Origin: Halorubrum sp. BOL3-1
GTDB lineage: Archaea > Halobacteriota > Halobacteria > Halobacteriales > Haloferacaceae
Reading direction: 5' to 3'
DNA length: 64,000 nucleotides
Assembly: GCF_004114375.1 (NCBI RefSeq)
Contig: NZ_CP034692.1
Coordinates: forward strand, 1,550,001-1,614,000
The position numbers were made by a program, and so were the translations under genes. Shown here piece after piece: positions 1 through 64,000 of this stretch. Each line of letters begins with the position of its first letter. The first letter of the stretch is position 1. The notes under the pieces were generated by a model. It did not search any database. It had not been told where the DNA came from and saw nothing but the letters and a program-made list of their open reading frames with translations.

Positions 1-1584
1 CCCGTACCGGATGTCGCGGCCGTCGGCGCTCGGGAACTCGTTGTCCGGCTTCTCGGCCGTCTCCGCGAGCGCGGCCTGGATCAGCCCGGGCGAGAGCTCC
101 TCGTCCGTGGCCGACTGGAGCAGCGCGACGGCCCCCGCGTAGTGCGGGGCCGCCATCGACGTGCCGCTGGCGGTCGAGTACGTCGCGTTGTCGTCGCCGA
201 CGTCGCCGCCGAGCGGTCCGGAGCTCAGCACGTTCGCGCCGGGCGCCGAGACGTCGGGTTGGACGTATCGGTGCGGGAAGGTGTCCGGAAGGGTACCGTT
301 CTCGGGGCCGACGATCTCGACGTCGTCGTCGGTGATCACGTCGCCGCTGGAGAACGCTGCGATCGTCCCGGCCGAGTTGGACGCGCCGATCGCCGCCGAG
401 CGGAAGTTCGTCGCCGGCGACGTGACCGGCCCGCCGCCGTCGCCGCTGCCGGAGTTCCCGGCGGAGACGACCGCGACGGTGCCGGCCGCGTTCACGTCTT
501 GGATCGTCTCGACGTAGGCCGGCTGGAACGTCGACAGTCCCGTGCTGGACGGGAAGCCGAGGCTGAAGCTCGCGACGTCGGCGTCGTTCTCTGCCGCCCA
601 CTGCATCGAGGCGATGATGTCCTCGGAGAACGCGCCGCCCGCGAACACGTCGGCCATCAGCAGGTCGGCCTCGGGCGCGACGCCGTACCGCGGCACGTCG
701 CCGGCCGGATGGGCCGCACCGGTCGCGGTGCCGGCGGTGTGCTCGCCGTGCGAGCCCGCGCTGCCGCCGACGAGGGTGCCCTCGTCGACGGTCCCGTTCT
801 CGACGATCGCCTCCGTGGCGAACTCGAGGTCGGGGTGTCCCTCCTCGGGGTTCGAGATGCCGTTGTCGCCGATCATGACGGTAGCGCCCTCGCCCTGAGT
901 GTCGAACTCGTCTTCGAACTCGGGGACGTTGATCTGTTCGAGCCCGTAGGTGTAGCTCCCGTTGTGGTTCGCGGGCGCGGCGCCGGCGTCGCTCCCGGTC
1001 GCCGGCGGGTCGGGCCGCTCGTACCGGACGTTCGGGGAGACGGATTTGACGCCGTCGATCTTCTCCGCCAGTACCCGTATGTCGACCTCGCTGAGGTCGA
1101 CCTCGGCGGTGACGACGTTTCCAGCCCAGAACCGGTTCCGGACGTCGGCGTCGAACTCCGTTTCGAGCGCGTCGACGACCGGCTGCTGGGTCGCGTCGGA
1201 GTCGTCTTTGATCGCGTCGAGCGCCGCCGATGAATCGGCGGGCAGGGTCTGCGGGTCGAGCCCGCGCTCAACGGAGATCACGACCACCGTCTCGCCGCTG
1301 GCCGACCGGAGGGCCGGATGGACTCCCGACCGGTCCGCCCCGGGCGCGAGCCGCGTCCCGCGGTCGAGCGCGTCCGCCTTGCGCTCGGCTCGGTCACTCT
1401 GGTTCGTCTCCGCCGTCGTTTCTGTCTGCTGCTGTACCTCTGAGTCGACGTCGGCTGCGCCGGCGTCGACCGCGTCGCCGCCGGTCCCGTCCATGACTGC
1501 CGCCGCACCCGCGGTCGGCGCGAACATGGACGCGACCATGACGGCCGCGAATAGCGTCGCAAAGAGTGTTTTCCGTCGTACCAT
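1..1584 (-). CDS. Secreted subtilisin-like serine protease (halolysin type), C-terminus outside window
   Basis: This is an extracellular endopeptidase of family S8. The first ~28 residues look like a Sec signal peptide (MVRRK, a hydrophobic stretch, then TAGAAA). A propeptide-like region follows, up to about residue 200. The catalytic domain shows the full triad: Asp240 in MIGDNGIS, His279 in SHGEHTAG and Ser476 in GTSMAAPH, with the oxyanion Asn in SAGNSG. The frame is open at base 1, so 528 codons are visible and the C-terminus is missing. The ATG at 1584 was chosen because the signal peptide follows it directly. A 20-bp inverted repeat lies at its promoter. The family call is firm; the substrate is unknown. 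Confidence 0.93.
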   Translation of the reverse strand, partial: MVRRKTLFATLFAAVMVASMFAPTAGAAAVMDGTGGDAVDAGAADVDSEVQQQTETTAETNQSDRAERKADALDRGTRLAPGADRSGVHPALRSASGETVVVISVERGLDPQTLPADSSAALDAIKDDSDATQQPVVDALETEFDADVRNRFWAGNVVTAEVDLSEVDIRVLAEKIDGVKSVSPNVRYERPDPPATGSDAGAAPANHNGSYTYGLEQINVPEFEDEFDTQGEGATVMIGDNGISNPEEGHPDLEFATEAIVENGTVDEGTLVGGSAGSHGEHTAGTATGAAHPAGDVPRYGVAPEADLLMADVFAGGAFSEDIIASMQWAAENDADVASFSLGFPSSTGLSTFQPAYVETIQDVNAAGTVAVVSAGNSGSGDGGGPVTSPATNFRSAAIGASNSAGTIAAFSSGDVITDDDVEIVGPENGTLPDTFPHRYVQPDVSAPGANVLSSGPLGGDVGDDNATYSTASGTSMAAPHYAGAVALLQSATDEELSPGLIQAALAETAEKPDNEFPSADGRDIRYG

Positions 1585-1644
1585 CGATAGTTCGCCTCCA
1601 CCGTGCGCGGAGGTGTACCGACACAGCGGTCGAGGGGGCGTGGT

Positions 1645-1675
1645 TATTCGGATTATACGCCGTTCTCACGGCGTA
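1645..1675 (-). promoter_or_regulatory. Protease promoter with 20-bp inverted repeat
   Basis: TACGCCGTTCTCACGGCGTA at 1656-1675 has perfect 8-bp arms and a 4-nt centre. Read on the minus strand it abuts a TATA-like TATAATCC, about 70 bases before the protease ATG. The position fits a regulator binding next to box A. A hairpin terminator is less likely, because no gene ends here. Confidence 0.5.
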
Positions 1676-1780
1676 AAAACACCACAATGAGCCGTTCTTA
1701 ACGCCGAATTCGAGGGAATGAGAGAATCGGAATGCTCGGCGGGTGACGAGGGGGACGGGGTGACGGGGGGCTGAGGGGAG

Positions 1781-2407
1781 CTACCGGAGCCGACGGAGTA
1801 CCTCGTCGAAACCGACCGCGCGAGGGGACCTGACGACGCTGTAGTAGAGGGCGACCGCGACCGTCGCAGCGATACCGAGGGAGACGGCGAGCGCTCGGAG
1901 GCTGAGCGCGCCGAACACCGGGAGGTCAAGCCGCCACGCGCCGACCGTGACGAGCGTCGACAGGCCGACCGCGACGACGACGGTCGTCGCCACCCGCCGC
2001 CGGTCCGGTTCCAGTTCGACGACCAGCTCCGACCCCTCGCAGGGGGCGACGCGGGCGGCGCGACGGTCGAACTCGACCAGCCCGGCGTCGGCCATTTTCG
2101 GGCAGTGGAACTGGAGCAACGAGGTGTACACGCTCTTGCGTTCGTCGTAGGTCACGGCCGACCGCGGCTTGTCCAGCTCGCGGGCCGCGATGGCTCTGGA
2201 CGCCTCTTGGAGGGGTATTTCGCGCCCTTCGCGCCGGAGATACTGCCAGAGGTACCGCCGGCGCGCGTTGGCGAGCAGTTCGATCAGCGCCTCGGACCGG
2301 TCGGGGGCGGGAGCGTCGGCGTCGGGCGACGTTCCCGTCCGCTCGTCGTCGTCGAACGCCGTCGGTTCGGCGTCGGGAGTGCGGGAAGATGCGGGCTGAT
2401 GGGCCAC
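1781..2407 (-). CDS. DUF7344-type winged-helix protein with two C-terminal membrane helices
   Basis: The protein is 208 aa. An acidic, disordered N-terminus (about 1-40) is followed by a winged-helix-like domain (about 42-115: LIELLANARRRYLWQYL, then LLQFHCPKMADAGLVEFD), which matches the haloarchaeal DUF7344 family as I remember it. Two hydrophobic helices follow (about 140-160 and 166-188). It is probably a membrane-tethered DNA-binding protein of unknown signal. I chose the GTG start at 2407 because a box A (TTAAATAA on the minus strand, about 2430-2437) lies some 25 bases upstream, giving a leaderless transcript. It is divergent from ppsA. Confidence 0.75.
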   Translation of the reverse strand: MAHQPASSRTPDAEPTAFDDDERTGTSPDADAPAPDRSEALIELLANARRRYLWQYLRREGREIPLQEASRAIAARELDKPRSAVTYDERKSVYTSLLQFHCPKMADAGLVEFDRRAARVAPCEGSELVVELEPDRRRVATTVVVAVGLSTLVTVGAWRLDLPVFGALSLRALAVSLGIAATVAVALYYSVVRSPRAVGFDEVLRRLR

Positions 2408-2550
2408 AGTAAACAACAGGTAGGAGTTTTTATTTAAGAAAATTGTGTATATGACCCTGTTCTTACCACAGCACCTGTAACATCTAACCGTGAGCGTCGA
2501 GAAGCGCCGCGGGGTCGCTGAGAGAAGAATAAACCGACGCGACCCACGGT

Positions 2551-2580
2551 ACAACTCGGGACCGAGTTGTCTTTTATTCA
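2551..2580 (+). promoter_or_regulatory. ppsA promoter with 20-bp palindrome next to box A
   Basis: ACAACTCGGGACCGAGTTGT (2551-2570) is an inverted repeat with perfect 9-bp arms and a 2-bp centre. It is followed one base later by a box A-like TTTTATTC (2572-2579). Transcription would start near 2603 and leave a leader of about 35 nt before the ppsA ATG. The position over the BRE/TATA region is typical of an archaeal operator. The regulator is not known. Confidence 0.6.
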
Positions 2581-2636
2581 TTGTTACGTCTGTCGGAAGC
2601 TTCATAGGTCGCCTCGCGGATCCTCTAGGTACACGA

Positions 2637-5036
2637 ATGGCAGTACTCTTGCTGGAAGACGTCAGCGCCGACGACGTCGGGACCGTCGGCGGTAAAGCCG
2701 CGTCGCTGGGGGAACTCATCGGTGCTGGACTCCCGGTCCCGCCGGGGTTCGCCGTCACCGCGGACACGTACCGGACCTTCATCGAGGAGGCCGGGATCGA
2801 CGAGGAGCTGTTCGACGCGGTCAACGTCGACCCGGAAGACTCTACCGCGCTCCGCGAGGCCGAGGCGACCGCGGAGCGCCTGATCCTCGACACGCCGTTC
2901 CCCGACGGGGTGCGCGAGGAGATCCTAACGCGGTACCAGGCGATGAGCGAGGACGGCGCGGAGGCGTTCGTCGCGGTCCGCTCGTCCGCGACCGCCGAGG
3001 ACCTCCCGGACTCCTCCTTCGCCGGCCAGCAGGAGACGTTCCTCAACGTCCGGGAGGACGACCTCCTCCGACGGGTGAAGGAGTGCTGGGCCTCGCTTTT
3101 CACCCAGCGGGCGATTTACTACCGACAGCAGCGCGGCTTCCCGCACGCCGAGGTCGACATCGCGGTCGTCGTCCAGCGGATGGTCGACGCCGAAAAGTCC
3201 GGCGTGATGTTCACCAGCCACCCCTCGACGGGCGAGCCGCAGGTCACCATCGAGGCCGCGTGGGGACTCGGTGAGGCGGTCGTCTCCGGCACCGTCTCGC
3301 CCGACAACTACGTGTACGACCGCGAGCGCGGCGCGGTCGACGACGTCACGGTCGCGGACAAGAAGGTGGAGATGGTGAAAGACGAGGCGACCGGCGAGAC
3401 GGTCAAACTCGACGTCGACGAGGAGCGCCGCACGGCGCGGGTGCTCTCCGACGCGGAGATCGGCGACCTCGTCGAACTCGGTGAGCGCGTCGAGGACCAC
3501 TACGGCGTCCCCCAAGACGTCGAGTGGGCGATCTACGACGGCGAGATATACATGCTCCAGTCGCGCCCGATCACGACGATCCGGGAGGACGCCGGCGACG
3601 AGGAGGGAGCGAGCGGGGGCACCGCGGGCGGGGAAGGTGACGGCAGAGAAGGCGGAGACGGGGGCGGCGCGGCGACCGCCGACGGGGACGGCACGAGGGC
3701 GGTGGCCGGGACGAACGGCGCGACGAGTGCGAACGGCAAGACGGGCGACGACGACGCGGACCTCCTCGTCGACGGACTCGGCGCCAGCCCGGGCGCCGTC
3801 TCCGGCACCGTCCGGATCGTCCGCAAGCTCGACCAGCTCGATCAGGTACAGGAGGGCGACGTGCTGGTGACGGAGATGACGATGCCGGACATGGTGCCGG
3901 CGATGAAACGCGCAGCGGGAATCGTCACCGACGAGGGTGGGATGACGAGCCACGCCGCGATCATCTCCCGGGAACTCGGCGTCCCGGCGGTCGTCGGCAC
4001 CGGCAACGGGACCCGCGTCCTCGAAGACGACCAGCACGTCACCCTCGACGGAGATAAGGGGACGGTCCGGGCGGGCGAAGACGAGTCGGCCGAGCCGGGC
4101 GAGGAGTTCGAGCCGGTGGAGGCCGCACGCCCGGAGACGCCTGTCAAGCCGATGACGGCGACGGAGGTGAAGGTGAACGTCTCGATCCCGGAGGCGGCCG
4201 AGCGCGCCGCGGCGACCGGTGCCGACGGCGTCGGGCTGCTCCGGATCGAGCACATGGTGCTGTCGCTCGGGAAGACGCCGGAGAAGTACATCGCGGACCA
4301 CGGGGCGGAGGCCTACCAAGACGAGCTCGTCGAGGGCGTCCGGCGCGTCGCCGACGAGTTCCACCCGCGGCCGGTCCGGGTGCGCACCGTCGACGCGCCG
4401 ACCGACGAGTTCCGCGAGCTGGAGGGCGGCGACGGCGAGCCGGTCGAACCCAACCCGATGCTCGGCTGGCGGGGGACCCGCCGGAGCCTCGACAAGCCGG
4501 AGCCGTTCCGGCAGGAGCTGGCCGCGTTCGCGCGGCTCTACGGGATGGGGTACGACAACCTCGAAGTGATGTTCCCCCTGGTCAACGACGCGGCGGACAT
4601 CGAGGGGATCACGGGTCACATGCGCGAGGCCGGGATCGACCCGGAGACGCACCGGTGGGGCGTGATGGTCGAGACGCCCGCCAGCGCGCTCCAGATCGAG
4701 GAGCTGGCGGCCGCCGGCATCGACTTCGCCTCCTTCGGCACCAACGACCTCACGCAGTACACGCTCGCGGTCGACCGCAACAACGGACACGTGGCCGGCC
4801 GCTTCGACGAGCTTCATCCGGCCGTGCTGAAGCTCATCGGCGACACGATCGAGACGTGCCGGGAGCTGGGCGTCGACACCAGCATCTGCGGACAGGCCGG
4901 CTCGAAGCCCGAGATGGTCGATTTCCTCGTCGAGAAGGGGATCTCATCCATCTCAGCGAACATCGACGCGGTCCGCGACGTCCAACACGAGGTCAAACGG
5001 ACCGAACAGCGGCTACTGCTCGACTCGGTCCGCTAA
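2637..5036 (+). CDS. ppsA: Phosphoenolpyruvate synthase
   Basis: This enzyme converts pyruvate, ATP and water to PEP, AMP and phosphate for gluconeogenesis in the cytoplasm. The 799 aa comprise an N-terminal pyruvate/PEP-binding ATP-grasp domain (about 1-315, with the [10 protein letters not shown] and [19 protein letters not shown] motifs), a swivelling phosphohistidine domain (His439 in TSHAA) and a C-terminal PEP-binding barrel ending in [11 protein letters not shown] (Cys751). Between the first two domains lies a Gly/Ala/Asp-rich linker of about 60 residues (about 316-375), longer than most bacterial versions. The ATG at 2637 follows a palindromic promoter; the frame extends upstream, but only the ATG matches the family N-terminus. 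Confidence 0.96.
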
Positions 5037-5110
5037 GGCCGCCGGAGACGGTTTCTCCGCCGGAGCCGAGAGCGGAACGGGTAAGAGCCGCCCCCGGCAA
5101 TAGGAGGCGA

Positions 5111-6184
5111 ATGCAACGGCCGGAACCGGAGCCGCAGTCGTTCGACCGGGTACTCTCCTCGATGTGTACCGAGCCGCACCCGGACGCCCGCGCGGCCGCC
5201 GAGCGGTTCCTCGCGGCGAACCCCGGCGACCCAGCCACCTACGAGACCGTGGCCGCGCTCGAAGAGCGGGCCGTCGAGCGGCTCGCGACGCTGGCCGACC
5301 ACCCGACCCCGGCCGACGCGGCGGGATACGTCACCGCCGGCGGCACCGAGGCGAACGTCCAGGCGGTGCGGTCGGCGCGGAACCGGCACGACGCGCGCGA
5401 CGTCAACGTCGTCGCCCCGGAGAGCGCGCACTTCTCGTTCACCAAGGCCGCGGAGCTGCTCGACGTGGAGCTGCGGACCGTCCCCGTCGACGACGACTAC
5501 CGGGCCGACACCGACGCGGTCGCGGCCGCGGTCGACGACGCCACCGCGCTCGTCGTCGGCGTCGCCGGCACCACGGAGTACGGTCGGGTCGACCCGATCC
5601 CGGAGCTGGCGGGGATCGCGGGTGAGGCCGGGGCGCGGCTCCACGTCGACGCCGCGTGGGGCGGGTTCGTCCTCCCCTTCACCGACCGCGACTGGTCGTT
5701 CGACGACGCCGCGGTCGACACGCTGACGATCGACCCCCACAAGTTCGGACAGGCGCCGGTCCCGGCGGGCGGACTCCTCGCCCGCGAGGACGCCGCGCTC
5801 GACGCGCTCGCGGTCGACACGCCGTACTTGGAGTCGCGATCGCAGGCGACGCTGACCGGGACGCGGAGCGGTGCCGGGGTCGCCGGCGCCGTCGCGGCGA
5901 TGGACGCGCTGTGGCCCGACGGCTACCGCGAGGCGGCCGAGCGCGCGGCCGACGACGCCGCGTGGCTGGCCGAGGAGCTCGCGGACCGCGGGTACGACGT
6001 CGTCGACCCCGAGCTCCCGCTCGTCGCCGCCGCGGTCCCGGAGCCGGAGTTCGCGGCGCTCCGCGACGCCGGCTGGAAGGTGTCGCGGACCGGGGCGGGA
6101 GAGCTTCGCGTGGTGTGTATGCCGCACGTGACGCGGTCGGCGCTGCGGGCGCTCCTCGACGATCTGGACCGGATCCGCGGGTGA
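5111..6184 (+). CDS. mfnA: PLP-dependent L-tyrosine/L-aspartate decarboxylase (MfnA family)
   Basis: This group II PLP decarboxylase has 357 aa. In archaea MfnA decarboxylates tyrosine (methanofuran) or aspartate to beta-alanine for coenzyme A; with no methanofuran in halophiles, the aspartate role is more likely here (inference). The PLP lysine is Lys211 in TIDPHKFGQ. The cofactor Asp lies in HVDAAWGG, and the glycine-rich [15 protein letters not shown] motif is near residue 80. A Shine-Dalgarno GGAGG ends four bases before the ATG. It lies 75 bases after ppsA on the same strand. Confidence 0.9.
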
Positions 6185-6285
6185 GCCGCGACTCTCGGTC
6201 GAACCACCGAGCGCGGGGCCGTCGACCGGCGCGACGTCGCGTTCGGATCAACATATTCACTACGGGCCACCACGAACCGGGCGGT

Positions 6286-6930
6286 ATGAGTTCGGACGAC
6301 GTCTCTCGGCGCGCGTTCATGCGGACGGCCGGCGGTGCGGCGGCCGCCGCCGGCGCGGCGACGGCGACGGCGGGGACGGCGGCTGCACAGGAAGTGGAAC
6401 CCGACTGGCCGAGCGAGGCCAGCGGCGGGAACGTCGGGTCGTACACCGACGCTCGCGGGCAGGACTCGGTGACCATTTCGGTCGGCGCGGGCGACCAGGG
6501 CCTCGCGTTCGACCCGACCCTCGTGTGGGTCGACGAGGGGACGACGGTCACTTGGGAGTGGACGGGCGCTGGCGGCTCCCACAACGTCCAGACCGTCGAT
6601 GACGGCGGCCCGGCCGCGCTCGACAGCGGTGACCCGGTCGGCGAGGAGGGAGCCACCTACGAGTACGAGACGTCGGGCGAGGACGCCGGCATCACCCACT
6701 ACCACTGCGTTCCCCACACCGCGGTCGGGATGCACGCCGGCATCGCCGTCGGCGAGGATGTCGCCACCGTCGAGACCGGTGGTGGTGGTGGGGGCTCGGA
6801 CGCCGTGTTCGTCCCGGACGCCGCTCGGGCGCTGGGCGTCGCGACGTTCATCGCGATGGTGAGCACGCTGGGGTTGGCGTTCGTCTTCATGAAGTACGGC
6901 GGCACGATCACCCGGCAGGAGCAGGCGTAG
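6286..6930 (+). CDS. Tat-exported halocyanin-like blue copper protein with C-terminal anchor
   Basis: A predicted type-1 copper electron carrier (214 aa) on the outer face of the membrane. The N-terminus has a twin-arginine signal (SRRAFMRTAGG) and an Ala-rich hydrophobic stretch ending near AAAQE. The plastocyanin-like domain (about 55-160) shows the copper ligands: His in GGSHN, then Cys, His and Met in HYHCVPHTAVGM. A Gly-rich linker and one hydrophobic helix (about 183-205) anchor it. No lipobox Cys is seen, so anchoring is by the helix. A box A-like AACATATTCA lies at 6250-6259, about 30 bases before the ATG. Confidence 0.92.
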   Translation: MSSDDVSRRAFMRTAGGAAAAAGAATATAGTAAAQEVEPDWPSEASGGNVGSYTDARGQDSVTISVGAGDQGLAFDPTLVWVDEGTTVTWEWTGAGGSHNVQTVDDGGPAALDSGDPVGEEGATYEYETSGEDAGITHYHCVPHTAVGMHAGIAVGEDVATVETGGGGGGSDAVFVPDAARALGVATFIAMVSTLGLAFVFMKYGGTITRQEQA

Positions 6931-6987
6931 CGAACGGCGACCCGTCTTCTCCGGTTTTGCTGCTGACGCGCCGAGTGCGGTCCGGTT

Positions 6988-8037
6988 CTACGCGTCTCCG
7001 ACGAGGTCCTCGTACAGCGTCACGTAGCGGCCGATCACCGCGTCGTGGTCGAACGAAGCGAACTCGGAGTCGACCGCGCGGCGGTCGAGGTCGCTGACCG
7101 CGACGAACTCGTCGGCAAGCTCCGCCGGGCTCGTCACGAGCCGTCCGCGCTCGCGTCCCTCGACCAGCTCGTGCGCGCTCGAATCCGCCTGGTACTCGAC
7201 GAGGGCGACGCAGCCGGACGCGACCGCCCACAGCAGGTCGGTCGCGAACGTCTCCCACGTCGCGGTCGCGACCGCGACGTGCGTACCCTTGAATATCGGA
7301 ACCCGGTCTTCGGTCGGAAGGTCCCCGAGGAACGCCACCCGGTCGTCGATCCGGAGGTCGTCGGCGGTCGCCTCGATCCGGCCGCGCTCGGGACCGTCAC
7401 CGATCACCGCCGCGGTCCAGTCGCGTCCGCGCAGTTCGGCGAGGCCGAGGAGGAACGTCTCGACGTTGGCGTGGCGGTCGAGCCGCCGCGAGTACACCGC
7501 GTCGAAGCGGTCGTCGACGGCCGCGGACTCGACGGCCTCGAAGTCGATGCTCTCTGGGATCACCCGGACGTTGTCGCCGTCGGCCCCGTGTTCGCGGACC
7601 CGAGTCTTGGTGGTCCTCGAGGGGGTCGCGACCGCGTCCGCGCGCCGCGCGAGCGGCCGGTACCAGCGGCGGGCGTCGGCCGGGTGGTCCCGCCGCCAGT
7701 CGACGACGACCGGGACCCGCGAGAGCGACCCCGCGACCGTGGCGGCGAGCGCCGGCGTCGGCGGGGTGTTGACCGCGTGAACGACGTCGGGTCCGACGCG
7801 CCGGAGCGCGGTCGGGAGCCTCGCGGCGAACGCGGCCGGCGACGGCTCGGCGGTGACCGAGCGGTACTCGACCCCTCCCTCGTCGAACGCGTCGTGGTCG
7901 CCGCCCCACCAGCGGGCGCAGAGCCAGACCACGTCGTGGCCGCGGGCGGCGAGGCCGCGGGCGGTCCGGAGAGTTCGCGTCCGCGCCGGGGTCTCCCCGT
8001 GTCCGGGGGCGAAAAGCGAGACGAACGCGACGCGCAT
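6988..8037 (-). CDS. Glycosyltransferase, GT4-like (GT-B fold)
   Basis: A 349-aa cytoplasmic glycosyltransferase. The N-terminal Rossmann half begins MRVAFVSLFAPGHGE with the acceptor-side loop. The C-terminal half has the nucleotide-sugar region (AAVIGDGPERGRIEATA, about 227-243; AFLGDLPTEDRVPIFKGTHVAV; then a TWETFATDLLWAVASG stretch where GT4 proteins have the EGFG..EAMA motif). The usual E-x7-E motif is not clear. The frame extends upstream to 8085, but MRVAF at 8037 is the natural start. Donor and acceptor are unknown; surface glycan or lipid glycosylation is plausible. Confidence 0.82.
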   Translation of the reverse strand: MRVAFVSLFAPGHGETPARTRTLRTARGLAARGHDVVWLCARWWGGDHDAFDEGGVEYRSVTAEPSPAAFAARLPTALRRVGPDVVHAVNTPPTPALAATVAGSLSRVPVVVDWRRDHPADARRWYRPLARRADAVATPSRTTKTRVREHGADGDNVRVIPESIDFEAVESAAVDDRFDAVYSRRLDRHANVETFLLGLAELRGRDWTAAVIGDGPERGRIEATADDLRIDDRVAFLGDLPTEDRVPIFKGTHVAVATATWETFATDLLWAVASGCVALVEYQADSSAHELVEGRERGRLVTSPAELADEFVAVSDLDRRAVDSEFASFDHDAVIGRYVTLYEDLVGDA

Positions 8038-8138
8038 ACGCCGACCGCACGGCGGGCGCCGGTAAAAAGACACGGAATCACCCACCCGACGGATCCGCCA
8101 CCCGAAACGGTTTCACGACACGCGCGGAACCGAACGAC

Positions 8139-9989
8139 ATGCGACAGTACGACATCGAGCGCTACCTCAACGTGCGGAGCGCGGGCGGCGCCGACCTCGG
8201 TCCCGACGGTCGGCTGTCCTTTCTCCTGAACGCGACCGGGACGAGGCAGGTGTGGTCGGTCCGCGAGCCGGGGTCGTGGCCCGAACAGCACACCTTCTTC
8301 GAGGAGTCCGTCTCCTTCGTCGACTCCTCGCCGGAGCGGTCGGAGGCGGTCTTCGGCATGGACGAGGGCGGCAACGAGCGCGCGCAGCTGTACCGGCTCG
8401 ACTACGAGTCGGGCGCGATCACCGACCTGACCGACCGGCCCGAGGCGAAACACCGGTGGGGGGGTTGGGACTCCTCCGGCGACCGGTTCGCGTTCGCGTC
8501 GAACCGGCGCGACGAGGCCGTCTTCGACGTGTACGTCCAGGGCCGCGACGAGGCCGGCGACGACGCCGAACTCGTCTCCGAGGGCGACGGCTGGCTCTCC
8601 GTCGCCGGCTGGTCGCCGGGCGACGACCGGCTGATCGTCCACGAGGCGCACTCCTCGTCCGACCACGACGTCTACACCCTCGAACTCGCGACCGGAGACC
8701 TGACCCACCACACGCCCCACGAGGGCGACGTGCGGTACAGCAGCCCGGAGTGGGGGCCGGACGGCGAAAGGGTCTATCTCGTCACCGACCGAGAGAGCGA
8801 CACGCTCCGCTTAGAGCGGCTCGACCTGGAGACGGGTGAGTTCGCTGTCGTCGCAGACGGCGGCGAGTGGAACGTCGACGGCGTCGCGGTCGACGAGGAC
8901 TCCGGCCGGGCCGTCTACTCTCGGAACGTCGACGGCTACACCGAACTGACCGCCGGCGAGCTCGTCGCGCCCGACCGGATCGACGCGTTCCCCGAGCCGG
9001 ACCTGCCGGACGGCGTCGCGGGCGGCGTGAGCTTCGGTCCCGACGGCGACCGGTTCGCCGTGACCGCGACGGGCAGCACCCGCAACGCGAACGTCTACGT
9101 CGTCGACGCGGCGACCGGCGAGGCCGAGCGCTGGACGCGCGCCTCGACCGCAGGGATCCCCCGCGACACCTTCGTCGAGCGCGAGCTGGTCCGCTACCCG
9201 ACGTTCGACGTCGACGAACGACGTCCGTCGGCGAGCGAGACGTCGTCTCACGCGGGGCGCGACATCCCCGCGTTCTTCTCCACGCCGGAGACGGAGCCGC
9301 CGGAGTCGGGATTCCCCGTCGTCGTCGACATTCACGGCGGCCCGGAGTCCCAGCGGCGCCCCTCCTTCGCGTCGGTGACGCAGTACCTGCTGAACAACGG
9401 GTACGCCGTCTTCGAGCCGAACGTCCGCGGCTCCTCGGGGTACGGGAAGGCCTACTCGGCGCTCGACGACGTGGAAAACCGGATGGACTCGGTAAAGGAT
9501 ATCCGCGAGGGCGTCGGGTGGCTCCGCGACCACCCCGAGGTCGACCCGGACCGCGTCGTCGCGATGGGCGGCTCCTACGGCGGCTTCATGGTGCTCGCGT
9601 CGCTGACGGAGTACCCCGAGCTGTGGGCCGCCGGCGTCGACGTCGTCGGTATCGCGAACTTCGTCACCTTCCTGGAGAACACCGGTGACTGGCGCCGTTC
9701 CTTGCGCGAGGCCGAGTACGGCTCGCTGGCCGAGGACCGCGAGTTCCTCGAATCCGTCTCTCCGATCAACGACATCGACGCGATCGAGGCTCCCCTCTTC
9801 GTCCTCCACGGGGAGAACGACCCGCGGGTGCCCGTCGGCGAGGCCGAACAGATCGTCGAGGAGGCCCGCGAACAGGGCGTTCCGGTCCGAAAACTGGTCT
9901 TCGAGGACGAGGGGCACGGCTTCGCGAAGCTCGGCAACCGGATCGAGGCGTACCGCGAGATCGTCGACTTCCTCGCGGAGCACGTCTGA
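8139..9989 (+). CDS. S9 family serine peptidase (acylaminoacyl-peptidase/prolyl oligopeptidase type)
   Basis: A 616-aa peptidase. It has an N-terminal beta-propeller with WD/TolB-like repeats (about 1-340) and a C-terminal alpha/beta-hydrolase domain (about 370-616). The catalytic residues are visible: Ser479 in GGSYGGF, Asp561 in NDPRVPV and His593 in EGHGF; HGGPESQRRPSF supplies the oxyanion loop. There is no signal peptide, so it acts in the cytoplasm, probably on small peptides. The ATG at 8139 lies 101 bases from the divergent glycosyltransferase. Confidence 0.93.
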   Translation: MRQYDIERYLNVRSAGGADLGPDGRLSFLLNATGTRQVWSVREPGSWPEQHTFFEESVSFVDSSPERSEAVFGMDEGGNERAQLYRLDYESGAITDLTDRPEAKHRWGGWDSSGDRFAFASNRRDEAVFDVYVQGRDEAGDDAELVSEGDGWLSVAGWSPGDDRLIVHEAHSSSDHDVYTLELATGDLTHHTPHEGDVRYSSPEWGPDGERVYLVTDRESDTLRLERLDLETGEFAVVADGGEWNVDGVAVDEDSGRAVYSRNVDGYTELTAGELVAPDRIDAFPEPDLPDGVAGGVSFGPDGDRFAVTATGSTRNANVYVVDAATGEAERWTRASTAGIPRDTFVERELVRYPTFDVDERRPSASETSSHAGRDIPAFFSTPETEPPESGFPVVVDIHGGPESQRRPSFASVTQYLLNNGYAVFEPNVRGSSGYGKAYSALDDVENRMDSVKDIREGVGWLRDHPEVDPDRVVAMGGSYGGFMVLASLTEYPELWAAGVDVVGIANFVTFLENTGDWRRSLREAEYGSLAEDREFLESVSPINDIDAIEAPLFVLHGENDPRVPVGEAEQIVEEAREQGVPVRKLVFEDEGHGFAKLGNRIEAYREIVDFLAEHV

Positions 9990-10059
9990 CGGGGGGTCGC
10001 CGGTCCGTCGTCGCCGCCCGTACGACGGACGCGCTCGTCGCCGCGACCGCCGAAGGCTC

Positions 10060-10106
10060 GGGGCGACGTCGCCGCAGCCGCTGAAAGGCTAAGGCGACGT
10101 CGCCGC
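10060..10106. repeat. Two direct repeats each containing palindrome GGCGACGTCGCC
   Basis: The 12-bp perfect palindrome GGCGACGTCGCC occurs at 10062-10073 and again at 10093-10104. The flanks are similar (GAAGGCT or GAAAGGCT before, GC after), making an imperfect direct repeat with a 31-bp period. It lies between the S9 peptidase and a small membrane protein. It could act in termination or as a protein-binding site. Confidence 0.5.
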
Positions 10107-10138
10107 CGAAGTCAGTCCCGCTGTGGACGAGACGGACA

Positions 10139-10252
10139 TCAGCGGCGATTGGTTCCTCGGTTTTTCCAGAGCGGATACAGCTCCGAGAGCGCGATCAGTG
10201 AGATCACCACGCCCGCAGCCAGCATCAGCGTGTCCGGGTCGATGTCACGCAT
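10139..10252 (-). CDS. Very small single-helix membrane protein (37 aa)
   Basis: The peptide begins MRDIDPDTLMLAAGVVISLI, continues through one hydrophobic helix (about 9-26) into LYPLWKNRGTNRR and then a TGA stop. The charge pattern (acidic N-terminus, helix, Lys/Arg tail) is that of a real small haloarchaeal membrane protein, and GC at third positions is high. No family is recognised. No clear box A is seen upstream, which lowers confidence. Confidence 0.5.
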   Translation of the reverse strand: MRDIDPDTLMLAAGVVISLIALSELYPLWKNRGTNRR

Positions 10253-10428
10253 ACACGCGGTACGGTCCCCCGCCTCAAATCCTTTCGTGTGGTTCGTGGG
10301 AGAACGGGCGGCCCTTCAGCGGCCCGAGCGACGGCGTGCCGCCCCCCAGGGGTCGCTCGTGTCGGCGCCGACGGGGTGGGTTCGTCATCGACACCGAGGT
10401 ATATGAGCGTGGGGGGCGTACCGAAGGT

Positions 10429-10551
10429 ATGCTCCCGACTTCGGTCGACGCCGCGATCGACGACGAGCGCGCGTTCGCGGCAGTCATGATCGTACTGTCG
10501 GTCCTGATATTCGTACTCGTGTTCCGGAGAGAGCGGTCCGGATCGTCGTGA
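10429..10551 (+). CDS. Very small single-helix membrane protein (40 aa)
   Basis: The sequence starts MLPTSVDAAIDDERAFAAV, runs into one hydrophobic helix (about 17-32, VMIVLSVLIFVLVF) and ends in a basic tail (RRERSGSS). A TATA-like GGTATATGA sits at about 10397-10405, some 25-30 bases before the ATG, which fits leaderless transcription from this start. The function is unknown. Confidence 0.6.
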   Translation: MLPTSVDAAIDDERAFAAVMIVLSVLIFVLVFRRERSGSS

Positions 10552-10638
10552 CTCCGCCGACGGGAACGTGAGCCGATCGCGACCCGAGGCGGTTCACAGC
10601 AAGGAAACACATATGACCGTCTGGAACGTCATACGATT

Positions 10639-10878
10639 GTGAGCGATACAACAGAGGAGACGGCGGTCGAAGCGGTCGAAGGAGTCAGTAGCGACGGACT
10701 CGGACCTGCGGTGTTCGCATCTGTGGGCTCCGTGGCGCTCGCGCTGTACTTCTACTACGTGCGCGGCGACAAGCAGCGGGGACAGTTCGTCGGCCTCTGG
10801 CCGGTCACGATACTCGGTCTCGCGTCGTATTTCAAGCTGGCGGAGATCCGCGAGGCGCTGACGGGCGACGGGGACTGA
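10639..10878 (+). CDS. Small hypothetical membrane protein (79 aa)
   Basis: An acidic N-terminus (SDTTEETAVEAVEG) precedes two hydrophobic segments (about 21-40 and 50-68: VFASVGSVALALYFYYV and FVGLWPVTILGLASYF), joined by the charged loop RGDKQRGQ. The GTG start at 10639 lies about 25-30 bases after ACACATATGA (10605-10614), a likely box A. No family is recognised. Confidence 0.65.
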   Translation: MSDTTEETAVEAVEGVSSDGLGPAVFASVGSVALALYFYYVRGDKQRGQFVGLWPVTILGLASYFKLAEIREALTGDGD

Positions 10879-11163
10879 ACGACCGCGTTCCGATCCGTCG
10901 CGGACCGAGACGCTCGACCGGTTCGGGCCGGAGATCGGACCGAGACCACGAGCGGAGACTATTCGTAGCGGGTACCGGTCGTCGAGAGTCACGCGCCCCT
11001 GCGACGCGACTCTCGTTCCCCGCAGCAGTTTCAGACACCGACTGAGCCGTTAGAACGCGGAGTCGGCAGTCGGGGTCGTCACGCGCGACGGAGTCGGGAG
11101 GTGTCGAGCGGTGACCGGATCAGGGCTTCTGACCGCGGGTGACGGAGAACGAACCCCTGCGAC

Positions 11164-11994
11164 CTACCAGTCCGGCCCGAAGTCGGGGTTCAGCTGCCGG
11201 TCGGTGCGCCCCAGCTCGTCGATTTTCGCGACGTCCTCGTCGTCGAGTTCGAGGTCGAGGCTCGCGAGGTTGTCGCGGAGGTGGTCGGTCCCGGTCGCCT
11301 TCGGGATGGCGGTGACTCCTTTCTCGCGGAGCCACGCGAGGCTCACCTGTGCCGCGCTGACGCCGTGTCTCTCGGCGATTCCGGAGACCGCCGGGTCGTC
11401 GAGGACGCCTCCGCGGGCGAGCGGGGAGTAGGCGACGAGTTCGACATCGTTCGCGTCGGCGTACTCACGGAGCTCCGCCTGTCGGAGCAGCGGGTGCATC
11501 TCCACCTGGTTCGCGAACGGCGCCTCGCCCAGGACGTCGGTCGCCGCGTCGAGGTGTTCCGGCTCGAAGTTCGAGACGCCGATCCGGTCGATCAGGCCGT
11601 CGTCGCGCAGCGCCGCGAACGCCGGCAGCGTCTCCGCCGGCTCGTACGCGCCCGCCGGCCAGTGGACGTACAGCAGGTCGACCGCGTCGACGCCGAGCTT
11701 CTCCAGGCTCTCGCGGGTCGACGAGGCGACGTCCGCGGGCGCGAGCTCGTCGATCCACACCTTCGTCGCGAGGAACACGTCCCCGCGGTCGACGTCGCTC
11801 TCGACTATCCCCTTCCCGACGGCCGCCTCGTTGCCGTAGATCTGGGCGGTGTCGACGTGGCGGTAGCCGGCGTCGAGCGCGTTCGCCACGGATTCGGTAC
11901 ACTGCGCCGGGTCGTCGTTCTCCCAGGTACCGAGTCCGAGGGCGGGCATCCCGTTGCGGGTCGGCGTCGCTGGCTGCCGCTGTTGGTCCGTCAT
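11164..11994 (-). CDS. Aldo/keto reductase
   Basis: A 276-aa NADPH-dependent reductase with a TIM-barrel fold. The tetrad is visible: Asp and Tyr in HVDTAQIYGNE (about 47-57), Lys in FLATKVWI and His in LLYVHWPAG. The C-terminal cofactor loop is VTAIPKATGTDHLRDN. It resembles the 2,5-diketo-gluconate reductase-like AKR branch, but the substrate cannot be told from sequence. The frame runs upstream to 12129; MTDQQRQPATPTRNG at 11994 is the better start. The gene stands alone. Confidence 0.9.
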   Translation of the reverse strand: MTDQQRQPATPTRNGMPALGLGTWENDDPAQCTESVANALDAGYRHVDTAQIYGNEAAVGKGIVESDVDRGDVFLATKVWIDELAPADVASSTRESLEKLGVDAVDLLYVHWPAGAYEPAETLPAFAALRDDGLIDRIGVSNFEPEHLDAATDVLGEAPFANQVEMHPLLRQAELREYADANDVELVAYSPLARGGVLDDPAVSGIAERHGVSAAQVSLAWLREKGVTAIPKATGTDHLRDNLASLDLELDDEDVAKIDELGRTDRQLNPDFGPDW

Positions 11995-12078
11995 CGCGTC
12001 GGAGTACTCGCGTGAGCCGAAAACAGTTTGTGGTCGGGGCGGACGAGACGGGAGAGCGCGAAGAGTACCGTCTCGTGA

Positions 12079-12300
12079 CCGAGACCGCCGAAGCCCCACC
12101 GGTCGGCTATACGCAGTCACTCTCGTCACGACCGAGACCGCACCTCACACCTCCCCAGCCTCGTCAGTCGCCGTCACTTCGCTCCGGCGACTGACTCCGG
12201 CGAGAATCGAAGACTCTCTGGCAGCCGGCGGCTCCGCCGCCGGCGACCTCGCGCGGCGCTGTTGCCGGTGGCGACCGCTCGCAGGCGCGCGCCGACCACA
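12079..12300 (+). repeat. Dispersed hairpin repeat element, copy B
   Basis: This fills most of the 356-base gap between the aldo/keto reductase and copA. The head motif CCGCCGAAGCCCCACC is at 12085-12100. Body hairpins are GTCAGTCGCCG/CGGCGACTGAC (12163-12173 with 12185-12195), GCCGGCGGC/GCCGCCGGC (12224-12232 with 12236-12244) and GTTGCC/GGCGAC (12261-12266 with 12270-12275), then GCTCGCAGGCGCGCGCC. The same order of blocks occurs in copies near 23.7, 25.6 and 44.4 kb. No gene is seen here. Confidence 0.75.
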
Positions 12301-12350
12301 GGTCGGGACAACGACAGAGAGAATTCGTCTGGTACCCGCGCGTCGTCGAG

Positions 12351-14891
12351 TCACTCGTCGTCGGGAAGCAACGCCCGCGAGGAGTTCGTCACCACGAGCA
12401 GGCTCGACGCGCCCATCGCGACCGCGGCGAAGAGGGGGTTGAGCAGGCCGGTCGCCGCGAGCGGGATCGCGACCGCGTTGTAGCAGAACGCCCAGCCGAT
12501 ATTCCCCTTCACGCGCCGGCCGGCCGCGCGGGCGAGTTCGAAGACGGTCGCCACCGAGCCGAGGTCGTCGTCGACGATCGCCACGTCGGCGGCGTCGACC
12601 GCCATCGCCGTGCCGCCGCCGAGCGCGACCCCGAGGTCGGCCGCGGCGAGGGCGGGCGCGTCGTTGGTACCGTCTCCGACCATCACCGTGACACCGCCCT
12701 CCTTCAGCCGCGCGACGGTCTCGGCTTTCCCCTCCGGGGGGACGCCGGCGAACACCGACGCGACCGCGTCGTGGTCGCGGAAGACGGTGGCCGCACGCTC
12801 GTCGTCGCCGGTGAGAACTATCACCTCGACGCCGGTATCGTCGAGCGCCGTCACCGTCTCCTCCCAGCCGTCGCGCAGCTCGTCGCCGACGACGACGAAC
12901 CCCTCCGCGGCGCCGTCGCGGCCGACCGCGACTGGAACTCGACCCACGTCGCGCGCGTCCGCGACCGCCTCGCGGATCTCGTCGGGGACGCTCCACCCGC
13001 TCTCGTCGAAGAGGTCCGGGTGGCCGACGACGACCTCGACACCGGATACGACGCCCGAGACGCCGCGGGCGTGGCTCTCGAAGGAATCGACGGTCGGTTC
13101 GGCGTCGTCCGCGGGGGGCTTCACGGCCTCCACCCCGCCGTCAGCGACCGCCGGGGTCGCTCCGTCGTCGCCCGGTTCGTGCGGGGCGCCCTCGTCGTCA
13201 CCGAGAGCGGTCCGCGCCGCCGCGACCGCCTGCCCGACCGGGTGCGCGGACCGCGATTCGAGGGCGGCCGCGAGCCGGAGCAGGTCGTCGTCGACCGCGC
13301 GGTCGACGAGGCGCATCTCGCCCGTGGTCAGCGTTCCGGTCTTGTCGAAGACGACGGTGTCGGCCTCGCGGATCCGCTCGAAGACGGTGTCGTCGAAGAC
13401 GACGATGCTGCGCTCCAAGGCGTCGCGGATCCCGGCTGCGACCGCGAGCGGAGTCGCCAGCCCCAGCGCGCACGGACACGAGACGATCAGCACCGTCAGC
13501 CCGACGAGCATCGCGTCGGTCGTCGTCCCCCCGAGCGCGAGCGACGCCCCGGCGGCGACGACCGCGATGACGAGGACCGCCGGGACGAACACCGTCGCGA
13601 GCCGGTCAGCGAGCTTCTGGACGCCGTGGTTCCCGCTCTGGAGGTCGTAGACCAGCTCCGCGACGCGGTCGAGGCTGGAGGCCGCGTCCGGGCCGACCGC
13701 GACCGTGAGCGAGCCGTCCGCGACGATAGAGCCGCCGACGACCGCGTCGCCGGCGACTTTTCGAACCGGGAGCGACTCGCCGGTGACGACCGACTCGTCG
13801 ACCGCGGCGTCGCCGTCGACCGCCTCGCCGTCGACCGGGACCCGCTCGCCGGCGCGCACGAGGAGCCGGTCGCCCGGGTCGAGCGCCTCGACGGCGACCG
13901 ACTCGGTCTCGCCGTCGGCGGTCAGCCGCCGCGCGTCGTCGACCCGGATCGCGGTGACCTCGGAGAGCAGCTCCGTCGCGCGCTCTTTCACCGAGTCCTC
14001 GTAGTGGTTCCCAACGGTGACGATCACGATTATCGCGACGGTCACGTCGTAGTAGATCGAGGGCGACTCGACGAATATCACCGCGAGCGTGCTGTAGAGG
14101 TACGCGCTCACCGCCGCGACGGCGACGAGGAGGTCCATGTTCGGTGAGCGCGTCCGGGCGCTGACGTACGCACCCCTGAGGATCGGCTTGCCGGTGAAAA
14201 ACAGGACGATGGTCGTCAGGACGCCGATAACGATGAAAAAGTACGTGCCCGATGTCGACGCCATCGCCTCGTTGAGGTACGAGAGCGTCCGCTCGTCGTA
14301 GAAGGGGAACGCGAAGTACGTCGGGTAGATGAGGACGATGTACTGTAACATGACGGCCATCCCGACGAGGACGCCCGCCGCAAGCCTGGCGGTCGCCATG
14401 TTGCTCGCCTGCCGGCGCGAGAACGCGTCGTCGCGGGCGTACGCGCTGTACCCCAGCCCGCTCACCGTCTCCGTGAGGTCGTCGACGGTGACGGCGTCGG
14501 AGTCGCGATCGATCCGCACCGTGTCGGTGACGTAGCTCGCGCTCGCGGCGCTGACCCCGTCGGCGTCGGTCGCCACGGTCTCGATGAACGCCTCGCAGGT
14601 CGCGCAGTGCATCCCGTCGACCTCGAGGAACGTCGCCTCGTGGCCGTCGGGGACGGTCGCGTCGTCGTTCGCGCTCTCGCCGGCGCTCGCCCCGCCCGGC
14701 TGCCGGCGCTCCCGCACGTCGTCCGCGTCGACGTCGACGTCGCCGAGGACGCCGTACACGTCGCGGCAGCCGGTACAGCAGAATCGGTTGCCGTCGCCGT
14801 CGGTGACGTCGACGCCCTCGGTCGGGAGCTCACAGAGGGTACAGGCGGCGGGGTCGGAGTCGGTGCCCGGGGCGGGGTCGGTCCCGCTCAT
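12351..14891 (-). CDS. copA: Copper-translocating P-type ATPase
   Basis: An 846-aa P1B-type ATPase that pumps Cu(I) across the membrane. An N-terminal Cys-rich metal-binding module (CTLCELPTEG..RFCCTGC, residues about 10-40) precedes a heavy-metal-associated domain with GMHCATC (about 90-96). The membrane helices contain the CPC motif (Cys472). The actuator domain has TGES, the phosphorylation site is Asp516 in DKTGTLTTGE, and the N-domain has SAHPVGQAV; GDGTNDAPAL follows. The double Cys-rich N-terminus resembles the CcoI/FixI or CopA2 type that loads cytochrome oxidase, so assembly rather than detoxification is possible. The ATG at 14891 has GGAGG upstream and starts one base after the previous gene stops. 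Confidence 0.95.
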   Translation of the reverse strand: MSGTDPAPGTDSDPAACTLCELPTEGVDVTDGDGNRFCCTGCRDVYGVLGDVDVDADDVRERRQPGGASAGESANDDATVPDGHEATFLEVDGMHCATCEAFIETVATDADGVSAASASYVTDTVRIDRDSDAVTVDDLTETVSGLGYSAYARDDAFSRRQASNMATARLAAGVLVGMAVMLQYIVLIYPTYFAFPFYDERTLSYLNEAMASTSGTYFFIVIGVLTTIVLFFTGKPILRGAYVSARTRSPNMDLLVAVAAVSAYLYSTLAVIFVESPSIYYDVTVAIIVIVTVGNHYEDSVKERATELLSEVTAIRVDDARRLTADGETESVAVEALDPGDRLLVRAGERVPVDGEAVDGDAAVDESVVTGESLPVRKVAGDAVVGGSIVADGSLTVAVGPDAASSLDRVAELVYDLQSGNHGVQKLADRLATVFVPAVLVIAVVAAGASLALGGTTTDAMLVGLTVLIVSCPCALGLATPLAVAAGIRDALERSIVVFDDTVFERIREADTVVFDKTGTLTTGEMRLVDRAVDDDLLRLAAALESRSAHPVGQAVAAARTALGDDEGAPHEPGDDGATPAVADGGVEAVKPPADDAEPTVDSFESHARGVSGVVSGVEVVVGHPDLFDESGWSVPDEIREAVADARDVGRVPVAVGRDGAAEGFVVVGDELRDGWEETVTALDDTGVEVIVLTGDDERAATVFRDHDAVASVFAGVPPEGKAETVARLKEGGVTVMVGDGTNDAPALAAADLGVALGGGTAMAVDAADVAIVDDDLGSVATVFELARAAGRRVKGNIGWAFCYNAVAIPLAATGLLNPLFAAVAMGASSLLVVTNSSRALLPDDE

Positions 14892-14892
14892 C

Positions 14893-15297
14893 TCACATCC
14901 CTCCGTGGGCCGCACCCGCGGCGTCCAGCGGGTTCCGGAACGGGAGACCCGGGTGTGGCACGCGGATCCCGACCGCCATCAGCCCGTGCGCGAAGAGGAC
15001 GTAGCCGAGCGCGCCGAGGGCCGTGCCGACCGTCGCGTAGCTCGCCGCGCGCCCGAGGTTGAACAGCGCGTGCTGGCGGACCTCGTAGGTAGTCAGGTGC
15101 CCTTCGCGGCCGGTCGCCCCGCCCGAGACCCGCGCGGCGGTCGCTTCGCCGCCGTCGGTCCGACCGCCCGCGTCGTCCATCCGGCTCGCGTAGACGGTGA
15201 CGAGCGGGCCGCACATCCCGATACAGTGCGCGCCGCCGAGTAGCCCGATCGCGGCGAACAGCAGCACGCCGGTTCCGAGGAGCGGCGAGAAGTCCAT
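14893..15297 (-). CDS. Short TauE/SafE (UreH-like) membrane protein, probably truncated
   Basis: This 134-aa protein opens with a membrane helix and the signature GGAHCIGMCGPLV (about 21-33), typical of the sulfite-exporter TauE/SafE-like or UreH-like membrane family often found beside CopA/CcoI ATPases. A second conserved piece, FNLGRAASYATVGTALGALGY, follows at about 79-99. The chain then ends after PLDAAGAAHGGM, where I would expect about 100 further residues of helices. It is translationally coupled to copA, with a 1-base gap. It may be a deleted gene or a real half-size protein. Confidence 0.75.
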   Translation of the reverse strand: MDFSPLLGTGVLLFAAIGLLGGAHCIGMCGPLVTVYASRMDDAGGRTDGGEATAARVSGGATGREGHLTTYEVRQHALFNLGRAASYATVGTALGALGYVLFAHGLMAVGIRVPHPGLPFRNPLDAAGAAHGGM

Positions 15298-15420
15298 ATT
15301 GGTTAGTCACCTCACGTTCGGCGCGCGGGCCGGAAGGGGTTTCGGCGGGCGCTCTCGGAGTATCGTCGCGCGTCCCCGGAGCGGGTCACGGGTGGCGTCG
15401 TCGGAGCGTGGCACGGCCGG

Positions 15421-15846
15421 TCACTCCTCCACGACGACGGTCCCGAACATGCCGCCCTCGCGGTGGGGAATACAGACATACTCGTACGCGCCGGGAACGG
15501 TGAACGTGTGTTCGAAGCGGTCACTGCTCTCCAGAATACCGCCGAAGTCGGCGTCCCACGCCGCCTTCGCGGTCGCGTAGTCGTCGAATCCGCCCGACGC
15601 GAAGAACTCGGCGGCGTCCGGGATCCCGCCCGCGGTCGCGGTGACCGTGTGCGCTCGCGCGCTCGTGTTCTCCCAAGTGACGGTGTCGCCGACGGACACC
15701 GTGACCTGCCGCGGCTGGTACGCGGCGGCGAGCATGCCGACGTCGCGGTCCGGTTCGCCGCCGACGCCCGCGCAGCCGGCGATACCGACGGTCGCCGCCG
15801 CGCCCCCGGCGGCACCGGCCCGCCGAAGGAACCGTCTCCGGTACAT
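15421..15846 (-). CDS. Halocyanin-like copper lipoprotein
   Basis: A 141-aa blue copper protein. The N-terminus has a Tat motif (YRRRFLRRAG) and the lipobox GIAGC, so it should be exported folded and lipid-anchored. The cupredoxin domain shows the ligands His (RAHTVTATAGG) and then Cys, His, Met (YVCIPHREGGM). It is probably an electron carrier to a terminal oxidase, or a copper donor. The copper ATPase block lies just downstream on the same strand (124-base gap), which supports the role. Confidence 0.92.
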   Translation of the reverse strand: MYRRRFLRRAGAAGGAAATVGIAGCAGVGGEPDRDVGMLAAAYQPRQVTVSVGDTVTWENTSARAHTVTATAGGIPDAAEFFASGGFDDYATAKAAWDADFGGILESSDRFEHTFTVPGAYEYVCIPHREGGMFGTVVVEE

Positions 15847-15938
15847 ACCCCATCTTTGGGCTTGGACGGTTTCAATACCGCGGTCGGCCCCGTCGCGTAT
15901 GAAGGGGGTGTCCCGTCGCCCGCCGGCCGCGGCCGACC

Positions 15939-16697
15939 TCAGCCGCCGACGAGATCCTCGAAGACGCGCCGCTGCGCCGCCGCGAGGTGTTCGGAGAAGG
16001 TGGCGCGGGCGATGCCGATCGCGTCGGCCACCTCCGTCGCGCTCGCTCCGCGAGGGTGTTCGAAGTAGCCGAGCCGCTGTGCGATCCGGATCACCTCGCG
16101 TTGTCGCTGCGTGAGCCGTCCCCGGTCGACGACGACCGGGTCCGAGCGGGTGTCCGCCCCGCCGGAACTGGTGAGCCGTTCGAGCCGAACCGACCCGCCG
16201 GTCGTCTCCAGCGCGTCGATCACCCCACCGAGCGGGTCGGCGGCGGGCAGCGACAGTCCCAGTCGGACGCGGTCGGGCGCCGTCCGAACCGTGACCGCGG
16301 ACACTGGGTAGCCGAGCGACTCGACGGCGTCGGCGGGGAACGGACCCGTCGCGGCGCTCCGACAGCGGTACACGAGTTCGTCGCCGCCGTCGAAGACCAG
16401 CTCCGCGTCGACCGTGCGGTCGGCCCGGAACTGCGAGACGACCGCGTCGTCGACGCGGACCCGGTCGACGTCCTCCGCGACCGCTCCCGGCGACAGCGCC
16501 TCCGCGACCGGGGCGAGCGTCGGATCGCGGACCACGACCTCGACGCGGACCCCGGCGTCGCCACACGCCGTCCCGCTTCGCGACGCGTCCGGAGCGCCTC
16601 GGACCGGGTCCGCGTCGGCAGCGCCGCCGGCGCTCGTGGACTCGGCCCTCCCGGCGTCGGCGGGAGCGGAGTCAGACGACTGCGACCGCCGTCTCAT
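15939..16697 (-). CDS. HTH_10 (bacterio-opsin activator family) transcription regulator
   Basis: A 252-aa protein. The C-terminus (about 195-250) is a canonical HTH_10 domain: LTQRQREVIRIAQRLGYFEH, then GASATEVADAIGIARATFSEHLAAAQRRVF. The middle (about 55-185) is like the Bat-associated sensory region, with no PAS or GAF domain that I can recognise. It is divergent from a carotenoid desaturase and 1.8 kb from halorhodopsin, so control of light-related genes is a reasonable guess. The MRRRS start at 16697 avoids a low-quality upstream extension. Confidence 0.85.
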   Translation of the reverse strand: MRRRSQSSDSAPADAGRAESTSAGGAADADPVRGAPDASRSGTACGDAGVRVEVVVRDPTLAPVAEALSPGAVAEDVDRVRVDDAVVSQFRADRTVDAELVFDGGDELVYRCRSAATGPFPADAVESLGYPVSAVTVRTAPDRVRLGLSLPAADPLGGVIDALETTGGSVRLERLTSSGGADTRSDPVVVDRGRLTQRQREVIRIAQRLGYFEHPRGASATEVADAIGIARATFSEHLAAAQRRVFEDLVGG

Positions 16698-16831
16698 ACC
16701 TCGATCGTACGGTCGAAGTCGGAAAAAAAGCAAGCCGAACGAGTACGCCTCCGGGCGGATCGGCGGACGGTCCGATAAAATCCCGACGAGAGTTGGCAAC
16801 GGCTCACGCGGCTCGAACTCGTAACGCACGC

Positions 16832-18364
16832 ATGAGCGACGAGGTACTCCGTGGGCAGTCGGTGGGAGTAGTCGGGGGCGGCATCGGCGGACTCTCGGCG
16901 GCCGCGTACCTCGCGGCCGCCGACGCGGAAGTGACGGTGTACGAGCGCGCCGACCGCGTCGGCGGGGTGGCCGGTCGCCTCGAAGTCGACGGCTTCCGGT
17001 TCGACACCGGGCCGTCGTGGTACCTGCTGCCGGAGCTGTTCGAGCGGTTCTTCGAGGAGTTCGACCGGTCGCCGGAGGATTTCTACGAGCTGGAGCGGCT
17101 CGACCCGCACTACCGGGTGTTCTGGGACGGCGGCGACCGCGCCGACATCCCCGCCGACCCGGCGGCTGCCGCCGACCTGTTCGAGTCGTACGAGGCCGGC
17201 GCCGGCGAGGCCTTCCGCGAGTACCTCGACGACGCGGAGCGGGCGTACGACGTCGGAATGGACCGGTTCGTCCTCCCCGGACGGTCGCGGTTCCGCGACT
17301 ACCTCTCGCTCAACGTCGTCGCCGGGGGGCGAGAGCTGGATCTGCTCTCCAGCCTCGACGAACGGGTGGGGTCGTACGTCGACCGCCCGAAGCTGCGACA
17401 GCCGCTCGAGTACACCCTCGTCTTCCTCGGGGGGTCGCCGCACAACACGCCCGCGCTGTACCAGCTGATGAGCCACGTCGACTACGGGCTGGGCGTCTAC
17501 TACCCGCTGGGCGGGACGTACGAGGTCGTCGAGGCGGTCGGGACGGTCGCCCGGGAGGCCGGCGCCGACGTTCACACCGGCGTCTCGGTGACGGGACTGG
17601 AGCCGCTCGACGACGGCGTCGAGGTCGAGCTCGGCGGCGACCGGTACGTCCACGACCGGGTCGTCTGTAACGCGCCGCCGGCGCACGTCGAGCGCGAACT
17701 GCTCCCCGAGGAGACGGTGCCGCGACTCGGCGACTACTGGGACCGGCAGACGTACGGTCCCGCCGCGCACCTGCTGTACCTCGGCGTCGAGGGGGCGCTG
17801 CCGGAGCTGGAACACCACACGCTCGCGCTGCCGACGGACTGGGACCCGCACTTCGAGGCGATCCTCGACGACCCCGCGTGGCCGACGGGCGACACCGAGC
17901 CGGTGGTGTACGTGAACGTCCCGTCGCGGACCGACCCGTCGGTCGCGCCCGACGGACACGAGGCGGTCGTGACGCTCGTGCCGCTGGCTCCGGGTCTCGA
18001 CGACACGCCGGAGCGGCGGGCGGCGCTCAGAGAGCGCGTCCTCGACGCGGTGGCGTCGCGGACCGGCGCCGACCTCCGCGACCGGATCGTCGTCGAGGAG
18101 TCGGCGTGCGTCTCCGAGTTCGCGGAGCGGTTCGACCGGCCCGGCGGGAGCGCGCTCGGTCTCGCCCACACGATACGACAGACCGGACCGCTCCGACCGG
18201 GACCGCGCGTTCGGGGGACCGACCGGGTCTACTACGTCGGCGGGAGCAGCAACCCCGGGATCGGCGTGCCGATGTGTCTGCTCGGCGGCGAACACTGCGC
18301 GGCCGCGGTCGAGACCGACGTCGCCGGCGGACCGTTCGACCGCCTGCCGTTGGTCGGCCGCTGA
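16832..18364 (+). CDS. crtI: CrtI-type carotenoid desaturase
   Basis: A 510-aa FAD enzyme of the phytoene desaturase family. The dinucleotide-binding motif VVGGGIGGLSAAAYLAAADAE is near residue 10. The substrate-side motif DTGPSWYLLPELF follows at about 58, and the C-terminal FAD motif YYVGGSSNPGIGVPMCLLGG ends at about 490. It would turn phytoene toward lycopene, feeding retinal for the rhodopsin next door and bacterioruberin. A CrtD-like 3,4-desaturase role cannot be excluded. GATAAAATC at 16774-16782 is a plausible box A. Confidence 0.88.
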   Translation: MSDEVLRGQSVGVVGGGIGGLSAAAYLAAADAEVTVYERADRVGGVAGRLEVDGFRFDTGPSWYLLPELFERFFEEFDRSPEDFYELERLDPHYRVFWDGGDRADIPADPAAAADLFESYEAGAGEAFREYLDDAERAYDVGMDRFVLPGRSRFRDYLSLNVVAGGRELDLLSSLDERVGSYVDRPKLRQPLEYTLVFLGGSPHNTPALYQLMSHVDYGLGVYYPLGGTYEVVEAVGTVAREAGADVHTGVSVTGLEPLDDGVEVELGGDRYVHDRVVCNAPPAHVERELLPEETVPRLGDYWDRQTYGPAAHLLYLGVEGALPELEHHTLALPTDWDPHFEAILDDPAWPTGDTEPVVYVNVPSRTDPSVAPDGHEAVVTLVPLAPGLDDTPERRAALRERVLDAVASRTGADLRDRIVVEESACVSEFAERFDRPGGSALGLAHTIRQTGPLRPGPRVRGTDRVYYVGGSSNPGIGVPMCLLGGEHCAAAVETDVAGGPFDRLPLVGR

Positions 18365-18461
18365 TCGACGGGTAATAAAAAAACGCTCGTCCACTTGATA
18401 CCGAATCAAACCAAATATTTCGAATAATCCAGATTGATATCGGAATCAGTGAAAAAAGCCT

Positions 18462-18490
18462 TACCAGTCAGGTTGGTATATTTAATAAAT
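18462..18490 (+). promoter_or_regulatory. Halorhodopsin promoter with bop-type activator site
   Basis: TACCA (18462-18466) and TGGTA (18474-18478) form an inverted repeat. Within it ACC-N7-TTGG (18463-18476) fits the published bop-regulon UAS pattern ACC-N7-TTnG as I recall it. Box A TTTAATAA (18481-18488) follows immediately, about 28 bases before the ATG. This matches the UAS-TATA layout of Bat-controlled promoters. Confidence 0.65.
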
Positions 18491-18515
18491 ACGCCACGTT
18501 GTGTACAACTGTCGT

Positions 18516-19370
18516 ATGATCGAAACAGCAGCGGCTGACTTACTCGCAAGCGGAACAGTCCCGCTCGAAATGACCCAAACAGAGATTTTCGAGGCCGTTC
18601 AGGCCGACCAGCTTCTGGCCTCGTCGCTCTGGATCAACATCGCCCTCGCGGGCCTATCGATCCTCGTCTTCCTCTACATGGGACGAAACTTGGAGGACCC
18701 GCGCTCGCAACTCATCTTCGTCGCCGCCATGATGGTGCCGCTGGTGTCGATCTCCAGCTACACCGGTCTCGTCTCCGGTCTCACGGTAAGCTTCCTCGAA
18801 ATGCCGGCCGGACACGCGTTGGCCGGGCAGGAAGTGCTCACCCCGTGGGGTCGGTATCTCACGTGGGCGCTGTCGACGCCGATGATCCTCATCGCGCTCG
18901 GCCTGTTGGCCGGATCGAACATGACGAAGCTGTTCACGGCCGTCGTGACCGACATCGGGATGTGCGTCACGGGGCTCGCGGCCGCGTTAACCACCTCTTC
19001 TTACCTGCTGCGCTGGGTGTGGTACGTCATCAGCTGCGCGTTCTTCGTCGTCGTCCTCTACATCCTGCTCGCCGAGTGGGCCGAGGACGCCGAGATCGCC
19101 GGTACCAGTGAGATATTCAACACCCTGAAGATCCTCACCGTCGTCCTCTGGCTCGGCTACCCGATCTTCTGGGCGCTCGGCGCCGAGGGCCTCGCGGTGC
19201 TCGACGTCGCGGTCACCTCGTGGGCCTACAGCGGGATGGACATCATCGCGAAGTACCTCTTCGCGTTCCTCCTACTGCGGTGGGTCGTCGACAACGAGCG
19301 CGCGGTCGCCGACGTGGCCGCCGGACTCGGATCGGGTTCCCGCGGCGGCGCGGCGCCGGCCGACGACTGA
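18516..19370 (+). CDS. hop: Halorhodopsin, light-driven chloride pump
   Basis: A 284-aa seven-helix retinal protein. The helix C motif is RYLTWALSTPMILIALGLL: Thr116 stands where bacteriorhodopsin has the proton acceptor Asp85, and Ala replaces Asp96. This marks an inward chloride pump, not a proton pump. The retinal Schiff-base lysine is Lys246 in SGMDIIAKYLF. Other halorhodopsin hallmarks are EMPAGHALAG in the B-C loop and DIGMCVTGLAAALTTS in helix D. The ATG at 18516 suits leaderless transcription; an in-frame GTG at 18501 is the alternative start. It follows crtI by 151 AT-rich bases. Confidence 0.96.
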   Translation: MIETAAADLLASGTVPLEMTQTEIFEAVQADQLLASSLWINIALAGLSILVFLYMGRNLEDPRSQLIFVAAMMVPLVSISSYTGLVSGLTVSFLEMPAGHALAGQEVLTPWGRYLTWALSTPMILIALGLLAGSNMTKLFTAVVTDIGMCVTGLAAALTTSSYLLRWVWYVISCAFFVVVLYILLAEWAEDAEIAGTSEIFNTLKILTVVLWLGYPIFWALGAEGLAVLDVAVTSWAYSGMDIIAKYLFAFLLLRWVVDNERAVADVAAGLGSGSRGGAAPADD

Positions 19371-19490
19371 CGGCGCGGTCGCGGTCGCGGTCGCTCTCGC
19401 GGACCTTTTTCGCTCGCTTCGACGTTCGCCAGCCCCCGCTACAGCCGTCGAGAGGGAAGCGCTAAACCCGCGGCGACGGTGAGACGAGAC

Positions 19491-19829
19491 GTGAAACAGG
19501 CCATCGTCGCCCGGACGGACATCGGGATGGGCGAGGGGAAACTCGCCGCGCAGGTCGCGCACGCGTCGCTGTCGGCGTACCAGGACGCCGGCCGGCGCAC
19601 CCGCAAGAAGTGGCAGGGGGAGGGACAAAAGAAGGTCGTCCTCAAGGGCGACTCCGAGAGCCAGTTGTTCGAGCTGGCCGACAAGGCGGACAAGGAGGGC
19701 CTCCCGTACGCGGTCGTCCGCGATGCCGGCCACACACAGCTGGAGCCGGGGACGGTGACCGCACTCGCGGTCGGGCCGGGCCGAGACGACGGCATCGACC
19801 GCGTGACCGGCGACCTCTCGCTGTACTAG
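19491..19829 (+). CDS. pth2: Peptidyl-tRNA hydrolase (Pth2 type)
   Basis: A 112-aa archaeal/eukaryal-type enzyme that releases tRNA from stalled peptidyl-tRNA. The family core is evident: [26 protein letters not shown] at the N-terminus, [15 protein letters not shown] in the middle, and [21 protein letters not shown] near the end. The GTG at 19491 gives the usual family N-terminus; an in-frame GTG at 19479 is less likely. Its stop is directly followed by the truD ATG, so the two are one transcript. Confidence 0.95.
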
Positions 19830-21320
19830 ATGGCCCCCGAACACGTTCTCCGGGAGGCGCACCCGACGGAGCGGGCGGTCGGGATCGAGTACTACGTCAG
19901 CGACGCGGACGGGGTCGGCGGGCAGCTGCGCGAGTCGCCCGACGACTTCCGCGTCCGGGAGCTGGAGGCGTTCGACGCGGAGCCGCTCGACGCCGAGACC
20001 GGGAGCTATCCCGACCTAGTGGTCCGGGCGACGCTCCGCGACTGGGACACGAACGACTTCGCGCGTCGGCTCTCGGACGCACTCGAAATCAGCCGCGAGC
20101 GCGTCTCGTGGGCGGGAACGAAGGATAAGCGGGCGGTCACCACGCAGCTGTTCACGGTCCGCGGGATCGACCCCGACGACCTCCCCGAGATCCGCGGCGC
20201 CGAGATCGAGCCGCTCGGGCGGGCGGGGCGGAGCCTCTCGTTCGGCGACCTCGCCGGCAACGCCTTCGATATCCGGGTCGCGGACGCGGTCGATGACGCC
20301 CCGGAACGCGTCGCCGCCACGGTGCGCGACCTCCGGGCGTTCGCGGGCGACGCGGGGGACCCCCCCGACGACCGGGAGTTCCCGATCGACGCGATCCTCG
20401 GCGTCCCGAACTACTTCGGCCAGCAGCGGTTCGGCAGCCGGCGGCCGGTCACCCACGTCGTCGGGCTGGCGATCGCCCGGAACGACCCCCGCGAGGCGGT
20501 CCGATTGTACGCCGGCAACTCGGCGCCGCCGGAGCCGGACGACACGCGAGCCGCGCGCGACCGGGTCGACGCGGCGTTCGGCGTGGACTCCGACGTCGTC
20601 GGTGAGGGGGTCGCCGGCGTCGACGGCGCCGAACGCTCCGCCGCCGACGGGACCGGCGACGGCGACTGGGCGGCCTGTCTCGACGCGATCCCCGGAAAGC
20701 TCCGGTTCGAGCGGTCGATGGTCCACCGGCTCGGCGAGCGCGACGTCGACCCCGACGCGCCGCCGGACGGCGACGACTGGTGGCACGCGCTGGAGGCCGT
20801 GCCCTCGAACCTCCAGCGGCTGTTCGTCAACGCCGCCCAGTCGTTCCTCTTCAACCGGACCGTGAGCGAGCGGCTGCGCCGCGGACTCCCCTTCGACCGT
20901 CCCGTCGCCGGCGACGTGGTCTGTTTCGCGGACGGCGACGCGCCGACGGAGCTGTACGCGCCGGACACGGACCGGCTCCAGCGGGTCGACGCCGACCGGG
21001 TCGAGGTCGTCTCGCGGCACTGCGAGCGCGGTCGGGCGTTCGTCACCGCGCCGCTCGTCGGCACCGAGACCGACCTCGGCGGCGGCGAGCCGGGGGAGAT
21101 CGAGCGCGGGGTCCTCGCGGACGCCGGGATCGAGCCGGGCGACTTCGCGCTCCCGGGCGAGTTCGACTCGAAGGGAACCCGGCGTGCGATCCTCCTCCGC
21201 ACGGACCTCGACGCGTCGTTCGCGGGCGGGGACCCCCGGTTCGGGTTCGCGCTGCCGAGCGGCTCGTACGCGACCGTGCTGCTCCGCGAGTTCACGAAGT
21301 CGGGACCGCTCGACCTGTGA
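19830..21320 (+). CDS. truD: tRNA pseudouridine synthase TruD
   Basis: A 496-aa enzyme that makes pseudouridine at tRNA position 13 (uridine 13). The catalytic Asp99 lies in [15 protein letters not shown]. Other TruD motifs are [16 protein letters not shown] (about 194) and [19 protein letters not shown] (about 331). An acidic, variable insert (about 235-290) makes it longer than the roughly 430-450 residues I expect for the family. It starts immediately after the pth2 stop (TAGATG), which implies coupled translation. Confidence 0.95.
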
Positions 21321-21458
21321 GCCGGAAGCGGCCGCCGTCGCGGATCGACCCGTTTCGATCCGTATTCATGTATTATTGAGGAAAACCTACCGCTCGAACC
21401 ACCACGATACTGCGTCCCGTTCCGAGCCGTTTTTGTGCGGGAGCGGCCAACCGGGGCC

Positions 21459-22013
21459 ATGACCCGGATCGTCGTCATCGACCTCCACGGCCAGTTCACG
21501 CACCTCGAACGGCGGGCGCTCCGCGACCTCGGCGTCGACACCGAGATCGTGTCGGCGGAGACGCCGGCCGACGAGGTCGACGCGGACGGGGTCGTGCTCT
21601 CGGGCGGTCCCGACATGGACCGCGTCGGCAACGCCCCGGACCACCTCGACAGCGACGTTCCCGTCCTCGGGATCTGCCTCGGCATGCAGCTGATCGCGGC
21701 GGAGTTGGACGGCGCGGTCGGCGCGGGCGGGTACGGCGGCTACGCCGACGTCGACGTCGAGGTCGTCGACGACGAGGACCCGCTCGTCGGCTCGCTCGCG
21801 CCGGAGACGCGCGTCTGGGCCTCTCACGCCGACGAGGTGACGGAGCTGCCCGACGGGTTCGCCCGGACCGCGACCTCCGACGTCTGCGGCATCGAGGCGA
21901 TGGCCGACCCGGACGCGGGGCTGTACGGCGTCCAGTGGCACCCCGAGGTCGCCCATACGGAGCGCGGCGAGGAGGTCTTCGAGAACTTCGTCGCGGTCTG
22001 CGAGTCGGCGTAG
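21459..22013 (+). CDS. guaAA: GMP synthase, glutamine amidotransferase subunit
   Basis: A 184-aa class I glutaminase that supplies ammonia to the separate GuaAB synthetase, as in most archaea. The nucleophile Cys is in GICLGMQLIA. The His-Glu pair is in VQWHPEVAHTERG. The N-terminal MTRIVVIDLHGQFTHLERRALRDLG is typical. The partner subunit is not in this window. The gene stands alone, 138 bases after truD. Confidence 0.93.
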   Translation: MTRIVVIDLHGQFTHLERRALRDLGVDTEIVSAETPADEVDADGVVLSGGPDMDRVGNAPDHLDSDVPVLGICLGMQLIAAELDGAVGAGGYGGYADVDVEVVDDEDPLVGSLAPETRVWASHADEVTELPDGFARTATSDVCGIEAMADPDAGLYGVQWHPEVAHTERGEEVFENFVAVCESA

Positions 22014-22119
22014 GACGGGTCGACCGCACGCGAAGCGGGGACACCGGCGGCTCGCCAATCGGTGAATCGGAGGAGGTCGAAATCGAGAGGGATCGAGGGA
22101 GACCGAAACCGGCGACCGG

Positions 22120-22416
22120 TTACGCCGCGAACAGCTCGTCGACGGCCTCGCCCGCGGTCTCGACCGCCTCCCGCGCGACCGCCTCCCGGTCGGGGTCGGC
22201 GTCCGCGGGCGCGTTGAGGTAGACGTCGACATCTAGAACGCCCTCCTCGAACGTGACGGTAACGTCTAGGTCCGTCACGGTCGACTGGTCGTAGTGTTTG
22301 AACACGATCCCCTCGGCCGCCTCGGCGGCGGTGCGAACGACCTCGTCGTCCGCGGGACCGTCGGCGGGATCGTCCGCGTTGTCCGGGTCCGAACCGTCGG
22401 TCGCGTCGTCGGTCAC
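22120..22416 (-). CDS. DUF3194 family protein
   Basis: A small acidic protein of 98 aa. After a disordered acidic N-terminus, the domain reads VVRTAAEAAEGIVFKHYDQSTVTDLDVTVTFEEG (split here by an ordinary loop), then VLDVDVYLNAPADADPD, matching DUF3194 as I know it beside archaeal prefoldin beta. The function is unknown. The GTG at 22416 begins four bases after the prefoldin stop codon, so the genes are co-translated. Confidence 0.82.
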   Translation of the reverse strand: MTDDATDGSDPDNADDPADGPADDEVVRTAAEAAEGIVFKHYDQSTVTDLDVTVTFEEGVLDVDVYLNAPADADPDREAVAREAVETAGEAVDELFAA

Positions 22417-22420
22417 GGCC

Positions 22421-22816
22421 TTACGCGCCGCCGGCGCCCGGGCCGCCCGGTCCCATCGGGCCGCCGCCCGCGCCGCCCTGAAGCATCTGCTGGAGTTCGC
22501 TCTGAAGGTCGTCGAACTGCTCCTCGACGCGCTCCTCCTGCTTTTCGAGCTGCTCGACGCGGACTTCGAGCGAGTCGACCTTGTTCTCGAGGTCGTCGTA
22601 AGCGGACTCGTAGTCGGTCTCGACGAGGACTTCACCGATCTCTCGGTACATCCCCGCGTCCTCGTCGACGCCTTCGAGGGCGTCGAGGGCCGTCTTCGAC
22701 TCGTTGAGCGCGGACTCGGCCTGCTCTCTCTGCTCTGCGGCCTGCTGGGCCGTCTCCTGAAGCTCTTGCAGGTCCTCTATCTTCTCCTGTGCCTCGGGCG
22801 GCATGTTCCCTTGCAT
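22421..22816 (-). CDS. pfdB: Prefoldin beta subunit
   Basis: A 131-aa subunit of the prefoldin hexamer that delivers unfolded proteins to the thermosome. Two long coiled-coil helices flank a short beta hairpin region: [20 protein letters not shown], then [21 protein letters not shown] (hairpin), then [22 protein letters not shown]. The tail is Gly/Pro-rich. The [10 protein letters not shown] start at 22816 matches the family, although the frame extends to 22873. It sits between pcc1 and DUF3194 in one operon. Confidence 0.95.
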
Positions 22817-22921
22817 GGGCGAACCGAGGCGGCCCGGACGGAAAAACCCCCGACTTCTCCGACGACGACCCATCGGGACGGGACAGCCTCCGAGGAGGCC
22901 GGTATCGGCGTCTCTGCGCTA

Positions 22922-23182
22922 TCACCGATCGCGTCTCGTCCCGACGCGCTCGGCAACGGCGACCAACCGCGACCAGCTGTTGACGCCGGCGCGCAGCGCC
23001 ACGAGGTCGTCTGCGGTCACGCGGACGCGGACGGCGTCGCCCTCGCGGTCGACGGTCGCGGTCGAGCGGGCGTCGTCGACCTCGTCGACCTCGGGACCGA
23101 GGGCGTCGGCCACGACCCGGGCGCGCCGCTCGGAGGGGTAGGTAACGGAGAGGACCGTCTCGTGTGCGCGCGTCGCCGTCAC
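22922..23182 (-). CDS. pcc1: KEOPS complex subunit Pcc1
   Basis: An 86-aa protein of the Pcc1 fold, the dimerisation subunit of the KEOPS complex that makes t6A in tRNA. The visible signature is LSVTYPSERRARVVADALGP, followed by a beta strand (ATVDREGDAVRVRVTADDLVALRAGVNSW) and a C-terminal helix. It starts with GTG, 20 bases after rpoP, in a conserved archaeal order (L37Ae, RpoP, Pcc1, prefoldin beta). Confidence 0.88.
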   Translation of the reverse strand: MTATRAHETVLSVTYPSERRARVVADALGPEVDEVDDARSTATVDREGDAVRVRVTADDLVALRAGVNSWSRLVAVAERVGTRRDR

Positions 23183-23202
23183 GGTCCAGAATAACGGCCG
23201 CG

Positions 23203-23337
23203 TTACTCGACGTCGACTTTCTTGATGTCGCCGCCGCGCTCCTTCAGGAGGACGCGGTGGCCGCAGTACGGGCAGCGCACGCCGCCGTACTCGTCGAGGG
23301 TGACGTCGCGCTTACAGCGGGAGCACTTGTAGCTCAT
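23203..23337 (-). CDS. rpoP: RNA polymerase subunit P (Rpo12)
   Basis: A 44-aa zinc-ribbon subunit of archaeal RNA polymerase. The metal site is two CxxC pairs, [10 protein letters not shown] and [10 protein letters not shown], with the C-terminal [16 protein letters not shown]. The ATG at 23337 lies four bases after the L37Ae stop. The length and motif are standard. Confidence 0.97.
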
Positions 23338-23341
23338 CGTC

Positions 23342-23608
23342 CTATTCCTCGTCGGCGAGCGCGGCGCGGATGGAGCGGCGGACGGTGCGACCGCCGGGCG
23401 TCTCGGGGCGGTACGCGCCGCCCGTGAACGTCTCGCCGGTCTCCTCGTTGACCCAGATGCCCGTGCCCTTGCGCGTGACATCGTCGCCGTCGACGGTGGC
23501 GTTGCGCATGTCATTTTCGATGTCCTGGACCCGCTTGCGCGCGACCCGGCCGTAGCGGGCGCCGAATCGGCCCGCGCTGCCGGTGCTTCGTGCCTTGTCC
23601 TCAGCCAT
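23342..23608 (-). CDS. rpl37ae: Large-subunit ribosomal protein L37Ae lacking the zinc-ribbon cysteines
   Basis: An 88-aa protein. The N-terminus ([20 protein letters not shown]) and C-terminus ([19 protein letters not shown]) are standard L37Ae. The usual C2-C2 zinc ribbon in the centre is replaced by [19 protein letters not shown] and [12 protein letters not shown]; the translation contains no cysteine at all. It is first in an operon with rpoP, pcc1, pfdB and DUF3194. No Cys-containing paralogue is in this window. A T-rich CTTTTTACC about 30 bases upstream may be the box A. Confidence 0.93.
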
Positions 23609-23736
23609 AGTGGCTCTGTCTACCGCCAGCGCGGGTAAAAAGGCTACGAGTCTCGGCGGTCGAAGCGGCGGCAGGAAAGCGGACGCGACGGGGACGGTCG
23701 AGGTAGCGAGGATCGCTCACGAACTGACGACGCGGT

Positions 23737-24056
23737 GCGGTGGCGCGCGCCTCCGAGCGCCCGACAGGGCGCGAGGTGCGCCGCGCGAGGGAGTCGGTGG
23801 TCCGGAGCGAAGCGGAGGACCACCGACGAGGCTGGGGAGGCGTGAGGCTGCGGTGCTGTGCGGGGCGGGACGCGAAGGGGCAGTCGCGAGGACGAAGCAC
23901 GACGACGTAAGCACTGGAGAGAGCGAGCAGCGCGAGCGACTGAAGCGCGTGGTTCGGGAGGGCAAAGCTCCCTCGTCATTCCGAAAATCTCCGATTTTCG
24001 GACGACAACGAGGCGCGCGAGTCCTCGTAGCTGGGGCTTCGGTGGTCTCGGTCTCC
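23737..24056 (-). repeat. Dispersed hairpin repeat element, copy A
   Basis: This fills most of the 506-base gap between rpl37ae and thi4, oriented opposite to copy C on the other side of thi4. On the minus strand it reads head (CCACCGAAGCCCCAGC, 24028-24043), then a body with CCGCAGCCTCACGCCTCCCCAGCCTCGTC, split around the stem GTCGGTGGTCC/GGACCACCGAC (23793-23803 with 23817-23827). The second stem is GCGCCC/GGGCGC (23757-23762 with 23767-23772), and the end is GGCGCGCGCCACCGC. No gene is seen; the open frames here do not resemble proteins. Confidence 0.78.
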
Positions 24057-24090
24057 GCCACGTACTCGTCCCGACCGCAACGCCTTTCAC

Positions 24091-24102
24091 TACTAAGTAG
24101 TA
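24091..24102 (+). promoter_or_regulatory. Inverted repeat over the thi4 promoter, candidate ThiR operator
   Basis: TACTAAGTAGTA is an inverted repeat of TACTA/TAGTA with a 2-bp centre, ending 12 bases before the thi4 ATG in an AT-rich stretch that must contain the core promoter. An HTH-ThiN regulator gene lies 6 kb away. Archaeal thiamine genes are known to be repressed by ThiR proteins; binding at this exact site is inference. Confidence 0.45.
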
Positions 24103-24114
24103 TTACTAGGTTGT

Positions 24115-25050
24115 ATGAACGGGTTCAACGGCTTCGCGGACGTGAGCGAGACGGACGTGACGCGGGCGATCGGCACCGAGTGGACCGACGGGTTCCTGAA
24201 TTTCACGGAGTCGGAGGTGATCGTCCTCGGCGGCGGTCCCTCCGGGCTGATGGCCGCCAAGGAACTGGCCGAGCGCGGCGTGAAGGTGATGATAGTCGAG
24301 AAGAACAACTACCTCGGCGGCGGGTTCTGGCTCGGCGGGTTCCTGATGAACACCGTGACGGTCCGGGACCCCGCACAGGAGATCTTAGCGGACCTCGACG
24401 TCGGCTACGAGCCGGTTGACGACGTCGACGGCCTCTACACCGCTCCGGGACCGGAGGCCTGCTCCGGGCTGATCAAGGCCGCCTGCGACGCCGGCGCGCG
24501 CGTCCAGAATATGACCGAGTTCACCGACCTCGTCGTCCGTGACGACCACGAGGTCGGCGGGATCGTAATGAACTGGACGCCCGTCCACGCGCTCCCGCGC
24601 GGGATCACCTGCGTCGACCCCATCGCGGTCGAGTCCGACCTCGTGATCGACGCGACCGGTCACGACGCGGTCGCGATCAGCAAGCTCGACGAGCGCGGCG
24701 TCCTCTCGGCGCCGGGCATCGAACACGCGAAAGAACACAACACCGGCATGGACCAGACCGGTGACGGCGAGTACGGCGCCCCCGGTCACGACTCCCCCGG
24801 CCACGACTCGATGTGGGTCGGAGAGAGCGAGGACGCCGTCGTCGACCACACCGGCGTCGTCCACGACGGCCTGATCGCCTCGGGGATGGCGGTCGCGACC
24901 GCGCACGGTCTCCCGCGGATGGGTCCGACCTTCGGCGCGATGCTGGTCTCGGGCAAGAAGGCGGCACAGACCGCGCTCGACGAGCTCGGCTCGGACGCGC
25001 CCGAGGTAGAGCTGTCGGCCGGCGGCGCGCCCGCCCCCGCTGACGACTGA
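24115..25050 (+). CDS. thi4: Thiamine thiazole synthase (Thi4)
   Basis: A 311-aa enzyme that builds the thiazole of thiamine from NAD and glycine. The dinucleotide motif is [17 protein letters not shown] (about 36-52), followed by [17 protein letters not shown]. Cys166 in [15 protein letters not shown] is at the position of the sacrificial sulfur donor known from yeast and essential in Haloferax, so this is the suicide type and not the sulfide-using type. The C-terminus [21 protein letters not shown] is standard. The ATG at 24115 follows the candidate operator; the gene is flanked by two inverted repeat elements. Confidence 0.95.
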
Positions 25051-25069
25051 TAAGCGGAAAAGCAGACGG

Positions 25070-25590
25070 GTGAAACCGCGGTTGTCCGTGTGTAAATCAC
25101 CGCTGACGCCCCGGTAGCGGACCCCTCCAAAGCCCCAGCCGCTCGGTTATAAATCGTTACTGACGGATCGACAGCGAACCCCTCCAAAGCCCCAGCCGCT
25201 CGGTTATAAATCGTTACTGACGGATCGACAGCGAACACCTCCAAAGCCCCAGCCGCTCGGTTATAAATCGTTACTGACGGATCGACAGCGAACACCTCCA
25301 AAGCCCCAGCCGCTCGGTTATAAATCGTTACTGACGGATCGACAGCGAACACCTCCAAAGCCCCAGCCGCTCGGTTATAAATCGTTACTGACGGATCGAC
25401 AGCGAACACCTCCAAAGCCCCAGCCGCTCGGTTATAAATCGTTACTGACGGATCGACAGCGAACACCTCCAAAGCCCCAGCCGCTCGGTTATAAATCGTT
25501 ACTGACAGATCGACAGCGAACACCTCCAAAGCCCCAGCCGTGAGGCTGTACGATAGCGTTTCTGTTCGTAAATCGCTGATCGATACGGAC
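25070..25590 (+). repeat. Tandem array of 57-bp units (head of repeat element C)
   Basis: Eight copies of CCTCCAAAGCCCCAGCCG start at 25124, 25181, 25238, 25295, 25352, 25409, 25466 and 25523, an exact 57-bp period. The unit continues CTCGGTTATAAATCG, TTACTGACGGATCGACAGCGAACA. The first (25070-25123) and last (25541-25590) units are diverged. The units touch, with no unique spacers, so this is not CRISPR. Each unit holds a TATA-like TTATAAAT. The period is 19 codons, which creates a spurious repetitive reading frame on the minus strand. Confidence 0.92.
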
Positions 25591-25843
25591 ACCGCCGAAG
25601 CCCCAGCCGCGAGGCGGGCGTACGCTCGTTGCGTTCCTCGATCGCCCACTCCGTTCGCTCTCTGCGGTACTTACGTCGCCTGCGCCCGCCTCGCGGCTGC
25701 CCCTTCGAGTCCCACCCCGCATCGCAACCGCAGCCTCACACCTCCCCAACCTCGTCAGTCGCCGTCGCTCCGCTCCGGCGACGAACTCCCTCGCGCGTGC
25801 TGTCTCGCGGCCTGTCGGCCGCTCGCAGGCACGCGCCACCGCT
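25591..25843 (+). repeat. Dispersed hairpin repeat element, copy C
   Basis: It continues from the tandem array: head CCGCCGAAGCCCCAGCCG (25592-25609), then CTGCCCCTTCGAGTCCCACC, CCGCAGCCTCACACCTCCCC, the stem GTCGCCG/CGGCGAC (25758-25764 with 25776-25782), the stem GCGGCC/GGCCGC (25807-25812 with 25817-25822) and CTCGCAGGCACGCGCCACCGC. It is similar along its length to copy A in reverse, so thi4 is flanked by imperfect inverted copies. Together with the array it explains the 919-base gap before pyk; no gene is seen. Confidence 0.8.
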
Positions 25844-25921
25844 AATTTATTTATAATCGATCGGTTTGCTCTCATGCGCAACCGTCTCTCCGCGACCGTT
25901 CCTCACGAACGTTCACTCGGG

Positions 25922-25936
25922 AACGATTCAATCGTG
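25922..25936 (+). promoter_or_regulatory. Palindrome upstream of pyk
   Basis: ACGATTCAATCGT (25923-25935) is a perfect 13-bp inverted repeat with 6-bp arms, 34 bases before the pyk ATG. A second imperfect pair, CGTTC/GAACG, lies at about 25897-25912, and an AT-rich TTTATTTATAATC (25846-25858) is the best box A. Together they suggest a regulated promoter; the regulator is unknown. Confidence 0.4.
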
Positions 25937-25969
25937 TGTCTTTTTCAGCCATGCGTTGAACGCGACCGT

Positions 25970-27727
25970 ATGCGCAACGCCAAGATCGTCTGTACGATCG
26001 GTCCCGCCTCGGACGACCGGGACGCGATCCGCGGCCTCGCGGAGGCGGGGATGTCCGTCGTCCGACTCAACGCCAGCCACGGAACCACCGACCACCGGGA
26101 GACGGTGATCGAGCGCGCCCGCGCCGTCGACGACGAGATCGACGACCCGCTCGCGGTGATGGTCGACCTGAAGGGACCGGAGGTCCGCACCGCCGAGTTG
26201 GACGAGCCGATCGATCTCGGGACCGGCTCGGAGGTCGCCTTCGTCAAGGGCGACGACGCGACCCCGGAGCGAGTCGGTCTCACCCACTCCATCGCGGCCG
26301 CCGGGCCGGGCGACACGATCCTGCTGGACGACGGGCGGATCGAGTGTCGCGTCGAACGCGTCGACGGCGAGACCGTGGTCGCGACGGTCGTCTCCGGCGG
26401 GAAGCTGAACTCTCGGAAGGGCGTGAACCTCCCGGGCGTCGCCATCGACGTCGACCTGATCACCCCCGAGGACGAGGCCGAACTCGACCTGGCGGCCCGG
26501 ACCGACGCGGACTTCGTCGCCGCCTCGTTCGTGCGCGACGGCGATGACGTCTATCGCATCGCGGACGAGCTGGAGACCCGCGACGCCGGCGATATCCCCG
26601 TCATCGCGAAGATCGAGCGCGCGGGCGCGGTCGAGAACTTGGAGGGGATCGTCGACGCCGCCGACGGCGTGATGGTCGCCCGCGGCGACCTCGGCGTCGA
26701 GTGCCCCCTAGAGGACGTGCCCGTGATTCAAAAGCGGATCATCCGGACCTGCGTCAACGAGGGTGTCCCCGTCATCACCGCGACGGAGATGCTCGACTCG
26801 ATGGTCTCCTCGCGGCGGCCGACCCGCGCGGAGGCCTCCGACGTGGCCAACGCCGTCCTCGACGGCACCGACGCCGTAATGTTGTCCGGCGAGACCGCCA
26901 TCGGAGAGGACCCCGTGAACGTCGTCGAGACGATGGACCGGATCGTCCGGGAGGTCGAGGCCAGCGACGAGTACGCGGAGACGCGCGAACAGCGCGTCCC
27001 GACCGCGGACGAGGGGTCGCGCACGGAGGCGCTTGCGCGCTCGGCGCGCTACCTCGCGCGCGACATCGGCGCCTCGACGGTCGTCGCCGTCTCCGAGTCC
27101 GGCTTCACCGCGCGCAAGACCGCCATGTTCCGGCCGGGCGTCCCGGTCGTCGCGACCACCCCGAACGACCGCGTCCGCCGACAGCTCGCGCTCTCGTGGG
27201 GCGTCCGCCCGGTCCTCACCGAGTATGCCCACGACATGGAAGGGGTCCTCGACAACGCGGTCGACGCCGCGCTCGACCGCGGCGGCGCCGCGTCCGGCGA
27301 CACCCTCGTCGTCCTCTCCGGCATGCTCACCGAGTTCGAGGGGACGAACACGACGAACACCCTGAAGGTCCACGTCGCCGCCGAGACGGTCGTGACCGGC
27401 AAAGCGGTCGTCGCCGGTCACGTCTCCGCGCCGGTTCACCGGACCGAGGACGGCGACATCGACGCGCTGCCGGACGGGTCCGTCGTCGCGGTCGGTCCCA
27501 ACTTCGAGGGGGAGTTCTCCGGGGACCTCGACCGGATCGCCGCCATCGTCGACGCCCGCGAGGGGATGACCGGCTACCCCGCCGTCGTCGCCCGCGAACT
27601 CGGCGTGCCGATGGTCTCCGGCGCCCGCCTGCCCGAGTCGGTCGCGGACGGGACCACGGTGACCGTCGACGGCGAGCGCGGCGTCGTGTACGACGGCGAC
27701 GTGATCGCCGCCGCTCGCGAGCGGTAG
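25970..27727 (+). CDS. pyk: Pyruvate kinase with C-terminal PEP-utiliser domain
   Basis: A 585-aa glycolytic enzyme converting PEP and ADP to pyruvate and ATP. The N-terminus is MRNAKIVCTIGPAS. The catalytic lysine is Lys214 in VIAKIERAGAV, and MVARGDLGVE and TATEMLDSM are the active-site signatures. After the regular pyruvate kinase C domain, residues about 480-585 (VVAVGPNFEGEF, then GMTGYPAVVARELGVPMVSGA) form an extra mobile PEP-utiliser-like domain, as in Bacillus-type enzymes. The ATG at 25970 fits the family; an in-frame ATG at 25874 is less likely. Confidence 0.95.
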   Translation: MRNAKIVCTIGPASDDRDAIRGLAEAGMSVVRLNASHGTTDHRETVIERARAVDDEIDDPLAVMVDLKGPEVRTAELDEPIDLGTGSEVAFVKGDDATPERVGLTHSIAAAGPGDTILLDDGRIECRVERVDGETVVATVVSGGKLNSRKGVNLPGVAIDVDLITPEDEAELDLAARTDADFVAASFVRDGDDVYRIADELETRDAGDIPVIAKIERAGAVENLEGIVDAADGVMVARGDLGVECPLEDVPVIQKRIIRTCVNEGVPVITATEMLDSMVSSRRPTRAEASDVANAVLDGTDAVMLSGETAIGEDPVNVVETMDRIVREVEASDEYAETREQRVPTADEGSRTEALARSARYLARDIGASTVVAVSESGFTARKTAMFRPGVPVVATTPNDRVRRQLALSWGVRPVLTEYAHDMEGVLDNAVDAALDRGGAASGDTLVVLSGMLTEFEGTNTTNTLKVHVAAETVVTGKAVVAGHVSAPVHRTEDGDIDALPDGSVVAVGPNFEGEFSGDLDRIAAIVDAREGMTGYPAVVARELGVPMVSGARLPESVADGTTVTVDGERGVVYDGDVIAAARER

Positions 27728-27828
27728 GCCGCGGCCAAGCCGGTCGCATCGGTCGGGGCGATCCCGTCGGTCGCTCCCGTCCCCGCCGGCCCGCCAGCCA
27801 TTTATCCGGGAACCGCCTATTCGCGTCC

Positions 27829-28074
27829 ATGAGCGACGACGACGCCGACGGCGACACGCGCAGCCGGGCGAACGAGACCCGGACCGACGACGCCGACGGC
27901 GGCGAGGGGGAGTGGCGCTTCGGGCTCGACGACGTCGGGCCGGACGGCGTCACGGAGGACACCGCCACCCCGGAAAGCGAACCGATGGAGCCGGGCGACG
28001 TCGACCTCGAACACGCGGCCTTCGTCGTCCTCGGGGTCGCGGTCACGGTCGGCGTGTTAGTGGTCGGGTTCTGA
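27829..28074 (+). CDS. Small acidic protein with C-terminal membrane anchor
   Basis: An 81-aa protein. A disordered acidic N-terminus (MSDDDADGDTRSRANETRTD) leads to a short conserved-looking piece, EWRFGLDDVGPDG (about 25-37), and one C-terminal helix (about 63-81, HAAFVVLGVAVTVGVLVVGF). It resembles a haloarchaeal DUF7312-type protein, but I am not certain. It lies 101 bases after pyk on the same strand. Confidence 0.7.
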   Translation: MSDDDADGDTRSRANETRTDDADGGEGEWRFGLDDVGPDGVTEDTATPESEPMEPGDVDLEHAAFVVLGVAVTVGVLVVGF

Positions 28075-28222
28075 GCGCGGGCGCCGCCCGTCGGGGTCGA
28101 CGACGCCGCGACGGGTCCGATAACACCACGACGGGTCCGACGACACCGCGACCGGCGACCGCACGCGAGGCGTCGCGGTCGCGCGCACCACCACTTATCA
28201 GGGCGCGGCCGTAGGACCGAAC

Positions 28223-28846
28223 ATGGACGCGCTCGCACAGGCCGGCCTGCTCTCGCCGGACACTCTCCCGCTTCTGCTCTTGACGGCGGGCCTGCTGCTC
28301 TCGATGGCCGAGGCGCTCGCGCCGGGGGCGAACTTCGTCGTCGTCGGCGTCGCGCTCGTCGGCGCGGGTCTCGGCGGACTGGTGTTGACCTCGCTGGGCG
28401 TCGTCGGCGCCGGACTCACGCTGTTCATGGCGCTCCTGACGCTCGTCTTCGGCGCCGCCGCCTTCTACGGCTACCACGAGTTCGACCTCTACGGCGGGAA
28501 GGGCCAACAGCAGACCAGCGACAGCGACTCGCTGAAGGGGAAGACGGGCACCGTCACGAAGCGCGTGACCCCCACGGGCGGCGAAGTGAAACTCGCCGGC
28601 GGCGGCTTCAACCCCAACTACTCCGCGCGGTCGATGGAGGGCGAGATCGACGAGGGCGAGGAGGTGATGGTCGTCGACCCCGGCGGCGGTAACGTCGTCA
28701 CCGTCGAGCCGATGGGGTACGTCGAAGACGACATCGACCGCGAACTCGCGGCCGACCGCGCACGGAAGGCCGCCGCGAGTGAGACCGACGCGGAGGACTC
28801 CGGGGAGAGCGACGCCGGCCGGGAGACCGAAATCGAACGGGAGTGA
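28223..28846 (+). CDS. NfeD-like membrane protein
   Basis: A 207-aa protein with three or four hydrophobic segments (about 15-80) and then an OB-fold domain (about 95-160, SLKGKTGTVTKRVTPTGGEV and GEEVMVVDPGGGNVVTVEPM), the NfeD layout. The tail is charged. NfeD proteins usually pair with a stomatin/SPFH protein; none is adjacent, so its partner must be elsewhere. Membrane-quality control is the usual inference for the family. Confidence 0.83.
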   Translation: MDALAQAGLLSPDTLPLLLLTAGLLLSMAEALAPGANFVVVGVALVGAGLGGLVLTSLGVVGAGLTLFMALLTLVFGAAAFYGYHEFDLYGGKGQQQTSDSDSLKGKTGTVTKRVTPTGGEVKLAGGGFNPNYSARSMEGEIDEGEEVMVVDPGGGNVVTVEPMGYVEDDIDRELAADRARKAAASETDAEDSGESDAGRETEIERE

Positions 28847-28963
28847 CGCGACGCGGGCGATTCCGGGGTCTCGGCCCGGTCGGCTCCGGGAGTGCGACCA
28901 GACTTCGGAGCCGCCGGCCGCCGAGCGAAAAAGCACTTGTCTGTCGGCTGGGATCGCCCGACT

Positions 28964-29707
28964 ATGCCCTCCCCGCTCGCCGCTCTCGCGAGTCCGATCG
29001 ACGGCCTGCTCGACCGCGTCCGCGACGCTTTCGAGTCGCCTTGGGCCGGAACGGTCGCGGTCGCGACCCTCGTGGTCGTCACGATCGGCACCGCCTTCGG
29101 GATCGTCGCGCTCGGCGGCGTCTTCGACGCGACGGTCGACCAGCGGATCACCGTCGACAACCCCGACCGCCCGCCGGAATCGACCTGCGAGACGTTCGGT
29201 GACGACGCGGACTCGCTGATCGCGGAGCGGTGCGACGAACCCGAACAGATCGACGTCGACGCCGGCGCGGAGCTCCGAGACGCGGCGACGGGCTACCTCC
29301 ACTACGGGCTGATCGGCGTGCCGGTCTGGTGGGCGCTGTTTGCGCTCGCGCTCCACGGCGGGGCGCGCGTCGCGGGCGGATCCGGGTCCGTCGGTGACTC
29401 GTTCGTGATCGCGGGCTGGGCGCTCGTCGGAGAACTGTTCCGGGTGATCGCCGGCGTCGCGGCGATCTGGGTCGTCCTCTCGAACGCGGCGATCACGGGG
29501 TCGACGTTCGAGGCGCTGGCGGACGGACTCGTCGCCGCGATCACGAGCGCTACCGGTCCCCTACTCGTCGCGTCCGCGGTCGCGATCGCGGTCCAGTGGG
29601 TGATCGTCGTCGGTGGCTTGGAGGCCGAACACGACCTCAACCGCGGGGCGGCGGCGGGCGTGGCGACGTTCTTCGCCGCGGCCGGATTCCTGCTCGCGGC
29701 AGTCTGA
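28964..29707 (+). CDS. Yip1-domain membrane protein
   Basis: A 247-aa integral membrane protein with about five or six helices. The first helix (about 27-50) is followed by an external loop with two cysteines (STCETFGDDAD and ERCDEPEQ), which may form a disulfide. The later block, YLHYGLIGVPVWWALFALALH, through FVIAGWALVGELFRVIAGVAA, resembles the haloarchaeal Yip1 family. The function is unknown. Confidence 0.75.
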   Translation: MPSPLAALASPIDGLLDRVRDAFESPWAGTVAVATLVVVTIGTAFGIVALGGVFDATVDQRITVDNPDRPPESTCETFGDDADSLIAERCDEPEQIDVDAGAELRDAATGYLHYGLIGVPVWWALFALALHGGARVAGGSGSVGDSFVIAGWALVGELFRVIAGVAAIWVVLSNAAITGSTFEALADGLVAAITSATGPLLVASAVAIAVQWVIVVGGLEAEHDLNRGAAAGVATFFAAAGFLLAAV

Positions 29708-29754
29708 ACCCGAGATTCGAGAGTTTTTAAGCCGACGGCGCTTCCCTTTCCGAC

Positions 29755-30390
29755 ATGATCCTGTCCGACGCCGACATCCTCGGCCGGCTCGCCGAGGGGG
29801 ACCTCGCGGTCGAGCCGCTCGACGACGTCGACAAGCAGGTCCAGCCCGCGAGCGTGGACCTGCGGCTCGGCGAGCGATTCTTAGAGTTCCAGCGCACCAA
29901 CATCCCGTGTATCCACCCGACGGAGGCCGACGAGGTCGGCGAGTACGTCACGGAGACGACCGTCCCCGAGGGCGACGAGTTCATCCTCCATCCCGGCGAC
30001 TTCGTCCTCGGGACGACGGTCGAGCGCGTCGCGATCCCCGACGACCTCGTCGCGCACGTCGAGGGCCGGTCGTCGCTCGGGCGGCTAGCGATCGTGGTCC
30101 ACGCGACTGCGGGCCTGTGCGACCCCGGCTACGAGGGCCAGATCACCCTCGAACTCTCGAACCTCGGCACCGCCCCGGTGGCGCTCTCGCCGGGGATGCG
30201 CGTCTCGCAGCTCACCTTCACGGAGCTGAAGAACGCCGCCGACCGCCCGTACGGCGCCGAACGCGGCTCCAAGTATCAGGGACAGGACGGCCCGCAGGCC
30301 TCCCGGATCGGGGACGACCCCGAGTTCGCGGGCGACGATGGGGGCGCCGCCGACGGCGAGGGGGCGGAGCGCTCGGAGGGAGAGCCATGA
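29755..30390 (+). CDS. dcd: dCTP deaminase
   Basis: A 211-aa trimeric enzyme making dUTP (or dUMP in bifunctional archaeal types) from dCTP. Motifs include [18 protein letters not shown] (about 29-46), [19 protein letters not shown] (about 102-120, containing the catalytic region) and [14 protein letters not shown]. The C-terminal [19 protein letters not shown] is followed by an acidic tail. Its stop overlaps the ATG of the ThiN regulator (ATGA at 30387-30390), so the two are translationally coupled. Confidence 0.93.
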
Positions 30391-31301
30391 GGTTCGTCGA
30401 GGAGGTCGTCGTCGACGAGTTCCTCCCGACCGTCCGCTCGATGCTCGCGGAGGACCTCCGCGACCGCGGGTTCACCCAGTCGGAGGTCGCGGACGCGCTC
30501 GGCATCTCGCAGTCGGCGGTCTCGAAGTACGCCGCGGGCGACGTGGCCCGTCGCGACCGGATCGTCGCGGACGAGCGCGTGCGCGACCTCGTCGAGCGCG
30601 TGGGCGAGGGGCTGGCGAGCGGCGACCTCACCCCCGTCGCCGCGCTCGTCGAGATCGAGGTGTTGATCCGCCGGCTAGAGGAGGGCGACCTCCTCGCGGA
30701 CCTCCACGAGGAGGCGATGCCGGCGCTCGCGGAGGCCGAAGTGGAGTTCTCGGTCCACGACCCCGACAGCGGCCTCCGCGAGCGCGAGCGCGTCCTCACG
30801 TCGGTCCGACGGGGACTCCGTGCCCTGACGAACGCCTCGGGCTTCGCCGGGCTGATCCCGAACGTCGGCGCGAACGTCGCGGAGTGTCTCGTCGACGCCG
30901 CCACGGTCGACGACGTCGCGGCGGTCCCCGGCCGGCTCGTCGACGTGAAGGGCCGGGCGATGGTGCCCGGCGAGCCGGAGTTCGGCGTGAGCGAGCACGT
31001 CGCGACGGTGCTGCTCGCGGCTCGGGAGGCGGGCGCGGACGTCCGCGGCGCGGTCAACCTTCGCTACGACCCCGAGACCGTCGAGGCGCTCGCGACCGAC
31101 CACCCGACCGTCGAGTTCGACGCGGAGCGGCCGACCCGCGAGGCCGTCGCCGAGGCGGTCGCGGCCGCGGACCGCTCGGGGGACGAGGACGGGGAGTCGC
31201 TCGTGGTGTACCAGACCGGCGCGGTCGGCGTCGAGCCGATCGTCTACGTGCTCGCGCCGACCGCCGCCGAGGCGGCGCGGATCGTCCGCAGACTGCTGTG
31301 A
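30387..31301 (+). CDS. thiR: HTH-ThiN transcription regulator of thiamine genes (ThiR-like)
   Basis: A 304-aa protein. A helix-turn-helix lies at about 28-52 ([20 protein letters not shown]). The C-terminal half (about 140-304) is a ThiN domain, which in enzymes joins thiazole and pyrimidine phosphates and in ThiR proteins senses thiamine phosphate: [20 protein letters not shown], then [20 protein letters not shown] and [20 protein letters not shown]. With an HTH and no ThiD domain, this fits the archaeal repressor ThiR. A palindrome at the thi4 promoter is a candidate target. It overlaps dcd by four bases. Confidence 0.85.
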
Positions 31302-31589
31302 GGCGGCGAGACGAGTGCCTTTATTTTCCGCGACGACGAACGGCCGGTCGTGACGCGACACCGGCGGCTCGGGATGCGGATGCGCCCCTTCTAGCGGCGG
31401 GTGGATCCGTCGCGTCGGCGCCGACCGGTAACGCGGTCGACGGCGGCGCGGCGGCGAAGCCCGTCGCCCTCCCGTAGCGCTCGGGCCGCCGAGGCGAGTG
31501 TGGCGCGTGGCGAGACGCACGCACCTCCCGCCGGCGGCCCCGAACCAGCGGGCTTTAGACCCGATCGACCGACACACGACACACACTAC

Positions 31590-33755
31590 ATGAGCCACGA
31601 CGACTTCCCCACCGACCGTCCCGCGGTGGTGACCTGTGGGCTGCCGTACGCCAACGGCGACCTCCACATCGGTCACCTTCGCACCTACGTCGGCGGCGAC
31701 GCCTACAGCCGCGCGCTCGAACGACTCGGCCAGGAGACCGCGTTCGTCTCCGGCTCCGACATGCACGGCACCCCCGTCGCGGTCAACGCCGAACAGGAGG
31801 GCGTCTCCCCCGAGGCGTTCGCGCTCGACTGGCACGAGCAGTACGCCGAGACGTTCCCGGAGTTCAACGTCGAGTTCGACAACTACGGGCACACCCACGA
31901 CGAGACGAACGTCGAGCTGACACAGGGGCTGGTGCGCGACCTCGACGAGGCCGGCCGCCTCTACGAGAAGGAGATCATGGTCGCGTACGACCCCGTCGAC
32001 GACCAGTTCCTCCCGGACCGGTACGTCGAGGGGACCTGCCCGTACTGCGGCGCGCACGCCCGCGGCGACGAGTGCGACGAGGGGTGCCAGCGCCATCTCG
32101 AACCGGGCGAGATCGAAGAGCCCGAGTCCACGATTACCGGCAACCCCGCGGAGTACCGCGAGCGCACCCACAAGTTCTTCGCGGTCTCCGAGTTCGCCGA
32201 GTACCTCTCCGGGTTCCTCGACCGGCTGGAGGGGACCTCGAACGCCCGGAACCAGCCCCGCGAGTGGATCGAACAGGGGCTTCAGGACTGGTGTATCACG
32301 CGTGACATGGACTGGGGAGTCGACTACCCCGGCGGCGAGGCGACGGAGTCGCCTCGGGAGGGCGGCGAAGCCGCCGACCCGCAGGACCTCGTCTTATACG
32401 TCTGGGTCGACGCCCCGATCGAGTACATCGCCTCGACGAAGCAGTACTCCGAGCGCGTCGGCGCCGACGCCTTCGACTGGGAGACCGCCTGGAAGGAGGG
32501 CGCGAGCGAGGAGTTCCCCGAGGGCGGCGAGATCGTCCACGTGATCGGCCGCGACATCATCCAGCACCACACGGTATTCTGGCCCGCGATGCTGGAGGCG
32601 ACCGACCACGCGGAGCCGCGCGCGGTGATGGCCAGCGGCTTCGTTACCCTCGACGGCAAGGGGTTCTCGACGAGCCGCGACCGCGCCGTCTGGGCCGACG
32701 AGTACCTCGACGAGGGGTTCCACCCGGACCCACTGCGCTACTACCTCGCGACCAACGGCGGGTTCCAGCAGGACGTGGACTTCTCGTGGGAGAAGTTCGC
32801 GGAGCGCGTCAACACCGAGCTGGTGGGGACCGTCGGCAACTTCCTCTACCGGTCGCTGCTCTTCGCCCACCGGAACTACGACGACGGTCCCGACGCCGAC
32901 GCCCCCAGCGACGAGGTCGCGGCGCGGATCGACGAGGCGGTCGACGACGTCGCGGCCGCCGTCAACGACTACTCCGTCCGCGCGCTCGGCGACGCCGTCA
33001 CCGACCTCGCCCGGTTCGGCAACGAGTACATCCAGCGCAACGAGCCGTGGAAGCTCGTCGACGAAGAGCCCGAGGAGGCCGAACGGGTCATCTACGACTG
33101 CGTCGCGCTCGCGAAGGCGATCGCCGTCCTCTTCGAGCCGCTGGCCCCGGAGAAGACCGAACGGCTCTGGGACCAGCTGGGCGAGCCGGGATCCGTTCAC
33201 GACGCGACCGTCGAGGCGGCCGGCGAGGCCCCCGCCGGCGACCTGAGCGAGCCGACCGAGCTGTTCGAACAGATCGAAGACGAGCGCGTCGAGGCGCTCA
33301 ACGAGAAGCTCGAAGCCCGAGTCGCCGAGTCGGAGAGCGGCGAGGACGCGAACGACGGCGACAGCGACGACGGGAACAGCGACGCAACTGGAGACACCGA
33401 CACGACCGACATGACCGACATCGAACCCCTCAGCGACGACCGCATTAGCTTCGACGAGTTCCAAGAGTTGGACCTCCGGGTCGGCCGGATCGAGGAGGCG
33501 GACGGGATCGACGGCGCCGACGACCTCCTGCGGCTCACTGTCGACCTCGGGGCGGAGACTCGGACGATCGTCGCGGGACTCAAGCAGCTTCACGACGCCG
33601 ACGACCTGCCGGACACGAAGGTGATCGTCCTCGCGAACATGGAGAAGGCGGAGCTGTTCGGCGTCGAGTCGAACGGCATGGTGCTGGCCGCCGGCGAGGA
33701 GGCCGACCTCCTCACCACCTACGAGGACGCCGGGCCGGGTACGAAGGTGAAGTAA
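31590..33755 (+). CDS. metG: Methionyl-tRNA synthetase with C-terminal tRNA-binding domain
   Basis: A 721-aa class I synthetase. The HIGH motif is in DLHIGHLRTYVGGD, and a zinc-binding insert (CPYCGAHARGDECDEGC) lies at about 150-166. The KMSKS loop reads GKGFSTSRDRAVW, a common variant. After the anticodon-binding helices, an acidic linker (about 575-610, GEDANDGDSDDGNSD) connects to a Trbp111/EMAP-like OB domain (about 618-721, FDEFQELDLRVGRIEEADG). The ATG at 31590 was chosen because the open frame upstream lacks family sequence. Confidence 0.96.
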   Translation: MSHDDFPTDRPAVVTCGLPYANGDLHIGHLRTYVGGDAYSRALERLGQETAFVSGSDMHGTPVAVNAEQEGVSPEAFALDWHEQYAETFPEFNVEFDNYGHTHDETNVELTQGLVRDLDEAGRLYEKEIMVAYDPVDDQFLPDRYVEGTCPYCGAHARGDECDEGCQRHLEPGEIEEPESTITGNPAEYRERTHKFFAVSEFAEYLSGFLDRLEGTSNARNQPREWIEQGLQDWCITRDMDWGVDYPGGEATESPREGGEAADPQDLVLYVWVDAPIEYIASTKQYSERVGADAFDWETAWKEGASEEFPEGGEIVHVIGRDIIQHHTVFWPAMLEATDHAEPRAVMASGFVTLDGKGFSTSRDRAVWADEYLDEGFHPDPLRYYLATNGGFQQDVDFSWEKFAERVNTELVGTVGNFLYRSLLFAHRNYDDGPDADAPSDEVAARIDEAVDDVAAAVNDYSVRALGDAVTDLARFGNEYIQRNEPWKLVDEEPEEAERVIYDCVALAKAIAVLFEPLAPEKTERLWDQLGEPGSVHDATVEAAGEAPAGDLSEPTELFEQIEDERVEALNEKLEARVAESESGEDANDGDSDDGNSDATGDTDTTDMTDIEPLSDDRISFDEFQELDLRVGRIEEADGIDGADDLLRLTVDLGAETRTIVAGLKQLHDADDLPDTKVIVLANMEKAELFGVESNGMVLAAGEEADLLTTYEDAGPGTKVK

Positions 33756-33820
33756 CGCCGCCGCGCCGACCAGTCAGTTTCTCGAAATTTTATCTCGCGG
33801 CCGGCCGATCGACATCCGTA

Positions 33821-34030
33821 ATGGCCCTCCTTCCCCGCTGGTCCGAGTCCAAGTCCTTCCCGACGCGGCTCATCCTCGTCGCGCTCGTCTGTGATCCGAT
33901 CGGATTCGCCGCCGGCTACCTGCTCGCACCCGATTTCGGTGTCGAACCGATTCTGGGCGGCGTCTACGGGCTCGTCGCGGCGAGCTTCCCGGTGTCGCTG
34001 CTCGTGATGCGCGAGATGAACCGGCAGTGA
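33821..34030 (+). CDS. Small two-helix membrane protein
   Basis: A 69-aa protein with two hydrophobic segments (about 16-34, LILVALVCDPIGFAAGYLLA, and 42-62, ILGGVYGLVAASFPVSLLVM) and a short basic end. It follows metG by 65 bases, with AAATTTTATC (33786-33795) as a likely box A about 30 bases before the ATG. No family is recognised. Confidence 0.65.
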   Translation: MALLPRWSESKSFPTRLILVALVCDPIGFAAGYLLAPDFGVEPILGGVYGLVAASFPVSLLVMREMNRQ

Positions 34031-34064
34031 CGGTCGCGGGACGGTCGACCGCAGGCCCGCCTCC

Positions 34065-34484
34065 TCACGCGTCCAGCACTTCGGTCAGGTTCCCCTCCGG
34101 GCCCCTGACGAAACAGATCGTCGTCCCGCTCGACGTGGTCCGGGGCGGCGAGAGCGTCTCCACGTCGTCCGCGAGGCCCTCGTAGAACGCCTCAACGTCG
34201 TCGACGGAGAGACCGAGGTGGGCCGCGCCCGGACGGTCCAGTTCGGGGTCGATATCCTCCTCGCCAGCCGGCTCGTAGGAGACGAGTTCGACGATCACGT
34301 CGCCGGCGTCGAGGTGCGCGAACTCGGCCGCGGCGCCCTCGACGGCGACCGCCTCAGCGAAGGCGTCGCCGCCGACGGAGAACTCGGCGACGACGTCGAG
34401 GTCGAACGTCTCGGCGTAGAAGTCGACTGCGCGGTCCAGATCGGTGACGGTGATCCCGACGTGGTGGGCGGTTGGGTCGGACAC
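34065..34484 (-). CDS. VOC superfamily (glyoxalase-like) protein
   Basis: A 139-aa single-repeat-pair VOC protein: HHVGITVTDLDRAVDFYAETFDL at the N-terminus (metal His), GAAHLGLSVDDVEAFYEGL in the second half, and FVRGPEGNLTEVLD, whose Glu is the second-half metal ligand. It may be a glyoxalase I-like lyase or epimerase; the substrate is unknown. The GTG at 34484 (MSDPTAHHVGI) was preferred over an upstream TTG at 34511. Confidence 0.85.
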   Translation of the reverse strand: MSDPTAHHVGITVTDLDRAVDFYAETFDLDVVAEFSVGGDAFAEAVAVEGAAAEFAHLDAGDVIVELVSYEPAGEEDIDPELDRPGAAHLGLSVDDVEAFYEGLADDVETLSPPRTTSSGTTICFVRGPEGNLTEVLDA

Positions 34485-34523
34485 GGGTGGCCGGTCGGCC
34501 GGTGCCGGCAAAACCGTGTCGAG

Positions 34524-34649
34524 TCAGAGCCCGAACAGGCGAGCGGCGAGTCCGGCGAGCACGATCAGCGCGCCGAGGATGAACGTGCCGGGGACCGGGA
34601 GAATGAACACGACCGCGCCGAGGGCGATGAGAATCGTCGAGAGCCTCAT
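34524..34649 (-). CDS. Very small hydrophobic membrane protein (41 aa)
   Basis: The sequence starts MRLSTILIALGAVVFILPVP and continues GTFILGALIVLAGLAARLFGL, two hydrophobic stretches broken by a Pro-Gly turn. It is a typical haloarchaeal small membrane protein of unknown role. The ATG at 34649 was chosen over the longer frame because the upstream part lacks character. Confidence 0.6.
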   Translation of the reverse strand: MRLSTILIALGAVVFILPVPGTFILGALIVLAGLAARLFGL

Positions 34650-34742
34650 TACGTCTACTGCGGGAGCTTGCCGGATAGGTATTGTGGCGGTGGCAGTCCC
34701 CGCGACCGAAACGACCATTCCGCGCCCGGACTACCTTCGGGT

Positions 34743-35420
34743 ATGCACGTGGTCGTCAACGCGGCCCAGAGCGTCGACGGGAAGCTCGCCACCCGCCGCC
34801 GGGAACAGCTCCGGATCTCCGGCCCGGAAGACTTCGACCGAGTCGACCGCGTCAGGGCTGCGGCGGACGCGATACTCGTCGGGGTCGGGACCGTCCTCGC
34901 CGACGACCCCCACCTCACGCTCGACGAGGAGGACCGCCGCGTCGAGCGACTGCGGAACGGGCGGCCTGGTGACCCCGCCCGCGTCGTGGTCGACTCCACG
35001 GGTCGGACCTCGACCGACGCCCGGATCTTAGACGACGCCGCAACGACGTATCTGCTCGTCTCGGCCACGATCGACCGGGAGCGCCGCGAGGCGCTGGCCG
35101 ACGCGGGCGCGGAGGTGATCGTCGCCGGCGAGGAGCGCGTCGACGTCGCCGCCGGACTCGACGCGCTCGCGGACCGCGGCGTCGACCGCCTGATGGTCGA
35201 GGGGGGCGGCGAGGTGATCTTCTCGTGTTTCGAGGCCGGCGTCGTCGACGAACTCCACGTCTACGTCGGCTCCGTGGTCATCGGCGGGCGCGACGCGCCC
35301 ACGCTGGCGGACGGAACGGGCTTCACCGAGGCGTTCCCCGACCTGACGCTCGGGGACGTGGAGCGACTCGACGACGGGGTCGTCCTGTCGTACGAGGTCG
35401 ACGACGTCGAGGGGTCGTGA
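34743..35420 (+). CDS. arfC: 2,5-diamino-6-(ribosylamino)pyrimidinone 5'-phosphate reductase (riboflavin pathway)
   Basis: A 225-aa DHFR-like reductase of the RibD C-terminal family, acting after archaeal GTP cyclohydrolase in riboflavin synthesis. The N-terminus VVVNAAQSVDGKLATRRREQ, AAADAILVGVGTVLADDPHL (about 39-58) and GVDRLMVEGGGEVIFSCFEAGVVDEL (NADPH-binding Gly motif and helix) identify it. There is no deaminase domain, as expected for archaea. It stands alone. Confidence 0.92.
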   Translation: MHVVVNAAQSVDGKLATRRREQLRISGPEDFDRVDRVRAAADAILVGVGTVLADDPHLTLDEEDRRVERLRNGRPGDPARVVVDSTGRTSTDARILDDAATTYLLVSATIDRERREALADAGAEVIVAGEERVDVAAGLDALADRGVDRLMVEGGGEVIFSCFEAGVVDELHVYVGSVVIGGRDAPTLADGTGFTEAFPDLTLGDVERLDDGVVLSYEVDDVEGS

Positions 35421-35514
35421 GCGGGATCGGACGGCGATCGACCGGTCCGTGTGAACGGCAACCACGAAATCGGGCAGTACACGGTTCGTGCCACCGGTGT
35501 ACACGAAAATCACC

Positions 35515-35670
35515 GAAGTATTTATGTATCGCCCGGGGGTAGATACTGATACCAGAACGCCTCTGGCGCTGGTGGAATCGCACGCTGAAATGAACGGGAT
35601 TTCTCGCAGACGGCCCGACGCATCCCAGCGAGCGGCTGCTATCGCCGGAGCGGTGATGGAGAGATAACAA
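35515..35670 (+). promoter_or_regulatory. Promoter and long leader of the coiled-coil gene, with a possible leader peptide
   Basis: AGTATTTATGTATCG (35517-35531) is a likely box A; transcription near 35555 would leave about 115 nt before the next ATG, unusual in this window. Within the leader, an ATG at 35590 opens a 25-codon frame (MNGISRRRPDASQRAAAIAG, then AVMER) that stops at 35667, three bases before the main ATG. A GGAG lies at 35658-35661, inside the end of that frame. The AG-rich spacing would suit translational coupling. Confidence 0.4.
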
Positions 35671-36594
35671 ATGGTAACGAAAGAAGAAGTCATCGAGCAG
35701 TACGACGTGGAAGCGATGGACGAGGCGGACAACGTGGACCTTTCTGAAGACGACTTGGAGAACGGCTCCAAGGGGCAGCTCATCAAACGCGCCGGTCAGC
35801 TCCGAGACCGACGCAACGAGCTGAACCAGATGGCCTCCGAGCGCGCGTCCAAGCGCGACGACCTCAACGCGAAGACGCGCGAGAAGGTCGACGAGGCTCA
35901 GGAACACCGCGAGAACCGCGACGAGCTCAACGAGCAGGTTCAGGAACACAAGGATAAGCGCAACGAGCTCAATGCCGATGCCAACGAGCTGTTCGACGAG
36001 GTCGAGGAACTCAAACAGGACCTCGAACTCGGCTCCGGCAAGTCCATCGAGGAGCTCGAAGAGGAGATCGAGGACCTCGAGTTCCGTCAGCAGACGGAGG
36101 TCCTCGACGCGGAGGACGAGCGCGAGCTGATCGAGAAGATCGACGACAAACGCGAGAAGCTCGCCGAAAAGAAGGAGAAGGTCGACGACACGAGCGAGCT
36201 GGACGACCTCGTCGAGGAGGCCGAGGAGGTCCGCTCGGAGGCCTCGAAGCACCACCAGAAGGTGACGGAGCTCGCGGACAAGGCCCAGGAACACCACAAC
36301 AACATGATCGAGGCCTACCGCGAGGCCGACGACATCCGCGACGAGGCCGACGAGATGCACGACCTCTTCGTCGAGGCCCAGGAGGCGGCCGACCGCCACC
36401 ACGAGGACTTCGTCCGCGTCCAGAAGCGCCTGCGCGAGCTCGACAAGAAGGAGGAGGAGGAGCGTCAGGACGAGCGCGCCGAGAAGCGCGAAGAGGAGAA
36501 GGAGGAGGCCGAGGAGATCTATCAGAAGTTCAAGGAGGGCGAGACGCTCGACACCGAGGACCTGATGAAGCTCCAGAAGACCGGTCTCCTGTAA
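35671..36594 (+). CDS. Archaeal coiled-coil protein (COG1340-like)
   Basis: A 307-aa, very highly charged protein, almost all alpha-helix. Heptad-type coiled coil runs from about 40 to 290 (QLIKRAGQLRDRRNELNQMA; EELEEEIEDLEFRQQTEVLD; LDKKEEEERQDERAEKREEE). Such proteins are often mislabelled phosphoserine phosphatase; there is no phosphatase motif here. The end (EEIYQKFKEGETLDTEDLMK, then LQKTGLL) is conserved among archaeal homologues as I recall. The function is unknown, perhaps nucleic-acid or ribosome associated. Confidence 0.85.
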   Translation: MVTKEEVIEQYDVEAMDEADNVDLSEDDLENGSKGQLIKRAGQLRDRRNELNQMASERASKRDDLNAKTREKVDEAQEHRENRDELNEQVQEHKDKRNELNADANELFDEVEELKQDLELGSGKSIEELEEEIEDLEFRQQTEVLDAEDERELIEKIDDKREKLAEKKEKVDDTSELDDLVEEAEEVRSEASKHHQKVTELADKAQEHHNNMIEAYREADDIRDEADEMHDLFVEAQEAADRHHEDFVRVQKRLRELDKKEEEERQDERAEKREEEKEEAEEIYQKFKEGETLDTEDLMKLQKTGLL

Positions 36595-36740
36595 GCCGGC
36601 CGATATCGCGGTTCCGACGCGGTTTTTCTGCGGCTTTTCCGAACCGGTAGCGTCGCGGCCGCGACGGGCGACCGGCACCGCCGGCCGCGCTCGACGACAC
36701 CGGCCACGGCTTATAAACGCATGCGACGCTAACCGCTAGT

Positions 36741-37676
36741 ATGGACGACGTGCCGACGAACGGACGGAACGGGTTGCTCGCGGCCGCCGCGGCCGGCGCG
36801 GCGACGACGATCGCGGCCCGCGCGGCCCTCGCGCGGCTCACCGGCGGGCGGTTCGGTGACGACGACGAGTACAACACCGCGAAGGTGACCGTCTCGGGAC
36901 CGATCCGACGGAACCAGGGGCGGCCGTCGCCGCTGTCGGGACCGGGCGGCGCGACCGCGGACGACGTGGTCGAACAGGTCGAGGCGGCCGACGAGGACGA
37001 CGACGCCGAAGCGCTGCTCGTCGAGCTCAACACGCCCGGCGGCGAGGTCGTCCCGAGCGACGACATCCGGCGGGCCGCCGCCGAGTTCGACGGGCCGACG
37101 GTGGCGTACGCGACCGACCTCTGTGCGTCCGGCGGCTACTGGATCGCGAGCGGCTGCGACGAGCTGTGGGCGCGCGACGCGAGCCTCGTCGGCTCCATCG
37201 GCGTCGTCGGCTCGCGGCCGAACGCGAAGGGGCTGGCCGACAAGCTCGGGGTCTCCTACGAGCAGTTCACGGCCGGCGAGTACAAGGACGCCGGCGTCCC
37301 GCTGAAGGAGATCGAAGAGGACGAACGCGAGTACCTCCAGGGGATCATCGACGGGTACTACGAGCAGTTCGTCGAGACCGTGAGCGAGGGTCGCGACATG
37401 GACTCCGAGGAGATCAGAGAGACCGAGGCCCGCGTGTACCTCGGCGACGACGCCGCGGAGATCGGCCTCGTCGACGAGCTTGGAACCGAGGACGACGTGG
37501 AAGACCGGCTCGCGGACCTGCTCGGATCGGAGCCCGAAGTGCGGGAGTTCACCCCGGATCGCGGGCTTGCGGAGCGGCTCGGCATCGGCGCCGAGCGCGT
37601 CGCGTTCGCGGCCGGGAACGGCGTCGCGAGCGTGTTCGCGAACGACGGCGGCGACATCGACGTGGAGCTTCGGTAG
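36741..37676 (+). CDS. sppA: Signal peptide peptidase SppA-like protease
   Basis: A 311-aa serine/lysine protease of family S49. An N-terminal hydrophobic helix (about 11-34) anchors it. The nucleophile is Ser130 in LCASGGYWIASG and the base is Lys182 in AGEYKDAGV. The fold signatures ELNTPGGEVVPSDDI and GSIGVVGSRPNAKGLADKLGV are clear. It would degrade cleaved signal peptides or membrane fragments. It is single-domain, as in archaea and Bacillus. Confidence 0.92.
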   Translation: MDDVPTNGRNGLLAAAAAGAATTIAARAALARLTGGRFGDDDEYNTAKVTVSGPIRRNQGRPSPLSGPGGATADDVVEQVEAADEDDDAEALLVELNTPGGEVVPSDDIRRAAAEFDGPTVAYATDLCASGGYWIASGCDELWARDASLVGSIGVVGSRPNAKGLADKLGVSYEQFTAGEYKDAGVPLKEIEEDEREYLQGIIDGYYEQFVETVSEGRDMDSEEIRETEARVYLGDDAAEIGLVDELGTEDDVEDRLADLLGSEPEVREFTPDRGLAERLGIGAERVAFAAGNGVASVFANDGGDIDVELR

Positions 37677-37748
37677 GCACGCAGCGCGACCGACGGCCGG
37701 AGACGGCTCACGGGAGGATTTTTGTCCGACCGCGGTGTGAGACGACAC

Positions 37749-38885
37749 GTGACGACGCTGGTCCTCTGCGTCGACCGCTCGGGGGCGATCGGTCGCGCCA
37801 CCAACGTCCCGATGCCGGTCGCCGGCTGGGAGGCCGTCCGGTCGCTGGTTACGGACGCCGGGTTAGACGACCCCGAGGACGCCAGCGTGAACTGTCTGCT
37901 GGAGTCGCTACGTGTCGCGCGCGACCTCAGGGACGAGCGCGAGGAGTCGGTGGTCGCGGTCGTCTCCGCCGAGAGCGACACCGCGGTCGGCGCCGACCGC
38001 TCGGTCGCGGCCCAGCTCGACGACCTCGTGGAGCGGTACGAGCCGCGGGCCGCGATCGTCGTCGTCGACTCCGCCGAGGACGAGCGCGTCCTCCCGGTCG
38101 TCGAGTCGCGGGTGCCCGTCGACTCCGTCGACCGCGTCGTCGTCCGGCAGGCCCGCGACATCGAGTCCACCTACTACCTTCTCAAGCAGTTCCTGGCCGA
38201 CGAGCAGCTCCGGTCGACGGTGTTGGTCCCAATCGGCGTCGCGCTGCTGTTGCTGCCGGTGCTGTTCTACCGGTTCTCCGCCGGCGAGGCGATCGCGGGC
38301 GTCGCCGGCCTGCTCGGCGCCGCGCTGCTGTACAAGGGGCTCGCGATCGACCGGCTCGTGGCGGGGATGCCGGAGCGGATTCGCGAGGCGCTGTACGCCG
38401 GGCAGGTGTCGGTCGTGACGTACGTCGTCGCCGGCGGGCTGGCCCTGGTCGGCGGCTTCTTCGGGGTCATCGCCGCGTCGGAGCTGAGCGCCGGGTCGCC
38501 CCGGCTCGTCGAGGTCGTCGAGTTCACTTTCGCGGCGGTCCCGTGGTTCGCCGTCGCCGGCGTGACCGCGGCGGTAGGGCGGCTGCTCGACGAGCTGATC
38601 CGCGACGAGGGGATCCGGACGCCGTACCTCAACCTCCCGTTCGTCATCGCGGCCGTCGCCCTCGTCGTCCGCGGCTTCGCCGGATACTTCCTCGCGCAGG
38701 AGGCGGTTCGCGGCCCGCTGTCCGTCTACGGAATGGCGATGACCCCGGTCCAGCAGCTCGCGACGTTCATCCTCGGCGGCATCGTCGTGTCGCTCGTCGG
38801 CGTCAGGGTCGCCAGCGACGTCGGCACGGAGACCCTCGAAGGCGTTATCGACGCGGAGCGGGAAGCGGACGGGCAGCGGGAGTGA
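37749..38885 (+). CDS. DUF373 family membrane protein
   Basis: A 378-aa protein. An N-terminal soluble domain (about 1-145, TTLVLCVDRSGAIGRATNVP, then AAQLDDLVERYEPRAAIVVV) is followed by about six membrane helices (150-360). This is the DUF373 layout, found throughout euryarchaea with no known function. The GTG at 37749 matches the usual MTTLVLCVDR start; a TTG at 37722 is possible but gives a non-family extension. It follows sppA by 72 bases. Confidence 0.85.
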   Translation: MTTLVLCVDRSGAIGRATNVPMPVAGWEAVRSLVTDAGLDDPEDASVNCLLESLRVARDLRDEREESVVAVVSAESDTAVGADRSVAAQLDDLVERYEPRAAIVVVDSAEDERVLPVVESRVPVDSVDRVVVRQARDIESTYYLLKQFLADEQLRSTVLVPIGVALLLLPVLFYRFSAGEAIAGVAGLLGAALLYKGLAIDRLVAGMPERIREALYAGQVSVVTYVVAGGLALVGGFFGVIAASELSAGSPRLVEVVEFTFAAVPWFAVAGVTAAVGRLLDELIRDEGIRTPYLNLPFVIAAVALVVRGFAGYFLAQEAVRGPLSVYGMAMTPVQQLATFILGGIVVSLVGVRVASDVGTETLEGVIDAEREADGQRE

Positions 38886-38960
38886 GGGGCCGACGAGGCC
38901 GGTCGGGGAACCTCGCGTCCGACCGACCCCCTTTTGTCGGTCGCGCCCGCGTGAGCGGGC

Positions 38961-39785
38961 ATGGACGTGTACGGACTGATCGGGAACCCGGTCGGCCACT
39001 CGCTGTCGCCGCCGATGCACGAGGCGGGCTACGAGGCGCTCGGACTCGACGCGCGGTACGTGACCTTCGAGCCGGACGCCGACGCCGCGGCCGCGGCGAT
39101 CGAGGGCGCGGCCGACCTCGGCGTCGCGGGTCTCAACGTCACGGTGCCGTTCAAGCGGGACGCGCTCGACGCGGTCGATCCCGCCCCGCTCGCCGCGCGC
39201 ATCGGCGCGGTCAACACGGTCGATTACGCTCCCGTCCGTGACGGCGACGCCGACCGTCCGCGCGGCCGCAACACCGACGCCGCCGGAGTGACGCGAGCGC
39301 TCGCGCACCACGACGTGACGGTCGACGGCCGCGACGCGCTCGTGGTGGGCGCGGGCGGCGCGGGGCGGGCGGCCGCGTTCGCGCTGGCCGACGCGGGCGC
39401 GACCGTCCGCGTCGCGAACCGCACCGCGGAGCGCGCGGTCGAGCTGGCCGAGGCGGTCCCGGACGCGACCGGCGGCGGTCTCGACGACCTCGCTGACCGC
39501 GTCGCCGCCGCCGACCTGCTCGTCAACGCGACGAGCGTGGGGATGGACGCGCCCGACGAGACGCCGGTCCCGGCCGAACACCTCCACGGCGACCTCGCGG
39601 TCCTCGACGCGGTGTACGCCCCGGTCGAGACGCGCCTGCTTCGGGAGGCGGCCGACGCGGGCGCGACGGCGGTCGACGGCGCGTGGATGCTGCTGTTCCA
39701 GGGCGTCGAGGCGTTCGAGATCTGGACCGACGAGGAAGCCCCGGTCGACGCGATGAACGCGGCGCTACGGTCGGGGTTGGAGTAG
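38961..39785 (+). CDS. aroE: Shikimate dehydrogenase
   Basis: A 274-aa enzyme reducing 3-dehydroshikimate with NADPH in aromatic amino-acid synthesis. The shikimate site is visible: [15 protein letters not shown] at about 9-23, Lys65 in [11 protein letters not shown], and Asp in [12 protein letters not shown]. The NADPH motif is [20 protein letters not shown] (about 132), with ANRTAERA after it and [17 protein letters not shown] near the end. The pathway link is to the chorismate-using operon 1.3 kb downstream. Confidence 0.95.
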
Positions 39786-39887
39786 CGCGGCCGAGAGTCG
39801 GGTCGGCCCTGTCGAGGTCCCCGGTCGGTGACGCGTGGCAATCCGAGTGTGGTCGGTACGGGTACCGCAGTGATCGTTCTGCTGGAT

Positions 39888-39936
39888 CGATGCGGTGGCG
39901 CGCGCCTGCGAGCGGTCGCCATCGGCGACCGTCGAC
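39888..39936 (-). repeat. Fragment of the dispersed hairpin repeat, copy F
   Basis: Only the end block is present: TGCGGTGGCGCGCGCCTGCG at 39891-39910, then AGCGGTCGCCATCGGCGACCG with stem CGGTCGCC/GGCGACCG (39913-39920 with 39924-39931). It lies between aroE and the convergent CopD-like gene. The stem sequence differs from the other copies but still pairs. Confidence 0.7.
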
Positions 39937-39949
39937 GGAGCCGAGACGA

Positions 39950-40408
39950 TTAAAACAGCGTCGGGCTGGCGAGCAGTCCGGCGGTGACGATCAGCCCGAC
40001 CGAGACCGCCGACGCGCCGTAGAGAAACGGTTTCGCGTCGCGGGCCGGCTCCCGAAGCTTGCCCGCGTCGAGTCCGTCGGCTAACTTCGAGCCGCCCACC
40101 TCGACGAGTCCGGTCCCGACGAACCACAGCCCCAGCATCGTCACCACGAGGTGACCCCGGGGCGTCCCGGTCAGCGCCTCGAACGTGTACAGGTTGCCGG
40201 CCATGTGCCCGCCGGTGAGGACGAACGCGACCGCGCCGATCCGGGTGATCCAGCGCAGGCGACCGACGATCGGCCCGAGCGCGTCGGTCCCGACGTCGCC
40301 GCGGAGCGCCGGCGGGAGGACCGCGAGGGTGACGAACAGCACGCTGCCGACCCAGAGGACGGCGAAGCCGACGTGGACCGACCACATGACCGGGTTGAGA
40401 ACGTCCAT
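39950..40408 (-). CDS. CopD-like four-helix membrane protein
   Basis: A 152-aa membrane protein with four hydrophobic helices. The pattern (WSVHVGFAVLWVGSVLFVTL; RLRWITRIGAVAFVLTGGHM; GHLVVTMLGLWFVGTGLVEV; LYGASAVSVGLIVTAGLL) with His residues in helices 1 and 2 resembles CopD/DUF2269-type proteins, which may handle copper or heme. TTTATAAAT on the minus strand (40430-40438) is about 25 bases before the ATG, giving a leaderless message. Confidence 0.7.
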   Translation of the reverse strand: MDVLNPVMWSVHVGFAVLWVGSVLFVTLAVLPPALRGDVGTDALGPIVGRLRWITRIGAVAFVLTGGHMAGNLYTFEALTGTPRGHLVVTMLGLWFVGTGLVEVGGSKLADGLDAGKLREPARDAKPFLYGASAVSVGLIVTAGLLASPTLF

Positions 40409-40523
40409 ATCGTTCGGACGACCCGGTCCCATTTATAAACCGACGAGACCGAATCGCGACCGGAACCGCGAGCGGTTGCGGCGGAAAGGGTTTTTAAATA
40501 CCTCGCACGTGTAGCCGTCGGTA

Positions 40524-41063
40524 ATGGCCCTGCTTCAGAAGCTCAAGGAGAAACTCGGATTCGGGAGCGGCTCGGCCGAACGCGAGTCCGGCGAGACCGA
40601 AGTGACGATCGAACACGAGGCGACGCCGTCCGACGACGAGTCCGCGGTCGAGGACCGCGACTCGGGACTCGACGACGGAGTGACGAGCGACGAGGCGGCC
40701 GACGAGCCGGAGACGGACGCCGAGCCCGCCGAGGCCGCGGAAGCGACGGCCGACGACGACGAGACCGCGGTCGACGAAGCGACGGACGACAGCGACGAGG
40801 CGGTCGAAGGGGGCGACGCGGTCGAAGAGGACGAGGCCGTCGAACCGGACGAGACGGCCGAGGCGGCCGACGATGCGACCGTCGACGGCCCGAGCGTCGA
40901 GGAGATCAAGGGCATCGGCCCGGCGTACGCCGAGCGGCTCGCGGAGGTCGACATCGAGACCGTCGACCAGCTCGCGGCCGCCGACGCCGCCGACATCGCG
41001 GAGGGCGCGAGCATCAGCGAGAAACGCGCGGCGCGGTGGATCGACCGCACGAGCGAGTTCTGA
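40524..41063 (+). CDS. Acidic protein with C-terminal helix-hairpin-helix domain
   Basis: A 179-aa protein. A short basic amphipathic start ([17 protein letters not shown]) leads into a long, very acidic, disordered region (about 20-115), then a helix-hairpin-helix domain (about 122-179, [36 protein letters not shown]). Such domains bind DNA or proteins non-specifically. The function is unknown. TTTTTAAATA at 40491-40500 is a good box A, 24 bases before the ATG. Confidence 0.8.
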
Positions 41064-41118
41064 GTCGGTCGGTTTCGACGACCACAACTGTTTCACCGTC
41101 CCCGCCGAAGGGCGTTGT

Positions 41119-42825
41119 ATGAGCCGAACGGAACACACCGACCGGGACCGGTTCCGCGCGGTCGCCGCCGCGGCGCCGGGCGGCGCGCGGGTCCCGGTCG
41201 AACGCCGGGTCGTCGTCGACGACCCGTTCGCGGCCTACCGCCGGGCGCGGGACGGTCACGGCGGCGTCTTCTACGAGACCACCGGCGGCCAGTCCGGATG
41301 GGGGTACTTCGGCGTCGACCCGGTCGAGCGGCTGACCGTCTCCGGCGAGGCGGCAGTCGTCGAGGCGTCGGAGTCGAGGGGTTCGGGCGACTACCGCCGC
41401 CCGTCGCCCTCGCTTTCGGCGCTGGAGGGCGTCCTCGACGGCGAGACCCTCGCCCGCGGCGACTGCGAGGTCCCGTACCCGTGCGGCGCGTTCGGGTGGC
41501 TCTCCTACGACGTCGCCCGCGAGCTGGAGGACTTCCCGGCGGCCCCGCCCGAGGGCCCGGGCGCGGCCGACGACCGAGACCTTCCGCGGCTTCAGGTCGC
41601 GCTCTTCGACAGGGTCGCGGCCTGGGAGTGCCCGGTCGACGGCGCCGAGACGGTCCTGCGCGTGACCGCCTGCCCCCGCGTTCCGGAGGGCCTCGACGAC
41701 CCGGACGCCGACCGCGACGCGCTCGACGCGCTGTTCGACGAGGGAGCGGAGCGGGCGGCGGCGCTGATAGCGCGGATCGAGACCGGCGACCCGAGTTCGG
41801 GGGATCCCCCCGACCCGACCGCCGAGCGCGCGACCTTCGAGAGCGACGTCGGCCGCGAGGGGTACGCCGACGCGGTGCGGCGCGTGAAGGGGCACGTCCG
41901 GGAGGGCGACACGTTCCAGGCGAACGTCTCCCAGCGCCTGACCGCGCCGGCGGCGGTCCACCCGGTCGACGCGTACGACGCGCTCCGGGAAGTGAACCCC
42001 GCGCCGTACTCCGGGCTGATCGAGTTCGGCGGGACCGGAGACGCCGGGACCGACCGCACGAGCGGCGTCGACCTCGTGAGCGCGAGTCCCGAGCTCCTCC
42101 TCCGGCGAGCGCCGACCGACGACCCCGACCGCGGCGCGCACCTCGTCACGGAGCCCATCGCGGGGACGCGCCCGCGGGGAGACGGCGACGAGGCGGACGC
42201 GGCGCTGGAGGCCGAGCTGACCGGCGACGAGAAGGAGCGCGCCGAACACGCGATGTTGGTCGACCTCGAACGCAACGACCTCGGCAAGGTGTCGCGGTTC
42301 GGCACGGTCGACGTCGCGGAGTACCGCCGCGTCGACCGCTACAGCGAGGTAATGCACCTCGTGAGCCTGATCGAGGGGGAGGCCCGGCCGGACGTGGGGT
42401 TCGCGGACGCGGTCGCGGCCTGCTTCCCCGGCGGGACGATTACGGGCGCGCCGAAGCCGAAGACGATGGCGATCATCGACGAGTTGGAGCCGACGCGCCG
42501 CGGCCCGTACACCGGCTCGATGCTCGCGGCCGGGTTCGACGGGCGCGCGACGCTTTCCATCGTCATCCGCACGCTCGTCTGCCACGCCGCCGAGTACCAC
42601 CTCCGGGTCGGCGCCGGGATCGTCCACGACTCCGACCCGGGCGCCGAGTACGCGGAGACGCTCGCGAAGGCGCGAGCCCTGGTGAGCGCGCTCGACGAGG
42701 CGCTCGCCGCCGGCGAGATGGCGGTCGACGAGACGGTCGAGGGAGGCGTCGACGAGACGGTCGGAGAGGCGGACGAGGCGACCGGGGAGGCGGACGAGGC
42801 GACCGGGGAGGCGGTCGAGCGATGA
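41119..42825 (+). CDS. pabB: Chorismate-binding synthase: aminodeoxychorismate/anthranilate synthase component I
   Basis: A 568-aa enzyme. The N-terminal domain (about 30-180) and the C-terminal chorismate-binding domain are complete: YADAVRRVKGHVREGDTFQA, PAPYSGLIEFGG, SPELLLRR, HAMLVDLERNDLGKVSRFG, FPGGTITGAPKPKTMAIIDE. The gene order with a glutaminase and a class IV aminotransferase argues for p-aminobenzoate synthesis. The key motif is EPIAGTRPRG with Ala, the anthranilate synthase form; bacterial PabB usually has PIKGT. The name therefore rests on context. The C-terminus carries a short repeated EADEATG tail. The stop overlaps the next ATG. Confidence 0.85.
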   Translation: MSRTEHTDRDRFRAVAAAAPGGARVPVERRVVVDDPFAAYRRARDGHGGVFYETTGGQSGWGYFGVDPVERLTVSGEAAVVEASESRGSGDYRRPSPSLSALEGVLDGETLARGDCEVPYPCGAFGWLSYDVARELEDFPAAPPEGPGAADDRDLPRLQVALFDRVAAWECPVDGAETVLRVTACPRVPEGLDDPDADRDALDALFDEGAERAAALIARIETGDPSSGDPPDPTAERATFESDVGREGYADAVRRVKGHVREGDTFQANVSQRLTAPAAVHPVDAYDALREVNPAPYSGLIEFGGTGDAGTDRTSGVDLVSASPELLLRRAPTDDPDRGAHLVTEPIAGTRPRGDGDEADAALEAELTGDEKERAEHAMLVDLERNDLGKVSRFGTVDVAEYRRVDRYSEVMHLVSLIEGEARPDVGFADAVAACFPGGTITGAPKPKTMAIIDELEPTRRGPYTGSMLAAGFDGRATLSIVIRTLVCHAAEYHLRVGAGIVHDSDPGAEYAETLAKARALVSALDEALAAGEMAVDETVEGGVDETVGEADEATGEADEATGEAVER

Positions 42826-43457
42826 CGGACGCCGACGCCACCGACGCGACGGCGGGCTGGCGCGAGGGCGCCGGCGAGGCCGACGCGCGGGTCCTCGTCG
42901 TCGACAACTACGACTCGTTCGCGTACAACCTCGTCCAGTACGTCGGCGAGGTCGCGGGCGCGGTGGCGGTCCGGCGCAACGACGCGGTCGACCTCGCCGG
43001 GATCCGCGCGCTCGACCCCGACGGCGTCGTCGTCTCGCCCGGACCCGGGACACCGGCAGACGCGGGCGTCTCGATCGCCGTCTTCGAACTCGACCGCCCC
43101 GTGTTCGGCGTCTGTCTCGGTCACCAGGCGCTGTGCGCGAACCGGGGGAGCCGCGTCGGCCACGCGCCCGAGGTCGTCCACGGGAAGCCCTCGACTATCA
43201 CCCACGACGGCGCGGGCGTGTTCGCTGGGCTTCCCGACCGGCTCCGCGTCGGTCGGTACCACTCGCTGTGCGTCGAGCGCGAGGACCTCCCGAACGAGGT
43301 CGTCGAGACCGCCCACACGGAGGACGAGCGCGAGGTCGTAATGGGCGTTCGACACCGCGAGAAGCCGCACGTCGGCGTCCAGTTCCATCCGGAGAGCATC
43401 CTCACCCCCCGCGGGAAGCGGATGGTGCGGAACTTCGTGGCGGGGTGTGAGCGATGA
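42822..43457 (+). CDS. pabA: Glutamine amidotransferase component II (PabA/TrpG)
   Basis: A 211-aa class I glutaminase feeding ammonia to component I. The motifs are LVVDNYDSFAYNLVQYVGE, the nucleophile Cys in FGVCLGHQALC, HGKPSTITHDGAGVFAGLP, and His/Glu in VQFHPESILTPRG. The N-terminus has about 20 extra acidic residues. It overlaps both neighbours by four bases (ATGA at each end), so the three genes form one tightly coupled operon. Confidence 0.92.
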   Translation: MTDADATDATAGWREGAGEADARVLVVDNYDSFAYNLVQYVGEVAGAVAVRRNDAVDLAGIRALDPDGVVVSPGPGTPADAGVSIAVFELDRPVFGVCLGHQALCANRGSRVGHAPEVVHGKPSTITHDGAGVFAGLPDRLRVGRYHSLCVEREDLPNEVVETAHTEDEREVVMGVRHREKPHVGVQFHPESILTPRGKRMVRNFVAGCER

Positions 43458-44380
43458 GCGACGCCGACCGCGGGGGGGACGGCGAGCGCCTGTACCACGT
43501 CGACGGCGACCTCGTCCCCGCCTCGGCGGCGACCGTCTCGGTCGAGGACCGCGGGTTCGCCTACGGCGACGCCGCGTTCGAGACGATGCGCGCGTACGGC
43601 GGCGACCCCTTCCGGTGGGAGGCCCACGCCGACCGGCTCGCGGACACCTGCGAGACGCTCCGGCTGGACCACGGGCTCGCGGACGCGGACCTGAAACGCC
43701 GGGTCGACGAGACGCTCGCCGCAAACGACCTCGCGGACGCGTACGTGAAGCTCTCGATCACCCGGGGGGCCCAGCCCGGCACGCTCGACCCCGCGCCCGA
43801 GGTCGACCCGACCGTCGTCGTGATCGCGAAGCCGCTCCCGCGGGGCGGCGTGGGCAGCGACCCCGTCCACGACGGGCCGGCCGCGCTTCAGACGACGAAG
43901 ACGCGCAAGCCCGCCGACCGCACGCTCCCCGCCGCCGCGAAGACGCACAACTACCTCAACGGGATTCTGGCTCGGCTCGAACTGCGCGTTACCGACGCCG
44001 ACGAGGCGCTGATGCTCGACCACGACGGCCACGTCGCGGAGGGGGCGACGTCGAACCTCTTTTTCGCGGACGGCGCGGCGCTTCGGACCCCCTCGCTCGA
44101 CGGCCCGATCCTCCCCGGGATCACGAGGGCGGCCGTGATCGATATCGCGAAAGACGAGGGGATCCCCGTCGAGGAGGGGACTTACGCGCCGGACGCGGTG
44201 CGTTCGGCCGACGAGGTCTTCCTCACGAACTCGACGTGGGGGGTCCGACCCGTGGCGACCGTCGACGGCATCGCGGTCGACGGCGACGGCGAGGAGGCCG
44301 CCGGTCCGGTCACGACCCTGATCTCCCGGCTCTACGACCGTCGTATCGAGGAGACACACTACGACGGCGAGCGGCTGTGA
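43454..44380 (+). CDS. pabC: Class IV aminotransferase, probable aminodeoxychorismate lyase
   Basis: A 308-aa PLP enzyme of fold type IV. Typical motifs: VSVEDRGFAYGDAAFETMRAY (about 29-49), the Schiff-base lysine region AAAKTHNYLNGILARLELR (about 158), GHVAEGATSNLFF, and PILPGITRAAVIDIA. Branched-chain aminotransferase and D-amino acid aminotransferase share this fold, but the operon with pabB and pabA points to cleavage of aminodeoxychorismate to p-aminobenzoate. The start overlaps the pabA stop. Confidence 0.85.
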   Translation: MSDADRGGDGERLYHVDGDLVPASAATVSVEDRGFAYGDAAFETMRAYGGDPFRWEAHADRLADTCETLRLDHGLADADLKRRVDETLAANDLADAYVKLSITRGAQPGTLDPAPEVDPTVVVIAKPLPRGGVGSDPVHDGPAALQTTKTRKPADRTLPAAAKTHNYLNGILARLELRVTDADEALMLDHDGHVAEGATSNLFFADGAALRTPSLDGPILPGITRAAVIDIAKDEGIPVEEGTYAPDAVRSADEVFLTNSTWGVRPVATVDGIAVDGDGEEAAGPVTTLISRLYDRRIEETHYDGERL

Positions 44381-44415
44381 GGACGTGAGCCGCTCGACGG
44401 AACGGCCGACGACCG

Positions 44416-44655
44416 ATTGCGGTGGCGCGCCTGCGAGCGGCCGCCCTCGGCGGCCGCGAGCCGGCCCGCGAGGTCGCCGGCGCTACGCGCCGGCTGCCAG
44501 AGAATCTCCGATTCCCGCTGCCGCGAGGCGGTCTTGATCGTGACGAGAATCGCCGCGTACGGCCGAGTGACTGAGGCTTCGGCCGTCTCGGTCGTCGTAC
44601 CGGAAGCGACTGCCTCGTAGCGAACCGCTGAGGCTTCGGTGGCAGTCGCTATCCG
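44416..44655 (-). repeat. Dispersed hairpin repeat element, copy D
   Basis: This occupies most of the 324-base gap between pabC and the DUF7511-like gene; no gene is seen. On the minus strand it has two head motifs (CCACCGAAGCCTCAGCG at 44628-44644 and GGCCGAAGCCTCAG at 44570-44583), then CTCTGGCAGCCGGCGCGTAG, the stem GCCGGCGC/GCGCCGGC (44473-44480 with 44484-44491), the stem GCGGCCGCC/GGCGGCCGC (44437-44445 with 44449-44457), and CTCGCAGGCGCGCCACCGCA. The central stem of copies A-C is missing. Confidence 0.72.
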
Positions 44656-44704
44656 GTCACGACCGACGAGCCGTACGGAAACCCCGAAACGCAAAAAACG
44701 GGTG

Positions 44705-44893
44705 TTATCCCCACTCCTCGCGCGGAATACAGTCCGACTCCCGGACCGTGACCCAGCGGGTGGTCCGCTCGTCGGGATCGACGTCCCGCTCGAAGAACGT
44801 CACCTCGCCGGCGCCGTCGCCGTCGTCGGTCCGTTTACAGACGAGTTCCGGCGACTCGTCGCGAACACGTACGGATGACGTGGACGTGGACAT
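44705..44893 (-). CDS. Small acidic haloarchaeal protein (DUF7511-like)
   Basis: A 62-aa soluble protein: SPELVCKRTDDGDGAGEVTF in the middle and TTRWVTVRESDCIPREEWG at the end. The length and the ending recall a haloarchaeal DUF7511-type family; I am not certain of the number. An AT-rich AGTTATTATG on the minus strand at about 44917-44926 sits 25-30 bases before the ATG. The function is unknown. Confidence 0.68.
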   Translation of the reverse strand: MSTSTSSVRVRDESPELVCKRTDDGDGAGEVTFFERDVDPDERTTRWVTVRESDCIPREEWG

Positions 44894-44977
44894 ACGTCGC
44901 TATTCTCGCCCCGTCTCATAATAACTGTTGGTTTCGGGCGCGAAAAAAGAAACACTACGAAAGTAGTCAACGACCCG

Positions 44978-45796
44978 TCAGCGCCTGACCGGCACGCCGC
45001 GCTCGTCGAGGGACGCCTTCGTCTCCTCGATGGAGTAGTCACCGAAGTGGAAGATGGAGGCCGCGAGCCCGGCGTCCGCGTTCGCCTCGGTGAACACCTC
45101 GTACATGTCCTCCGGGCCGCCGCAGCCGGAGGAGGCGATGAGGGGCGTCGAGACCGCCCCGCCCACCGCCTTCATCAGGGGAACGTCGTAGCCGTCCTTC
45201 GTCCCGTCCCTGTCGATGGAGTTGACGAACAGCTCGCCGGCGCCGCGCTCCTCGGCCTCCCGCGCCCACGAGACGGCGTCGGTCCCGGTACCCTCGCGAC
45301 CGCCCTTCTTCGTACACTCGAACCACACCGTCTCGCCGTCGTCGTCCTCGTAGAAGTGGTCGCCGGCGTCGTCGTACCGGCGCCGCGCGTCGATGGAGAT
45401 GACGATGCACTGGCTGCCGAACGCGGCCGCGCCCTCGTCGATGAGTTCGGGGCGCTCCAGAGCGCCGGTCGTGATGGACACCTTGTCCGCCCCTGCCCGC
45501 AGCGTCTCCTTGATGTCCGCCTTCGTCCGGATCCCGCCGCCGACCGTGAGCGGGATGAAACACTCGTCCGCGACCGCGTTGACCACGTCGAGCATCGTCT
45601 CGCGGCCCTCCGCGCTGGCGGTGATATCGAGGAAGACGAACTCGTCGGCCCCGGCGGCGTTGTACTTCTTCGCCAGCTCGACGGGGTCGCCCGTGTACTC
45701 TAAGTTCTCGAAGTTGACGCCGGTGTACACCGCGGCGTCGCCCTCGTCGTCGAGGTCGACGTCGATACAGGGGATGATTCGCTTCGTGAGTCCCAT
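44978..45796 (-). CDS. hisF: Imidazole glycerol phosphate synthase, cyclase subunit HisF
   Basis: A 272-aa TIM barrel that, with HisH, makes imidazole glycerol phosphate and AICAR in histidine synthesis. The two catalytic aspartates are in RIIPCIDVD and [10 protein letters not shown]. The phosphate-binding motifs are [24 protein letters not shown] and [17 protein letters not shown] (each quoted in part). HisH is not nearby, so the his genes are scattered, as usual in halophiles. Confidence 0.96.
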
Positions 45797-45870
45797 TCGT
45801 TGCCGGAGCGTTGGCCGCCGCCCGGGTTAAAAGGCGCGGGGCGCACTCTTCGGGGTTCGTAGACCCGACC

Positions 45871-46956
45871 CTACTCGGCGTCGTCGACCTCGGTTCGCTC
45901 GTCGCCATCTGCCGCGACGCGCTCACCGCCGCCCGCCGCGACGCGTTTCTCGCCGTCCGCCTCGTCCCGCCTGTCGTACTTCGCGACGGCGCGGTCCGCG
46001 CGCGTCGAAACGCCGTTCGGGTTCCGCGCGGGGCTTCGGTCTCGCCGCCGCGCGACGAGTCCGTCGGAGGTCCCGCCGGTGAGACCCAACAGCACGTCGC
46101 GCCCGGTCGCGGCCCACCGCGTCGGCGTCGACTCGCCGCGGACCACGTCCCCGGCCGCGTCGAGCGCGTCGGCCACGGCGTGCGATCCGGTCCGGAAGAG
46201 AGCGGTCGGCCTGACGCCGTAGTTCTTCGACAGCCGGTAGGCGAGCGCCCGGTACTTCCAACCCCACTCGTGCGCGCTCCGACCGCCGTCGGCGGTCGGG
46301 TTCGGGAACGCCTTCCGCGCGGCCAGATCCGGCCGCCACGCCACCTCGCGGTCCATGCGCGCGAGCCGGTGGGCGGCGTCGCGCGCGCCGCCGACTCGGA
46401 GGTACTCGTCGAAGCCGTCGAGGTCGCGCAGCGCGTCCCGCCGGAAGGCGACGTTACCGCCCTCGAAGTACGTGACGTCCCGTCCCGCGATCCGGCTGCG
46501 CTCCGGTTCGCTCGGGTCGTCGCTCTCCCCCGCGTCCCCGGGAATTTCCGAGCCGGCGCCCTCCGCGTCGTCCGAGACGGCGGCGTCGCCGGCGGCTGTC
46601 GTCTCGCTCGGTGGAATCGGTCTCACCGGTCCCGAGACAACGGGCGCCGCGTCGAGACCGGCCGCGACCGCGTCGCGCCAGCCGGTCTCGATCCGGTTGT
46701 CGTAGTCGACCAGCGCGACCGCGTCGCCCGTCGCGGCCCCGATACCGGCGTTGCGGGCGACGTTCACCGTCCGGTCGGATATCTCGACCAACACGTCCAC
46801 GTCGTCGCGGTCGCGAACCATACCGGTCGTGCCGTCGGCCGAGGGACCGTTGACGACGATCACCTCGGCGTCGGAGGAGTCCGCCGCCAGCGCGTCGAGG
46901 CAGGCGGCCAATCGGTCCCGACCGTTGAGCGTCGGGACGACGACCGAGAGGTCCAT
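45871..46956 (-). CDS. Family 2 glycosyltransferase
   Basis: A 361-aa GT-A enzyme. The N-terminus SVVVPTLNGRDRLAACLDAL, the metal-associated LVDYDNRIETGWRDAV and YFEGGNVAFRRDALRDLDGF fit the GT2 fold. An acidic insert (about 118-155) and a long charged tail follow; no membrane helix is visible. It may act in surface glycan or S-layer N-glycan assembly, but no cluster supports that here. Confidence 0.82.
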   Translation of the reverse strand: MDLSVVVPTLNGRDRLAACLDALAADSSDAEVIVVNGPSADGTTGMVRDRDDVDVLVEISDRTVNVARNAGIGAATGDAVALVDYDNRIETGWRDAVAAGLDAAPVVSGPVRPIPPSETTAAGDAAVSDDAEGAGSEIPGDAGESDDPSEPERSRIAGRDVTYFEGGNVAFRRDALRDLDGFDEYLRVGGARDAAHRLARMDREVAWRPDLAARKAFPNPTADGGRSAHEWGWKYRALAYRLSKNYGVRPTALFRTGSHAVADALDAAGDVVRGESTPTRWAATGRDVLLGLTGGTSDGLVARRRDRSPARNPNGVSTRADRAVAKYDRRDEADGEKRVAAGGGERVAADGDERTEVDDAE

Positions 46957-47022
46957 ACGACCGGTTATCGAACCGAGGAGGTAAAAAGGACTGCGTGTGT
47001 GGTCGGGCGGCTCCGCGGTCGC

Positions 47023-47295
47023 TCAGGTCGTCAGGAAGTACACCTGCTTGCGCGCGTCCTTGAAGCTGTAGCGCGAATCGACGAGGCCCTCCTCTTCGAG
47101 GCGGTTGAGCGCGTAGCGGACGGTGCGGTCCGGCAGCAGCGACTCCTCGGCGAGGCCGCCCTGCGAGAGGGGCGCGTCACTCTCTAACACCTTCGCGACG
47201 AGCTTGGCGCTCGGGGGCAGTTCGCGCAGGCGGTCGCGGTACTCGGACTCCGACAGGCGCTCTTGGTCAGCGGTCTCCGCGGGACTGGTACTCAT
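47023..47295 (-). CDS. Winged-helix regulator (MarR/TrmB-like HTH)
   Basis: A 90-aa single-domain DNA-binding protein: LRELPPSAKLVAKVLESDAP, LSQGGLAEESLLPDRTVRYA (recognition helix), LNRLEEEGLVDSRYSFKDAR, and a C-terminal wing KQVYFLTT. There is no ligand domain. An inverted repeat just before its start (47302-47314) suggests autoregulation. It is divergent from the PPOX-type gene. Confidence 0.85.
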   Translation of the reverse strand: MSTSPAETADQERLSESEYRDRLRELPPSAKLVAKVLESDAPLSQGGLAEESLLPDRTVRYALNRLEEEGLVDSRYSFKDARKQVYFLTT

Positions 47296-47301
47296 GTTTC
47301 A

Positions 47302-47314
47302 CACGAATCTCGTG
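47302..47314 (-). promoter_or_regulatory. Inverted repeat at the start of the wHTH gene
   Basis: CACGAATCTCGTG has perfect 5-bp arms and a 3-bp centre, 7 bases upstream of the ATG at 47295. Given the short distance it would overlap the transcription start, a usual place for archaeal self-repression. Confidence 0.45.
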
Positions 47315-47446
47315 AGTAGTGGTAAAGGTTGGCTACATATAGGGGAATCTGCCTGTGATAATATAATGTGTTAATATTACGTCTCGCCCGGCTATCATAG
47401 ACGATCGATCAGTCAAGTCTTGTCGCGCGGTCGCGTACGGGCCGGC

Positions 47447-47839
47447 GTGATTCCCGAGTCCCACGTCGACATCCTCGAAGCCGAGTCGTACGCGCACTTC
47501 GCCACCGTCGACCCGGACGGGCTCCCCCACGTCACCCCGGTGTGGGTCGACCACGAGAACCGCGAGTACGTCCTCGTGAACACCGCTCGCGGACGACGTA
47601 AGGAGCGGAACGTCCGGAACGATCCGAAAGTCGGCGTCAGCGTGCTCGACCCCGACGACCCGTACCGATACGTCTCCGTCCGCGGCGAGGCCGAACTGAC
47701 CGAGGACGGCGCGCGCGAACACATCGACGAACTCGCCCGCCGCTACTTCGGGGTCGACGAGTACCCGCACCACGACGAGGAGGAAGGCGCTCGGGTGATC
47801 GTTCGGATCCCCGCCGCGAACGTCGCCACAAGCGGGTAA
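47447..47839 (+). CDS. PPOX-class flavin/F420-dependent oxidoreductase
   Basis: A 130-aa split beta-barrel protein of the pyridoxamine 5'-phosphate oxidase-like superfamily. The motifs are SYAHFATVDPDGLPHVTPVW near the start, YVLVNTARGRRKERNVRNDP (cofactor-binding region) and YRYVSVRGEAELTEDGAREH. The cofactor (FMN or F420) cannot be told. The GTG at 47447 (MIPESHVDIL) matches the family start better than TTG at 47420. Confidence 0.85.
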   Translation: MIPESHVDILEAESYAHFATVDPDGLPHVTPVWVDHENREYVLVNTARGRRKERNVRNDPKVGVSVLDPDDPYRYVSVRGEAELTEDGAREHIDELARRYFGVDEYPHHDEEEGARVIVRIPAANVATSG

Positions 47840-47918
47840 TCGCGGCGGCGGCGACGGGACCACTTCCCCGGCCCACGCGGGTCGACGACGGCAACACCGA
47901 CCCGCTGCGATCGGGCGG

Positions 47919-48692
47919 ATGCCGGACCGTATCCAGTACGGTTTTGTCGGTCCGGCGTCCATCACGGACAACGTGAAAGGACAGGACTGGTACCAAGCCG
48001 ACGAGGTCGCCGAGGAGTACGACGACATCCGGTTCTCGGGCGGCGGACAGCTTATCGACCGTCGGGAGAAGGAGGCCGTCCTCTCCGCGCTCGGTCCGAT
48101 GGACTCGGGCCACCGCGTGTTGGAGGTCGCCTGCGGCACCGGTCGGTTCACCGCGATGCTCGCCGACCAGGGCGCGGACGTCGTCGGACTCGACGTCTCC
48201 CGCGAAATGATCGAACAGGCCCGCGAGAAGGTCGCTGCCGCCGGCCACGCCGACGCCGTCGAGTTCCTCCGCGGCGACGCCTCGCGGCTCCCGTTCCCCG
48301 ACGACCACTTCGACACGGTCGTCGCGATGCGATTTTTCCACCTGATGGACGACCCGGTCCCGTTCGCGAAGGAGCTCCGCCGGGTCAGCCGCGATCAGGT
48401 GTTCTTCGACACGTTCAACAGTCGCAGCCTGCGGACGCTGTACACTTGGCTGCTCCCGATGGGCTCGCGGCTCTACTCCGAGCGACAGGCCGCCGCCATG
48501 CTCGATGAGGCGGGACTCACGCTCGCGAACGAGGAACACGACTTCGTGCTGCCGTACGGGTTCTACCGCGAGCTCCCGAGCGCCCTCGCGAAGCCGTTCC
48601 GGACGCTCGACGAGGTCGCGGGCGACACGGTTCCCGGCGACTACGTCGCCTCGGTGTCGTACTGGAACGCCCGAGTGTCGGACGCGGAGTAG
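47919..48692 (+). CDS. Class I SAM-dependent methyltransferase
   Basis: A 257-aa methyltransferase. The SAM motif I is VLEVACGTGRFTAMLADQGA (about 67-86), motif II is VVGLDVSREMIEQAREK, and the post-II region is RGDASRLPFPDDHFDTVVAMRFFHL. It resembles the UbiE/type-11 group; the substrate is unknown. The ATG at 47919 gives a slightly long N-terminus; a GTG at codon 19 is an alternative. Confidence 0.85.
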   Translation: MPDRIQYGFVGPASITDNVKGQDWYQADEVAEEYDDIRFSGGGQLIDRREKEAVLSALGPMDSGHRVLEVACGTGRFTAMLADQGADVVGLDVSREMIEQAREKVAAAGHADAVEFLRGDASRLPFPDDHFDTVVAMRFFHLMDDPVPFAKELRRVSRDQVFFDTFNSRSLRTLYTWLLPMGSRLYSERQAAAMLDEAGLTLANEEHDFVLPYGFYRELPSALAKPFRTLDEVAGDTVPGDYVASVSYWNARVSDAE

Positions 48693-48726
48693 GCCGTCCC
48701 GGGGCGACCGGCGGGTCTCGCCGCTC

Positions 48727-49140
48727 TCAGACCGCCTCTTCGACGACCTCTCCGACCGCGAAGTTGGACTTCACTTCCGTCACTTCGATCTTCACGCGCT
48801 CGCCCACCTCGGTGTCGGGGACGATGATGACGTAGCCGCGCTCGACGCGGGCGATCCCGTCGCCCTGCTTGCCGAGGTCCTCGATCTCGACGTACCGCAT
48901 CTCGCCCGGCTCGACCGGCGGCTGCGGTCCGTCGTCGCTCTGCGACGCGGAGTCGTCGGTCTCGTCGGCCGCCGCGTCGGCCGATCCGTCGCGCGCGACG
49001 AGCGCGACGCGGTACGTCTCGCCCGGCTCCAGCGGTCCGGTGTCGGTCTCTCGTTTCGGTACGTCGACGACGAACTCGCCGTCGTCGGTCTCGCGAACTT
49101 CCGCGCTGAACAGACAAAGGAGCTTCTCGGAGATTTCCAT
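48727..49140 (-). CDS. TRAM-domain protein
   Basis: A 137-aa protein. The N-terminus is EISEKLLCLFSAEVRETDDG; an acidic linker (about 52-75) follows, and the TRAM domain occupies about 80-134 (YVEIEDLGKQGDGIARVERG, YVIIVPDTEVGERVKIEVTE). Stand-alone TRAM proteins in archaea bind RNA and may act as RNA chaperones. MEISEK at 49140 was chosen over MESTMEIS four codons upstream. Confidence 0.87.
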   Translation of the reverse strand: MEISEKLLCLFSAEVRETDDGEFVVDVPKRETDTGPLEPGETYRVALVARDGSADAAADETDDSASQSDDGPQPPVEPGEMRYVEIEDLGKQGDGIARVERGYVIIVPDTEVGERVKIEVTEVKSNFAVGEVVEEAV

Positions 49141-49213
49141 AGTAGACTCCATCGGACGCTGGGTGCGGGGCGATATAGTTGTACCGCCGACACAGTCAGG
49201 GGAGGCCCGTCGA

Positions 49214-49996
49214 TCAGTCGCCGTCGACGGGCGTCCCGTCGGCCTCCTTCGGTCCCTCAGAGTCGAAGACGACGATGTCGCCGTCGACGCGGTCGCTCGC
49301 GCTCGGGTCGTAGCCGTCGCGGACGCCGATCGCCTCCTCCAGTTCGCGGACCGCGCGCTCCTTCAACGCGGCCGCCAGTTCCTCGGCGTCCTCGCGCGAG
49401 ATGTCGCGTCCAAGGCCCTCGCACTCGTGGGCGCGGACGACGCCCGACTCGTCGACCGCCTCACCCATCGGCTGACTGGTCCCGTCGAGGGCGACGCTGA
49501 AGGGGTATGTCCGGCAGATGAGCGGCCGCGCGTCGTGGACGGTACAGGCCCCCCGTCCGTCGGACTCCTCGTAGAAGGTACAGTCGCCGCAGTCGTCGGT
49601 CGCGAGCGCCCACTCGAACGTCTCGCCCGCCGGCTCGCCGTCGCCGTCGGCGTCGAGTCCGAACGGCATCGGCCGAGCGACGTCACGCCAGTCGTACGAC
49701 CCGTCGAACCGGTCCGCGGCGGCGTCAGCGACGCGACGGACCTCGTCGGGGAAGACGGTCGCGGTGTGCGGCTCGCGGTCGTCGGAGTCGCGGTCGTCGG
49801 AGTCGCGGTCCGGGGCGGCCTCCTCGGTCTCGTCGACTCCCTCTCCGGGCGGCGCGCCGCCAGGCTCGCCGGGGGCGTACCCCGTACAGCAGCCGCCACA
49901 GCGCGTACACTCGAAGCCGATCGACTCGATGGCGTCCGCGAGGTCCGCGACGTCGAGGTCGCGGGCCGCGGCGAGTTCGGATTCGAGCGACTGCAT
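49214..49996 (-). CDS. YkgJ-like cysteine-cluster protein
   Basis: A 260-aa protein with the Fe-S/Zn cluster motif FECTRCGGCCTGYAPG (about 28-43), DDCGDCTFYEES and ACTVHDARPLICRTYPFSVA (about 140-175), matching the YkgJ/CxxCxxCC family. An acidic insert contains the tandem DSDDRDSDDRE, coded by an 18-base near-perfect repeat (about 49781-49815). The function of the family is unknown; metal or Fe-S binding is likely. Confidence 0.85.
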   Translation of the reverse strand: MQSLESELAAARDLDVADLADAIESIGFECTRCGGCCTGYAPGEPGGAPPGEGVDETEEAAPDRDSDDRDSDDREPHTATVFPDEVRRVADAAADRFDGSYDWRDVARPMPFGLDADGDGEPAGETFEWALATDDCGDCTFYEESDGRGACTVHDARPLICRTYPFSVALDGTSQPMGEAVDESGVVRAHECEGLGRDISREDAEELAAALKERAVRELEEAIGVRDGYDPSASDRVDGDIVVFDSEGPKEADGTPVDGD

Positions 49997-50115
49997 GCGA
50001 GTCGGTTGCGGCGCGGGGCGGTTAACCCCGTTCCTTCCGGGGCGGACACGCCGCGTTCGCGCCCGGGCCCTCTCGGGCGAAGGAGCGAAGTGCGCCCGTC
50101 GCCTACCGGTCGGGC

Positions 50116-50556
50116 GTGAAGGAGTACGAGCGAAAACAGCTCTTAGAGCGGGTCAACCGCGAGGCGTCGACCGTCGGCGTCGAGATCCCGGAGTCGATCG
50201 AGATCCAGGGCGAGGCGATCGACCTGCGCTCGTTCGTCTTCGAGATCAAGCGCCGCGACTCGGTCCCGCCCGGCGAGCGCGACCGCGTCGACCGCGCCAA
50301 GCGGAACCTCCGCCGCGAGCGACTCGACCGGCTCGAACCGATCGAGGAGAACGAGGTGAGCCGCGAGGAGGGCGAGCGGTTGGCGTCGTCGGTCATCGGT
50401 ATCGACCGCGCCTTGGAGGCGTTAGAGGGGTTAGAAGCCCCCGATCCGGAGACGGAGGCGAAGCGGCAGGAGGCGGCCGACCGGAAGCGCTGGATGAACT
50501 TCCTGAAGAAGGCGCTCGGGCGCGACGACGCCGGCGGCGGGCGCACGGGACCCTGA
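50116..50556 (+). CDS. DUF5788-like charged helical protein
   Basis: A 146-aa protein, mostly helical and rich in Arg/Glu: YERKQLLERVNREASTVGVE, IDLRSFVFEIKRRDSVPPGE, SSVIGIDRALEALEGLEAPD. It resembles the haloarchaeal DUF5788 family as I remember it. The GTG at 50116 is the only good start. It is convergent with the Rieske gene. The function is unknown. Confidence 0.72.
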   Translation: MKEYERKQLLERVNREASTVGVEIPESIEIQGEAIDLRSFVFEIKRRDSVPPGERDRVDRAKRNLRRERLDRLEPIEENEVSREEGERLASSVIGIDRALEALEGLEAPDPETEAKRQEAADRKRWMNFLKKALGRDDAGGGRTGP

Positions 50557-50584
50557 GGGGTCACCGTCCCGAGCGTCGCCCCGC

Positions 50585-51055
50585 TCAGTTCCCGGTGAAG
50601 TCGATCCGCGAGTCGCCGGCGTCGTCGTCGCGGCTGGCGGGACCGATCCGGACGAATTCGTAGGCGTCGTCATCGAGGTACACCGCCCCGTCCGCGACCG
50701 CGACGGGGACCGATTCGAGGACCGCGCCCTCGCAGGGACCGAAGTTACAGTAGCCGCCGTCGGCCTCGAAGGTCGCGCCGTGCTTCTGACAGAACACCTC
50801 GCCGTCCCGGACGAACGCCCCGTCGTCCTTGTCGAGGCGCACGTCGGTCCAGTGCTGGCAGTGGTTGCGGAACGCGCGCACCTCGCCGGCGGCGCGGGTG
50901 AGGATCGCCTCGACCTCCGGGGTCCCGTCCTCGCTCTCGCCGGCGTCGCCTTCCCCCTCGTCGACCGACTCCGGGTCGACCGGGCGTAAGGTCGCGAGCA
51001 GCGTGCTCTCCTCGGGGACCTCCTCGACGCCGGCGATCCGGCGGGCCTCGTCCAT
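50585..51055 (-). CDS. Rieske-type [2Fe-2S] protein
   Basis: A 156-aa ferredoxin-like Rieske protein. The cluster ligands are seen: CxH in RNHCQHWTDV and CxxH in VFCQKHGATFEAD, with CNFGPCEGAVLESVPV after them. There is no transport signal, so it is cytoplasmic, likely an electron carrier for an oxygenase or reductase not in this window. Confidence 0.88.
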   Translation of the reverse strand: MDEARRIAGVEEVPEESTLLATLRPVDPESVDEGEGDAGESEDGTPEVEAILTRAAGEVRAFRNHCQHWTDVRLDKDDGAFVRDGEVFCQKHGATFEADGGYCNFGPCEGAVLESVPVAVADGAVYLDDDAYEFVRIGPASRDDDAGDSRIDFTGN

Positions 51056-51189
51056 ACTGGTAGGTCGATTGCGCTCGGTTTGAACGCTGTGATCGCTCGG
51101 AGAGCGGACCGTTCGGTTCCACGGCCGGGATCACCGACGGCCCGGTCGTGCGCGGTCGAGGCGAACGCGACGGCGACGGCTACCGACGC

Positions 51190-51375
51190 CCCGGCCGCTC
51201 GTTACGACGCGACTACTGCCGAGGACGCGGCCGCCGACGCCCCAGCCGCTCGGCTGTACGTGAATGCTTTCGTCGAGAGCGACTCCGTGACCGAGACCAC
51301 CGAAGCCCCAGCCGCGTCACCGGCGCTACGCGCCTCTGGCGGCCGGCGGCAGAGCCGCCGGCGACACCATCGCAC
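51190..51375 (+). repeat. Dispersed hairpin repeat element, copy E
   Basis: It lies in the 343-base gap between the Rieske and glucoamylase genes; no gene is seen. Three head motifs are present: ACCGACGCCCCGGCCGCTCG (51182-51201), GCCGACGCCCCAGCCGCTCG (51233-51252) and ACCGAAGCCCCAGCCGCG (51299-51316). The body has the stem GCCGGCGGC/GCCGCCGGC (51341-51349 with 51353-51361, loop AGA), like copy B with a different loop. The CTCGCAGGCGCG end block is missing. Confidence 0.68.
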
Positions 51376-51398
51376 AATGAGTAGTCGTCGAGGGTCGC

Positions 51399-53555
51399 TC
51401 AGTCGTCCGCGGGGGCGCGGTCGGTGAACCGGGGGATCTCGTCGTCGAGCAGCGCGACGGTCGCCAGCCGGATCGCGTGGGGCCACCCCAGGGGCGTCGC
51501 GCTGTCGGGCGTCCCGTCGTCGAAGAGCTGCTCGGGCAGGTACGTCGTCGGCTCGCAGAGGCTCCCGCCGGGCGAGACGTGCGCGAGCAGGTCGCGGGCG
51601 CGCTCGACCATCTCGGCGGCACGGGGGTCGTCGTGCGCCGCGAGCAGCGCGGCGAGCTCCGCGCAGGCGTGCGCCCCCCACGCGGTCGAGACGGTCCACA
51701 CCTTCTCGGACTCCTGACCCGCCCGTCGCCACCCGTCGCCCTCGTAGCGGGTCAGCCCGGTAATCGCGTCTGTCTCGTGGTACAGCCCGTCGGCGACCGT
51801 CTCGACGTGCGAGACCAACCGGTCGAGGCGCTCGTCGTCGACCGCGCCGCCCGCCGTGGCGCCGGTCGCGTCCTCGCCGTCGCCCCCGTCGCCCGCCCGT
51901 TCGAGCGCGTCGAACGAGCGGTGCGCGGCCGCGAGCGCCAGCGTCGAGGAGTCGAAGCGGTCGTCGATCCCGCCGTCGACCGTCTCGCGGAGCGCGTAAC
52001 AGCCGCGCTCGGGCACCCACAGGTCGTCGAGCGCGTCGTACACCTCCCCCGCTCGCTCGCGGGCGTGCGCGGCGATGTCGTCCGGCAACGACGCGGCGCC
52101 GGACACGGCGTCGGGGTCGTCGAGCGCGTCGACGGCGAGCCCCTCGCCGTGACGGCCGAGTTCGCTGTACGCCTCCAGGAACGTCGCCGCGGTGTGAGTG
52201 AACCGCCCGGCGGAGTCCTCCCACGCGTTCTGACAGACGACCGGGCGGCCGTCGGGTTCGAGCGTCCGGTCGAGACCCGCGAGCGCGGCGACCAAGGCGG
52301 CGTCGAGACCGTCGACATCGACGCCGGCCGCTCGCGCGCGAGCGAGGTACGCGACGACGCTCCCGGTCTGGTCGGCCTGGTAGTCCACGTCCGGGCCGTC
52401 CTCGATGCGGGCGTTGGCCCACCCGGGCGCGAGCGCGCCGTCACGGGGCCACACCCGGTGCGGCCACGAGCCGTCGGGGCGCTGCGTGGCGACGTACATC
52501 CGCGCCGAGCGGGCGTGTCGGTCGTCGAGGTCGACGCCGACCGCGTCCGCGGCGCCGAGCAGGAAGCCGGATATCTCCGCGTCGTCGCGGAACCACGTGT
52601 AGCCGTAGCCGCCGGAGGTGGCGTAGAAGGGGTCGAAGTCCGGTCCGGCGATCCGGAGGCCGGACGGCGCGGAGAGCAGCGAGAGGACCCGGAGGTCTGC
52701 GACCACGGAGTCGCGAGCGGGCGCCGACTCGGGCACCGACGGGAGCGCGTCGGCGGCCGCGTCGACGAGGGCGTCGACGCTATCGAGGTCGGAAAAGAGC
52801 GCGTCGAGGCGGTCGCGGGCCGCCTCGCGGTCGGTCTCCGCTCGGTCCGTCAGGAGCGTAGCGACCGTGGCGACCCCGTCCGAGAAGGGTACGTCGGCGA
52901 TCACCTCCCCAGAGAGCCGCTCCTCCTCGTACCGGTCGCCGTCGCGGTCGCGGGGGAGGTCGGTCGGGTCGTCGTCGAGCAGTTCGGGGAAGGTCGCCGG
53001 CAGCTGGCCGCGGAGGTCAGCGAAGCCGGTCTCGCTCGCGAGGAAGTCGTGCTCGTCGGCGTGGTACACCTCGACGGCGTCCTCGTACCGGAGCTGTCCC
53101 ACCCTGTCGTCGCGGCCGTCGGGCGCGAAGCGGGCGTAGGCGACGAGCGAGAGGGCGTCGGGGTCGACGTTCGCGTGGCCGTCCTCGCCGGCGTCGACGG
53201 ACGCGCGGGTGACGTGTGCGTCACCGAGCGTGAGGTCGTGGCGCGTCACCGTCGCGCGCGGCGTCTCGTGGACCGTTTCGACCAGCGCGGTGTCGCCGAC
53301 GTACCGCTGGGTCGTGTCGGCCTCGTCGAGCCACGTCACCTCGCCGTCGACGGCGAGACCGATCCGCGACCGAACGAGTCCGGTCTGTCCCGTGAGCGGG
53401 TAGCCGAAGTCGCGGAGTTCGCCGTCGCCGCCGACGTGGACGAGCCGACCGTCTCCGCCCGAGAATCGGCCGGAGACGGTGCGCCGCTCGCCGGGGAAGC
53501 GCGTCCCCTCGCCGGCGTGGCGCTTGTAGTCGTCGAGCGCGTCGCGAAGCTGCAT
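51399..53555 (-). CDS. GH15 glucoamylase-like glycoside hydrolase
   Basis: A 718-aa enzyme of family GH15. An N-terminal beta-sandwich (about 1-280) precedes an (alpha/alpha)6 barrel. The catalytic acid is Glu446 in QNAWEDSAGRFTHTAATFLE and the base is Glu675 in YLPEQLFDDGTPDSATPLGW; the subsite motif SGGYGYTWFRDDAEISGFLL is present. There is no signal peptide, so it is intracellular, acting on glycogen, maltodextrin or trehalose. The MQLRDALDDY start follows an AT-rich TAATAATTAC on the minus strand (about 53595-53604). It is divergent from the TrmB-like regulator. Confidence 0.93.
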   Translation of the reverse strand: MQLRDALDDYKRHAGEGTRFPGERRTVSGRFSGGDGRLVHVGGDGELRDFGYPLTGQTGLVRSRIGLAVDGEVTWLDEADTTQRYVGDTALVETVHETPRATVTRHDLTLGDAHVTRASVDAGEDGHANVDPDALSLVAYARFAPDGRDDRVGQLRYEDAVEVYHADEHDFLASETGFADLRGQLPATFPELLDDDPTDLPRDRDGDRYEEERLSGEVIADVPFSDGVATVATLLTDRAETDREAARDRLDALFSDLDSVDALVDAAADALPSVPESAPARDSVVADLRVLSLLSAPSGLRIAGPDFDPFYATSGGYGYTWFRDDAEISGFLLGAADAVGVDLDDRHARSARMYVATQRPDGSWPHRVWPRDGALAPGWANARIEDGPDVDYQADQTGSVVAYLARARAAGVDVDGLDAALVAALAGLDRTLEPDGRPVVCQNAWEDSAGRFTHTAATFLEAYSELGRHGEGLAVDALDDPDAVSGAASLPDDIAAHARERAGEVYDALDDLWVPERGCYALRETVDGGIDDRFDSSTLALAAAHRSFDALERAGDGGDGEDATGATAGGAVDDERLDRLVSHVETVADGLYHETDAITGLTRYEGDGWRRAGQESEKVWTVSTAWGAHACAELAALLAAHDDPRAAEMVERARDLLAHVSPGGSLCEPTTYLPEQLFDDGTPDSATPLGWPHAIRLATVALLDDEIPRFTDRAPADD

Positions 53556-53857
53556 TACGCGAACGCACGCGACCGCTCGTCTTGAACCTTTGGTGTAATT
53601 ATTATTCATGCGTTCGAATAGCAGAGCCCCTCAAACCGCGGCGCGACGAGAGACGGGGCGTGCGCGAACCCGGTCTCCCGCGGACGACGAGCGTCGCGAG
53701 GCCGAGGTTCGGGTCCCGACCGCCGACCTCTCGGTCGAGGATGCCGAGGATGACACCGAGGTCGACCGCGGCTCGCTGTTGTGGCCGCACACCCGGAACC
53801 GGCTCGCGCGCGACCCCGGACCGACCCTTATAAGTGCCGCTCGGACCGGAAACGCGT

Positions 53858-54919
53858 ATGGACGACCGGACGCTGACCGACCTCCTCCGTCGCTTCGGAC
53901 TCTCCGACAAGGAGGTCGACACCTACCTCAGTCTGCTCGAACACGGCGAGGCGAAGGCCAGCACCGTCGCCGACGCGGCGGGCGTCTCGAAGCGGTACGT
54001 CTACAGCGTGAGCGAGTCGCTGGCGGAGCGCGGCTTCGTCGAGGTGAACGACCACGTCGTGCCGACGACGATCCGCGCGAACCCGCCGGAGGAGGTGATA
54101 GAGCGGCTCCGGTCCGACGTCGACGCGATGCGGCCCGGGCTGGCGGAGCGGTACTCCCGCGTGGAGCGCCAGGCCGAGCAGTTCGAGGTGATCAAGTCGC
54201 GGGTCACCGTCCTCAAGCGGATCCGCTCGCTGCTGGAGGACGCTGAGGCCGAGGTGACGCTGTCGCTCACCGTCGGGCAGCTCCCCGAGGTGCGAGACGC
54301 GCTCGCGGACGCGGTCGACCGCGGCGTCCTCGTCTTGCTCGTCGTCTCCGACGCGTCGGCGGACCTCGACGCGGACGGCCCCGCGCTGTCGGGGGTCGCG
54401 AACGTCGTCCGGACCTGGGGAGAGGCGATGCCGACGCTCCTCACCGTCGACTCCGCGGCCGGCGTCGTCGCCCCGCCGGAGCTCCTCCGGCAGTCGACGA
54501 CCGACCGGCAGGCGATCGCGTTCGCACAGGAGCAGCTCGCGCCGGTGATCGTCGGCTCGTTCCTCGGGAACTACTGGCCCGCCGCGACCGAGGTCCGCGT
54601 CGCCGACTCGGCGCCGCTCCCGGTCGAGTACACGAACTTCAGACACACCGTCCTCCAGGCGACGCTCCGGCTCCGCGCCGGCGACCCGCCGCGAGTGACC
54701 GTCGGCGGCCGGCGGACGGACGACGACGAACCGGTCGACGTCGTCGGCCACGTCGTCGAGACGAGACAGGGGATGGTGGAGCCGACGAACAACGAGTTCC
54801 CGGTCGAACACTCGCTCGTCGTCGAGACCGACGACGGCGACCTCACCGTCGGCGGACAGGGCGCGTTCGTCGAGGACGTCGAGGCCGACCTCGTCCGGAT
54901 CGAATCGGACGCGGAGTGA
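53858..54919 (+). CDS. trmB: TrmB-family sugar-sensing transcription regulator
   Basis: A 353-aa protein: an N-terminal winged helix (about 5-75, LLRRFGLSDKEVDTYLSLLE, ASTVADAAGVSKRYVYSVSE), a coiled-coil dimerisation segment (about 85-125), and a C-terminal TrmB effector domain (about 130-350). It is the likely controller of the divergent glucoamylase, and perhaps of gluconeogenesis genes such as ppsA and pyk, as shown for Halobacterium TrmB. Box A TTATAAGT (53828-53835) sits 23-30 bases before the ATG. The 302 bases to the glucoamylase start hold no gene that I can see. Confidence 0.88.
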   Translation: MDDRTLTDLLRRFGLSDKEVDTYLSLLEHGEAKASTVADAAGVSKRYVYSVSESLAERGFVEVNDHVVPTTIRANPPEEVIERLRSDVDAMRPGLAERYSRVERQAEQFEVIKSRVTVLKRIRSLLEDAEAEVTLSLTVGQLPEVRDALADAVDRGVLVLLVVSDASADLDADGPALSGVANVVRTWGEAMPTLLTVDSAAGVVAPPELLRQSTTDRQAIAFAQEQLAPVIVGSFLGNYWPAATEVRVADSAPLPVEYTNFRHTVLQATLRLRAGDPPRVTVGGRRTDDDEPVDVVGHVVETRQGMVEPTNNEFPVEHSLVVETDDGDLTVGGQGAFVEDVEADLVRIESDAE

Positions 54920-54988
54920 GGCGAGCGTCTACGGGTCCCCGTCGATGACGGCCGCGACGCCCCCGTCCCGCCCGCCGTCGGCGTCGGG

Positions 54989-55408
54989 TCAGGCGGCCGG
55001 GAGCGTTCTCGCCCCCTCGTCGGGGTCGAACGCCGGCCCGCCGCGGTAGCCACGCCGCGCCGCGAACGGCTTCACCGCGACGAACCCGACCGGCGCGCCG
55101 GTCGGGCCGCACTCCTGCCACTCCGCGAAGGCCGCCCGCCGGTGATCGTCGAGGTCGACGCCCGCGGGAAGGCCTCGAAGGTCGGCGTCCGGGACCTCGT
55201 CGGGGACGAACGGACGGTCGCCCCGGTCGACCAACGACGAGATGACCGCAGACTCCTTGCCCTGCCGGATTCGGACCTCCTCGTCGCCCTCGCGCCGGAG
55301 TCGTCCACCGTCGCGACCGCCGGGTTCGACACGGCCCGGCTCCCGCCCGGCGATGCGGACGATACGGTGGTCGTCGCCGGCGGCCGCGCCGAGACGCCAC
55401 CGCCCCAC
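54989..55408 (-). CDS. Uncertain hypothetical protein
   Basis: The frame codes up to 139 aa from a GTG. The second half looks like a protein (SAVISSLVDRGDRPFVPDEV, then GPTGAPVGFVAVKPFAARRG), and GC at its third positions is highest over 55021-55140 and 55201-55260. The first half is unusually Arg-rich. A plus-strand frame at 55142-55465 (GTG start, ending ELKRARAALLGA) competes: GC bias favours it over 55141-55200 and 55261-55320. Only one is likely real, and I cannot decide firmly. No family is recognised. Confidence 0.4.
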   Translation of the reverse strand: MGRWRLGAAAGDDHRIVRIAGREPGRVEPGGRDGGRLRREGDEEVRIRQGKESAVISSLVDRGDRPFVPDEVPDADLRGLPAGVDLDDHRRAAFAEWQECGPTGAPVGFVAVKPFAARRGYRGGPAFDPDEGARTLPAA

Positions 55409-55621
55409 GAGGTGCCGGGGGTCTCAGAGTTGAAGCGGGCGAGAGCCGCACTCCTCGGCGCGTAGCGCGCTCGGTCTTTTCGATGTGAGGTCTCGGACAC
55501 GTTCCGGAGCGACGCCGACAGCGGTCGCTCAGTGGTCGAGTCGGATAAAGAAAACCGCGTGTGGGGTCGGCCCGCGAGGGCCGATGGTTAGGAGCTGCGA
55601 GTCGCGTCCGAAGCAGCGACG

Positions 55622-58600
55622 TTAGTCGTTGCGGCGGGTCGCGAGCAGCGCAGCGGCGATGAGGGCGACGAGAGCGACGAGCGCACCGAAGCCGGGCGTT
55701 CCGTCGTCGGTGGAGTCGTCGCCGCCGTCGGAGCCGTCGGAGCCGTCGTCACCGTCGGATCCGTCGTCACCGTCAGATCCGTCGTCACCGTCGGAGCCGT
55801 CGTCACCGTCGGAGCCGTCGTCGCCGTCAGAGCCGTCGTCACCGTCGGAGCCGTCCGCGGCTTCGATGGTGAGCGTGCCCGTGGCCTCGCCGTCGTCGGT
55901 CGCGACGCCGTGCGTGTAATCGCCGGCGTCGAGACCGGACGTGTCGGCCGTGAACTCGACAGTCTGGGTGTCACCGCTTGCGAGGGTGACTTCAGTCGTG
56001 TCGAGTTCGTCGCCGTCGAGCGTGAGCGCGACGGTCTGCGTGCCTTCCGCGTCGCCAGTGTTCTCGATCGTGGCCGAAACCGTGACCGAGTCACCAGCCG
56101 TCGCGGTGGCTTCCGCGGGCTCAAGCTCGGAGACCTCGAAGGTCGCCGTGCTGTCGTCGACCGATTCGACCACGACGCCGTCAACGGCGTCCTGATCGTC
56201 GAAGGCAGCCTGGCGGAACGACGCCTCGAAGGTGTCGTCCGCGGCCTGGGCGCTCAGGTCGAAGTTCGCTTCGAACGTACCATCCTCGGCAACGCTCACA
56301 TCTTCGGCCGTGAGCGTGAACCGCGGCGTGGTGTCGTCAGTCGAGCGCAGGCGGACAGAGAACTCCGAGGTCGGCGCGACGTTAGCCGTGCCAGTCACCG
56401 TGGAGCCGTTCTCCGCAGCCGCCTCGATGATGTCGTCCGAATTCGTGTCGAACTCGGCCTCAGCCTGCGCGACGTCGAACGTACCGTTCGCCGTCTCGTA
56501 GGCATCTTCGAGTTCGGCACTGTCTGCGAAGGCGTCACTAGTTCCGCGCAGGAGGCGCTGGTCCTGAACGGTCAGTTCGACCGTGAACTCGTCGCCGTCC
56601 GCGAAGGCACTGACGTCGTCAGAATCGAGCAGGATGTAGTAGTTGCTCGTGGACTCGTCGTAGACGACCGTGAACGCGTCCTCGAACTGGTCCTGCGTCA
56701 ACTCAGCGCCAACGTCGACCGTCTTCGGGTCGGCGTTGCGACCGGGGTCCTCCTCGGTCAGCACTAAGCTCGACGCGTTGTCGTCGTTAGTGGTCGAGGA
56801 GAGACCGTTGTTGTTGCTGGTCGAGAGCAGGTTGTAGAGCTGCGTAGTCGCGCTGTCATCGTCGGCGCTCACATCGGCGAGCACGCCCTCAAGGCCGTCC
56901 GCAGTGACCTGGTGGACGAGCACGTCGCTGCTGTCGCCGTCGGTATCGAGCGCGATGGAGTCAGTCTGGGTGACAGCGCCGTTCTCGACGGCGTCGTTGA
57001 CAGCCTCGACGGCGTCAACGTCGTCGTCGTCAAGCGCGTCACTCAGGTCTTCCTGAGCTGCGGGGCTGGTCCGCCACAGGACCATCTCCGCAGGCGTGCG
57101 CTCTTCGATGAGGAGACCCGCAACGTCGTCCTCGTTCTCGAAGGCGTCAACCGCGTTATCCTCGTTCGCAGCCACGATGACCTCGTACTCGCCCGTGTCA
57201 AGGAGACCATCCAGATTGTCTTGGATGTCGTCGCCCTGATTCTGGAGCGTGGCGTCATCGTCGTCGCTCACAGCTTCGACGATCGTGACACCAGTCTCAC
57301 CAGCCTGGTACGTATTGAACCGGATGGTGACTTCACCGTCGGCGTCGTCAGCGTCGTCGACACCGTCGGTGACCGAGATGTTCGCCTGGTAGTTGTCGTC
57401 CTCGGCGTTGCCGACGACGACGTACCCGTCCTGCGTGTTGTCGAGGTTGACGGTGATCTCCGCAACGTCACCCTGCGTGACCGTAGTGGTGCCGTCCGCG
57501 AAGCTGACCTCACCGTCCTGCTCTTCGATGACTTCGAACTCGCTACTCTCGGCGGTGATGCCGGAGGCGTCGTCCGTCACTTCGACTGTGTACGTGTCCG
57601 TGTCCGAATCGTTACCGAAGTCGAAGTCGTAGTCACCGTTCGAGTCGATGGCAACATCGTCGATGGTCTCGACCGAGTCGCCATCGGAGTCGAGGAGGTC
57701 GACCGTGATGTCACGGTTGATCGAGTCGGAGGTAATCGTGCCGGTCACGTCCTCGTCAGCCTCGAACTCCTCTTCGTCGACGGAAGCGTTCAGGCCGAGG
57801 TCCTCAACGTTGAGAACGACCTCGTTGCCGAACTCGTCACTCGTAACGTTGTACTCGCCGAATGCGAGGTCTTCAGTATCGAAGACGTAGACCTCACTGG
57901 CAGCACCAGTACCACGGGTTCGGCTCACGCCCGGCCCGTCGATGTCGAATGAGTCGTCGACATCGCCTTCAAGCGCGACAAGTTCGCCCTCAAAGGAATC
58001 GAATTCGGCACCGGCATCAGCGGCAGTGTTGATCGACGACGGCGCGTACGTCACGCTGTAGTCGTCGTCAACGAGCGTGTTACCGGCAGCGTCCGTCACG
58101 CCACCCTCGATGGAGACGTTCTGGACGGTCGGGAATTCATCCGTCGTGTTGACCACAAGACGGTTGTTGTTGACCGTGATGGTGTCACCAGCAGACGTAT
58201 CGAAGAGTTCTGTGGTGCCGTCTTCCAGTCCAGCCTCAACTGAGATTGGGGTGGAATAGCCGATGTTCTCGTCGAACGCAACTTCGAGAAGCGCGTTACC
58301 GCTGGAGTCGACGTAGTGGGTGGCTTTGCGCGGGGCCTCGTCACCCGTGTCGTCAACGGTAAGGGCAAGGCTCGTCTGAGCCGTGGTGAAGCTAATGTTC
58401 TGGTCAGCTTCAACAGTTAGGTCACCCTCGGCAGCCGCACCGCCGTCGAATCCTGCGCTCAGATCGACAGTCTCAGAGAAGCTCGTGGTCCCTGAGGAAA
58501 GGGAGCCGTTAACTTCCTTCGAGTTGCCGCTGGCATCGGTCAGCTGGACCGCATAGTCCGCGGCATCATCTACTGTACCTTCGATTGTCACCGATTCAGA

Positions 58601-58756
58601 TGACTGGAAGACCGTGTCACCTGAGCCGGTGGAAAGGCCACTCGCATCTGCTGCCGCCGGCGCTGCCGCAAAGCCGACTGCAACCATGGAGATGACCATG
58701 ACCGCCGCGAAGAAGACCGCGTTGGCCTTTCCGCGATAGTTTGTGTCGTTTGTCAT
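55622..58756 (-). CDS. csg: Cell-surface S-layer glycoprotein
   Basis: A 1044-aa surface-array protein. A signal peptide (about 1-37, ending AAPAAADASG) is followed by many Asp/Thr-rich beta-sandwich domains with N-glycosylation sequons (NGS, NVT, NAS, NIS, NTT). Residues about 900-980 form an Ig-like domain (EPAEATATAGDSVTVSATIE). A linker of repeated DGSDGDD blocks (about 985-1018) leads to PGFGALVALVALIAAALLAT and a basic end: the PGF-CTERM signal for archaeosortase A and lipid anchoring. Adenine and thymine are commoner than in neighbouring genes. Transcription likely starts some 150 nt upstream. Confidence 0.95.
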   Translation of the reverse strand: MTNDTNYRGKANAVFFAAVMVISMVAVGFAAAPAAADASGLSTGSGDTVFQSSESVTIEGTVDDAADYAVQLTDASGNSKEVNGSLSSGTTSFSETVDLSAGFDGGAAAEGDLTVEADQNISFTTAQTSLALTVDDTGDEAPRKATHYVDSSGNALLEVAFDENIGYSTPISVEAGLEDGTTELFDTSAGDTITVNNNRLVVNTTDEFPTVQNVSIEGGVTDAAGNTLVDDDYSVTYAPSSINTAADAGAEFDSFEGELVALEGDVDDSFDIDGPGVSRTRGTGAASEVYVFDTEDLAFGEYNVTSDEFGNEVVLNVEDLGLNASVDEEEFEADEDVTGTITSDSINRDITVDLLDSDGDSVETIDDVAIDSNGDYDFDFGNDSDTDTYTVEVTDDASGITAESSEFEVIEEQDGEVSFADGTTTVTQGDVAEITVNLDNTQDGYVVVGNAEDDNYQANISVTDGVDDADDADGEVTIRFNTYQAGETGVTIVEAVSDDDDATLQNQGDDIQDNLDGLLDTGEYEVIVAANEDNAVDAFENEDDVAGLLIEERTPAEMVLWRTSPAAQEDLSDALDDDDVDAVEAVNDAVENGAVTQTDSIALDTDGDSSDVLVHQVTADGLEGVLADVSADDDSATTQLYNLLSTSNNNGLSSTTNDDNASSLVLTEEDPGRNADPKTVDVGAELTQDQFEDAFTVVYDESTSNYYILLDSDDVSAFADGDEFTVELTVQDQRLLRGTSDAFADSAELEDAYETANGTFDVAQAEAEFDTNSDDIIEAAAENGSTVTGTANVAPTSEFSVRLRSTDDTTPRFTLTAEDVSVAEDGTFEANFDLSAQAADDTFEASFRQAAFDDQDAVDGVVVESVDDSTATFEVSELEPAEATATAGDSVTVSATIENTGDAEGTQTVALTLDGDELDTTEVTLASGDTQTVEFTADTSGLDAGDYTHGVATDDGEATGTLTIEAADGSDGDDGSDGDDGSDGDDGSDGDDGSDGDDGSDGDDGSDGSDGGDDSTDDGTPGFGALVALVALIAAALLATRRND

Positions 58757-58904
58757 TGTTGTTGTGTTGTCTTATCTGCGTCGCGACACCCTGCTTTGCC
58801 CCAGTCTCGATCGCCCGTTCGTCATCGACCTACACTGCGTCGAGGGCGCGACCGGACTCGACCGGGATTACTCGCGTCGGCGTCGCATTGTACCGGGTAG
58901 GGTC

Positions 58905-58942
58905 TGCGTCCGTAACAACTGTTGTCGAGTATAAATACTTTG
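58905..58942 (-). promoter_or_regulatory. S-layer gene promoter and long leader
   Basis: On the minus strand, AAAGTATTTATACTCG (58928-58943) is a strong box A. A start about 26 bases later, near 58905, would give a leader of about 150 nt to the ATG at 58756. Long leaders are known for haloarchaeal S-layer genes. The rest of 58757-59248 (about 490 bases) shows no gene. Confidence 0.6.
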
Positions 58943-59248
58943 TGTGGCCTCCCGAGGTGTGTGAACGCCACACACAGTCCGTAGCGGGCGTCAGACGGTC
59001 GTTTTCAGAATTGAGAGAAACAGATGCGTACGGCCGTTTCGCGGTAGATCGTGATTGGCTCCGCGTAGGCCGTGCGACCGGAACATCTACGTGCGCGCTG
59101 CGGCGAACATGAGTCAGGGTTCGGACCCTCTCAGGCGACTGGGTGCTGTTTTTCAGGGTAGGGACCTGCCCAGTCGTCTGCGTTCCCCGCAGTATCACGC
59201 CCCGGAGAGCGATGTCTACGCGTCCGCGTCGTCGAACGCCGCCGCAGC

Positions 59249-59895
59249 TCACTCCTCCGCCTCGCCCCGCGAGCCGAAGCGGCGCTGATACGTGGCGAGT
59301 CCGTACTCGCCCTCGCGAGCGACGTCCGTCGAGGTCGGCCGCTCACCGAACTCGTCACGCGACCGACGGGGATCGGCGATGCGCTCGGCGTCCGTGGTCT
59401 TGTTTTGGTCCGGTGCGTCGAGGGCGGCCGCCGCCAGTGCGTCGGCCCGCGAGCCGAAGCGTCGGATGCACGTGCGATCATTGACGACCTCCGTCGTCGC
59501 GCGTCCCTTTCGAGGCGGGCGAGCGACCGAGTTCGTCGGCGAGCGCCCCTAGATCCGCGGCCGAATCATTCACGGACACGCGCGGGCTTGCGTTTCCGGG
59601 CGTCCGCTGCGCACCGTCTCAGGACTCCCGGACACCGAGTGGCGGCGTCACGTCGTCGACGGTCTCGACGAGCGCGGCCGTCCGCGAACCGAAGCGATTC
59701 GTGTCTGTCGCCGGCGCGCACGCGCCCCCGCGTCCGAGTCGGCTTGCGTCGGTGGGTGCCCGACTTCGTCGCGCGGGATCTCTTCGGGTGGTGATTGCGG
59801 GTCGGGACCGGCCCGCCCGACCGCGGCTCCCCACGAGCCGAAGCGGCGCGCGACGGTAGCGGGCGACAGGTCGGCGTACTCGTCGAACGTATTCT
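59249..59895 (-). pseudogene. Degraded protein with HNH-associated (homing endonuclease) repeats
   Basis: Reading the minus strand across frames recovers four copies of a repeat ending in RRFGS: EYADLSPATVARRFGSWGAA (59835-59895), TNRFGSRTAALVETVDDV (about 59650-59700), ALADELGRSPASKGTRDDGG then TCIRRFGSRADALAAAAL (about 59415-59560), and DEFGERPTSTDVAREGEYGL then ATYQRRFGSRGEAEE (59252-59363). This is the pattern of the HNH_repeat family found in haloarchaeal homing-endonuclease-like proteins. There are at least two frameshifts and internal stops, no HNH nuclease domain and no start, so it is a relic. Confidence 0.65.
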
Positions 59896-59918
59896 AATTC
59901 GATATCGCGCTATGTGAT

Positions 59919-60833
59919 TTACTCCGCGCCGAACGCTCGAACGGTCTCGAACGAGCCGTCTGCGATAGCGGCGGCGATCCCGTCGGTGTCGGCGTCTCGG
60001 GGCACCTCGTGGGGATACTTCCGGGCGAAGTACCGCAGGAGGTTCTCGACGTCGCGTTCGAGGAACTCCCGGGCGTTCTCGTGGTCGGTCGGCACCGCCT
60101 GCGGCCAATCGAAGATCGTGATACCGCTTTCCGCGACCGCGACGTTGTGCTCGGAGATGTCCGCGTGGACCCACCCCAGCTCGTGGGTGGTCGCGAGTTC
60201 GCGGCAGATCAAGTCGAGGACGCCGACCGCCTGCTCGGGGTCGAGCGTCGCGCGCGACAGCTCGACGCCCGCGAACTTCGCCATCACGATGGCGTGCCGG
60301 TTGTGGTCCACCGGTCGCGGCACGCTCACGTCGGGGTACAGTTCCTCCATCGCCTCGTACTCGCGTTCGGCGGCCTTGCGCGCGGTGTAGAGCCACGAGA
60401 CGTGATCGCGGTCGGCGGTGTACTCGCGCTCGCGGTTCACCTCGCGGAAGTTGGTGTACCCCTCGCGGTGGTACTTCAGGGCGAGCGGCCGGAACGACTG
60501 CGCCTCGTACACGTCACCCTCCTTGCCGAGTCCGAGAGGCGATCCCACGCCGTCTATCGTCTCGCGCTCGGCGAACGTCCGGAGCGCCAGGGCGTCGTAC
60601 CCCTCGAAGGTGAGCTGGTACCCCTCGTACTGGATCGTCTTCCGTTCGATCAGCTCGCGGTCGAGACACCGGTCGATGCGGTAGTCGACCTCCTCGCGCG
60701 TCAGGTCGGCGTAGTCCGGGAGCTTGTCGCGGCGGACCCACTCCGAGAAGCGCATCCCCTGCTCGACGCCCGAGAGGAGATAGAAGTCCTCGGGGTCCAG
60801 CTCCGCCATGTCGCCGGCGACGTTTCGCACCAT
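59919..60833 (-). CDS. rio2: Rio2 serine/threonine protein kinase
   Basis: A 304-aa atypical kinase needed for small-subunit ribosome maturation. The N-terminal winged helix (about 1-90, DPEDFYLLSGVEQGMRFSEW) is the Rio2 hallmark. The kinase part has the P-loop-like GSPLGLGKEGDVYEAQ, Lys in LALKYHREGYTNFR, the catalytic Asp in WVHADISEHNVAV and the metal Asp in ITIFDWPQAV. The 309 bases upstream to the aldolase gene contain only AT-rich promoter-like DNA (about 60890-60925) and no gene that I can see. Confidence 0.95.
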   Translation of the reverse strand: MVRNVAGDMAELDPEDFYLLSGVEQGMRFSEWVRRDKLPDYADLTREEVDYRIDRCLDRELIERKTIQYEGYQLTFEGYDALALRTFAERETIDGVGSPLGLGKEGDVYEAQSFRPLALKYHREGYTNFREVNREREYTADRDHVSWLYTARKAAEREYEAMEELYPDVSVPRPVDHNRHAIVMAKFAGVELSRATLDPEQAVGVLDLICRELATTHELGWVHADISEHNVAVAESGITIFDWPQAVPTDHENAREFLERDVENLLRYFARKYPHEVPRDADTDGIAAAIADGSFETVRAFGAE

Positions 60834-61142
60834 ACGCCACCCTACTCCGGCGATTCCTAAAAGGGACGCGCGTTCGACGAGGCGACTAGTATAGCATATA
60901 CCGCGATAACAAAATTTTTCGTGGCACTGACCCCGGTCGGAGGAGAGCGGTCTCAGACCGACCGTCCACCGGGAGTCGGTGAGAATCGAGGTTTCGAACG
61001 GCGGTGGAAACCGTACTGAGGCGGCGGAGTCGAACAGATCGACGCCTCGGAGTCGGCGTCACGACTCGTGGGAACACGGGCGGCCGGGGAGGGTCGGCGC
61101 GGAAGCGGTCGGTGCCGCGCTCGCCGGCACCGACGAGGCGGA

Positions 61143-61781
61143 TCAGTCCCGGGCCGCAGAGACGGCTTCGACGACCGCCCGCGCGTTCGCCTCGATCGCG
61201 TCGAACGCGCCGTCGGAGACCGCCTCGGTGTCGACGATCGAACTGCCGACGCCGACCGCGACCGCGCCCGCTCGGACGTAATCAGCGGCGTTCGACGGGC
61301 CGACGCCGCCGGTCGGGACGAGCGGGATCTGCGGGAGCGGGCCGCCGATCGCCGCGACGTGGTCCGGGCCGCCGGTCTTCGCGGGGAAGATCTTCACCGC
61401 GTCGGCGCCGGCCTGGTAGGCTTCGAGCGCCTCGGTCGGAGTGTACGCGCCGACGACGACCGGCGTGCCGTAGCGGTTCGCCGTCCGGATCACGTCGGGG
61501 TTCACCGTCGGCGTCACGAGGAACTCCGCGCCCGCGAGCTGTGCCGCTCGCGCCGTCTCCGCGTCGAGGACGGTCCCGGCGCCGACCAGCGCGTCGTCGA
61601 CGCGGTCCGATATCGCCTCGATCGACGACATCGCGTTCGGCGTGTCCGCGGTTACCTCCAGGGCCGTCACGCCGGCGTCGACGACGGCGTCCGCGACCGC
61701 CACCGCGTCGTCTCGGGCTACTCCGCGGAGGATCGCGATCACTCCGCCGTCGGTGATCCGGTCGAATCGATCGGTTCGCAT
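61143..61781 (-). CDS. KDPG/KHG-type aldolase
   Basis: A 212-aa class I aldolase with the Eda fold. The signatures are GGVIAILRGVARDDAVAVAD at the N-terminus, ALEVTADTPNAMSSI (catalytic Glu), LVGAGTVLDAETARAAQLAG, and the Schiff-base Lys in AVKIFPAKTGGPDHV. It cleaves 2-keto-3-deoxy-6-phospho-gluconate or -galactonate, the last step of Entner-Doudoroff-type sugar acid use. The IclR gene upstream and the binding protein beyond it suggest a regulated sugar locus. GATTTATTACC on the minus strand (61802-61812) is a good box A for this ATG. Confidence 0.88.
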   Translation of the reverse strand: MRTDRFDRITDGGVIAILRGVARDDAVAVADAVVDAGVTALEVTADTPNAMSSIEAISDRVDDALVGAGTVLDAETARAAQLAGAEFLVTPTVNPDVIRTANRYGTPVVVGAYTPTEALEAYQAGADAVKIFPAKTGGPDHVAAIGGPLPQIPLVPTGGVGPSNAADYVRAGAVAVGVGSSIVDTEAVSDGAFDAIEANARAVVEAVSAARD

Positions 61782-61837
61782 GGTTGGTCCCTTCCCCGGA
61801 GGGGTAATAAATCGAGCCGTGTCGGGGACGCGCCGCG

Positions 61838-62584
61838 TCACAGCAGTTCGAGTTCGATCGTCTTCGCGGCGCTGGAGACGAGTCCGGCCGTGTCCTCCTC
61901 CAACCGTTTCCCCTGCATCTCGTCGGACGGGCCGGAGACGCTGACCGCGCCCACGGGGTCGCCGTCGACGACGATCGGAGAGGCGACACACTGCCAGTTC
62001 TCGTCGATCTCGCCGCGGTCGAACGCGATGTTCCGGTCCCTGATCGACCGGAGCTCGGAGCGGAGCGTCGCCGGGTCCGTCACGGTCCGTTCGGTCTTCC
62101 GGTCGAGTCCGTGGCGGGAGACGTACTCGTCGACCCGTTCTCGCGGTCGGAACGCCAGGATCGCCTTGCCCGCGGCGGCGGCGTGGAGGCGAACGCCGTC
62201 ACCGACCGGAACGGGGTGGTCTCGGGCACCGATTCGGTGGAGGTAGACGGCCTCGGCGTCCTCGGGCACCACGAGGTTCGCGACGGCGCCCGTGTTCCGC
62301 GCGAGCATGCGGACCTCGCTCTGTGCGGCGTGGTAGACGGGGTTCCGTTCTCTCGTCCCGAAACCGATCCGGAGGAACCGGTGGGTGAGATCGTAGGTTC
62401 CGCCCGTGTTTTTCACGTAGCCGAGGGTACAGAGCGTCGAGAGGTGGTTGTGAACCGCGCTCTTCGAGACGTCGAGCGCGTCGGCCAGTTCGGTGACTCC
62501 GCTGCCGTCGCGGTCGTACAGCTCTTCGACGATCCGGAGGGACGTCGCGGTCGCCTGAACGGCGATGGTGTCCGTGTTCCCCAT
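61838..62584 (-). CDS. IclR-family transcription regulator
   Basis: A 248-aa protein with an N-terminal winged helix (about 14-75, SLRIVEELYDRDGSGVTELA, DALDVSKSAVHNHLSTLCTL) and a C-terminal GAF-like effector domain (about 85-248, AGKAILAFRPRERVDEYV; CVASPIVVDGDPVGAVSVSG). It probably senses a sugar acid and controls the adjacent aldolase and the divergent binding-protein gene. GTTATACGG on the minus strand (62612-62620) is about 28 bases before the ATG. Confidence 0.92.
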   Translation of the reverse strand: MGNTDTIAVQATATSLRIVEELYDRDGSGVTELADALDVSKSAVHNHLSTLCTLGYVKNTGGTYDLTHRFLRIGFGTRERNPVYHAAQSEVRMLARNTGAVANLVVPEDAEAVYLHRIGARDHPVPVGDGVRLHAAAAGKAILAFRPRERVDEYVSRHGLDRKTERTVTDPATLRSELRSIRDRNIAFDRGEIDENWQCVASPIVVDGDPVGAVSVSGPSDEMQGKRLEEDTAGLVSSAAKTIELELL

Positions 62585-62664
62585 CGTTTCTCAGAGTGGT
62601 ATGAGCGACAGCCGTATAACGTTTGTTTAGCATGAGAGAACGTCAGCGAGATATGGAGTATAAA

Positions 62665-62835
62665 AGTAGTTTAATTATATATAAATTAAAGAATTAGTAT
62701 TTGGAATTTGTTTGAGATGCGCTCTATGCTCTAAAATAGTATATAATAGAGACCTGTTCACTCCAAGGAAACGCTAATAACACGTTTCTGAGCCGATCTT
62801 AGGATACCCATACATTAGATTTATATATTTGGGAT
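62665..62835 (+). promoter_or_regulatory. AT-rich divergent control region with inverted repeats
   Basis: The 278 bases between the IclR gene and the binding-protein gene are far richer in A+T than the rest. TTTAATT/AATTAAA (62670-62676 with 62684-62690) forms a perfect inverted repeat. CTCTAT/ATAGAG makes another pair near 62722-62753. TTTATATATT (62820-62829) is the best box A for the binding protein, about 35 bases before its ATG. Confidence 0.5.
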
Positions 62836-62862
62836 GAAAGGGACCGATAGTCAGGGACGATC

Positions 62863-64000
62863 ATGACTAACAAACCAGACTACGCGCGATACGGGCGACG
62901 CCGACTGATGAAAGGCGCGGGAATCGCGGGAATCGCGGGCCTCGCAGGGTGTATCGGGACCGGGGACCCCGGAGACGGGTCCGACGGCGGCGACGGAAGC
63001 GACGGCAGCGATGGAAGCGACGGCAGCGACGGCAGCGACGGCAGCGACGGCAGCGACGGCAGCGAGAGCGGTAACGACATGGCGTCCGAGATCGACGTGT
63101 GGGGGTGGGACGTCGCCGCGCGAGCGCTGATGATCACCGCCGAGGAGTACGAGTCAGAGAGCGACGCGACGGTCTCGGTCGAGGAGTTCGGTCGGTCGGC
63201 GATGAAAGACCGGCTCCAGACGAACCTCCTCTCCGGCTCCGGCGCGCCCGCGGTCGCCATGCTGGAGTCCGTCGACGGCCCCTCCTTCATCGACACGGGT
63301 TCCGTCGCGCCGCTCACCGACGAGATCGAGGAGGCCGGGGTACAGGAGGACTTCGTCTCCGGGAAGTGGGAGGCGCTCACCGTCGACGGCGACATCTACG
63401 CGCTCCCGTGGGACACCGGGCCGACGGCGGTCTACTACCGGCGGTCGGTGTACGACGAACACGACATCGACCCGGACGGCATCGAGACGTGGGGGGACTT
63501 CGTCGAGGAGGGCCAGAAGCTGCCGGACGACCAGTACATGCTCAACCTCCCCGAGGGAGACCTCTCCGGCGTCTGGCGGTACCAGTTCCGCCAGCTGTCC
63601 GGCGAGCCGTTCCTGGAGAGCGGCGAGGTGAACATTCACAACGAGACGTCGCTCCGCGTGGCCCGCAACATCAAGGAGATATACGACGCCGACATCGCCG
63701 CCAACATCGAGGGGTGGACGTCCGCCTGGTTCAGCGCCTACGGCGACGCGACGATCGCGTCGCTCCCCTCCGCGGCGTGGATGGAGGGGACGCTGCGCGC
63801 GGAGCTCCCCGACACCGCGGGCGACTGGGGCGTCTTCAAGATCCCCGCCTTGGAGTCGGGCGGACCGCGGGCGTCGAACTGGGGCGGCTCCAACCTCATG
63901 ATCGCGGACCAGGTGTCCGACGCGGCGCAGGCCCGCGGGTGGGACTACATGGAGCACTCGCTGGCGGCCGAGGAGATGCAGCTGGCGATGTACGACGAGT
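62863..64000 (+). CDS. Sugar ABC transporter substrate-binding lipoprotein, C-terminus outside window
   Basis: At least 379 residues are visible. The N-terminus has a Tat motif (GRRRLMKGAG) and a lipobox (LAGC), then a low-complexity GSD-type linker (about 40-70) coded by repeated GACGGCAGC. The mature part is an extracellular solute-binding family 1 protein: EIDVWGWDVAARALMITAEE, PAVAMLESVDGPSFIDTGSV, ALPWDTGPTAVYYRRSVYDE, and WGGSNLMIADQVSD. Permease and ATPase genes should follow to the right. The ligand is probably a sugar or sugar acid, given the neighbouring aldolase and IclR. Confidence 0.92.
   Translation, partial: MTNKPDYARYGRRRLMKGAGIAGIAGLAGCIGTGDPGDGSDGGDGSDGSDGSDGSDGSDGSDGSDGSESGNDMASEIDVWGWDVAARALMITAEEYESESDATVSVEEFGRSAMKDRLQTNLLSGSGAPAVAMLESVDGPSFIDTGSVAPLTDEIEEAGVQEDFVSGKWEALTVDGDIYALPWDTGPTAVYYRRSVYDEHDIDPDGIETWGDFVEEGQKLPDDQYMLNLPEGDLSGVWRYQFRQLSGEPFLESGEVNIHNETSLRVARNIKEIYDADIAANIEGWTSAWFSAYGDATIASLPSAAWMEGTLRAELPDTAGDWGVFKIPALESGGPRASNWGGSNLMIADQVSDAAQARGWDYMEHSLAAEEMQLAMYDE

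Follow-up and report, generated by a model that had tools for sequence, protein, structure and literature searches.

REP, BIME and REPIN sequences are bacterial repeats (PMC2817692, PMC3116915) that are high in copy number, extragenic and imperfectly palindromic, and that form module mosaics and tandem arrays of variable length. In haloarchaea, the PATEs and SMRs of Haloquadratum walsbyi (PMC3119063) are, in the part of that account considered here, transposase-free and palindrome-bearing, with small elements nested in larger ones. At the scale of a single unit, the class I intergenic repeats of halovirus HF2, a virus of Halorubrum, are 56-58 bp long, hold a TATA box and are promoters by experiment (PMC8707807), and the basal promoter of haloarchaea comprises a TATA box, a BRE, for which the consensus CGAAA is cited, and a −10 WW (PMC4983044).

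Here we describe a 57-bp tandem array of Halorubrum sp. BOL3-1, contained in the 64,000-nt stretch of DNA that was analysed (the window), which very probably is the recently expanded, variable head of one copy of a Halorubrum palindromic interspersed repeat. This element has all the REP/BIME/REPIN properties listed above, but it is several hundred bp long, has a head of 57-bp direct repeats, is archaeal and genus-restricted, and has no REP-type short unit. With the PATEs and SMRs it shares the traits named and a haloarchaeal host; defined boundaries and strain-specific insertions were not seen in comparisons with one genome per species, no IS605-type ends were found at the one transposase locus inspected, and the same part of the PATE and SMR account makes no mention of a tandem head. 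The HF2 repeats resemble the unit in length, intergenic placement and internal TATA box, but they are dispersed singles rather than tandem, have a motif, TCTTTAAGTC, unlike that of the unit, and drive viral genes (PMC8707807). Like the basal promoter of PMC4983044, the unit has a TATA box followed at a plausible distance by an AT pair, but no co-directional gene lies ahead of most arrays and the BRE consensus was not seen upstream of the unit TATA box. No description of the element was found in the literature searched.

Results

A near-identical 57-bp array between thi4 and pyk

The array is placed between thi4 and pyk, upstream of pyk and on the same strand. The closest loci to these two genes come from named Halorubrum species, and the window is part of the 3.37-Mb contig of a genome in four contigs. 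TRF reported positions 25116-25540 with a period of 57, 7.5 copies, 99% matches and a score of 822, clearly the top array of the window, and direct reading located the AAGCCCCAGCCG motif eight times at 57-bp steps (25130 to 25529), with a ninth at +69 (25598). The first-pass annotation had described eight nearly identical units with a TTATAAAT box in every one, which holds for the seven full units at 25142-25540, five of them identical and the first and last with one substitution each, but not for the eighth, first in order and ending at 25141, which is only 70-74% identical to the others and carries TGTAAAT instead. Its observation that the window's other heads are diverged and single to triple was confirmed (12091, 24039, 44636 and 51186-51314), and its view of the array as a head of variable length attached to a hairpin body was supported. 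The palindromic body that follows the 69-bp last unit is ~245 bp long. Array units of this copy are of the AAAG type, whereas its last unit and body are GAAG/CTTCG-type. With its near-identical units, the window array is the extreme case among the arrays compared.

Table 1 Features of the thi4-pyk locus (positions in the window)
Feature	Position	Strand	Basis
Second element copy, upstream of thi4	23737-24060	−	Position and orientation common to many relatives
thi4, sulfide-dependent ADP-thiazole synthase gene	24115-25050		
Diverged head unit, thi4-proximal (TGTAAAT ... CCAAAGCCCCAGCCG)	25061-25141	+	70-74% identity to array units
Seven type-A 57-bp head units, each CTCGG-TTATAAAT-...-CCAAAGCCCCAGCCG	25142-25540	+	TRF; direct reading; genus-wide 57-bp units
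Last head unit, type B, 69 bp, TTCGTAAAT replacing the TATA box; CGAAG pairs with body CTTCG	25541-25609	+	
Palindrome 1: CGAAG/CTTCG helix, CCC/CCC internal loop, CAGCCGCGAGGCGGGCG stem	25596-25707	+	Pairing counts across copies; fold
Conserved core CCTCACACCTCCCCAACCTC	25734-25753	+	Core pattern Halorubrum-only among 293 genomes
Palindrome 2, partly degenerate in this copy	25754-25787	+	Covariation across copies
Palindrome 3, GCGCGTGC ... GCACGCGC	25793-25836	+	
Tail AT box TTTATTTATAAT	25846-25857	+	
pyk-proximal conserved sequence CACGAACGTTCACTCGG...CTTTTT, outside the repeat; likely pyk promoter/operator	25904-25945	+	18-locus alignment
pyk, pyruvate kinase gene	25970-27727		

Just 3′ of the thi4 stop, CCGCTGACG (~25098-25108) is retained in most relatives, including species without the repeat, and may be a 3′ signal of thi4 or what is left of a head unit. 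A second homogeneous array, of five 51-bp TATA-less units of which four are identical, lies elsewhere in the same genome (L213; G000, contig C3, ~1417562-1418100).

The array belongs to an extragenic element dispersed through the genome

The motif AAGCCCCAGCCG occurs exactly 100 times in the genome against 6 occurrences of the reversed control pattern, so its abundance is not due to chance. All 100 lie on the 3.37-Mb main contig C3, with none on the other three contigs (~294 kb together). Motifs are sparse on C3 past ~2.93 Mb, a region that is possibly acquired. Of 209 candidates in a first look with a body query, 40 were scored and gave 42 matches, and merging motif, body and head matches yielded 91 stretches, a few of which are without a body and may be chance matches. 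The window genome has ~90 loci, confined to the main chromosome. A full copy consists of a head of at least one unit ending in CCRAAGCCCCAGCCG, a long palindrome, the core CCTCACRCCTCCCCAGCCTCG and two further palindromes. The TATA-like tail is present in only ~1 in 6 copies, and we rejected the tail TATA box as a general part of the element.

The element is extragenic and sits mostly by the 3′ ends of genes. In the context table a single match falls inside a called gene (L251, a lone motif without a body), and the upstream gene has its 3′ end at the head in 47 of 69 elements of the window genome and in 33 of 51 arrays of other species, with flanking genes called by a simple codon-usage script and thus approximate. 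Convergent gene pairs are the most common setting in the other species (21 of 51) and divergent pairs the rarest (6), as they are in the window genome too.

Two features separate the element from REP/BIME families. The high-copy, extragenic character of these families is found here, but their short 20-60 bp imperfect palindromic unit is not, the 57-bp unit being a direct repeat and the palindromes residing in the body. Second, no partner of the REP-type tyrosine transposase (RAYT) class was found, the single PF01797 gene of the genome having no element core or true head motif nearby. Because unit anatomy and RAYT partner both differ, we do not file the element as REP/BIME; REP/BIME mosaics are the closest parallel to the way it works, yet the features tested do not place it among them. 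A Y1 transposase partner was rejected, the single Y1 transposase found in the genome not being flanked by the element, and IS605-type ends related to the element were not seen at that locus, the sole one inspected.

Small two-hairpin modules are nested in several element bodies. One type (e.g. GAGAATCGAAGATTCTCTGGCAGCCGGCGCGTAGCGCCGGCGAC; L191, L198, L254, L258, L259, L260 and L268) occurs at varying positions and in both orientations, resembling a separate REP-doublet-like family, and another (GGTTCG..hairpin..TCGTCAT..hairpin..GACGACA-like) occurs at 23940-24040 in the copy upstream of thi4 and at L181, L261 and L262.

Of 90 head spacings in the window genome (L179-L269), 83 are multiples of three (48, 51, 54, 57, 63, 66, 69 and 78), although the units do not behave as coding sequence. 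Head units that are coding repeats would have such lengths, and type B and C units are mostly stop-free in one frame, but the variation is without codon-position bias and a stop is found in each forward frame in 88-132 of 149 type A units. We rejected this reading, now extremely improbable, on the stops and the missing bias.

Unit number changes at fixed sites while the 57-bp register is kept

Of 52 Halorubrum genomes, 49 match a query made of the head array. In a search of 293 genomes of 87 genera, a strict core pattern occurred in 19, every one of them Halorubrum; no instance was found in other genera, although weaker relatives could escape so strict a pattern. Two plasmid records, one from Halobaculum, are weakly similar to the element, no DNA match was found in phage records and no viral contig with the unit pattern was found, and on these results a viral or plasmid origin was rejected.

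Across 40 arrays, each of 2 to 8 units, unit spacings are exactly 57 bp in 138 of 140 cases, the exceptions being one of 54 and one of 56 (arrays of other species plus the window array, spacings below 70 bp, the window's 69-bp last step set aside). The 57-bp period is thus a rule, not an accident. Units within an array differ by 20-26% in the two genomes analysed (mean identity 0.74-0.80), and in both of them identity is higher within arrays than between arrays (0.80 versus 0.72; 0.74 versus 0.70), as expected from local expansion.

At thi4-pyk itself, relatives carry one to four recognisable units, or remnants only, and several lack the element, while many species retain it at the same site and in the same orientation. 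Occupied and unoccupied sites thus exist between species, with flanks too diverged for clean boundaries. Of 17 pairs of orthologous sites whose flanks match on both sides, 15 also differ in unit number, in a comparison between species with one genome per species; one such pair has six versus four units between flanks that are 96-97% identical. Several pairs differ in unit type as well, with units of 51, 54, 63 or 69 bp in the window species and 57 bp elsewhere. Hence the same intergenic site is used in related species while the number and type of head units differ there, and one 57-bp unit was recently amplified to seven at thi4-pyk. The proposal of the first-pass annotation that the array expanded recently or is being homogenised thereby gained support from the near-identical units and from a unit number that varies between species, at this locus and others, rather than being constant in relatives. 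Expansion is independent of the TATA box, since 51-bp TATA-less units also expand, both at L213 and at thi4-pyk of H. tebenquichense, which holds two identical ones.

Drifting copy number and unit type, restriction to one genus and small elements nested inside bodies would also fit a neutral satellite, in which the array is slippage noise in a functionless, degenerate selfish repeat. This is a distinctly unlikely account, however, as the register persists despite the divergence of the units, the pairing of head and body is near-perfect, and site and orientation are common to many species.

Head and body pair in a manner that favours DNA palindromes

The last head unit and the body together form the pairing CRAAG-CCC-CAGCCG / CRGCTG-CCC-CTTYG. 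The R-Y position, with A or G in the head and T or C in the body, holds an A-T or a G-C pair in 165 of 167 copies (108 of 108 in a first count), and the internal loop is CCC/CCC in 102 of 108 copies. Stem positions alternate freely among C-G, G-C, A-T and T-A, and the stems are ~95-98% Watson-Crick, although covariation counts of this kind do not equal independent events, the copies sharing descent. Mismatches of the G.T and A.C types number 21 versus 22 in stem 1 (one column set aside) and 4 versus 19 in stem 2. A structured RNA of the plus strand should tolerate G.U more, so that the lack of a G.T excess over A.C favours stems that behave as DNA palindromes, as judged from sequence. The preponderance of A.C in stem 2 would equally be expected from a minus-strand RNA, an alternative that counts against a DNA-level reading. 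A search of Rfam over 23000-27000 gave no match at E<=1, and a known RNA family was rejected on that result.

The unit TATA box is conserved, yet the array is an improbable row of promoters for pyk

The TATA box of the unit is real and conserved: the central bases of TTATAA are kept in 143-147 of 149 distinct type-A units, nearly as well as the unit end motif. An AT pair follows at positions 26-27, 18 bp downstream of TATA, and A36/A37 lie 10 bp further, spacings that resemble the AT profile of Halorubrum leaderless promoters, which peaks at −30 to −26 and −11/−10 in 472 upstream regions. A promoter weight matrix built from these regions gave a modest mean best score of 6.2 versus 4.7 for shuffles, 111 of 146 units having their best site on the minus strand, and we set it aside as weak, strand-ambiguous evidence. 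Promoter activity of the units is possible on these motifs, in a direction that the evidence does not give.

Such units might promote an RNA of the element itself, a second point against a DNA-level reading. In the fullest form of this idea, tandem promoters would transcribe the body as a structured non-coding RNA, more units giving more transcription. The promoter-like spacing of TTATAA, AT and AA, the strong predicted fold of the body directly downstream of the array, and the 58-bp repeats of HF2 that proved to be promoters (PMC8707807) all speak for it, but many elements carry type B or C heads without that spacing or without TATA, the BRE consensus cited in PMC4983044 was not seen upstream of the TATA box, the best promoter score falls on the other strand in most units, plus-strand stems show no G.T excess and Rfam gave no match; we hold it to be unlikely.

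A different role, a row of promoters or TBP-binding sites driving pyk, had been suggested by the first-pass annotation. The array is upstream of pyk, on the same strand and with TATA boxes, and the element is kept at thi4-pyk in many relatives, but several others lack it there, ~430 bp with GC-rich palindromes separate array and gene, and an alignment of 18 loci shows the 85 bp next to the pyk start to be conserved whether or not the repeat is present. Within these 85 bp, CACGAACGTTYACTCGG ... CTTTTT is found in essentially all 18 loci and is likely, from its conservation, a regulator site plus promoter; the array was not found to stand in for the gene's own promoter. Elsewhere, only 18 of 51 arrays of other species face a co-directional gene, the next gene being on the opposite strand in 33 of 51. 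Given also that TATA-less units expand and that the promoter scores, modest overall, are higher on the opposite strand, we consider a role of the array as promoter row for pyk very improbable.

Discussion

Taking these observations together, we favour, with a probability of roughly 0.6, a reading in which the array forms the tandem head of an interspersed repeat that is extragenic, specific to the genus and built of several palindromes, and that serves as a DNA-level site. That the element acts at the level of DNA rather than through RNA or as a gene promoter is, taken alone, probable, whereas any specific function can be put forward only tentatively. Units would be amplified by in-register recombination or replication slippage between them, and selection acting on the DNA itself, or template switching within it, may maintain the palindromes. 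The whole element would then be a site for REP/BIME-like binding, or a topological or transcription-boundary element, in which the TATA box of each unit would be a repeated candidate protein-binding site, not part of a promoter row for the next gene. No transposase partner, binding protein or phenotype was found for the element. More speculatively, the register-locked array of one to eight or more TATA units could be a candidate platform for a TBP/TFB-like or chromatin protein beside a paired DNA palindrome, tunable by unit number, in which case such array-headed cruciforms would be a class not described before.

Extragenic palindromic repeats that form large families are known chiefly from bacteria, and the Halorubrum element is an archaeal one present in nearly all genomes searched of its genus. 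Its head holds a 57-bp period almost without indels while the sequence drifts and copy number changes at fixed sites, so that the element lends itself to testing how tandem expansion recurs in haloarchaea, of which Haloferax volcanii is described as polyploid and as having efficient gene conversion (PMC11276520). The findings also advise caution, in that TATA boxes within repeats should not be taken as promoters of the next gene. The array head is a ready VNTR marker, and the array is a candidate for an undescribed DNA-binding array of archaeal chromosomes.
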